The notes under the pieces: model-generated
What the model saw: only the letters and a program-made list of their open reading frames with translations
Told to the model about the DNA's origin: nothing
The model's database searches: none
Shown here: positions 1-35,107 of the stretch, in pieces
Position numbering within the stretch: the stretch's first letter is position 1
How the letters are laid out: each line of letters begins with the position of its first letter
DNA from: Flavobacteriales bacterium
Lineage (GTDB): Bacteria; Bacteroidota; Bacteroidia; Flavobacteriales_D; Cryomorphaceae
Assembly: GCA_020201045.1 (NCBI GenBank)
Contig: JAIVHP010000289.1
Span: forward strand, 1 to 35,107
Length of the DNA stretch: 35,107 bases
Direction: 5' to 3'
Made by a program: the position numbers and the translations under genes

Positions 1-903
1 TTGTTGGACGAGAGCGACGCTACGGGTCAGTTCATTTTGACAGGATCCAATAATTTTTTGTTGCAGCAAAACATTGTTCAAAGTCTGGCTGGCAGGTTGG
101 CCTACCTCTACCTTTTACCTTTTTCGGTAGCCGAGTTGAAATCGGGGAATTTGCTCCCTGAAACCTTGGATGACATGCTCTTTAAAGGGAGTTATCCACC
201 CGTGTTTCACCAGAGAATCGATCCGGAAAAATGGTTTCCAAATTACATCAAAACTTATGTTGAACGCGACGTTCGTTTGATAAAGAATATCTCAAACTTA
301 GGTGCTTTCGACCGATTTTTAAGATTGTGCGCCGGTCGTGTTGGACAATTGCTGAATAAGAGCAGTTTGGGGATTGAAGTTGGTGTTGATAGCAAAACCA
401 TTGATGCATGGTTAACAATTTTGGAAAGTAGTTTTATTATACACCTATTGAAGCCCCACCATCAAAATTTCAATAAGCGTATGGTGAAAATGCCCAAATT
501 ATACTTTCACGATACGGGGTTGGTTTGTGCCTTGCTGGGTATACAAAACCAAAATCAAATTCAGACTCATCCCCTTAGGGGAAACCTTTTTGAAAACTTT
601 GTCGTCGGCGAGTTTATGAAAACCCAGTACAATATGGGGAAGCAAGGGCAATTGTACTTTTGGCGCGACAATAAGGGGAATGAAATTGATTTAATTATCG
701 ATAAAGGGAATGCACTGTATCCAGTTGAAATAAAAGCCGGACAAACCGTCACTCCAGCTTACTTTAAAGGAATCAATTTCTGGAATAAGCTTACCGGGTT
801 CAATGGTGGTACTGTGATTTATGCCGGAGATACAACTCAAAAAAGAAGCAATGGAATTGACGTAAAGGCTTGGTATAAAGTAGATATGGCGAGCTTTTTT
901 TAG
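1..903 (+). CDS. AAA+ ATPase with DUF4143 C-terminal domain, 5' truncated by window edge
   Basis: Translation 'GQFILTGSNNFLLQ...SLAGRLAYLYLLPFSVAEL' and C-terminal 'NLFENFVVGEFMKTQ...YFWRDNKGNEIDLIIDKGNALYPVEIKAGQT' match the ATPase/DUF4143 family pattern; no P-loop visible because the ORF begins at base 1. Confidence 0.85.
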   Translation: MLDESDATGQFILTGSNNFLLQQNIVQSLAGRLAYLYLLPFSVAELKSGNLLPETLDDMLFKGSYPPVFHQRIDPEKWFPNYIKTYVERDVRLIKNISNLGAFDRFLRLCAGRVGQLLNKSSLGIEVGVDSKTIDAWLTILESSFIIHLLKPHHQNFNKRMVKMPKLYFHDTGLVCALLGIQNQNQIQTHPLRGNLFENFVVGEFMKTQYNMGKQGQLYFWRDNKGNEIDLIIDKGNALYPVEIKAGQTVTPAYFKGINFWNKLTGFNGGTVIYAGDTTQKRSNGIDVKAWYKVDMASFF

Positions 904-1208
904 CACAGATGTAGCCACTACTGTGTAGAGTAATAGTGCTGTGTGACCGCAAAAATCTGAAACGCAAGACACCAAAACAAAAACTTTTGCTATCGCCGCC
1001 AGAGCAAATTTTCAGGCATACAGAGCATCACGCTTAAGAACGGGATATTTCACCAGAATTTTTTCTTCGGAGCTTTCGTTTAATAAGAATCGAAATTAGA
1101 TTAGTAGAAATGTCGACACACCTTATGATATGGCCTTGTTTTCAATTCTTTCAGTCCTGCTATTCGATTTCCGTATCCCACACAGACCTATTTTTTAGGC
1201 AATGCGCG

Positions 1209-1685
1209 TTAGTACGAAAAGGCAAACTCCATAGAGTTTAGCGGTTTTGAATTTGTACCAAACAAATCAGAAAGAGTGCCCGATGCCGTGCCGCGGATGT
1301 AGCGGTTTGCCGTATCGTGTTCTTCAATCATAACGGTACACGACTCGCCAGCAAACCATCCGTCGATACCGATAACAACCGCTATTCCGAGCGTTGAGCT
1401 CGTGGTGTGCGTTCCTTCTGTGATAGATGTCAGGCATGCAACCAAAACTTCCATGTTTTCGCTTTCGTCGCTCCCCGTAATTTCGATGCTGCTTTCGGAA
1501 CTCGAAACGCTTAGGGTAGTCGCTGCGTAATCGTTTCCATCAAAAGTGAAGTTCACATATTCGGGTTGATCATCACCGCCACCGTTTCCCGAAGGGCCAT
1601 TGTCGTCATCGTCGTCGCTGCAACTCGAAAGAATTGGGCTAAGCCCCATCACAATTAAAAATCCCAGATAAAATACCTTTTTCAT
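1209..1685 (-). CDS. Small putative lipoprotein, unknown function
   Basis: Start chosen at MKKVFYLGFLIVMGLSPILSSCSDDDDD, a lipobox followed by an acidic stretch typical of Bacteroidota surface lipoproteins; upstream ORF extension lacks signal character. Confidence 0.65.
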   Translation of the reverse strand: MKKVFYLGFLIVMGLSPILSSCSDDDDDNGPSGNGGGDDQPEYVNFTFDGNDYAATTLSVSSSESSIEITGSDESENMEVLVACLTSITEGTHTTSSTLGIAVVIGIDGWFAGESCTVMIEEHDTANRYIRGTASGTLSDLFGTNSKPLNSMEFAFSY

Positions 1686-1857
1686 AGATTTAGATTTTTC
1701 TGAAATACTGACTAAGATAAGTGTTTGTGAATTCGTTGATTCAACTCCCCAATTGTAGATAGTAAAATCTTGCATGGGAAACTTAAATTTCAAGGCCTGT
1801 GGAATCCACAGGATTTAATTTCCAGATTATAATCATTGGTCGTTGATAACATCTCGG

Positions 1858-2511
1858 CTAATAACTACTGTGGATGGAATATGATCGCCATTCCATAATA
1901 TCAATAGAGAATGAAACGGTCAATATTATATTTTTTGACTCGCTCATATTCGACATTTTGATTAATTGATAAATGGAATTTGACGTTTTATCTGGTTTAT
2001 AAAATGATATTAGGATCCCATTAGGTTCGAGTTCTTCAATAGATTGGTTTTCATCCAAAAGAATATAATTGCTTTGAATTGCCTTAAAGGAATTGAAAAA
2101 GTCATCTTCATCAAAATTGAAACTTGAAAACTCTCTTAATTGATTGATTATTTTGCCTTCGTGGTCAATAAATATTTCTCCCTCATAATCAGTAATAAAT
2201 AACTCTTCATTAGAAATGTCATAACGGGCTGTATCATCAATAAATTGGGCGCGTATATAAAAAGTCACATCTTTATTGTATGATAAATCTCCATTATTGA
2301 AAGTATTCTCTCCATCCGCTATGAAGCTCAAATTATTAATTATATCAGGATTATAGAGTAGTTTTTTTAACAGTGTTTCAGATAGAATATTGTTATATGA
2401 CTTTTCTCGATTCTTGTCGCTTTCCGCAACTTTACAAGCTGATATCATCAGCAGAATTATGGCTAGTGCGGGAAAGGCCAATCTTATTAAAAATCCATGT
2501 GTATTTTTCAT
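1858..2511 (-). CDS. Putative lipoprotein, candidate immunity protein for the upstream RHS tip
   Basis: MKNTHGFLIRLAFPALAIILLMISACKVAES lipoprotein signal; start codon overlaps the stop of the upstream RHS C-terminal frame (ATGA). Confidence 0.6.
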   Translation of the reverse strand: MKNTHGFLIRLAFPALAIILLMISACKVAESDKNREKSYNNILSETLLKKLLYNPDIINNLSFIADGENTFNNGDLSYNKDVTFYIRAQFIDDTARYDISNEELFITDYEGEIFIDHEGKIINQLREFSSFNFDEDDFFNSFKAIQSNYILLDENQSIEELEPNGILISFYKPDKTSNSIYQLIKMSNMSESKNIILTVSFSIDIMEWRSYSIHSSY

Positions 2512-3778
2512 TTCATATATCTTTGAATAGGTCCCAAAAGGTTATAGGACTGATTCCAATATATATGACCCCAGGCCCTTTGAAATAAATCGGAATTCCT
2601 GTTTATAAATGACATGCTACTTACGGATGTTTTATATGTTCCATTAAAGTGCGATACATTAATTCTTGCTAATCTATTTGTACTAACTACCCTTACCTCA
2701 TTGATAGTTTGATTGCTCCAGCTTACTGTAGCCTTTACTTTTTCTCCATTTATAATTAGATCTCTGGAGTATAGTGACTTTGCAATCGATCCTCTTCCAA
2801 TATGGACTATTATGAATGCTTTCCATATCAAATAAATCATCAATTTTTAGGGTGCCATTCGATTTTGTAATTTGGCTTGCCTTCCTATAAGCGTTTAATA
2901 ATTGCTTGAAATCTTCTTCTGAATTACCCGTGGTAGGATTTGCCAAAGTAGCACCGTCTGCTCCATTGACAGATGCTGTAACGTCTATTCCAAGAGCGGT
3001 TCCAAATTTTTCCAAATTTGTTACTTTACTACCTGTTATAAAATTTAATCCTTTAGATTTAGCTTCTAGACCAGAAGAGACACCTCCTATCGTCGCTCCA
3101 GAAAGTGCTCCAATACCACCTCCCTTTAAACCCGAAACGAGACCATCACCAAGACTCATATCATGCAACCAAGCATTTCCAGCGCTATTTATAAATCCAC
3201 CAGTAAACCCAGATGCACCCCCCTGAATAGCACCGTTAATGAACCCTAAACCACCTCCTAGCAGTAAAAACAAACTCCCCATCCGGATCCACATACACCA
3301 CCGGGTTATTCCCAATTCCCAAATAAGGATTGTGGAACTGCTCCGCAGGGTCGGGCGTAAACCAAACCCCTAATTGCGGATCATAGAAGCGAGAACCAAA
3401 GTCAAACATTTCAAGCCCCGTGCTTAAGCTGCTATCAAATTCGCCGGTCTGTAATTCCTTACTGGTATACTTATTCAGGTACTCATCAGAATTGCTGTTA
3501 AGCCCTGCAATGGTGAGGCCATAAGGATAGTAATCATTGATTTGTCGAAGCTTTCCGCGTTGATATTGCACCAGGAAGTTATCGAAGTTAACAGCCGCAT
3601 CACTACCATTACTCACATATGCGTGTAAGTACCCATCTTGCCCCACATCTAAGTCGTTTCTTATAAGAGTTTCCAGCGCGTTGGGGTTTTGAACTTTGGC
3701 GGCGCCTGAGTGAGTTCGACAGCCAGATCGGGCTCCTGATGTATTCGAAAAATGATATGTGATGCTCACTCCACTCAT
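2508..3778 (-). pseudogene. RHS-repeat-associated core tip plus C-terminal cargo domain, split by two apparent frameshifts and lacking the RHS head
   Basis: ORF 3236-3778 has the RHS core 'NDYYPYGLTIAG...YLNKYTSKELQTG...FDFGSRFYDPQLGVWFTPDPAEQFHNPYLGIGNNPVVYVDPDGEF'; the cargo continues in ORF 2698-3315 (LFLLLGGGLGFINGAIQGG...) and then ORF 2508-2843 (GRGSIAKSLYSRDLIINGEKV...). Confidence 0.75.
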
Positions 3779-3958
3779 AAACTGAGCTCAAGATAAAGAT
3801 ATTTTGGAAAACTGATCGTTGGTAACACAATGCAATTGCTAACAGATAATTCAATTCATCCCTTACAACTCGCAGCGATGTGGTGGGTTACAAAAATTCC
3901 ACTTTAGCGGGGTTTTCGCTTCGTTCGAATAAGCGCGTATTCTACAACTCTTGGAATT

Positions 3959-4426
3959 CTAATGCGGGTATATCTGCATTCCTTCCATTTCTGCATTTGG
4001 GGGATATGGAACTACAAAATTTAATTGCTCTAAATCTTCAATACTTAAGTCGTATCGTTTCAAAATCATATACTGGTTTGAGATAACTGACCATACCGAG
4101 TCTTCGTAGACTTGTGCGTCAAAAATGAAAACGGAAAGCGTGTCTGCTTCCAGTTCATTAATTGATTCGTTCCATGGATTTCTGTCGCGAACATAGAACT
4201 TTCTACCCGCCCCAAGTGCTATTAGGTCAGGGTCTTCATTAACTATACTTGTATCTGGATATTGGATCTCTGAAAACCCGTCGTATTTCAAAAAGTAGAT
4301 CGTTTCCGATGAATTATTTTCTATCGTAATAGTGTAAAACTTTCCACCAAGAAAATTTTCTTCACAGCCCGATAAAACCAGTATAGCACTAAACAAAATA
4401 AAGAAAATATTCTTCATTTTTTCCAA
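3959..4426 (-). CDS. Putative lipoprotein, paralog of the 4608-5084 product
   Basis: MKNIFFILFSAILVLSGCEENF signal; C-terminal 'DLSIEDLEQLNFVVPYPPNAEMEGMQIYPH' parallels the neighbour. Confidence 0.65.
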   Translation of the reverse strand: MEKMKNIFFILFSAILVLSGCEENFLGGKFYTITIENNSSETIYFLKYDGFSEIQYPDTSIVNEDPDLIALGAGRKFYVRDRNPWNESINELEADTLSVFIFDAQVYEDSVWSVISNQYMILKRYDLSIEDLEQLNFVVPYPPNAEMEGMQIYPH

Positions 4427-4607
4427 ATTAACGGGTTAAAGGGAAACGAGTCCCAAAAATAGATATAGAACTCGACAGAGCTACCCAAAACACTTCATGC
4501 AAATCAGTAAGTTCTCAGATGAGGAAAAATAATGCGTCTGGGTGGTCATTGATGCATTTATCGCAAAAGCCAAGATTCAGTGTATTTTGTAAGATATCTA
4601 ACTTTAA

Positions 4608-5084
4608 TCAGGGAATATAAATCTGCATTTCATTCATGGCTTCACTCGGCGGGTAAGGCACAAAAAAGTCAAGTGTTTCCAGGTCGCTCAAGGACAAGTC
4701 GTACCTGGTCAACACATTGTAGTCATTAATGATTTCTTGATCGCTATAATTTGCAAGGGTGTCTGGGTGAAATACGTATATCGATATCAGCCCTTCTGGT
4801 GTCGATTCGATCAACGCTGCTAACGATCCCGTTCCGTGATGATCATAATAAGCATTTCTACCAGGCGGTGTTTTTTGCATTGACCCCGTTACTATTTCAG
4901 TAAGCGCGGTATCGGGATAAAATGGCCCGTGGGTATAAGGTACAGCCGATTCTATATTGTGATCAGCATTATTTACAACATGTATTGTTTCTATGCGTGC
5001 AGGAAAATCTTCCTTGCAGCTATTGGATACCAAAACGAGGTATAAGCTCAGCACAAACATTATTTTCGAGGTTACTTTTATCAT
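4608..5084 (-). CDS. Putative lipoprotein, candidate immunity protein of the HEYGH RHS tip
   Basis: Lipoprotein signal ...LVSNSCKEDF; lies 8 bp downstream of the RHS stop; C-terminal 'DLSLSDLETLDFFVPYPPSEAMNEMQIYIP' shared with the 3959-4426 product. Confidence 0.65.
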   Translation of the reverse strand: MIKVTSKIMFVLSLYLVLVSNSCKEDFPARIETIHVVNNADHNIESAVPYTHGPFYPDTALTEIVTGSMQKTPPGRNAYYDHHGTGSLAALIESTPEGLISIYVFHPDTLANYSDQEIINDYNVLTRYDLSLSDLETLDFFVPYPPSEAMNEMQIYIP

Positions 5085-5092
5085 TTTTCCAT

Positions 5093-6991
5093 TTATTCGT
5101 CCATTAATCGCGGATATCTTCCTTTATAAAAATCCCAGTTTATTCCAAGTCGATTGAAATACCATCCAGAATAACTGTTCGCTTCACGTTCATACCATTT
5201 CTCATTATGGCCTGTACTTCCAGCACTGTTTAAGCTAAGAAACCCTGGAACAAAATATAATGGACCCCATGTCTGACTTTGTAGTGTATGACCGTATTCG
5301 TGCATAAAAAGCGGGTCTTGAAGGAGATGATCTTTAAAATCTCCCTGAATTTCATCACGTATACTAATATTAATATGGTTACCGATGCTAATACCCCACC
5401 TGTCTTCATTATTTTCTCCAGTAGAGAAGGTAACCCCACCGAAGTAATCAACCCGGTCTACACCGCCAAATGTATTTCTCATTTGACTAAACCCATGACC
5501 AATAGCAGACTGCGGAAGCTCCCAACTAAATCTGCTTATACCTTGCCATGTCTGTCCAAAAAAGTTTCTGTTTTCATCCAGATAAAAATTACCACCAAAC
5601 TGTTCCCATGTATTTCCAAGCCTACTCCAATCTCCAGACGCTATACCATGGACAGTATTCGCAACAGTGCCTATGGCTGTAGGCGCTGCGTATGCAAGTC
5701 CTGCAACTTTAATTGCAGTGCCCAATACAGGAACACCTAAACCTAAAGTAACACCTGTGGCTATCGTAGCTCCTGCCACAAAACCAGATCCGAAGGCTTT
5801 CAAACCATCACCGAAATTATTGATATCCCCATTTGATGCCTGAATTCCAAGATTGACACTGCCGAAAACAGCACCAGCAATTACTGGAATCATCCATGCA
5901 AACTCCCCATCCGGATCCACATACATCACCGGGTTATTCCCAATCCCCAAATAAGGATTGTGAAATTGCTCAGCAGGATCGGGCGTAAACCAAACGCCGA
6001 GTTGCGGGTCCCTTCGACACGCGCAAATTCTCCGCACCATCTGCTCAGGGCAGGCTGCAAAACGACTACCAAAGTCAAACCCCGTAAAGGTCACGCGGTT
6101 ATACGGTACGTCATCCACGTCAATGAATACGGCGTGACCTGACGGGGCAGGCATCTCCAGTCCTGTACTTAAACTGCTGTCAAACTCTCCGGTCTGTAAT
6201 TCCTTACTGGTATACTTATTCAGGTATTCATCAGAATTGCTGTTAAGACCCGCAATGGTGAGGCCGTACGCGATAGCCGGAGCGAAAGCGAAGGGTGAGC
6301 CGTAATCGTTTATTTGCCGGAGTTGTCCACGTTGATATTGCACCAGGAAATTATCGAAGTTCACGGCCGCATCGCTTCCATTACTTACCCATTCGACTGC
6401 TGACGCACAAAACATCGGCGCACGCTCAGGGCAAGCATAAGCCCCGACATGAAGCCGGGGTTCATGGCTGTAAGGGCTCGTTCCTGCGCCCAACAGCCAT
6501 AGAACATACAAATATCCGTCTGCACCCACATCCAAGTCGTTTCTAATGATGGTTTCCAACGCGTTGGGGTTTTCAACCTGGGCGGCGCCCGAGTGGGCCA
6601 CATCGAGATTCATATTCTGATCGTATAACATCCAAACCAGGTAGGCGTGGGGCTTGTCTACGTCGGTGGTGTCAAACTCAGTTGACAATAAGCTCATAAT
6701 GGAGTTGTTCAAGGTCTGATCCCCGCCAGATGCCATATTGATCAGTTGGCTTTCTCCCAAATTCAAAACGCTCGAGCCGCTGGCTGCCAGTGAAATCAAA
6801 ATTTCGTTGAGCAAAAAATCCATATTCTGATAGGTGGTGCCGGGCGCATCTTCTTCGTAGAAATACGACGTGCTTAGCGCTACCTTATCGCCCTTTTTGA
6901 CGGGCATTACGAGCGATGGGCCAATTTCGGTGCCATTGGCTGCCGCTATTGTTGTATAGCTTTTACTGTTGAATGTTTCATCTCCAATCAT
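5093..6991 (-). CDS. Headless RHS-core protein with C-terminal HEYGH (HExxH) metallopeptidase-like domain
   Basis: RHS core 'DPQLGVWFTPDPAEQFHNPYLGIGNNPVMYVDPDGEF' then 'DPLFMHEYGHTLQSQTWGPLYFVPG...HNEKWYEREANSYSGWYFNRLG'; lacks the long upstream RHS/YD-repeat region. Confidence 0.8.
   Translation of the reverse strand: MIGDETFNSKSYTTIAAANGTEIGPSLVMPVKKGDKVALSTSYFYEEDAPGTTYQNMDFLLNEILISLAASGSSVLNLGESQLINMASGGDQTLNNSIMSLLSTEFDTTDVDKPHAYLVWMLYDQNMNLDVAHSGAAQVENPNALETIIRNDLDVGADGYLYVLWLLGAGTSPYSHEPRLHVGAYACPERAPMFCASAVEWVSNGSDAAVNFDNFLVQYQRGQLRQINDYGSPFAFAPAIAYGLTIAGLNSNSDEYLNKYTSKELQTGEFDSSLSTGLEMPAPSGHAVFIDVDDVPYNRVTFTGFDFGSRFAACPEQMVRRICACRRDPQLGVWFTPDPAEQFHNPYLGIGNNPVMYVDPDGEFAWMIPVIAGAVFGSVNLGIQASNGDINNFGDGLKAFGSGFVAGATIATGVTLGLGVPVLGTAIKVAGLAYAAPTAIGTVANTVHGIASGDWSRLGNTWEQFGGNFYLDENRNFFGQTWQGISRFSWELPQSAIGHGFSQMRNTFGGVDRVDYFGGVTFSTGENNEDRWGISIGNHINISIRDEIQGDFKDHLLQDPLFMHEYGHTLQSQTWGPLYFVPGFLSLNSAGSTGHNEKWYEREANSYSGWYFNRLGINWDFYKGRYPRLMDE
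6011..6060. repeat. In-frame insert 4 in RHS core (net +45 bp versus the paralog)
   Basis: 'ccttcgacacgcgcaaattctccgcaccatctgctcagggcaggctgcaa' between gggtc and aacgactacc; the paralog has only 'ataga' here. Confidence 0.75.
6081..6152. repeat. In-frame insert 3 in RHS core: 72-bp palindromic element
   Basis: Absent from the paralog (gtcaaac|atttcaag versus gtcaaac|72 bp|atctccag); near-terminal inverted repeat ccccgtaaaggtcacgc / gcgtgacctgacgggg. Confidence 0.8.
6266..6302. repeat. In-frame insert 2 in RHS core (net +27 bp)
   Basis: gtacgcgatagccggagcgaaagcgaagggtgagccg replaces ataaggatag of the paralog. Confidence 0.65.
6389..6508. repeat. In-frame insert 1 in RHS core (net +111 bp), apparently composite
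   Basis: Encodes YVLWLLGAGTSPYSHEPRLHVGAYACPERAPMFCASAVEW in place of HAY in the paralog; includes gttcatggctgt...acagccatagaac inverted repeat. Confidence 0.75.
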
Positions 6992-7362
6992 CCGTAGAGA
7001 TTTAGTTTCAAATAGCGAAAATCTTTCTTATTCAACGTATACAGCGGCAATTCATGCACAACTGAAGTAGCCGCAATCAATGCGTCTGGTAATGAAAGAC
7101 GGTGTGAAAGGGCATATTGCGAGATCAGTTCTATTGCGAGTCCTGAAATACCCACATTAATCGGCAGACAATTTATTTTCTTAATATCGTTTTTGAGAAT
7201 TTCCAATTCACCTTTGTTTCTTGCACCGAACAATAATTCACCTGCGGTAACATCTGAAATGCAGATTTTTTTATCTCCAATAAGATTCATTTTCCGAAAT
7301 ACTGTTTCATTGCCTTTATACAGTTCTATCAATACATGGGTATCGCACAAAACTTTACTCAT
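6988..7362 (-). CDS. PIN-domain (VapC-like) toxin
   Basis: MSKVLCDTHVLIELYKGN...ISDVTAGELLFGARNK...LSHRLSLPDALIAATSVVHELPLYTLNKKDF: PIN motifs with acidic residues. Confidence 0.85.
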   Translation of the reverse strand: MSKVLCDTHVLIELYKGNETVFRKMNLIGDKKICISDVTAGELLFGARNKGELEILKNDIKKINCLPINVGISGLAIELISQYALSHRLSLPDALIAATSVVHELPLYTLNKKDFRYLKLNLYG

Positions 7363-7568
7363 GCTGCCTTCCAGGCTTCATTTCGTAAATGACCAGCATC
7401 AATTTCCCGATCCTTCCAAAGGCCGGTATGCAGGGTTAGTCCGTTGGAAGTTTCTTTAGAATTATCCCGTCTCGAATCAATTACTTCAACTTCGATTTTC
7501 AGGGATTTTAAAAAGTCAATAATCGACTTCAAGCGCGACTCAGATACTTTGCCTTTGAGCTTTAACAC
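7359..7568 (-). CDS. Putative antitoxin partner of the PIN toxin
   Basis: 69-aa ORF immediately upstream, with a 4-bp overlap with the PIN ORF; arrangement typical of VapBC-type modules. Confidence 0.65.
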   Translation of the reverse strand: MLKLKGKVSESRLKSIIDFLKSLKIEVEVIDSRRDNSKETSNGLTLHTGLWKDREIDAGHLRNEAWKAA

Positions 7569-7823
7569 AATTATTCGTTTCCCGTTTTTTCAAATTTAAT
7601 CATTTACTGCTTATGTGATGTCAGTAGAATGTTCAATGAGATAGGCTTAATGGATGCAGTACCACATGAATTAAGAATACCAGGAACAACAACGTCTATT
7701 TTCGGGAATTATAAAACAATATTCGCATCGGTAATATTTCAGTCCTACTTCTTCCCGAATCGCTTCAACTTTAAAATCTAACATATAACATAATCACTAA
7801 TCTATTGATGTTGATGCAGTAGC

Positions 7824-8030
7824 ATTTCGCGAAATCCCGAACTCGTTTCGGGACTCTCGTTCCCATCTGTCCTTCGGCGGAGTTCAAGCATCTGCCAATC
7901 GGCGAAGCACAAGCGTCAATGCTATTTTATTAAATGATTTACGCAGATACTAGGACTCCGCCGCATGGCGGAGGAGCTCAAGCGTCTGCGCTATTTTTTT
8001 GCGTACAGGTATCATATAACTAAAAGGCTA
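7824..8030. repeat. Intergenic cluster of dispersed repeats and small palindromes
   Basis: atttcgcgaaatcccgaactcgtttcggga, gatttacgcagatact + ctccgccgcatggcggag, and tatcatataactaaa all recur near 23.0-23.25 kb. Confidence 0.75.
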
Positions 8031-8169
8031 TCACATAACTTAACTGCTAACTTATTGATTTTTAATCAACAGCGCATTTCGGTGTTCCGGCCAAATCCAT
8101 CAGGTTTATTTATTGTTTTTGTTAAAGTGCCTTTACCCAAATGCGGCAGGGTTTGAGATTTGCTCAGTA

Positions 8170-8745
8170 TTATCCAATGCAAAGGGGAAAGTGCAGGTGT
8201 GGCGGCCAGTCTACGTTCTCGTGCCGCTCGCCCAGTTTTGCAAAGGTTTCGCCGCAGCGCAACACCGTTCCCACTTCCAGGCCCTCCAACGACTCTTTGC
8301 TCAAATGCCCGTACAGCGAATACAGGGTGATATTTCCAAAATAGTGCTTTAAAATAATGGTGGGGCCGTAATCGCCGTGGGTGTCGTTGTCGGCAAAACT
8401 GTGTACTGTGCCCGGTATCGGCGCTTGAACCGGAGTTTGTGCCGGCATCCAGAAATCTACCCCGAGGTGTATAGACCGACTCTCTTCCCCGTCCTTAAAG
8501 TGGGCGCTCCTTTTGTAAATGGCGCGCTTTTCGCCGTAACCGCCAACGGCGCACTTGGCTCCGGTAGACTTTATGGTCTTTTGCACGTAGTTGTTCAGCT
8601 CGTCGTATGACTTCGCCGTCTTTTTAGCCAATTCGGGATTGGACTGCGAAAGGTCGATTTTTACAAAGTCGCCCGGCTCCAAATCTGCTCCAATGGGAAG
8701 AACCGTTTTAAGGGTGAATTTTTCCCCGAATATATTCAGTCTCAT
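8170..8745 (-). CDS. M23 family metallopeptidase, apparently truncated at the C-terminus
   Basis: HLGVDFWMPAQTPVQAPIPGTV...YGHLSKESLEGLEVG...WPPHLHFPLCIG*: LytM/M23 zinc motifs; ORF stops directly after the HxH motif. Confidence 0.8.
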   Translation of the reverse strand: MRLNIFGEKFTLKTVLPIGADLEPGDFVKIDLSQSNPELAKKTAKSYDELNNYVQKTIKSTGAKCAVGGYGEKRAIYKRSAHFKDGEESRSIHLGVDFWMPAQTPVQAPIPGTVHSFADNDTHGDYGPTIILKHYFGNITLYSLYGHLSKESLEGLEVGTVLRCGETFAKLGERHENVDWPPHLHFPLCIG

Positions 8746-10839
8746 CTATTCTCCTTGATCTCGTAGGTGATGTTTAGTTCTCTCTTTTCGGCTGCAAAAT
8801 TGCCAAAAATGGCGATGATGGCATTCCGTTTTCCCGATTGATTTCCGGGGTGGAGTTTTCCTTCAATGGCCGATTGGTCGGCGCCAAAAGGCGGGGCAGC
8901 TGAGCCGATGGTGATTACTTCTCGGTCGTATACCAGCGAGTCGACGATAAGATTCTCGCTTCCGCTAAACACGAAGGAAAAGGCGAGGGTGTCTGTTGCC
9001 GAAACGTCGCCCAGGTCTTCAATTTCAGAGGTGAACCGCATTTCGGCTGTGGCCGTATCTTCCGGTGCGCGCTGTACGGATACAATTTCGATCTTTCGCT
9101 CCAGGGCTGCCGATATTCCGTAAACGGCATCGGCTTCGTTGGGGTTGTCGGTAACGACATTGCTCGCCGTGTATTCCCCAAAGGGTATCGCGTTTAGCAA
9201 TAATTCGCCTCCGTTTTCGGCGGTGTTTTCCAAATAGGGAAGCAGCGCTCCGCGATCGTACTTGCGCAGGTAATTCTCCAGCGACGAAATTCGCCTCGAA
9301 GTGAGGTGAACATTGTAGTCGGTTTTGGCAAGCGGACTGGCAAATGTCCATGGCTTCTTCGGCCTGATCGCCCTGCGATACTTCGAGTCCTTCGCGGTAT
9401 TCGCGCTGGTACTCGGGCAAAAGATCCAGGTAGGCGTAGTAGGTTTCCAGATAGGTTTTGTCGGTTTCGTCATTTCGCGTTCGCGGGTCGGGTTCGTCGT
9501 TGTGGAAGTAGAGCACAACGGGCAGGTAAGTGTTGAGGTCTTCGAGGTTGGTGATTTCCGGAATGTCGTCGTCGATATCTTCGGGAGTCTGCTCAAAGCG
9601 CCAAATATCGTTGCAGCACCCCGCCGCACCAATTACCTGGTTTCCCAGTCGGTTGGTGGTGATAGTCCCCTTCGATAGCGCGTCGTTGAAGCTCCAGTAC
9701 AAGTCGTTTGCCGGCGAATTATAGGGCAGCTTCAGGTTTTCGGGTACCGAAAATTGCTTTTCGTCTTCTACTGCCTTAAACAAATCAAAACCGCCAAACC
9801 CGTGGTGCCAGTCAGAAGCGAAAACCAACTCTTCTTCGCGCGCATTCCAGAAGGGGGTGATTTCAGACCCTGGGCTATTGATGCGTTCACCGGCATTTAC
9901 AGGCTCGCGGTCTTCGCCGGAAAGGGGCAAATACCAAAGGTCTTCGCGGCCCATGCCACCGCTGCGGTTACTGCTAAAGAACAGCACGTCTTCGCCGCCT
10001 ATTTTACCGAATGCCGGGTGCGAATACCACGCCGAGTCGGGCGTATGTGGAAGGGTCAATTTCCGTTTTCCGTCCAGTGAAACTTCTATGTTGCGCTGTC
10101 CGTTTTTTTCGACAACCAGTGCTGTAAGCGTGCTATCTTCAGACAGGGCAATGCCCGAAGCACCGGCCCACGAAGCTGGTGCATTTCGCACATTGGCCAT
10201 TGCTGTATCGGCCAGAAACAGGCGCGGGCGGTATTCCGACTCTTCGGATGTTACCCTGCCTTTATCGTCGTATTCCCCGCGAAGGGATGTGAAAATCAAT
10301 TGACCGTCGGCGGTAAAAATCCCGGCAAACTCGCTGTTGTCGGTGTTTATCGGGTCGGGCAGTTTATCGAGTTCAAACGGTGCCCCAGCTTCCATCCACA
10401 ATTTGGCCAGGTCGCAGCTTCGGGTAGATTGTACGGCCTTTTGGTACCAATACGATTCGGGCTGGTCTTTGTACTGCTCGCGCACCCGCCGCCATATTTG
10501 TTTCGCGCGGGTGTAATTGCCCGATTGCTGATACATGGTGGCCAGCCATGCGCCGCTTTCGGGAAAAAGTTTGCCCCGCTCTTTTCGGTACACTTTCCAG
10601 TAATAGTAAGCCGACTTGCTGTAGTAGTGGTTTTCGCGCAGTGCTTCGGCGTATTTGAAGTTTACCAGTCCTTTTGTGCTGTCTATTTCCATGGCCTTGC
10701 CGTAATAGCGCAAGGCACCGTAGGGATCGTTGTCTTCCATGGCCCGGTCTCCCAGCAAAATCCAGTCCTGAAGGCGCTGCCCAAAGATATCTCCCGAAAG
10801 GGAAAGGGCTATAAGAACGATGGAAAGACGCAGTATCAT
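8742..10839 (-). pseudogene. TPR / PD40 (WD40-like) / OmpA-like / DUF1573-like protein (PorE-like), split by one apparent frameshift
   Basis: ORF 9025-10839 carries TPR and PD40 segments (LFFSSNRSGGMGREDLWYLPLSG; LVFASDWHHGFGGFDLFKA); the OmpA signature 'KTDYNVHLTSRRISSLENYL' and the C-terminus continue in ORF 8742-9632. Confidence 0.75.
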
Positions 10840-11843
10840 AGGTAAACCGGACAGTATTTATGCTTGAAACTTTTATTGCGTTCGGATTCGCCAAAAAGGT
10901 ATTGCAGGGAAAATTCAAGTCCGCCCTGATTTCGGCTCGCCCTTACCAGGTCGCTCACATTGATGTCGTAGCTGGCGGCAAATCGCCACTGATCCACTTC
11001 AAAGCCCACCATGGCTATGCCGCTATCGTTAAACCGGCCGAAGTATCCGGCAAAAACACTTCGGTAAAGGCTGCGCTCGTCGAGCAGGGTATAACGCACT
11101 GCCGTTCCCAATATGGTCTCGCCAAACGTGGCCTGATCCATATACCGGAAAGCGGGCATCACGTCAAAATCTTCGTTTATTTTCCAGTCGGCGGTAACGT
11201 AAAAAGAGCTCCGCAGCGGCAAATTTATACCGGTATCGTTAAAGAAAGATTGGTCGGCTCCGTTTAGGTTGTGTAAGGCTATTCCACCGGTTACGCTCTT
11301 TCCCGCCGTTTTGGTGTAGGTGTACGATGCGCCGATGTTTAAATTGAAAAACAAGCGGCTGTTTCGCCGAAGGTTTTCGCCCGCGGGCAAATTGGGATCG
11401 TAGGCCACGCCATTGTACTGGTTATTGAAGGATAGCGCGCTCTCGTCTATGCTGATCTGGGTAAACCCTGTTTGCAATCCACCCTGAACGCGGTGCATTC
11501 CATCGTCCGTAAGCTTGTAACGGTAAGAGGCTCCAACGAGAAACGAGAACGTATTGAACCGCGAATCTCCCGCGCGATCGTTCATTATGGAAGCGCCCAC
11601 AGCAATGTCTTCGGGGAGAAAGTCAAACTTCCCGTCGCCCATTAAAGCAAACGTGCTGTAGGGCTGCGACACGCTCCGCCATTGGGTTTTTTGATTGGCG
11701 TTTAAACGGTACTGAGATGGGGTATTTCCGATTTCTGCCGGACTCAATGTTTGGGGCGAAAAGAAAAACTGCGAAAAGTGTATGTCCTGCGCATTGGCTG
11801 AAACGCCGATCAGTAAAATCCATATCGTCAGGAACTTCTTCAT
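10836..11843 (-). CDS. PorP/SprF family type IX secretion system membrane protein
   Basis: MKKFLTIWILLIGVSANAQDIHFSQFFFSPQTLSPAEIG...NANQKTQWRSVSQPYSTFALMGD...DIAVGASIMNDRAGDSRFN. Confidence 0.93.
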   Translation of the reverse strand: MKKFLTIWILLIGVSANAQDIHFSQFFFSPQTLSPAEIGNTPSQYRLNANQKTQWRSVSQPYSTFALMGDGKFDFLPEDIAVGASIMNDRAGDSRFNTFSFLVGASYRYKLTDDGMHRVQGGLQTGFTQISIDESALSFNNQYNGVAYDPNLPAGENLRRNSRLFFNLNIGASYTYTKTAGKSVTGGIALHNLNGADQSFFNDTGINLPLRSSFYVTADWKINEDFDVMPAFRYMDQATFGETILGTAVRYTLLDERSLYRSVFAGYFGRFNDSGIAMVGFEVDQWRFAASYDINVSDLVRASRNQGGLEFSLQYLFGESERNKSFKHKYCPVYL

Positions 11844-14800
11844 CTAACCAGGGTCACATTCCCTTTTTTGAAATAGGTTTGACCGTCGCCGCAGCGCACA
11901 TCCAGGTGGTACACAAATACCGCCGGCTCTGCGAGGTTATTCTTGTAGGTTCCGTCCCAGCCTTCCGACTGATCGGTGGTTTCAAATACTTTCTCTCCCC
12001 ATCGGTTAAAAACCGAAAAATTCATGTCTGTGATATTTCCACCGCGAACCAAAAGCAGGTCGTTTTCCCCGTCGCTATTGGGCGTAAAGGTATTTGGCAC
12101 AAAGATGTTGGGCTCTCCGCACACGTCTTCGTAAACGAAAATGGTAACCGAATCTACGCGCGAGCAGATGCCAATATCGCCAATATCCGAAATGGTAACC
12201 AGGTAGGTAATCGTTTCCGGTGGGGTAGAAGTGGGGGAGTCTCCAAAACTAACGTCGAGGTAGGTAGGCGGCTCCCACTGATAGGTGTATTCGTCGTTTT
12301 CGGGTAGTGCCTGGAGCTGGCTCGATTCGCCAACGGTAATATTTTGCGGGTCGGCCGTGGCATCTATATTTTCAAGGCCGAGCGGAGATGTAAACACGGT
12401 AACTTCATTTGCCACTTCGCAGCCTTCTGGGGTGGTGCTCACCACGTCGAAGGTGGTTACTTCGGTAACTACAGCGTGCGCAACAGCACTTCCCTGTCCG
12501 GAGACAATTAAATCGGCGGGCTCCCATTGATGGGTGAGTTGGCTTCCGGGAAAATCGTTCGACACCACGAGCATAGCTGTATCTCCGGCGCAGATATACT
12601 GGTCGGCAGAAACGCTGGTTCCGGCCGATAGCAGGCTTACCCCAACGCTGTCTTCGATGGTGCAGATGTCGTTGTTTACCAGTGCGTAGTAAACGGTGTA
12701 GGTGTCTGGAAGTACGGTAATGCTGCTGTCGCCGGGTTCATTGAGTACAGTGGTGAAATCGGGGTCGGTAGACCAGATAAAATTCTCTGCCGTTCCCGAA
12801 CTGTTGGCAATGAGATCGAGTTCTTCGTTGGCGCAGATCAGGGTGTCGCCGGGCACCTGCAATTCAATATCGTACGCGACTAAATCTGCGCTTAGCGATG
12901 CTTCGCAATCGGAGCCTTGTGGTGCTATTCCCGGTGCAGTTGCCACGAGAGATGCGCTTAATTCAACGGGGTTTGTCAGGTCTACGAGTACGGTATTTGT
13001 TCCCTGCCCCGAGATAATCTGATCTTCGGGTGTCCATAGAATATCAGAAATCTCGTAACCGGAAATTACGGATGCAGAAACTTCGATCTCAGAAATATTG
13101 CAGAGGGTGGTATCGCCGATACTCAGCTCGGGTTTAGGTGCCGGGTAAAGGTCTATCTCGTAGGTTTTATCGCAAAATCCATTCGAAATGGAAAGGAAAA
13201 TGGAGGTGACCACTTCCGTGGGATATACGAGCACCGAATCGGTTGGGCCTGCGGAAATTATATTTGAAAAATTCGAGTCGGTTGCCCATTGCCAGTTGGT
13301 TACGGTGCCGTTGTGGGATACGCTGATTTCGGCGGTATCGGTTTCGCACGATTGCCAAAACGGCGGAACATCGGCAAATAGGGTGGGGAATACTTCTACA
13401 TCTTTCACAATGGTGTCGGAGATGTTGCAGGAATTGGGGTCGGATACGATAAGGGTAACTTCGTAGTTTCCCGGCGCAAGAAGCACCGTGGGATTCGTTT
13501 CGGTAGATTCCTGCCCATCGGAGAAAAGCCACTGATACGTCGGGTCGCTACCAGAATATGTGCTGCTCGTATTCTCAAGCTCCACCGAGTCGGGAAAACA
13601 AACCGGACTCACTTCAAAATCGGCGAGAACTAAAGGAAGGTCGAAATCAATTTTGGCTACGCCCAGGTTGCAGTTTGTGCTGTTGTTGGTGGGGCTGTGT
13701 GCATTTTCCGGCTCAATGGGGAAATCGTCGTTGCTTCCGCAACCGGCACAAACGGCCTGGTAAATTTTACCGGCCCGGTCGAATCTGCTCGTTCCGCCAT
13801 CTACGTGCTCCGTGCTTATGTTCCCGCCAAAAAAAGATGCGTAGGTGATGTCGTTGGCATCTCCATCGAGCACCAGAAAGTAAAAGTCGCTGCCATCGGT
13901 GGTGGGTTGCAGGGCATCGTCAGACACATCCAATCCATTGGTGTTGCCCTGATCGTTTACTGTTCCACCCCATCCCGAAAGGTAAATGCGGTTGCAAATA
14001 TCTACTGAAAAAGCCGTTGGCGACAAGTTGGGTACCCCCACAGTAGAACCGAAAACGGTAGACCAAATCCGGCCAGATAAATCGGTGTTAAAGTTTGCCA
14101 CGAGCATTCCGGTTCCGGGGTTGGCATAATCTGCATTCTCGATCAAGGTGGTTCCGGTAGCTTCGGTTTGCCCGAATATATGTGGATTTCCAAACCCGTC
14201 GCGCTCCACAAAATAAATTTGATCGTAGGCCGACGTGCCGTAATAGGTAGCGGCTTCCAGCGTTTCTAATTCCGCATTAAAAGTGGCGATCATACCATCG
14301 GCTGCACCGCCTGCAAAGCTGGGTTGAAACGCATCGGGTGTTGTGGGAATTCCGCTCGATGTGGTTCCACCCCCGGTGGTAATGATTCCATCTTCGTCGA
14401 TGTGGATGCTGTAGAATGCATCGGCTCCGGCGCCCCCGAAAAATGATGCGTGCAGCAATTGGCTCATCGATGGATTCATCACAAAAAGTACGGCTTCCTG
14501 TCCGCTGTTTAACTCGGTTTGGTAGCCATTTTCTACCATCGGAAAATCGACCGAAAAAGTCGTTGTGCCAACGACAATATTTCCGTCGGGGTTAATTTCT
14601 ATCTCGCCCCGAACTTCGTCGGCGTAGTTGTATTTCAGGCTTCCGTTGGTGTTGGTTCCGTCGTTTTCTTCTCCGCCTATATAGGTCGATCCCAGCAAAT
14701 CGCTTCCATCACTGTTTAAGGCCGAAACTACAATATCTGCCCCTTCGGAGTAGAATACGCCAATTCCGCCCAATACGGTGGACTCACCCCCCAAAAACTC

Positions 14801-15718
14801 CGTTTGGTAGGCGTTATCGGTGGTCGGGTAATCGGCAGAACCGGTTGTTCCAAAAACGTAAAGGTTTCCCGGTGAATCGACCACAATACTGTGCGGGAGT
14901 TCATCGCCGCCGCCGCCAATGTAAGTGCTGTATTCGAGCGCGGTTCCGTCGAGTGAAAACTTTGAAATGGCAATGTCTGTTCCGGCAAGTGCTCCGGCTC
15001 CTTCACCTCCGCCCCAGGGGGAGCGGTCGTAGGTGCCCAATTCAAAGGTAACCGTGTTTTTATCTACTTTGTATGAACAGGATACGGGCTTGAGTTGTCC
15101 CTGATAATACTGATAGGCAAAAGGTTTAGATTCCAGTACTTCGCCTACATTCGTTTTGAGCAATAGCTGTCCTTTGTCGGTGAGTCGCGGTTTTACGCCA
15201 TCATAGGCTATTTCTATTGCGCTGGCATCTGCAAAAGGCGCCAAAATAAAGTCGTATTTCAGCGCTCCCTTGCGGTATATTTTTAGGTCTATGCCCGGGT
15301 ATATTTCGCTTTGGCGAACTTCCGAAAAAGCCGATGCTCCGCCCGCCCATCGATCGGGATCATCGCCGAGAAAAAAATTGTAGTGCTCCCTGCGCATATC
15401 GCTTCCGGCGAAAGCCGCGCCTTTTTGCGCACCGATAAATTTCATTCGGTAGGCGTGGCAATCAAGTTTACGCGGCGGTTCTATTGGGTTTTCGCTTCCG
15501 CTGTGGGCTGCAAAAACGCGGTCGGTGGTTTCGGTATCGAATAAATTGAAGAGAAGCGCATTATTTTCTACATAAAGTTGCCCTCCGGGAATCAGGGTGC
15601 GGAATTCCACCACTCCGGGCCACTGCCCTTTGTTTTCGATAAACGGCTCTTGCGCAGCGGCTTTGCCAAAGCCCAGAACGCAGATAAGCAAAACAATATG
15701 GATAAAATTTCGTTGCAT
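11840..15718 (-). CDS. Large secreted adhesin-like protein: SBBP-like repeats, PKD-like domains, T9SS type B (gliding-motility-associated) C-terminal sorting domain
   Basis: Start set at MQRNFIHIVLLICVLGFGKAAAQ (signal peptide) rather than the ORF start at 16078; C-terminal 'NIFVPNTFTPNSDGENDLLLVRGGNITDMNFSVFNRWGEKVFETTDQSEGWDGTYKN'. Confidence 0.93.
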   Translation of the reverse strand: MQRNFIHIVLLICVLGFGKAAAQEPFIENKGQWPGVVEFRTLIPGGQLYVENNALLFNLFDTETTDRVFAAHSGSENPIEPPRKLDCHAYRMKFIGAQKGAAFAGSDMRREHYNFFLGDDPDRWAGGASAFSEVRQSEIYPGIDLKIYRKGALKYDFILAPFADASAIEIAYDGVKPRLTDKGQLLLKTNVGEVLESKPFAYQYYQGQLKPVSCSYKVDKNTVTFELGTYDRSPWGGGEGAGALAGTDIAISKFSLDGTALEYSTYIGGGGDELPHSIVVDSPGNLYVFGTTGSADYPTTDNAYQTEFLGGESTVLGGIGVFYSEGADIVVSALNSDGSDLLGSTYIGGEENDGTNTNGSLKYNYADEVRGEIEINPDGNIVVGTTTFSVDFPMVENGYQTELNSGQEAVLFVMNPSMSQLLHASFFGGAGADAFYSIHIDEDGIITTGGGTTSSGIPTTPDAFQPSFAGGAADGMIATFNAELETLEAATYYGTSAYDQIYFVERDGFGNPHIFGQTEATGTTLIENADYANPGTGMLVANFNTDLSGRIWSTVFGSTVGVPNLSPTAFSVDICNRIYLSGWGGTVNDQGNTNGLDVSDDALQPTTDGSDFYFLVLDGDANDITYASFFGGNISTEHVDGGTSRFDRAGKIYQAVCAGCGSNDDFPIEPENAHSPTNNSTNCNLGVAKIDFDLPLVLADFEVSPVCFPDSVELENTSSTYSGSDPTYQWLFSDGQESTETNPTVLLAPGNYEVTLIVSDPNSCNISDTIVKDVEVFPTLFADVPPFWQSCETDTAEISVSHNGTVTNWQWATDSNFSNIISAGPTDSVLVYPTEVVTSIFLSISNGFCDKTYEIDLYPAPKPELSIGDTTLCNISEIEVSASVISGYEISDILWTPEDQIISGQGTNTVLVDLTNPVELSASLVATAPGIAPQGSDCEASLSADLVAYDIELQVPGDTLICANEELDLIANSSGTAENFIWSTDPDFTTVLNEPGDSSITVLPDTYTVYYALVNNDICTIEDSVGVSLLSAGTSVSADQYICAGDTAMLVVSNDFPGSQLTHQWEPADLIVSGQGSAVAHAVVTEVTTFDVVSTTPEGCEVANEVTVFTSPLGLENIDATADPQNITVGESSQLQALPENDEYTYQWEPPTYLDVSFGDSPTSTPPETITYLVTISDIGDIGICSRVDSVTIFVYEDVCGEPNIFVPNTFTPNSDGENDLLLVRGGNITDMNFSVFNRWGEKVFETTDQSEGWDGTYKNNLAEPAVFVYHLDVRCGDGQTYFKKGNVTLVR

Positions 15719-15766
15719 GGATTGAATTGCGGGTGGGAAAAATACGAAAAATGCTACGAAATTCTG

Positions 15767-16153
15767 ATGCGCCGCGATGAATATGTGCGCGATGCAATAA
15801 AGCGTTATCAGGCGCGGCGATCTAAAGAAAGGAGCGGCGGAGCCCACTCGCGTCGCGAGCCGCGAAGAGCCACCCCACGAGATCGCGCAGCCGGGTATGC
15901 CGATATGCGCTTTCGCGATTTTGAGAATTCTCCCATTTACAAAACAGCCGTTGTTGTGAATTCTTACATCGACTATCTTTTTCTCTCTCTGGGGATTATC
16001 ATGATTATTTCGCCCATCTACGGATATATAAGTCAGATTGGAAAAGACCTTCCACCCGAAAAGCAGAACGAGTTCCAACTCTTGCCTATCTTTATCGGCT
16101 CATTCTTTTTAATAGGGGTGTGGTATTTCTTATTTAAAAACAAAGAAGCTTAA
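15767..16153 (+). CDS. Small hypothetical membrane protein (start uncertain: 15767 or 15905)
   Basis: Two hydrophobic segments 'YIDYLFLSLGIIMIISPIYGYI' and 'LLPIFIGSFFLIGVWYFLF'; N-terminal part contains an Arg-rich segment that may be an insertion. Confidence 0.5.
   Translation: MRRDEYVRDAIKRYQARRSKERSGGAHSRREPRRATPRDRAAGYADMRFRDFENSPIYKTAVVVNSYIDYLFLSLGIIMIISPIYGYISQIGKDLPPEKQNEFQLLPIFIGSFFLIGVWYFLFKNKEA
15811..15900. repeat. GC-rich palindromic element candidate within or just upstream of the small ORF
   Basis: Imperfect ends gcggcgatct ... agatcgcgcagc and central perfect palindrome ctcgcgtcgcgag (15847-15859). Confidence 0.45.
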
Positions 16154-16162
16154 CTTTTTCAA

Positions 16163-18352
16163 ATGACTAGATTACTTGCAGTATTTCTCGTGTTTTTGGC
16201 GACCCACGCCACTGCACACGAAGGGATGTGGATTCCTTCTACGCTTTCTAAATTGGTAATGAACGACATGCAAAATGCCGGGCTCAAACTCAGTGCCGAT
16301 GAAATTTACGCCATCAATCAGAGCAGCTTAAAAGATGCGATTGTGCTTTTTGGCGGCGGTTGCACGGCGAGTGTAATATCCGATCAGGGCCTTATTCTCA
16401 CCAATCACCACTGCGGATATTCCCAGATTCAATCCCACGCTTCGCTAGAGAACGACTACTTGAAAAATGGCTTTTGGGCGGAGAATTTCGACGCGGAATT
16501 GACGAATCCCGGTTTGTCGGCAACATTTGTGGTGCGCATTGAAGACGTAACCGAGGAAATGCAAAAAACCGCGGCTGCTGCCGGGACAGAAAATGCCGAA
16601 GAAGCCCTGAGGAAAAAAGCGCTGGAGCTGGAGCGCGAGGCTGTAGACGGCACGGGTTATAAAGCGGAGATTAAGCCATTTTTCTACGGCAACGCCTTTT
16701 ATATGATCGTAACGGAAACCTACCGCGATGTTCGGCTGGTAGGAGCTCCGCCATCTTCCATCGGTAAGTTTGGCGGCGATACCGACAACTGGGTTTGGCC
16801 CAGACATACCGGCGACTTTTCTCTTTTTCGAATTTACGCATCGCCCGATAACCAACCCGCTGATTACAGCGAAGACAACGTGCCCCTTAGCCCCAAAAGA
16901 CATCTGAAGGTGAATACCGATGGGGTAGAAGAAGGAGATTTCACCATGATTTTCGGATTTCCGGGTCGCACGTTTCAGTACATCACCAGCCCGGCGGTGG
17001 AGTACATTCTGGAAACAGAAAATCCAGCTCGCATTGCGATGCGCGAAGCCAGTCTCGGTGTAATAGACCGCGCTATGGAAGCGAGCGATAAAACACGCAT
17101 ACAGTACGCTTCAAAGCAGTCGCGCATCAGCAACGCCTATAAAAAATGGATCGGCCAGAATATGGGGCTGAAAGAATTTGATGTGATCGAGAAAAAGAAG
17201 AAAACGGAAGAAGCCTTTCTGAAAGCGGCGATGAGCCAAAAAGGAATGGAAGGGTATTCGCAAATCGTCGGCGAGCTGGCTTCGCTCTACGCCGAAAATG
17301 AGAAATACCAAAATGCCCGCAATTACCTGATTGAGTTTTACTATTACGGCCCGGAAATTTTGCGTTTCGCCGCGGGGTTTAGAGACTTGGTTGAAAATTA
17401 CGACACGCTGGCTGCAAGCGGAAAATTTCCCGAAGAAGTAGATAAACTCTTTAACCTGGCCGACGGATATTTTAAGGATTACAACAGCGAAGTAGACCGC
17501 GATATTCTCGCCGCTCAACTGCCCTTGTTTCACCAAAACTGTCCGGATGTGTTGACTTCCGAAACGCTCAACTCCCTGATTAAAAACGATAATTACGGCG
17601 CTGCTTCGGATGCCTTTTACGACAAAACGGTTTTTGCCGATCGGGAGGCCTTGGAAAAGGCGCTCAAATCGAAGGAGAAGAAGATGATTAAAACGCTTAA
17701 GGCCGATCCCGCTTACTGCGTGGCTACGGAGTTATTAGATGCCTACGGCGAAAATGTGGCTCCGGCCTACCGCTCATTTTCCAACGAAGAAGAAGGTTTA
17801 ATGTCTGTTTACATGAAGGGGCTTATGGAACTCCTTCCCGAAAAAGTAAATTCTCCGGACGCCAACAGCACGCTGCGCCTTTCGTACGGAAAGATGGAAG
17901 GCGTGAAGCCCCGCGATGGAATTGCCTACACGCCTTATACCACCCTTTCGGGGATTATGGCCAAATACATTCCCGGGGATAAGGAATTCGATGTGCCGGC
18001 AAAACTTATGGAACTGCACGAAAAAGCCGACTACGGTCCTTATGGAAAAGACGGTGAGTTGCGCGTTTGTTTTCTCGGTTCCCACCATACCACCGGTGGA
18101 AACAGCGGCAGCCCTACGATCAATGCCCGTGGAGAGCTGGTTGGCTTAAACTTCGACCGAACCTACGAGAGCACCATGAGCGATATCATGTTTAGCGAAG
18201 AAATTTGCAGAAACATCATGGTCGACGTGAACTACATCCTTTTTATTACCGATAAATTTGCCGGAGCCGGTCACCTCGTAGAAGAGATGGATACCGTTTC
18301 GAATCCCGTAAAGAAAAGGCCCCAACCGGTTCACGAACTTAAAGCGAAGTAA
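16163..18352 (+). CDS. S46 family dipeptidyl peptidase (DPP7/DPP11 type)
   Basis: HEGMWIPSTL...FGGGCTASVISDQGLILTNHHCGYSQIQSHASLENDYLKNGFWA...FPGRTFQYITSPAVEYI...HTTGGNSGSPTINARGELVGLNFDRTYE. Confidence 0.95.
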   Translation: MTRLLAVFLVFLATHATAHEGMWIPSTLSKLVMNDMQNAGLKLSADEIYAINQSSLKDAIVLFGGGCTASVISDQGLILTNHHCGYSQIQSHASLENDYLKNGFWAENFDAELTNPGLSATFVVRIEDVTEEMQKTAAAAGTENAEEALRKKALELEREAVDGTGYKAEIKPFFYGNAFYMIVTETYRDVRLVGAPPSSIGKFGGDTDNWVWPRHTGDFSLFRIYASPDNQPADYSEDNVPLSPKRHLKVNTDGVEEGDFTMIFGFPGRTFQYITSPAVEYILETENPARIAMREASLGVIDRAMEASDKTRIQYASKQSRISNAYKKWIGQNMGLKEFDVIEKKKKTEEAFLKAAMSQKGMEGYSQIVGELASLYAENEKYQNARNYLIEFYYYGPEILRFAAGFRDLVENYDTLAASGKFPEEVDKLFNLADGYFKDYNSEVDRDILAAQLPLFHQNCPDVLTSETLNSLIKNDNYGAASDAFYDKTVFADREALEKALKSKEKKMIKTLKADPAYCVATELLDAYGENVAPAYRSFSNEEEGLMSVYMKGLMELLPEKVNSPDANSTLRLSYGKMEGVKPRDGIAYTPYTTLSGIMAKYIPGDKEFDVPAKLMELHEKADYGPYGKDGELRVCFLGSHHTTGGNSGSPTINARGELVGLNFDRTYESTMSDIMFSEEICRNIMVDVNYILFITDKFAGAGHLVEEMDTVSNPVKKRPQPVHELKAK

Positions 18353-18413
18353 GGGTTACTACATTTTTCCTAAGAACGGATTTTTTAATACACGCTTAGG
18401 CGTGAAAACCGAA

Positions 18414-18442
18414 GCCACTATTTAGCAATAGTGGCTTTTTTT
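18414..18442 (+). terminator. Rho-independent-like terminator after the S46 peptidase gene
   Basis: gccactatttagcaatagtggc followed by a T tract. Confidence 0.8.
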
Positions 18443-18491
18443 CGTATATTAAAATGTTTGAAAATCTACGAATCATAAAAAATAAGATAAT

Positions 18492-18728
18492 ATGAATTGG
18501 AAAGAAACCGATACGAGTCTCGAAGCGCATTTAGAATTCGAAAACTTTGTTGATGCCTTTGGCTTTATGACAAAAGTGGCCATACGAGCGGAAAAAATGA
18601 ATCACCACCCCACATGGACGAATACGTTTAATATGGTTGACATAAAATTGAGCACCCACGATGAAGGCGATAAGGTTACCGAAAAAGACCGAAAGCTCGC
18701 CAAAGTGATTGAAGAATTATACGGATAA
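18492..18728 (+). CDS. 4a-hydroxytetrahydrobiopterin dehydratase (pterin-4a-carbinolamine dehydratase)
   Basis: [59 protein letters not shown]. Confidence 0.93.
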
Positions 18729-18730
18729 TA

Positions 18731-18756
18731 AAAAACCCCGCCAAAGCGGGGTTTTT
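18731..18756. terminator. Bidirectional terminator between convergent genes
   Basis: aaaaaccccgccaaagcggggttttt between the pterin dehydratase (+) and DUF1573 (-) genes. Confidence 0.88.
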
Positions 18757-18778
18757 AATTCAATATTGTCGGTGAAGT

Positions 18779-19324
18779 TTAAACTTCTTCCACGTCTGCA
18801 TTAATCGTGAGAATGGTTTTAGCCGGATCGGTGTTTGCCGTAATCGTCACGTTTTTCGTTTGTTTATTTTTCTGCTTACCCGGTTTGTAAACCACTTCAA
18901 TTTCTCCCGTTGCTCCGGGAGCGATGGGTTCTTTGGGATATTTTGGCACTGTACAGCCACAAGAGCCTTTGGCGTTCTCAATAATCAGTGGTTCTGACCC
19001 CGTATTGGTAAAAGTGAAAACTTTCTTGTTTTCGCTGTCCTGCGTAATCGTACCAAAATCGTGATTGGTGTCCTGGAACGAAATCTCTGTTTTAGGTCCG
19101 GTGGGCTTATCGCTTGCTTTGGCCATTGGATCGGCGGCAGAAATATCCGCTTCTGTTTTCGGCTTGGCTTCAGCCTTCGCTACATCGGCAGTTCTCTGAA
19201 AAGTTGATTTAGCTTCTTTGGGGTCTACGTAGCTTGTAGATCCGTTTTTTACGAGAAGAACTGTATTTACAACCAATAAGGCAGCTACAAAAACTAGTAG
19301 TCCATTCTTTAAATTTTCACTCAT
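18779..19324 (-). CDS. DUF1573 domain-containing protein
   Basis: TEISFQDTNHDFGTITQDSENKKVFTFTNTGSEPLIIENAKGSCGCTVPKYPKEPIAPGATGEIEVVYKPGKQ; start at MSENLKNGLLVFVAALLV. Confidence 0.92.
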   Translation of the reverse strand: MSENLKNGLLVFVAALLVVNTVLLVKNGSTSYVDPKEAKSTFQRTADVAKAEAKPKTEADISAADPMAKASDKPTGPKTEISFQDTNHDFGTITQDSENKKVFTFTNTGSEPLIIENAKGSCGCTVPKYPKEPIAPGATGEIEVVYKPGKQKNKQTKNVTITANTDPAKTILTINADVEEV

Positions 19325-19394
19325 GATTTTTGAATTTTTTGCTTGTTGCAAAATTAGTAATTACTGTGGATTCAATTAAATCTTAACAAATTCT

Positions 19395-21002
19395 TTAAAA
19401 TTCACTTTTGGCTAAATTGAAAGATTTGTATTGATCTTCTTGCAATATATCGAGCGCACTTTGGTACGCAGGCCAATAGGGATTAAAGATTTGGTAGTAC
19501 GCTGAGTAATCCCAAAGGTTTCGGGCTATCATTGCTTTGAGTCGCCCTTCAATCATATCTTTAGACAGGTCAAACTCCTCGTCTTTCCATTCAATTTCGT
19601 CGTTTTCTTTTGCGGTGTATGCTTTGAACTCGGCCACTGCCAAATCAATGTCAAATCCTTTTTGAAAGTCTTTCACTTCCGGAAATTCCTTGAGTAGCTT
19701 CTTTCTATTTTTATTCGCATAGGTAATGGCAAACGTATTCATTACTCCTTTCCGAATAAGGTCGGAGTTGAGTTGAGAAGACTCACTGGTATCAATGGGC
19801 ACAAACACATCTGGCGATATTCCGCCACCGCCATAAACCATTCGGTCTTTGTCGGTGTAGAATTTGAGTGAGTCGGGAAAGTCAAGGCTATCCAGGCTCC
19901 ACATCTCGCCGTTTTGATACCGCTCATATTTTTCCATATAGTAAGCTTCAACCCCATCTTCATAAGGTTTTTGAATGCACCTACCGCTGGGTGTGTAGTA
20001 TTTTTGTGTAGTTAGTCGCACGTAGCTGCCATCGGGAAGTGGAATGGGGCGCTGAACCAGGCCTTTTCCAAAGCTGCGGCGGCCTACAATCAGTCCGCGG
20101 TCCCAGTCCTGCACTGCACCCGAAACGATTTCCGAAGCACTCGCTGACCCTTCGTCGATTAAAACCACAAGCCGTCCGGTTTCAAAGCTGCCTACCGATG
20201 TAGATTTCTCTTCGCGTTTGGGGTAAGCTCTTCCTTCGGTGTAAACAATAAGTTTGTTGGGCTCGAGAAACTCATCGGCCAAATCAATGCTCGTTTGCAA
20301 AAGTCCACCGCCATTGCCCTGAAGATCCAGAATCAAATCTTCCATGCCGGCTTTGTTCAGTTTGGCAATGGCTTCCTTAAATTCGGTCATCGTTGTTTTA
20401 GAGAAGCGGTTGAGCTTAATATACCCCACCTTATCGGTAGCCATATAAGCTGCATCTAAACTGTAGATCGGAATTTCATCGCGGGTAATGTCAAAGGGAA
20501 TGGCATTTTTCTCACCTTTTCGGCGGATGCCCACAGATACCACGGTACCTTTATCGCCGCGTAGCTTCGACGTTACATCTTGATTGGTAATACCAACCCC
20601 GGCAACGTTTTCCCCTTCAATAGAAACAATCTTGTCTCCGGCCATGATACCCAGGGCTTCACTCGGGCCGCCGGCAATGGGAGACACCACAATGATGGTA
20701 TCCCTAAGGATGTTAAATTGAATTCCAATTCCTTCAAAGTTCCCTTCCAGTCCTTCATTTGCCTTTTCCACATCTTTTGCAGGAATGTAAACGGAGTGTG
20801 GGTCGAGATCGGTAAGCACTTCGCGGATAGCGTCATCTACCAATTGTTCTGAATCTACACTGTCTACATAGTTGGTCTCAATATGGTAAAACAATGCGGT
20901 TAATTTTTCTGCCGCATCTTTATACGCGGACGATGATTCTGCCTGTCCAAATGCGGTTGCAGAAATTAAAGCTGCCAGCACACTGACTAAAATAAATCTC
21001 AT
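19395..21002 (-). CDS. S41 family C-terminal processing peptidase with PDZ domain
   Basis: DLDPHSVYIPAKDVEKANEGLEGNFEGIGIQF...LILDLQGNGGGLLQTSIDLADEF...VVLIDEGSASASEIVSGAVQDWDRGLIVGRRSFGKGLVQ. Confidence 0.95.
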   Translation of the reverse strand: MRFILVSVLAALISATAFGQAESSSAYKDAAEKLTALFYHIETNYVDSVDSEQLVDDAIREVLTDLDPHSVYIPAKDVEKANEGLEGNFEGIGIQFNILRDTIIVVSPIAGGPSEALGIMAGDKIVSIEGENVAGVGITNQDVTSKLRGDKGTVVSVGIRRKGEKNAIPFDITRDEIPIYSLDAAYMATDKVGYIKLNRFSKTTMTEFKEAIAKLNKAGMEDLILDLQGNGGGLLQTSIDLADEFLEPNKLIVYTEGRAYPKREEKSTSVGSFETGRLVVLIDEGSASASEIVSGAVQDWDRGLIVGRRSFGKGLVQRPIPLPDGSYVRLTTQKYYTPSGRCIQKPYEDGVEAYYMEKYERYQNGEMWSLDSLDFPDSLKFYTDKDRMVYGGGGISPDVFVPIDTSESSQLNSDLIRKGVMNTFAITYANKNRKKLLKEFPEVKDFQKGFDIDLAVAEFKAYTAKENDEIEWKDEEFDLSKDMIEGRLKAMIARNLWDYSAYYQIFNPYWPAYQSALDILQEDQYKSFNLAKSEF

Positions 21003-21271
21003 GTGAATTTGATTTCTGATAAACTCGATGGATAAAGATAACTATTTAAGCAGGGTAATTGATGTGCAAGCCCCTGTTAATAATGGTTAATGCACAGCTT
21101 ATATATGCATACGCCTGTCGCCTGTTTTTGTTCTCCCGCTTCCGCGGAAAGGGGTTTGAAACATTGCCATGCCATTTTCGTATTTAAATAACTGAATAAT
21201 GCGATGTTGCGCAAAGGGATTTGAAGTGTCATTGAGTTGAACTTTAAAAATCCGAGAAAGAGCAAGAAAAT

Positions 21272-22846
21272 ATGTTGAACCAATTGCATTCATTTACCGC
21301 AGAAGAGTGGAAAGGTGTAGAAGCCCAGTTTGCGAGCTCATACACCGGAACAGTTTCCTTTGTGTCTGAAAACAAAGGCTCACTCAATGAAGCGCGAGAG
21401 ATTTACGTCGAAGCGTTTATCTATTATACCCAACTCCTGGAATTACACGGACTCGAATTACAAGACCGCGCTGAACAAATTATCTATTCATTTGCCCGAA
21501 AGCTTTGGGTTGAAAAACTCCAGAAAAGAAGGGTCGATATCAATTTCGTGAAGCACCGCAGGGAGTTTTTCGAAATGGAAGATGCCTTCCACGAAATCGC
21601 TTCCATTAATGAACGCACGGCAAAAACGGCTGCAAAACTCGCAGAAGTTGGCGAGCCGGCGCGCACGCTTATCAATGAGCATATCGGCAACCGAAAGGAA
21701 CTCCCTGAGGTGGCTTCCCGGCTGGGAATGAATGATGAAACGAAGGCTTTTTCGAATCTTGCAAAGTATATACGAAAGCTAATTCGGCTTATAGACAGCA
21801 AGGAATTTGAGCACAGCGATGAAGATTTTGAGCGATTGCTCCGATATGTACTCGACAATCCCAATTCGGAACCCGAAACCCACGCCGAAGCCGATAAGGT
21901 TTGCATTGCCATTATCTCGCGTACGGCAGCCATGGTGCGCAACTACGCAACGAGAAACGAAAGGTCTGCAAGGCTTCGCGAGATGCAAGCACGGGTTTTG
22001 CCCGATCACATTTCGGTGGATGCCGTAAAGGATGAATCTACAAAAAGGAAAAAAATGAAACCAGTTTTAGTTTTTGGCTTATCGGCTCTTATTGCCGTTT
22101 CGATTTCTGCAATTACCGCTTTTGGAATTCTGGCAAACAAGTCGCTATCCGAAGAAAAAGTTCAAACACCCGGCGCTTTGCAATTGCCGCTGGCGCAAAC
22201 TGCACTAGCCGAGCAGCCGAATGAAGCGTTCAATCCGAAAACTGCATTTGTGATTGACCAAAGTGGATTTTTGGTGATGCCTTCACAGGGACTTTCAAAA
22301 GGGAGTAAGCTGTTTTTGAAAAACGATAACCACGGTGTTTTAGAAGGAGAAGTAATCGCTATCAACGAGCGAAATGAAATTGCCATAATCCGATGCGATT
22401 CAATCGGCCATGTGAATTTACCCTATCGTTTAGCACCCGAAGACGCCAGGGTAGGGGAGTCTTTATTTGCGCTGGGCTATGCGGGCCATCAAATATTTTA
22501 CGAGCAATCGCATCTAAATGCCAACCACAGCAAAGGATACGGAAGAATGAAGTTGCAGGTTGATTTACCTGGCGCTCCGGTTCTTTGCGAGCGGGGTCAA
22601 ATTATTGGCATGATAACTGCACTAGAAACAAACAAGAGCGGTATTGCAAAAATGATGAAAGCATCAGCATTGCGCGAGATTGTAAATTTCGAGCTCGAAA
22701 ACAAAGATTTAAAACCGAAGTACACGAGCAGAAATAAATTGTTTTACAGCGATCGAACTGCTCAAATTGATCAGACTTCGCCTTTTGTTTACGAAGTGGA
22801 TATTTTAAATGAAAATAACGAAACTTTTATGGCGGCGATACCGTAA
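21272..22846 (+). CDS. Sigma-70-like N-terminal domain + transmembrane helix + HtrA/trypsin-like domain with degenerate active site
   Basis: N-terminal helical region with an HTH-like 'RKELPEVASRLGMNDETKAFSNLAKYIRKLI'; TM 'MKPVLVFGLSALIAVSISAITAFGILA'; C-terminal 'KTAFVIDQSGFLVMPSQGLSKGSKLFLKN...NEIAIIRCD...VGESLFALGYAG...LPGAPVLCERGQIIGMITA' follows the trypsin-like fold pattern. Confidence 0.6.
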   Translation: MLNQLHSFTAEEWKGVEAQFASSYTGTVSFVSENKGSLNEAREIYVEAFIYYTQLLELHGLELQDRAEQIIYSFARKLWVEKLQKRRVDINFVKHRREFFEMEDAFHEIASINERTAKTAAKLAEVGEPARTLINEHIGNRKELPEVASRLGMNDETKAFSNLAKYIRKLIRLIDSKEFEHSDEDFERLLRYVLDNPNSEPETHAEADKVCIAIISRTAAMVRNYATRNERSARLREMQARVLPDHISVDAVKDESTKRKKMKPVLVFGLSALIAVSISAITAFGILANKSLSEEKVQTPGALQLPLAQTALAEQPNEAFNPKTAFVIDQSGFLVMPSQGLSKGSKLFLKNDNHGVLEGEVIAINERNEIAIIRCDSIGHVNLPYRLAPEDARVGESLFALGYAGHQIFYEQSHLNANHSKGYGRMKLQVDLPGAPVLCERGQIIGMITALETNKSGIAKMMKASALREIVNFELENKDLKPKYTSRNKLFYSDRTAQIDQTSPFVYEVDILNENNETFMAAIP

Positions 22847-22892
22847 TTAGAGACAGTTAAAATTAAAGTTCTTTAAGGACTATGAAACAGAG

Positions 22893-22923
22893 AAAACCTC
22901 CCTTGCTATGGGGAGGTTTTTTT
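22893..22923 (+). terminator. Rho-independent-like terminator
   Basis: aaaacctcccttgctatggggaggttttttt. Confidence 0.88.
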
Positions 22924-22994
22924 GTTTCAGATTTTTTCAAATAGGGTTGCCGCACGTTTCAAAAAAAAAAGGATTTTCAGGAAAGTAGCGTTTT

Positions 22995-23245
22995 GATTTA
23001 CGCAGGTACTTTGATTCCGCTGCATGGCGGGGCTCAAGCTTCGGTGCTTTTTTTACCTTTTATGCAGCTCAGCTATGGTTTCACAGAGCGCAGAGCTAAA
23101 AACCTATCATATAACTAAATCGCTTTATTTTTTTTAGTGATTTACGCAGATACTGTTCCTCCGCGGGATCGCGGAGGAACAGTGATAAAAGGGACAACCA
23201 AAGCTCAAACTGATGCCCCGAAACAAGTTCGGGGTTTCGCGAAAT
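22995..23245. repeat. Intergenic repeat cluster matching the 7.8-8.0 kb cluster
   Basis: gatttacgcag(g/a)tact at 22995 and 23139; perfect palindrome gttcctccgc-gggatc-gcggaggaac (23155-23180); ccccgaaacaagttcggggtttcgcgaaat (23216-23245) is the inverted counterpart of 7824-7853. Confidence 0.8.
23042..23084. repeat. 43-bp direct repeat, copy A (copy B at 23377-23419)
   Basis: cggtgctttttttaccttttatgcagctcagctatggtttcac present identically at both positions. Confidence 0.9.
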
Positions 23246-23376
23246 GCCCAAAGGAGGATCGCAAGCGATCAGTTATAGTAATCATGAGAATTTCTCATTT
23301 TAAGTTCTCACAGCGTGCTTGCACGCCTCAGCGTTCTCAACAAATACGCCCTGCTTGTCCATTTTCTCTGCGTTCT

Positions 23377-23419
23377 CGGTGCTTTTTTTACCTTTTATGC
23401 AGCTCAGCTATGGTTTCAC
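23377..23419. repeat. 43-bp direct repeat, copy B
   Basis: Identical to 23042-23084. Confidence 0.9.
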
Positions 23420-23537
23420 TGAGCGCTGAGCCAAAAAATCAGAATTTGTCTTGCGAAGTGTCACCCTTAACAACGGATCAAAATCTTATTGCCATTTAAT
23501 ATGGGTAAACTTATTGTTTGGGAACCCTAATTTCAAT

Positions 23538-24485
23538 TTAGTGCAACCCTTCTTCGGTAAGGTACCTTTCGGCATCGAGCGCAGCCATACAACCTGTACC
23601 TGCCGCTGTAACCGCCTGGCGGTATATCTTGTCGGCAGCGTCGCCGCAGGCAAAAACACCTTTTACATTTGTTTTGGTATTTCCCGACTGAACTTTGAGG
23701 TATCCCGTTTGATCCATATCCAGGAAATCTTTAAAGATATCGGTGTTTGGCTTGTGCCCGATGGCTACAAAGAAACCGGTTACCTTGAGCGTTTTCTCTT
23801 CCTGGGTTTGGTTGTTTACTACTTTTACACCTTCTACCGATTGCTCACCTAAGATTTCAACCGTCTCGGTATTCCACAAAATCTCGATATTCTTGGCATT
23901 CATCACCCGGTTTTGCATCACTTTAGAAGCGCGCATTTCGTCGCGGCGCACCAACATGTATACTTTATTGCAAAGTTTAGACAAGTAGGTTGCCTCTTCG
24001 GCTGCAGTATCTCCGGCTCCTACGATGGCTACATCCTGGCCTTTGTAGAAAAACCCATCGCAAACGGCACAGGCGCTAACACCAAAACCGTTTAGGCGCT
24101 GCTCGCTTTCCAATCCAAGCCATTTGGCCGATGCACCTGTCGAGATGATGACGGTATCGGCGGTAATTTTTTTATTTCCATCTATGGTTACTTCGTGCTT
24201 GCCATCTTTGAAGTCGACTGCTGTAGCGAGCCCATAGCGCACATCTGTTCCAAACCGCTCGGCTTGTTTTTTGAAGTCTTCCATCATTTCCGGTCCCTGA
24301 ATTCCTTCGGGGTAGCCGGGATAGTTTTCCACATCGGTGGTAATAGTGAGTTGCCCACCGGGTTGGAGCCCCTGGTACATCACTGGTTGCATCTCTGCCC
24401 TTGCGGCATAAATTGCTGCGGTATAGCCCGCGGGGCCCGATCCGATGATCAGACATTTTACGTGTTCTACTTTTTCTTCGCTCAT
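23538..24485 (-). CDS. trxB: Thioredoxin-disulfide reductase
   Basis: CLIIGSGPAGYTAAIYAARAEMQPVMYQGLQPGGQLTITTDVENYPGYPEGIQGPEMM...CAVCDGFFYKGQDVAIVGAGDTAAEEATYLS...GVFACGDAADKIYRQAVTAAGTGCMAALDAERYL. Confidence 0.97.
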   Translation of the reverse strand: MSEEKVEHVKCLIIGSGPAGYTAAIYAARAEMQPVMYQGLQPGGQLTITTDVENYPGYPEGIQGPEMMEDFKKQAERFGTDVRYGLATAVDFKDGKHEVTIDGNKKITADTVIISTGASAKWLGLESEQRLNGFGVSACAVCDGFFYKGQDVAIVGAGDTAAEEATYLSKLCNKVYMLVRRDEMRASKVMQNRVMNAKNIEILWNTETVEILGEQSVEGVKVVNNQTQEEKTLKVTGFFVAIGHKPNTDIFKDFLDMDQTGYLKVQSGNTKTNVKGVFACGDAADKIYRQAVTAAGTGCMAALDAERYLTEEGLH

Positions 24486-24574
24486 AATGGATTTTGCGTT
24501 TTGCGGGTGCAAAGTTAAAAACCCCTTCCTTTATATTTGATTGAGAACGCCTATTGTTGGTAAACTTTATTTTA

Positions 24575-25340
24575 TCACGGCATCGCATAAAGGGTATCAT
24601 AGGCTGCGGCGTAACCCGCCCATATCCCCAATCCCCCTTCGATATTGGAAATGATGTTCGACGGCGCCGAAAAAGGACTGCCGTTTGTTCCCTGCTGGGC
24701 ATCAAAAGTTCTGAAGAATTGGTAGGTGGGCTCATCGGTAGAGCAGAACTTCAGTACAATTCGGTCTCCCGATTCAAAAAAGCCTTCGGCATTGCCCTGG
24801 TCAGCAGGTCTCGATGAATTGTTGGGCATACCCCGGGTGAAGGTGACTTCCACGGTTTGGCCATTGAAAAATTCGTCTAAAAAAGCCGACTGAAAGGGAG
24901 CGTAAAAAACGGGGTCTTCGGGGTTGTCGTTAAATTGAGATTCCAAACGTTTGGTAAAAACGCGGTAGGCATTGTTTAACGTGTCGGGGTCCCTCACATT
25001 TCCATAGAGAAATCCATACCTCGGTCGGTACACCAATGGCTTGAGATACAACTTCTCTGAGCTCGTCCGATAGATCGGCAGTGCATATTAAATCCAGAGG
25101 CGTACCGTTTACCCGCACATCTGCATTGGTGATGTACGAGTTGGCAATGCTTTCTGCAGAAACGGGCTCGAAAAATCCGTTTGTACGCGACAACACCACA
25201 ATTGGCGGTTGATCGGTTTCGATGTTTCCTTCCACCACAATGGCAGGTTCCGTGGCGGGTACGTCTAATTCGATATCCCGCTCACATCCTATGATCGCAA
25301 TGAGAACAAAAAGAAGCGCATAAACGTGCAGGTGTTTCAT
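24575..25340 (-). pseudogene. DUF4249 family protein, frameshifted and apparently missing a central segment
   Basis: N-terminal half ORF 24930-25340 (IIGCERDIELDVPATEPAIVVEGNIETDQPPIVVLSRTNGFFEP...ICTADLSDELREVVSQAIGVPTE) and C-terminal half ORF 24575-25051 (RYGFLYGNVRDPDTLNNAYRVFTKRL...FNGQTVEVTF) lie in different frames. Confidence 0.75.
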
Positions 25341-25342
25341 AG

Positions 25343-27733
25343 CTAAAAAGAGAAATTCCAGGTTACAGAAGGCAGAATGGGGAAGAGGGAAACTTGTTTT
25401 GCCTGCACATTAAACGTATTGTTTGAGACTTGTCCTTCATTTTCGAAGTAGTAAAAGTAAGGGTTTAGCCTGTTGTATACATTGTATATGGAAAAAACCC
25501 ATTTGGTTTGAATGCGCTTCTCGCGCGAGATGATTTCACCTGTGGTCGGGTCTTTTATTTCCTTTATGGGATTTACGCTGTATGTGGCAGAGATGTCCAG
25601 CCGATGGTAATCTTTCATCCGGAAACTATTCCGCTCTTCAAAATTGTACACCAGCGAATTTTCTATGAAATATCCCGACTGTGGAAGTGTAATCGGCCGG
25701 CCCGTGGCGTATATAAAAGTAGACGATAAGGTCCACTTGTCACTGAGTCGGTGCGTGGCAACTACAGAAAGGTCGTGCCGCCGGTCGAATGGAGCGGGGT
25801 AGCTCAACCCGTTGTTCAGCTCGCTAAATTCCCTTTCGGTTCTCGACAGGGTGTATCCAATCCACCCGGTGGTTTTGCCCGATGTTTTTTTCAGAAAGAG
25901 CTCCACCCCATAGCTCACACCCCGGCCAAAAGTAAGCAGGTTGTCTTCGTTGTTGTCTACGCCATCGCTCGGTTGGGTGTTTTCCTTGTATTCTACCAGG
26001 TTTTCCATGTCCTTGTAATACGTTTCGATGGAAGTTTCAAACATGCCTTCCTTAAAGGTGCGGTAGTAGCCAATGGAATACTGCCTTCCGCGCTGGGGTT
26101 GCACAATTTCTGTCGTGGGCAGCCAAACATCTGTAGGCAGCGCCAGAGGCGATAGATTTGCCAAATGAATATATTGATAGTTTTGGGTGAATGCAGCTTT
26201 TATGGATTCTCTCTCATTTAGGCGATATCGGGTTAATATCCGCGGCTCAAAACCCTGGTAATTTGCGATGTTTGCTCCCCTTTTGTACTGAATGGTATCT
26301 TGCTTGGTGCCGTTTTGGTCTACGATGTATCGCTTAAACGGTCCGGTATGGATGAATCCCGAATACCTTATCCCGGCTTCTACCTTCAAGTTGGTGGTTA
26401 TGTTGAATTCGTCGCTCAGAAACAGTCCGCCTTCATGGCTGTAGAACTGCTGTTGGTCGCCGAGATTAAAAATGGTCTCTCCCTGCTCTGCGCGCGAATT
26501 ATTGGGTGAGATGTCGTGAAAAGTATAGGCAGCTCCGGCCTTTATCCGGTGGTTTCCCAGGTAAAAGTAAAACTCCGGCTTTAGCCGGTAGTCGGTTATA
26601 CTGCTGTTTACTTCCAATTCAAAATCAGACTGCCTGCCCAGAAAATTGAAACCGTAGTTGGTAAATGAACCGGTAACTTTGAAAAGTGCGCGGTCGTAAG
26701 CTTTTTGATAGCCTCCGGTCAATATTTTATTTCCCCATCCCACCCGCGTGCTGAATTCAGATTGTGGGCTGGCAAAGTCAAACGCATCATTTCCGAGGTA
26801 GCCGCTTAAAAAGAGCTTGCCACCATCGTTAAGCTCCCAGTCCAGTTTGGCATTAAGGTCGTAGAAGTAGTACTCGCTTCCACCAAATTCGGAGTTTTCA
26901 TCGAGAAATGGCTTGGTAAGCACATCGATATACGTTCTCCTTCCGGAGATGATAAAGGACGATTCGTTTTTCTTGATGGGCCCTTCCAGGGTGAGCCTGC
27001 TTGAAATAAGGCCAACTCCTCCTTTTCCTTTAAATTCTTCTTTTGAACCTTCGCGTTGACTTATATCGATAACCGACGACAGTCTTTCGCCGTACTGAGC
27101 CGGCATTCCGCCTTTATAGATTTCCACATCTTCAATGATATCCGAATTAAACACCGAAAAGAAGCCCAGCAGATGGGATGCGTTGTAAACCACGGCATCG
27201 TCGAGTAAAATCAGGTTTTGATCCGGACCACCGCCACGCACAAAAAATCCCGAGCTTCCTTCTCCCGCCGATTGAATTCCGGGCAGGAGCTGGATGGTTT
27301 TTAGCAGATCCACTTCGCCCAAAAAGGCGGGGAGTACTTCTACCGTCTCCATATCGAGTTTGTTTACGCCCATCTTGGTACTATTGGTAAGGTCGGAGCG
27401 GTTAGCGGTAATTTCCACTCTTTTCAAAGTGATTCGCTCCAGTTTAATGTCGATGAACAGGGTGTCGCCCGGTGCAAGGTTCACATCTTTTGAACACTCC
27501 CGGTATCCCACAAAAGTCGCTTTGAGTTCTTGTTTTCCGGGTTTAGTGTTCAGCACAAACTGGCCATCGGAATTGGTGGCAACACCTTTTTTAGTTTCTT
27601 GCATAAACACCGAAGCGCCCGGTAGGGTAGCATTGTTTTCAGCGTCTAAGACCTTACCGATCACAGTGCTTTCACTCTGAGCGCTAAGTGCAGTTTGGGT
27701 GATTATAAAAAGTGCTGTCAGAAACAGACGCAT
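25343..27733 (-). CDS. TonB-dependent receptor with carboxypeptidase-like regulatory domain
   Basis: VIGKVLDAENNATLPGASVFMQETKKGVATNSDGQF...GVNKLDMETVEVLPAFLGEVDLLKTIQLLPGIQSAGEGSSGFFVRGGGPDQNLILLDDAVVYNASHLLGFFSVFN. Confidence 0.95.
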   Translation of the reverse strand: MRLFLTALFIITQTALSAQSESTVIGKVLDAENNATLPGASVFMQETKKGVATNSDGQFVLNTKPGKQELKATFVGYRECSKDVNLAPGDTLFIDIKLERITLKRVEITANRSDLTNSTKMGVNKLDMETVEVLPAFLGEVDLLKTIQLLPGIQSAGEGSSGFFVRGGGPDQNLILLDDAVVYNASHLLGFFSVFNSDIIEDVEIYKGGMPAQYGERLSSVIDISQREGSKEEFKGKGGVGLISSRLTLEGPIKKNESSFIISGRRTYIDVLTKPFLDENSEFGGSEYYFYDLNAKLDWELNDGGKLFLSGYLGNDAFDFASPQSEFSTRVGWGNKILTGGYQKAYDRALFKVTGSFTNYGFNFLGRQSDFELEVNSSITDYRLKPEFYFYLGNHRIKAGAAYTFHDISPNNSRAEQGETIFNLGDQQQFYSHEGGLFLSDEFNITTNLKVEAGIRYSGFIHTGPFKRYIVDQNGTKQDTIQYKRGANIANYQGFEPRILTRYRLNERESIKAAFTQNYQYIHLANLSPLALPTDVWLPTTEIVQPQRGRQYSIGYYRTFKEGMFETSIETYYKDMENLVEYKENTQPSDGVDNNEDNLLTFGRGVSYGVELFLKKTSGKTTGWIGYTLSRTEREFSELNNGLSYPAPFDRRHDLSVVATHRLSDKWTLSSTFIYATGRPITLPQSGYFIENSLVYNFEERNSFRMKDYHRLDISATYSVNPIKEIKDPTTGEIISREKRIQTKWVFSIYNVYNRLNPYFYYFENEGQVSNNTFNVQAKQVSLFPILPSVTWNFSF

Positions 27734-27878
27734 AGGTGAAAAGGCATTGAGAGCAACCTGCTAACGTTTTACTCGAGTATAGGTTGTAAATAAACAGCGG
27801 TAAATTTCGCGAATGATTTGAGAAAACGCTTTGATATGCTACTTTTGTGCGCCTGAAATTTTTCGGGCATCCACGAAG

Positions 27879-27953
27879 CGGGGTGTAGCTTAGTCCGGTT
27901 AAAGTGCGCGTCTGGGGGGCGCGAGATCGGAGGTTCGAATCCTCTCACCCCGA
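27879..27953 (+). tRNA. tRNA-Pro (GGG anticodon)
   Basis: Acceptor CGGGGTG / CACCCCG, D-arm GTAGCTTAGTCCGGTTAAAG, anticodon loop CTGGGGG, T-loop GGTTCGAATCC. Confidence 0.92.
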
Positions 27954-27966
27954 CAACCCATAGAAA

Positions 27967-27998
27967 CCCGGCAACGAAAGTTGCCGGGTTTTCTTTTT
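27967..27998 (+). terminator. Terminator-like hairpin after tRNA-Pro, embedded in a larger inverted repeat
   Basis: cccggcaac-gaaa-gttgccggg followed by ttttcttttt. Confidence 0.75.
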
Positions 27999-28012
27999 AC
28001 TCCCCTGCGTCA

Positions 28013-28134
28013 AGCTCGCTTGAAAGCAGGGGAGTAAAAAGAAAACCAGCGCTGAGAATCAGCGCGTGGTTTCTATGGGTTGTCACTCCCCCCTCAAGGA
28101 TCGCCCCGACGCATGTCGGGGCAATCCTGAGGGT
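28013..28134. repeat. 122-bp exact tandem duplication, unit 1
   Basis: agctcgcttgaaagcaggggag...gcaatcctgagggt, repeated identically at 28135-28256. Confidence 0.93.
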
Positions 28135-28256
28135 AGCTCGCTTGAAAGCAGGGGAGTAAAAAGAAAACCAGCGCTGAGAATCAGCGCGTGGTTTCTATGG
28201 GTTGTCACTCCCCCCTCAAGGATCGCCCCGACGCATGTCGGGGCAATCCTGAGGGT
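28135..28256. repeat. 122-bp exact tandem duplication, unit 2
   Basis: Identical to 28013-28134. Confidence 0.93.
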
Positions 28257-28313
28257 TTCTCGCTTGTAAGCAGACCAAACAAATCAATAATCCCCCAAGG
28301 TAGCAGGAGCAGT

Positions 28314-28855
28314 GACCTGACAGGTTTTTGCAACCTGTAAGGTCTCGACTGCATAAAGATGCAGGTGATACTGAGAAGCAAGAGCCCTGCAGTCCATATG
28401 TTAAATGCGTCTGTTTTTGAATTTAGGTGCGGGAACCTTTTTTCTTTTAGCGCTCTTCGGGAAGACCTTACAGGTTTTTGGAAACCTGTCAGGTCAGTTG
28501 TGGCCTGTAAGGTCTCGATAGAAAAACTTGCGGGTGTTCGATAGAAGCAAGTTCCTTGCAGCTGATATGATAAAGCTTTCGGTTATTGAGTTTAGTTGCA
28601 CAGGAACCTTTTCTCTTTTAGCGCTCTTTGGGAAGACCTGACAGGTTTTTGGAAACCTGTCAGGTCAGTTGTGGCCTGTAAGGTCTCGATAGAAAAAACA
28701 TACGGGTGTTCGAGAGAAGCAAGTGCCCTGTAGCTGATATGACAAAGCCGTCGGTTTTAGAATTAGGTGCAGCAGCCTTTTCTCTTTTAGTGCTCTTCGG
28801 GAAGACCTTACAGGTTGCAAAAACCTGTCAGGTTAGTTGTGGCTTGTAAGGCGCC
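28314..28855. repeat. Four-unit hairpin array, unit spacing 150, 171 and 169 bp
   Basis: gacct(g/t)acaggtt...aacctgt(c/a)aggt(c/t) hairpins start at 28314, 28464, 28635 and 28804, with conserved 'cttttag(c/t)gctctt(c/t)gggaa' before units 2-4 and 'gtaaggtctcga' in units 1-3. Confidence 0.88.
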
Positions 28856-28908
28856 GGACTCCTGAAAACGAAATGGTTCCAAAAACCATTATTAAACAGG
28901 CCTTCGTT

Positions 28909-30123
28909 CTACTTTAACTTACCCGCAAAATAACCGGTGGTCCATGCCGATTGGAAATTGAAACCGCCAGTAATGCCATCGATATCCAGTATTTCGCCCG
29001 CAAAATATAGCCCGGAAACTGCTTTGCTCTCCATGGTTTTCATATTTACCGACTCCAGACTCACGCCGCCGCAGGTTACAAACTCTTCCTTAAAGGTTGT
29101 TTTTCCCCGAACGCGATAGATATCGTTGGTGAGCAAATCGGTGAGTTTGTTGCGCGTTTTCTTTCCCAATTCGCCCCATTTTTTTTCGGGATCAATGTCC
29201 GCCTTTCCCAAAATGAATTTCCAAAGTCGATCGGGTAATTCGAAGGGCTTTATGTTCTGGATTTGTTTATTGGGGTGCTCTGCGCTGATCTCTTGTAAGT
29301 GATCTGAAACGGCATTGGCGTTTTGCTCCCCGGCCCAGTTTAAATGGACGTTGAATTTATAATTCGAATCGCTTAGCAGTCTGGCGCCGAAAGCAGATAG
29401 TTTAAGCACCGCCGGGCCGCTTAATCCCCAGTGGGTCACGAGCACCGGGCCACTTGCTTTTAATTTCGTGCCTTCAATGCTCACCACCGCTTTCTCTACC
29501 GCAACTCCGGGCATATTGGTGATGGGGTCGTCTGGAATATTGAAGGTAAACAGCGATGGAACCGGCTCTGCAATTTCATGTCCTAATTTTTCGAGCCATT
29601 CCAATCCTTTTCTTTTTGGACTGCCACCGCTGGCGACAATCACTTTGTGAAAAATCCGGGGATTCTCTTCGCCGTGGTTTAGCTCTAGCGAAAAACCTTC
29701 TTTTACCGGGGTTAAACCTGTAACGGCTGTCTGGGTAAGGACTTGAACACCTTTTTTCTCGGCTTCGCTTTGCAAACACGCTACGATACTCTCCGATTTA
29801 TCGGTCTCGGGAAACATGCGTTTGTCTTCTTGAGCATAGGTGCGAACTCCGCGCGATTCAAACCAGTTTACCGTTTCGCGCGTGCCAAACTCCGTAAACA
29901 GGTTTTTCAGCTTTTTACCGCCTCGTGGATAGGAGCCGGAAAGTTCTTTTATAGACTGGGTTGCGTTAGTTACGTTACACCTTCCACCCCCTGATATGCG
30001 AACCTTGGCGAGCAGTTTATTGGTTTTTTCGAATATGGTGACTTGTGCGTCGGGGTAATTTTCACCGGCGCAGATGGCTGAAAAATACCCGGCTGCCCCG
30101 CCGCCGATAATGGCTATCCGCAT
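28909..30123 (-). CDS. BaiN/HI0933-family NAD(P)/FAD-dependent oxidoreductase
   Basis: MRIAIIGGGAAGYFSAICAGE...KVRISGGGRCNVTNA...YPRGGKKLKNLFTEFGTRETVNWFESRGV...GEILDIDGITGGFNFQSAWTTGYFAGK. Confidence 0.95.
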   Translation of the reverse strand: MRIAIIGGGAAGYFSAICAGENYPDAQVTIFEKTNKLLAKVRISGGGRCNVTNATQSIKELSGSYPRGGKKLKNLFTEFGTRETVNWFESRGVRTYAQEDKRMFPETDKSESIVACLQSEAEKKGVQVLTQTAVTGLTPVKEGFSLELNHGEENPRIFHKVIVASGGSPKRKGLEWLEKLGHEIAEPVPSLFTFNIPDDPITNMPGVAVEKAVVSIEGTKLKASGPVLVTHWGLSGPAVLKLSAFGARLLSDSNYKFNVHLNWAGEQNANAVSDHLQEISAEHPNKQIQNIKPFELPDRLWKFILGKADIDPEKKWGELGKKTRNKLTDLLTNDIYRVRGKTTFKEEFVTCGGVSLESVNMKTMESKAVSGLYFAGEILDIDGITGGFNFQSAWTTGYFAGKLK

Positions 30124-30142
30124 GGGTGTTTTATTTGCAAAT

Positions 30143-30607
30143 TTAAGCGATATTCAGAATGGTTAATTCTTCTCCGCGAAATTCGAATGTTTCTCCTTTT
30201 GCTTTCCCCAACATGGCCTTGCCAATAGGGGAGTCAATGGAAATTGCAAAAACATCGGAGCTTTCAATCCTTACTTTTCCTATTCCGATTGCTAGAAAGT
30301 ACAGGCCACTCCGGGTTTTTACGAGCGATCCCGGCGCAACTTTTTGAGTGGGTTTTTCCGGATTTATTTTTTTTAATTCGCCGCGCAAACGAAGGTGATT
30401 GGATAGTTGCCTCGATGCATTTTCGAGTTCTATTTGAGCCATTGCCCTGCCCGTTTCATGCTTGTCGCCGGCGGTGCTTTTGTCATTTGTATTCCGCGAT
30501 TCTTCCAGTTCTCTGAGATCTTCGTTGCACAGGGCTATTTTTTGATCGAGTGATTTGACCAAGGCGCTGTGAATTTGCACCTTCAGTTTGATGAGTGAAT
30601 CAGTCAA
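30143..30607 (-). CDS. GreA/GreB-like C-terminal domain protein
   Basis: Coiled-coil-like N-terminus with 'STAGDKHETGRAMAQIELENASRQLS', C-terminal 'FAISIDSPIGKAMLGKAKGETFEFRGEELTILNI' resembles the Gre FKBP-like domain. Confidence 0.75.
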   Translation of the reverse strand: MTDSLIKLKVQIHSALVKSLDQKIALCNEDLRELEESRNTNDKSTAGDKHETGRAMAQIELENASRQLSNHLRLRGELKKINPEKPTQKVAPGSLVKTRSGLYFLAIGIGKVRIESSDVFAISIDSPIGKAMLGKAKGETFEFRGEELTILNIA

Positions 30608-31394
30608 GGCTGGAAATTAAGGTTTTTATCAGCGCAACCATGCGTGGTTCGGCTTCGCCCGCCACGGCAATGATTTCTGCGATGTCTACCGGTTGCAGGT
30701 TGTCGGGATCGCACTCATCTGTTAACACCGATATGGCCGCGCAGGGCAACCCAATTTGGTTGGCCACTATCACTTCTGGTACGGTGCTCATTCCCACCGC
30801 ATCGGCGCCTATTATTTTCAGGTAACGGTACTCGGCACGGGTCTCCAGTTGGGGGCCGTGAACGCAGGCGTAAACTCCTTCGTGCATGGCAATTTTTTGC
30901 TCGGCTGCTATACGTTTAAGCTCGGTATTGATCTTTTCGCTGTAAGGCTCCAGCATGTCTGTAAATCGCTGACCAAAACGCTAGCCGCCCTGCAGGTGAA
31001 TGTGGTCGCCGAGAAGCATTAGGTCGCCTTTTTTGTAGTTGGTGTTTATGGCTCCTGCTGCGTTGCTCAGGATAAGTCGCTCGCATCCCAACGCTTTAAA
31101 TACCCGCACCGGAAAAGAAACTTCGGCCTGAGAATAACCTTCGTATACGTGAAAACGGCCCTGCATAGCAATGACTTTATGGCCGTTTAATTTTCCATAA
31201 ACCAGTTTTCCATCGTGAAATTCAACGGTAGCCAGCGGAAAGTGAACGATGTCGGGGTATGGAATTTCTACTTCTACTTCCATCTCGTTGAGAAGCCGGC
31301 CCAGTCCGGTGCCCAGCACAATGGCTGTTTCCGGCTGCGAAATCCCTTTTTCTCTCAAGAAGTCTGCGGTTTCTAAAACCCACTCGTATTTCAT
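30600..31394 (-). pseudogene. Purine-nucleoside phosphorylase interrupted by an in-frame TAG
   Basis: ORF 30981-31394 (TAIVLGTGLG...MQGRFHVYEGYSQAEVSFPVRVFKALGCERLILSNAAGAINTNYKKGDLMLLGDHIHLQGG*) continues in the same frame as RFGQRFTDMLEPYSEKI...HGPQLETRAEYRYLKIIGADAVGMSTVPEVIVANQ. Confidence 0.88.
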
Positions 31395-31430
31395 TTAAAA
31401 TGATTTTGTGGCTGCGAATTTAGAAAAGAA

Positions 31431-32486
31431 TCAGGTGATGCTTCCCTGGCAACTCGACCCCGCTCCGGCGGTGCATCCATAGCAGTGCTGCGACACTTTG
31501 ATGTTGCGCTTTTGGAGTTCATTCGCATCAAAATCGCTGATGTGCTGCCTGTTTCCGGCTACCTTCATCTCGAGCATTTGATTGAAATCGCAATCGTACA
31601 AATACCCGTCATAGCTCACCGATAGGGTGTTTCTACACATCACATTTTTTACTGCCAGCGGATTGTAGGCGCTGATAAGGGTATCCATGTAATCTTCGTA
31701 ATTATCACTAGCCACAAGGTATTCTAAAAATCGACTTATGGGCAGGTTGGTGATGGTGAAAAGTTCGTTGAATGAGATTCCGAAATCTTCCATCAGGCGC
31801 TTTTTGAAGTCGGCTTGAAGACCCGGCTGATTTGCGGGCAGAAAAGCGCCGGAGGGGTTGTAAGCCAAATCTAATTTTAGCGGACTGCCATCCAGGCCGT
31901 ATCCTATCGCGTTGAGCATTTTAAGGGCTTTTATGGATTTGCCAAACACGCCTTCGCCACGCTGCTTATCTGTTTTCTCGCGGCTGTAATGCGGAAGGGA
32001 AGAAACCACGTGAACTTTGTGTTTCTTGAAAAACTCCGGCAGATCGTAAAACTTTTTATTGGCAAGGATGATGGTAAGGTTCGAGCGAACGATAAAATCC
32101 TTAACGCCAATTTCGGAACAGGATTCTACAAACCACCTAAAGTCGGGATTCATCTCGGGAGCTCCCCCGGTAAGGTCGAGGGTATTAACGCTTGTGGTTT
32201 TGAGAATTTTCAAAATCTCTTCCATCGTTTCCCGGGTCATAATCTCCTTCCGGTCGGGACCTGCATCCACATGGCAATGCGAACAAACCTGATTGCACAT
32301 GTAGCCGAGGTTGATTTGTAGAATTTCCAGCTCAGCCGGCTTCAGCGGAAAGTCGTTTATTTCTTCGAGTTTTTCTTCAAAACGCGGAAGCTCTCCACCT
32401 TCAAAAAGCCCATTGTTTAGAAATTTGAGCTGTTCCTTTGGGTCGGATAATTTGTTTTTTCGAAATGCCAGTGATTTTTTCGTCAT
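31431..32486 (-). CDS. arsS: Arsenosugar biosynthesis radical SAM protein ArsS
   Basis: LEILQINLGYMCNQVCSHCHVDAGPDRKEIMTRETMEEILKIL...LDLTGGAPEMNPDFRWFVE...LYDCDFNQML...HCYGCTAGAGSSCQGSIT. Confidence 0.93.
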   Translation of the reverse strand: MTKKSLAFRKNKLSDPKEQLKFLNNGLFEGGELPRFEEKLEEINDFPLKPAELEILQINLGYMCNQVCSHCHVDAGPDRKEIMTRETMEEILKILKTTSVNTLDLTGGAPEMNPDFRWFVESCSEIGVKDFIVRSNLTIILANKKFYDLPEFFKKHKVHVVSSLPHYSREKTDKQRGEGVFGKSIKALKMLNAIGYGLDGSPLKLDLAYNPSGAFLPANQPGLQADFKKRLMEDFGISFNELFTITNLPISRFLEYLVASDNYEDYMDTLISAYNPLAVKNVMCRNTLSVSYDGYLYDCDFNQMLEMKVAGNRQHISDFDANELQKRNIKVSQHCYGCTAGAGSSCQGSIT

Positions 32487-32487
32487 G

Positions 32488-32823
32488 TTACATGCTCAAT
32501 TTTTCGACTTTGTTCATCATTTGTACGCCGTGAACCAATGAAGCTCCGCCGCGGATTGCGCCCGCAACGTGAAGCGCTTCCATCATCTCGCCCTTCTCTA
32601 TGCCGCGCTCCAGTCCATCGCCGGTATACGCATCAATGCAGTAAGGGCATTGAATGGTGTGGGCTACGGCCAGGGCAATAAGCGACTTTTCGCGTGCCGA
32701 AAGTTTGCCATCTTCAAAAACGGAATTGTAATAATCGAAAAACTTCGTTCCGAGCTCTTCGTTCCATTCTGTGATTTTCCCAAATTTCTTCAGGTCTTTC
32801 GGATTGTAGTATGTTTTCTCCAT
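32488..32823 (-). CDS. AhpD-like, arsenosugar-biosynthesis-associated peroxidase-like protein
   Basis: REKSLIALAVAHTIQCPYCIDAYTGDGLERGIEKGEMMEALHVAGAIRGGASLVHG; directly upstream of arsS. Confidence 0.92.
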   Translation of the reverse strand: MEKTYYNPKDLKKFGKITEWNEELGTKFFDYYNSVFEDGKLSAREKSLIALAVAHTIQCPYCIDAYTGDGLERGIEKGEMMEALHVAGAIRGGASLVHGVQMMNKVEKLSM

Positions 32824-33080
32824 GATAGGTTTCGTTTAAGCCTCGAGTTTAGGTCTTTTTAATGGCAATGCCTGTCGTATCTACGACAAAGATTTGAATG
32901 CAGATTTTAGAAATCGAAATTATTTAAAAGTTAAACCGACATGCAATGCGGATTGTTTTTTTTTAAATCTTGTTTTTCAGCTATCTTCGTTTAAAACTCT
33001 CGGTTGTCCATGTAAATTTACCACCGTCCATTCCAATAAACCGCTCGTCATAATTTAAATCCACAAAAGTGTACCGGGCT

Positions 33081-33088
33081 TATATTTG
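33081..33088 (+). promoter_or_regulatory. Possible Bacteroidota -7 element (TAnnTTTG) upstream of the S9 peptidase
   Basis: tatatttg 17 bp upstream of the start codon; no clear -33 TTG-type partner. Confidence 0.3.
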
Positions 33089-33104
33089 AACCAAATCTCG
33101 TATC

Positions 33105-35060
33105 ATGAAGAAAACATTTATCGGAATAATCGCTTTATCAATTGGGGTTTTATACTCTTGTGGCGATGCAAACAATAAAGACAAAGAAATGACATCAGAA
33201 AATAAAATTGACGTTCCCGAGATCTCACTCGAAGATTTTTTCAAGAACCCGGAAATGTCGTCTTTTCAGATTTCTCCCGATGGCAAATACTATTCGTACC
33301 GCGCACCGTGGGAAAGCAGGATGAACATTTACGTGAAGGAAGTAGACAGCGATAGCGCCGTTAGAATTACCGAGCAAACCGACCGGGATATCTCGGGTTA
33401 CTTTTGGGCTAATTCCGAGCGATTGGTTTATTTAAAAGACGACGATGGAGACGAAAATTTTTATCTGGTTGCCGTCAATGCCGACGGATCGAATTTATCA
33501 CCCTTAACGCGCGAAGAAGGAGTGAGAACCCAAATTATTGACGACCTTGAAGAAGATCCCGAAAACATGATTATCGGGCTGAACAAGCGCAATCCGCAGG
33601 TTTTCGATCCTTACAGAATCAATATCAATACCGGTGCAATGGAAATGCTCGCCGAGAACCCCGGAAACATCACCGGTTGGATGACCGACCACAATGGAAA
33701 ACTTCGCGTGGCCACGACCAGCGATGGGGTGAATACTTCGCTGCTTTACCGCGATACCGAAGATGCTGCGTTTGAGCCTGTGCTCACCACCAACTTTAAA
33801 GAAACGATGTCGCCGCAGTTCTTCACTTTCGACAATAAAAGACTGTTTGCCAGCTCAAATATGGGCCGCGATAAGATGGCCATTGTAGAATTTGACCCCC
33901 AAACCGGAAAGGAAGAAAAAGTTCTTTTCGAAAATGAAAAATACGATGTAACAGGTTTGAGTTTTAGCGAACGCGATAAAAAGCTGATCGCAGCCAGCTA
34001 CACCGGCGAAAAGGAGGAGTACCACTTCTTCGACGAAGAGTACGCCGATATTTACGCGAAATTTCAATCGCGCTTTCCGGACCTGGAAGTATTTATCACT
34101 TCGAATAATAAGGCCGAAGACAAATTTATCATCCGAACTTACGGCGATAAATCGCTTGGAGCGTATTACTTGTTTAACCGCAATTCCGGCGAAATCACAG
34201 ATATCGGAGATCCTTCGCCCTGGATTCAGGAAGAGTATATGGCATCGATGACTCCGATATCATACAAAAGCCGCGATGGCCTTACCATAAATGGCTATCT
34301 CACATTGCCCGCGGGCGAGACCATGGAGACCGCAAAGAATTTGCCGGTGGTTATCAATCCACACGGCGGTCCATGGGCGCGCGATAATTGGGGTTTTAAT
34401 CCCGAAGTGCAGTTTATGGCAAACCGGGGATACGCCGTATTGCAAATGAATTTTCGCGGGTCTACCGGCTACGGACGCGAGTTTTGGGAGGCTTCTTTCC
34501 GCGAATGGGGAAAAAAGATGCAGGATGACATTACCGACGGTGTAAACTGGTTGATAGAAAGCGGCATTGCCGATAAGGATCGCATCGCCATTTACGGCGG
34601 AAGCTACGGCGGTTACGCCACACTCGCCGGGCTCGCCTTTACACCCGATCTTTACGCCTGTGGAATAGATTACGTGGGCGTTTCAAACTTGTTCACGTTT
34701 ATGGGTACCATTCCTCCGTACTGGGAACCATTCAAGAAAATGATGTATGAAATGGTAGGAGATCCGGAAAGCAAAGAAGACTCTTTAATGCTGCGTGATG
34801 CATCGCCGGTATTCCACGCCGATAAAATTACAGCACCACTTCTTGTGGCTCAGGGAGCGCAGGATCCACGTGTAAATGTAGACGAAAGCGACCAAATGGT
34901 GGAAGCGATGCGAAACCGCGGAGTGGAAGTGGAATACCTGGTTAAAGACAACGAAGGCCACGGATTCCGCAACGAAGAAAACCGTTTTGAATTCTACCGA
35001 ACCATGGAGGAATTCCTCGAAAAACACCTAAAACCAGTTTCTGTTAAGGCCGATGCCTGA
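33105..35060 (+). CDS. S9 family (prolyl oligopeptidase/acylaminoacyl-peptidase-like) lipoprotein peptidase
   Basis: Lipobox IGVLYSCGD; C-terminal 'NPHGGPWARDNWGFNPEVQFMANRGYAVLQMNFRGSTGYGREFWEA...IYGGSYGGYATLAGLAFTPDLYACGIDYVG...QGAQDPRVNVDESDQM...GHGFRNEENRFEFY'. Confidence 0.96.
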   Translation: MKKTFIGIIALSIGVLYSCGDANNKDKEMTSENKIDVPEISLEDFFKNPEMSSFQISPDGKYYSYRAPWESRMNIYVKEVDSDSAVRITEQTDRDISGYFWANSERLVYLKDDDGDENFYLVAVNADGSNLSPLTREEGVRTQIIDDLEEDPENMIIGLNKRNPQVFDPYRININTGAMEMLAENPGNITGWMTDHNGKLRVATTSDGVNTSLLYRDTEDAAFEPVLTTNFKETMSPQFFTFDNKRLFASSNMGRDKMAIVEFDPQTGKEEKVLFENEKYDVTGLSFSERDKKLIAASYTGEKEEYHFFDEEYADIYAKFQSRFPDLEVFITSNNKAEDKFIIRTYGDKSLGAYYLFNRNSGEITDIGDPSPWIQEEYMASMTPISYKSRDGLTINGYLTLPAGETMETAKNLPVVINPHGGPWARDNWGFNPEVQFMANRGYAVLQMNFRGSTGYGREFWEASFREWGKKMQDDITDGVNWLIESGIADKDRIAIYGGSYGGYATLAGLAFTPDLYACGIDYVGVSNLFTFMGTIPPYWEPFKKMMYEMVGDPESKEDSLMLRDASPVFHADKITAPLLVAQGAQDPRVNVDESDQMVEAMRNRGVEVEYLVKDNEGHGFRNEENRFEFYRTMEEFLEKHLKPVSVKADA

Positions 35061-35107
35061 TAGAGTGAGATTTTTGACGGTATGTAGCTAAGAAAAGTGG
35101 GGCTTTA

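What the first reader, a model, noticed from the sequence alone, without database searches (positions are those of the whole stretch)
6011..6508. Four multiple-of-3 insertions inside the RHS core, absent from the paralog 2.5 kb away
Aligning the RHS core of ORF 5093-6991 with that of ORF 3236-3778 by eye, flanking protein sequence is nearly identical (HSGAA.VNPNALET...VSNGSDAAVNFDNFLVQYQRG.LRQINDY...YGLTIAGLNSNSDEYLNKYTSKELQTGEFDSSLSTGLEM...FDFGSRF...DPQLGVWFTPDPAEQFHNPYLGIGNNPV). The larger copy has extra peptides at four points (net +37, +9, +24 and +15 aa). The smaller copy matches the usual RHS pattern (NDYYPYGLT, FGSRFYDPQLG), so the extra pieces look like insertions. All four keep the frame and avoid stops. 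This resembles, in principle, the Rickettsia palindromic elements that insert into coding sequence in frame. Inference: mobile or proliferating palindromic elements tolerated in, or selected within, RHS cores.
Basis: partly seen in the sequence, partly recalled or inferred. Interest (0 to 1): 0.88.

Follow-up and report, generated by a model that had tools for sequence, protein, structure and literature searches.

The report
Hairpin inserts in orphan RHS cores
Short DNA pieces, several of them able to fold into hairpins, have been inserted again and again, always without breaking the reading frame, into spare 'orphan' copies of a bacterial competition-toxin gene, and most of them were found nowhere else in the genomes searched.

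Summary
The RHS core of ORF 5093-6991 carries four extra blocks (net +111, +27, +72, +45 nt), all in frame. They are absent from the paralog 2.5 kb away, from a third paralog (C70) and from an end-to-end homolog in Cryomorpha ignava, so they are insertions. A fourth paralog (C368) carries inserts A and B but not C and D. Related Cryomorphaceae MAGs carry in-frame inserts at the same or other core sites. Every insert-bearing core that I could trace upstream is a 5'-truncated orphan RHS fragment.

Inserts A and B are 98.6% identical between two cores whose flanks are 82% identical (P = 2e-7). The arm of C is 21/21 identical between genomes whose flank is 34/60. A hairpin shared by three sites has compensatory changes in 6 of 11 pairs. 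'Palindromic' holds for A and C, not for B or D. Modules of A, B and C occurred essentially only in RHS cores (about 300 genomes for two of them, 8-12 for the others), unlike Rickettsia palindromic elements or REPs. The short D-type module is a dispersed REP-like repeat.

Most likely these are hairpin-type elements that accumulate in orphan RHS cores, spread through core homology, and keep the frame because the cassettes stay under selection. The mobility mechanism is inferred.

The parts
5093..6991 (-). Orphan (5'-truncated) RHS core + C-terminal domain ORF, 632 aa, carrying inserts A-D
   Evidence: TIGR03696 Rhs_assc_core, interrupted; end-to-end homolog in C. ignava with about 290 further aa upstream; matches to a 2714-aa RHS protein begin only at residue 2129
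6389..6502 (-). Insert A: hairpin HP1 + second hairpin + long-loop element 1 (net +37 aa)
   Evidence: alignment; DNA fold z -3.2; 112/114 identical copy in contig C368
6462..6503 (-). HP1 hairpin with loop GCAGGAACGA, shared with other insert sites in G005 and L103
   Evidence: alignment A2, 6 of 11 pairs with compensatory changes, covariance-model search
6438..6463 (-). Second hairpin of insert A (CCCCGGCTTCATGTCGGGG)
   Evidence: sequence; found only in the two RHS copies among 12 genomes at up to 3 mismatches
6389..6435 (-). Long-loop element 1 (TGCCCTGAGC-loop-GTCGAATGG) closing insert A
6269..6301 (-). Insert B (net +9 aa), replaces YP of the conserved YYPYG
   Evidence: only the two RHS copies in 8 family genomes at up to 3 mismatches; not palindromic
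6080..6151 (-). Insert C (+24 aa), inverted repeat CCCCGT-AGGTCACGC ... GCGTGACCT-ACGGGG
   Evidence: fold z -3.8; same site and same arms, different loop in G007 and L103
6011..6058 (-). Insert D (net +15 aa), long-loop element 1, replaces Y of YDPQLG
   Evidence: short-loop version at the same site in G005:C31 and L103
3236..3778 (-). Paralogous orphan RHS core without inserts (naturally empty sites)

Best explanation
The four blocks are derived insertions of short, mostly hairpin-forming elements into an orphan RHS core cassette. The elements belong to a small pool shared by RHS cores of this family (Cryomorphaceae): a composite element (HP1 plus a second hairpin), a C-type inverted repeat, insert B, and a REP-like element 1. 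Shown: insertions, in frame, at recurrent sites, polymorphic among paralogs, near-identical across diverged flanks, hairpin stems maintained by paired changes, almost confined to RHS cores. Inferred: inserts pass from core to core during recombination between the many homologous cassettes. The hairpin block is transferred while the flanking mismatches revert to the recipient sequence, for example because large or hairpin loops in heteroduplex escape mismatch repair. Also inferred: insertions survive only when in frame because orphan cassettes are kept as readable reserves that can be fused to a full-length RHS gene, as shown for Salmonella (PMC3967940).
For: (1) Empty sites in window small, C70 and the C. 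ignava end-to-end homolog; A and B, but not C and D, in C368. (2) big vs C368: flanks 145/177 identical, inserts A+B 145/147, Fisher P = 2e-7, with sharp boundaries. (3) Site C: arm 21/21 identical vs 34/60 in the 60 bp upstream, window vs G007; loops differ. (4) Same sites reused: A by three element versions, C by three cores, D by two loop versions, E by two, Y/K by two. (5) HP1 at three sites: 6 of 11 pairs with double changes, none one-sided, slid controls 0-2 pairs. (6) RHS confinement: GCGCAGGAACGAGC..AGC in 4 places in 299 genomes, 3 of them RHS inserts; the C-arm in 2 places in 299 genomes, both RHS; B and the second hairpin of A only in RHS; the HP1 model finds only RHS copies in 0.72 Mb. 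(7) Insert-bearing cores are truncated orphans. (8) Flanking core codons between big and C368 change mostly at synonymous positions, 26 synonymous vs 9 non-synonymous.
Against: No recombination or mobility event was observed. HP1 compensatory changes rest on four distinct sequences, and replication template switching can produce such changes without selection (PMC8794818). B and D are not hairpins. Several inserts replace conserved RHS motif residues (YP, Y, NNP), so some cassettes may already be non-functional. Only 8 genomes of the family were available, several of them fragmented MAGs. The loop-escape step is drawn from general knowledge of recombination and was not tested.
Confidence: 0.5

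Rival explanations
1. Transposase-mobilised REP/MITE elements (Y1/RAYT or a similar enzyme) insert de novo with a preference for RHS-core target sites; the frame is kept by selection afterwards.
For: Element 1 (CCTGCCCTGAGC-x-GTCGAAGG) is dispersed, also between genes, in other Bacteroidota and in unrelated contigs, and stands in RHS cores in both orientations. Y1 transposases exist in the genome. In-frame intragenic REPs and RPEs are known (PMC3733652, PMC2229807).
Against: HP1, B and C modules are essentially absent outside RHS cores. The own-genome Y1 genes (C131, C373) lie on other contigs. No target duplication is visible.
Confidence: 0.25
2. The hairpins arose locally by replication template switching and now move only with whole cassettes by gene transfer and duplication; they are neutral debris in decaying orphans.
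For: Template switching creates and repairs hairpins (PMC8794818). All insert-bearing cores are truncated orphans, and one, G004:C4, has a stop codon.
Against: The same sequences occur at different sites and in different genomes. Inserts are far more alike than their flanks. All catalogued inserts keep frame.
Confidence: 0.15
3. The blocks are ancestral loops of this RHS core, lost in the short copies.
For: Sites C and A are occupied in more than one genus.
Against: C. ignava homolog, two own paralogs and the long RHS genes in G031 and G071 all lack them. The pieces filling one site differ between genomes.
Confidence: 0.04
4. Assembly artefact: collapsed or chimeric RHS repeats.
For: RHS cores are multicopy, and several contigs end in them (G005:C31, G004:C49, C103).
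Against: Insert A and B recur in an independent contig, related inserts recur in independent assemblies, and the frame is always kept.
Confidence: 0.03

Closest known systems
Rickettsia palindromic elements (RPE; Ogata et al. 2000, described in PMC2229807 and PMC3733652)
   Same: Short inverted-repeat elements inserted in frame inside open reading frames and tolerated
   Different: RPEs hit many unrelated genes and intergenic regions and are one sequence family; here several unrelated modules pile up in one gene domain, the RHS core
GTAG/CGTC REPs and intragenic REPs (PMC3733652)
   Same: 20-40 bp stem-loops, dimers, occasional in-frame intragenic copies at the same site in related genes; element 1 behaves as a dispersed REP-like repeat
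   Different: Not high-copy in the host; no GTAG tag; insert C has CGTC just before its stem, but its loop is far longer than the 4-5 bp of CGTC families
Orphan Rhs core-CT cassettes (Salmonella LT2, PMC3967940)
   Same: 5'-truncated core + C-terminal module, multicopy, with adjacent small genes
   Different: That paper describes cassette fusion by core homology; hairpin inserts in the core are not described in what I read
Bacterial MITEs with open reading frames (ERIC, NEMIS, YPAL; PMC2229807)
   Same: Composite stem-loop elements fused in frame to genes
   Different: No terminal inverted repeat across the whole insert A, no target duplication seen, no genome-wide family

Membership tests
RHS repeat-associated core (TIGR03696) | Profile match to the core | tested here: met
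   small copy 47.2 bits over cut-off 32.5; big copy 28.1 bits because inserts interrupt it
Orphan RHS cassette | N-terminal RHS part missing, core + CT retained | tested here: met
   matches start at residue 2129 of a 2714-aa RHS
Rickettsia palindromic element-like | In-frame insertion in an ORF with empty homologs | tested here: met
Rickettsia palindromic element-like | Palindromic element | tested here: inconclusive
   A and C yes, B and D no
Rickettsia palindromic element-like | Dispersed over many unrelated genes of the genome | tested here: not met
REP (GTAG/CGTC) | Terminal tag + short stem-loop, multicopy in host genome | tested here: not met
   low copy in host; no matching tag except CGTC before the stem of C
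REP with RAYT transposase | RAYT gene flanked by the same repeats | tested here: inconclusive
   two Y1 genes in the host, on C131 and C373; the HP1 model found no copy on those contigs; genome 87% complete
MITE | Target site duplication and terminal inverted repeats | tested here: not met
   junctions show replacement or clean insertion
Intron or translational bypass element | Removed from RNA or skipped in translation | not testable with these tools
   no Rfam match; needs RNA or proteomics

The most novel reading that the evidence does not exclude
A class of recombination-driven hairpin elements that lives only inside RHS (polymorphic toxin) core cassettes. Hairpins spread from core to core at fixed sites by insert-only gene conversion, with stems kept paired by compensatory change, and thereby lengthen the core and mark the pool of reserve toxin cassettes.
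Probability: 0.3. Interest if true: 0.8.

Novelty: new variant of a known kind. Interest (0 to 1): 0.62.

Why it matters
In-frame palindromic inserts are known from Rickettsia and REP-rich genomes but scattered over unrelated genes. Here they concentrate in one multicopy domain whose copies recombine. Filled, half-filled and empty versions stand side by side in one genome. That makes two open questions testable: how short palindromes spread without a visible transposase, and whether orphan RHS cassettes are under selection for readability. It also warns that RHS cores with such inserts fall below profile cut-offs and are under-annotated (28.1 vs 47.2 bits).

Tried and rejected
Plasmid similarity search with insert A: no match. 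Viral-contig scans: arm C and B absent; element 1 gave only unrelated contigs; no RHS relative. Rfam: nothing for the inserts. AlphaFold of the big ORF with a 7-sequence alignment: mean pLDDT 31, unusable, so surface-loop placement is untested. PDB sequence search: matches known RHS-fold chains over the core but does not place the inserts. PF05593 search of the own genome found nothing; TIGR03696 works. One NCBIfam call failed on coordinates. 'All four are palindromes' was rejected for B and D. 'Ancestral loops' was rejected. In one search a script also joined core flanks across inserts; that output is not used here (only the length-modulo-3 table is).

Full report
Setting. The window is contig C216 of a 3.6-Mb, 494-contig, 87%-complete genome. 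Genomes of the same family include Cryomorpha ignava (G004) and two Flavobacteriales MAGs (G005, G007), so the host is a Cryomorphaceae-type Flavobacteriales bacterium. The window also carries type IX secretion genes.

Check of the observation. Codon-exact alignment of the two window cores reproduces the four blocks and their net lengths (+111, +27, +72, +45 nt) at 6389-6502, 6269-6301, 6080-6151 and 6011-6058, all on the minus strand. The frame stays open through all four.

Insertions, not lost loops. The genome holds four cores of this type: window small and C70 with none, C368 with A and B only, window big with A-D. C. ignava contig C84 encodes a homolog of the whole big ORF, including the same C-terminal domain; within the core the only large gaps are the four blocks. 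The 2714- and 2920-aa RHS genes of G031 and G071 also lack them.

Relatives. In G005, G007, C. ignava, one G071 orphan and a soda-lake contig (L103, filed under Kiritimatiellae but with the same core), in-frame inserts stand at the same or other sites. Site A: EACPERGQGFCAEGIER (G005), EACPELVEW (L103). Site C: PAPSGHA-loop-CVTISG (G007, L103, partly G005:C31). Site D: GACPERSRR (G005:C31, L103). Site E (after KELQ): G005:C128 and L103. Between Y and K: TSAPLSAG/TSTSLSAG, which is element 1 in the other orientation. Site F (before INHYYPYG): G005:C139. Plus one further site in L103, one in C. ignava (replacing NNP, twice) and one in G071. All 19 catalogued occurrences are multiples of 3 (lengths taken). 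The translated search favours in-frame cases, but the searches list pieces in any frame and showed no frame change across an insert.

Inserts are younger than, or exchanged independently of, their flanks. Between big and C368, A and B are 145/147 identical while the flanks are 145/177 (P = 2e-7). Flank codon changes are mostly synonymous (26 synonymous, 9 not), which indicates purifying selection on the core. At site C the first 21 nt are identical between the window and G007 while the 60 nt upstream are 34/60 identical, and the loops differ.

Hairpins. DNA folding gives z = -3.2 (A), -3.8 (C), -2.9 (G007 C), -4.8 (L103 E), -2.7 (G005 F), but about 0 or positive for B, D and short element 1. 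The first hairpin of A, the F insert and both E inserts align without internal gaps. Of 11 pairs, 6 have changes on both sides and none is changed on one side only. Slid controls give 0-2 such pairs, and 1 of 500 shuffles reaches the covariation score. Only four distinct sequences are involved, so this is strong for its size but small; template switching is a non-selective alternative (PMC8794818).

Confinement. GCGCAGGAACGAGC..AGC occurs four times in 299 genomes of the order, three times in these inserts. GCCCCGTCAGGTCACGCC (up to 1 mismatch) occurs twice, both at site C. B and the second hairpin of A occur only in the two RHS copies. A covariance model of HP1 over 0.72 Mb of fetched DNA finds only the RHS copies below E = 1e-9. 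Element 1 differs: short forms lie between genes or in other ORFs of a few other genomes and of unrelated contigs.

Context. All insert-bearing cores that could be traced upstream are 5'-truncated orphans. Orphan cassettes are known to be fused to a main rhs gene by core homology in Salmonella (PMC3967940), which gives a reason to keep them in frame.

Mechanism. Shown: insertion, frame retention, site reuse, high insert identity over diverged flanks, covarying stem, RHS confinement of most modules. Inferred: insert-only transfer between cores during recombination, and selection on readability. Rivals are a transposase with RHS target preference and template-switch debris. Two Y1 transposases exist in the genome but not beside the cassettes. 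The structure model was unusable, so loop placement is untested.

Known kinds. The phenomenon works like Rickettsia palindromic elements and intragenic REPs (PMC2229807, PMC3733652), but the dispersal that defines them was tested and not met for HP1, B and C. It is therefore filed as a new variant of a known kind.

Noticed in passing
4608-5084 and 3959-4426 (-): Two lipoprotein-like genes beside the orphans, about 31% identical to each other; homologous genes lie in contig C368 (L016 2365-2865 and 1120-1518): a possible immunity or cassette-associated family.
   Followed up: partly
6988-7362 and 7359-7568 (-): A PIN-domain toxin gene and a small partner overlap the start of the big RHS ORF, as if inserted where the N-terminal RHS part was lost.
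   Followed up: no
L016 ~6186-6300, L015 ~10450-10560, window ~3709-3820: Three orphans share a leader of at least about 100 bp upstream of the core (ATGAGC..GTGAGCATCA.ATATCA), suggesting a common mobile cassette boundary.
   Followed up: no
L149 ~10480-10610: Tandem in-frame element-1 repeats (ACPEFAEWACPEFAEWACPEPVEWACPEPVEW) in an ORF of an unrelated high-GC contig.
   Followed up: no
L015 ~10334: The C70 orphan has a one-base frame break in the core but no insert.
   Followed up: no
L103 (SLAD01000129.1): The contig is labelled Kiritimatiellae but carries a Cryomorphaceae-type RHS core from the same sediment sample: probable misbinning, or gene transfer.
   Followed up: no

What the first reader, a model, noticed from the sequence alone, without database searches (positions are those of the whole stretch)
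6080..6152. Clean 72-bp palindromic insertion encoding PAPSGHAVFIDVDDVPYNRVTFTG
Insert 3 splits the paralog sequence without loss (gtcaaac|atttcaag). Its ends form a near-perfect inverted repeat, ccccgtaaaggtcacgc / gcgtgacctgacgggg, closing a ~35-nt interior. An exact multiple-of-3 length, inverted ends and an intact target make this the best-defined single element.
Basis: seen in the sequence. Interest (0 to 1): 0.75.

Follow-up and report, generated by a model that had tools for sequence, protein, structure and literature searches.

The report
In-frame hairpin insert in Rhs gene
A 72-base DNA hairpin has been slipped cleanly and in frame into a toxin-delivery-type (Rhs) gene of an uncultured flavobacterium; it is one of several such short inserts that keep landing in the same spots of these genes and look younger than the genes around them.

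Summary
A 72-nt palindromic segment (6081-6152, one-base boundary ambiguity) sits in frame in an orphan Rhs tail gene (5093-6991, minus strand). It is absent, with nothing lost, from three Rhs paralogs in the same genome. It is not a genome-wide repeat. It occurs once in its own genome, and its relatives elsewhere lie at the same site and frame of Rhs genes: two other genomes with the whole element and a third with a truncated copy. The left arm is identical (21/21 nt) while the loop differs and the flanks are only 59% identical between genera. It is one of about six kinds of short in-frame inserts at seven sites in Rhs cores of this bacterial family. Two inserts shared with a paralog have 0 synonymous differences in 38 sites, against dS 0.72 in the flanks, so the inserts appear to spread as units into fixed sites. 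One kind (inserts 4 and 1b) belongs to a widespread, apparently undescribed repeat (GCCTGYCCTGAGCGNAGTCGAAGG). Best reading: coding palindromic elements comparable to Rickettsia palindromic elements or intragenic REPs, but a distinct, Rhs-targeted variant. The mobilising enzyme is unknown; the genome's two Y1 (RAYT-type) transposase genes have other repeats beside them.

The parts
6081..6152 (-). Insert 3 (alpha element), 72 nt, encodes PAPSGHAVFIDVDDVPYNRVTFTG; Rhs site GLEM^(F/Y)DF
   Evidence: absent from three own-genome paralogs; same site and frame in G007 and G442
6080..6096 (.). inverted-repeat arm CCCCGTAAAGGTCACGC
6132..6147 (.). inverted-repeat arm GCGTGACCTGACGGGG; on the coding strand this arm and its tail read CCTGCCCCGTCAGGTCACGCC, identical in G007 and G442
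6097..6131 (-). variable interior (35 nt)
   Evidence: differs from the interior in G007 and G442
6010..6058 (-). Insert 4 (beta element, GCCTGCCCTGAGC...GTCGAAGG), net 45 nt, Rhs site ARF^YDPQLG
   Evidence: absent from paralogs; shorter beta copies at the same site in G442 and G005; pattern hits
6270..6300 (-). Insert 2 (delta, CACCCTTCGCTTTCGCTCCGGCTATCGC), net 27 nt, Rhs site DY^YPYGL
   Evidence: shared with C368, absent from the C216 3-kb and C70 paralogs
6390..6505 (-). Insert 1, net 111 nt: gamma hairpin (TGGCTGTTGGGC..GCCCTTACAGCCA), a CCCCGGC hairpin, then a beta-type segment; Rhs site H(A)^YVSNGS
   Evidence: shared with C368 at 98% identity, absent from two paralogs; beta-type relative at the same site in G005:C139
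5093..6991 (-). host ORF: orphan Rhs tail, 632 aa, with an HExxH-containing C-terminal part; Rhs core profile only partly matched
3236..3778 (-). uninserted Rhs paralog fragment, 180 aa

Best explanation
Insert 3 is a short, non-coding-in-origin palindromic element that inserted in frame, without target-site duplication, into the core of an Rhs tail gene, adding a 24-residue surplus segment that the protein tolerates. It belongs to a set of such elements (about six kinds, seven sites) that recurrently occupy fixed sites in Rhs core genes of one Flavobacteriales family. Shown: clean insertion, the hairpin, the same site and frame in other genomes, net insert lengths that are multiples of three, purifying selection on the host genes, and shared inserts less diverged than their flanks. 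Inferred: that the elements move as units into preferred sites, most simply as single-stranded hairpins handled in trans by a hairpin-recognising (HUH/IS200-type) enzyme or by hairpin-templated repair, with reading frame kept by selection on the host protein. The enzyme is not identified; that part of the mechanism has perhaps one chance in three.
For: Clean absence from three paralogs. Same element, site and frame in G007/MAG29 (L033/L051) and G442 (L054), and a contig edge inside it in G005:C31 (L038). Left arm 21/21 nt identical between G000 and G007 with flanks 199/336 and a diverged interior; G007 against G442 the insert is 66/69 and flanks 176/237, p 3.6e-5. Inserts 1+2 shared with C368 are 141/143 identical with 0 synonymous differences in 38 sites, against flanks 362/419, dS 0.72, dN/dS 0.08; p 4.9e-6. 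A multi-genome alignment shows seven insertion sites, all in frame. Significant hairpins in the alpha, gamma and G004 inserts. The beta kind is dispersed and reads in several frames.
Against: The alpha element has one copy per genome and only in Rhs genes, unlike ordinary mobile repeats. The beta inserts are weak hairpins. No mobiliser is linked: both Y1 transposase genes of the genome have other repeats nearby. Low divergence of inserts could also come from very short conversion tracts or from DNA-level constraint.
Confidence: 0.68

Rival explanations
1. Rhs tails carrying inserts are exchanged between paralogs and genomes by homologous recombination; the inserts arrived once and were spread passively, with no element-level mobility.
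For: Rhs tails occur as several orphan copies here; all alpha copies lie at one site.
Against: Between host and C368 high identity covers the two inserts but not the 91 nt between them (78/91) nor the flanks, and on most sides differences begin within a few bases of the insert edges. A gamma hairpin sits at a different Rhs site in G005.
Confidence: 0.15
2. The palindromic arms are kept because the hairpin does something in the DNA or mRNA (a recombination or pausing signal before the Rhs tip), so the arms are constrained and the loop is free.
For: Arms identical or nearly so and loop variable between genera; hairpin kept in all three complete copies.
Against: Most Rhs copies lack this insert; the beta inserts lack a strong hairpin; inserts 1 and 2 are conserved over their whole length, not just in arms.
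Confidence: 0.1
3. Ordinary surface-loop length variation of an Rhs protein, lost in the paralogs.
For: In frame; host gene under purifying selection.
Against: Codon-level identity of the arm, non-conserved loop residues, absence from all other own-genome paralogs, palindromic design and sharing of 8 bases (GCCTGCCC) at the 5' end with the beta repeat.
Confidence: 0.04

Closest known systems
Rickettsia palindromic elements (RPEs; reviewed in PMC10969869, PMC3733652)
   Same: short palindromic elements inserted in frame within ORFs, adding a peptide segment to the protein; several families in one genome
   Different: alpha is single-copy, confined to one site of one gene family, and constant in the arms but not in the loop; RPEs hit many unrelated genes. 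No sequence relation was shown.
Intragenic GTAG/CGTC REPs (PMC3733652)
   Same: stem with an unpaired tag at one end; some copies lie inside ORFs and encode 20-30 aa; no dedicated transposase for CGTC repeats
   Different: tag here is GCCTG, stem-loop is about 67 nt not 20-40, copy number is very low for alpha, no intergenic copies of alpha
MITEs
   Same: inverted repeats at or near the ends, non-autonomous, can fuse in frame with genes
   Different: no target-site duplication and no parent IS seen

Membership tests
Rickettsia palindromic element (RPE) | palindromic element inserted in frame in an ORF | tested here: met
Rickettsia palindromic element (RPE) | multiple copies in unrelated genes of one genome | tested here: not met
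   one alpha copy per genome, only in Rhs
Rickettsia palindromic element (RPE) | sequence homology to RPE-1 to RPE-10 | not tested
   no RPE sequences at hand; Rfam gave only a tRNA in the window
GTAG/CGTC REP | unpaired GTAG or CGTC tag beside a 20-40 nt stem-loop | tested here: not met
   unpaired end is GCCTG and the hairpin is about 67 nt
GTAG/CGTC REP | high copy number, mainly intergenic | tested here: not met
   alpha. The beta kind is dispersed and partly intergenic.
GTAG/CGTC REP | RAYT gene flanked by the same element (GTAG type) | tested here: not met
   two Y1_Tnp loci in G000 have other repeats nearby; no insert sequence of 12 nt or more shared
MITE | terminal inverted repeats with target-site duplication | tested here: not met
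   inverted repeat present, but the paralog shows no duplicated target beyond one ambiguous base
Rhs repeat-associated core protein (host gene) | TIGR03696 above cut-off | tested here: inconclusive
   host 28.1 bits, below the 32.5 cut-off, only profile positions 39-75 matched; uninserted paralog 47.2 bits over 1-75

The most novel reading that the evidence does not exclude
Rhs cores of this family carry fixed landing sites at which palindromic cassettes with constant arms and variable interiors are repeatedly inserted or exchanged, making a small-scale system that diversifies segments of a delivery protein.
Probability: 0.15. Interest if true: 0.85.

Novelty: new variant of a known kind. Interest (0 to 1): 0.55.

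Why it matters
In-frame palindromic elements inside working genes are known mainly from Rickettsia and some REP-rich genomes, and how they get in is unsolved. Here paralogs with and without inserts in one genome, the same site occupied in several genomes, and inserts with no synonymous divergence inside flanks at dS 0.72 give a compact comparative system for that question. It also shows that a very common, apparently unnamed environmental repeat (GCCTGYCCTGAGCGNAGTCGAAGG) enters protein-coding genes.

Tried and rejected
Genome-wide repeat family for alpha: BLAST, arm patterns and a class-wide scan gave only chance-level hits besides the Rhs copies. Relation to the intergenic ACCTGACAGGT repeats of this genome: two-mismatch hits are no more frequent than in the reversed-pattern control. 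Exact palindrome pattern in 84,980 genomes: 9 hits, 2 in Rhs (L051, L054), the other 7 not in a comparable context. Alpha arm in viral contigs: 2 related contigs, not palindromic. Gamma and delta in viral contigs: none. Link to a RAYT gene: none in G000; apparent k-mer matches in G442 (L142, L152) are not the same elements. Widespread large inserts in Rhs cores of the whole order: not seen among listed full-length TIGR03696 matches, though split matches would hide some. One repeat finder failed on coordinates and was not repeated.

Full report
What is there. Window 5093-6991 (minus strand) is an orphan Rhs tail of 632 aa: a short N-terminal part, an Rhs core and a variable C-terminal part containing an HEYGH motif; no Pfam family was matched. 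A 180-aa paralog fragment lies at 3236-3778, and two further paralogs lie on contigs C368 and C70 of the same genome. Aligning the four shows that the 5-kb copy carries four segments that others lack: insert 1 (net 111 nt), insert 2 (27 nt), insert 3 (72 nt, the finding) and insert 4 (45 nt). C368 shares inserts 1 and 2 but not 3 and 4. The 3-kb copy and C70 have none.

Insert 3 itself. It is 72 nt with one ambiguous boundary base, a stem of about 15 bp with one bulge, a 35-nt interior and a 4-5 nt unpaired tail at one end. It folds better than shuffles (z -3.0 to -3.6 as RNA, -3.3 as DNA) and stands out in the window.

Relatives. The element is single-copy in its own genome. An exact palindrome pattern over 84,980 genomes found it in two further Rhs genes: Flavobacteriales MAG29 (coordinates and sequence match G007, same family) and a contig binned as Kiritimatiellae (G442), probably mis-binned because its Rhs part is 89% identical to G007's. 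A G005 contig begins inside another copy. All lie between GLEM and (F/Y)DF of the Rhs core in the same frame. The left arm CCTGCCCCGTCAGGTCACGCC is identical in G000, G007 and G442. Between G000 and G007 the interior has diverged and the flanks are 59% identical. Same-amino-acid codons are identical at 7/7 in the arm against 25/68 in flanks (p 0.0017). Between G007 and G442 the whole insert is 66/69 against 176/237 in flanks (p 3.6e-5).

A set of elements. The alignment of eleven Rhs cores (DNA) shows at least seven sites with in-frame inserts in four to five genomes: HA^YVSNGS, RQ^INHYY, DY^YPYGL, ELQ^TGEF, GLEM^(F/Y)DF, ARF^YDPQLG and GNN^PVMYV. Sequence kinds recur. The beta kind (GCYTGYCCTGAGC...CGAA) is at two sites and in three genomes. 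The gamma hairpin is at two different sites in G000 and G005. Alpha and beta begin alike on the coding strand (GCCTGCCC). Beta is a small dispersed repeat: it is found outside long ORFs in G003 and G023, in frame in other proteins, and its compact form GCCTGYCCTGAGCGNAGTCGAAGG is present in 26 viral contigs, read as ACPERSRR, RLRSGQA or PVLSAVEG according to frame. No paper in the held library prints these strings. That is a statement about that library only.

Age of inserts. Between the host gene and C368, inserts 1 and 2 have 141/143 identical bases and no synonymous difference in 38 synonymous sites. The flanks have 362/419 identical bases, dS 0.72, dN/dS 0.08. The 91 nt between the two inserts are as diverged as the other flanks. 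This is the strongest evidence that inserts reached both copies after the flanks had separated, as units and at the same sites. The low dN/dS shows that the host genes evolved mostly under purifying selection, which explains why only in-frame inserts are seen; the C70 and 3-kb copies may now be decaying (ORFs).

Mechanism. Shown: clean in-frame insertion, recurrent sites, palindromy of alpha, gamma and the G004 insert, and younger age of shared inserts. Inferred: movement of a single-stranded hairpin by a trans-acting enzyme or by hairpin-templated repair, followed by selection for frame. The obvious candidates, two Y1_Tnp (RAYT-type) genes in G000, have other repeats nearby and share no 12-mer with the inserts, so the enzyme remains open. 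The beta inserts fold weakly, so hairpin formation may not be the common feature.

Comparison with the known. In-frame coding palindromes are an established kind: RPEs (PMC10969869) and intragenic REPs (PMC3733652). The present set works like them but fails defining features of each (copy number, tag, size, target-site duplication), so it is filed as a new variant, not as a member.

Limits. The genomes are draft assemblies (G000 87% complete). Only three complete alpha copies are known.

Noticed in passing
viral contigs L158-L183; G003:C12:41173-41194; window 6010-6058: A compact repeat GCCTGYCCTGAGCGNAGTCGAAGG is spread over unrelated contigs and is read through in several frames (ACPERSRR, RLRSGQA, PVLSAVEG); no paper in the held library prints these strings.
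   Followed up: partly
window 28004-28247 and 28315-28833: Tandem 122-nt repeat (97% identical) followed by an intergenic array of ACCTGACAGGT / ACCTTACAGGT palindromes; similar palindromes occur elsewhere in the genome.
   Followed up: no
window 7923-7975, 22982-23034, 23126-23178: Three copies of a TGATTTACGCAG(A/G)TACT...CTCCGC-like repeat.
   Followed up: no
window 6988-7362: PIN-domain (VapC-like) gene whose end overlaps the start of the Rhs tail ORF by 4 nt.
   Followed up: partly
L139 (G000:C131) and L144 (G000:C373): Two Y1 transposase (RAYT-type) genes, each with its own repeats nearby: GTAGCTGCGCTCTTTCAGAGCTT, and GTGGGGTCGTTGCGCGCAACGACCCCACTA.
   Followed up: partly
window 3236-3778 and L013 (C70): Uninserted Rhs paralogs look frameshifted: the 3-kb copy just after DPDGEF, C70 near GSDAA; they may be decaying orphans.
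   Followed up: partly
G004:C4 (L045, L086): Two neighbouring Rhs copies carry the same surplus insert (RTKREESLRGSDLASGQPARE, net 19 residues) at GNN^PVMYV, with a strong hairpin.
   Followed up: partly
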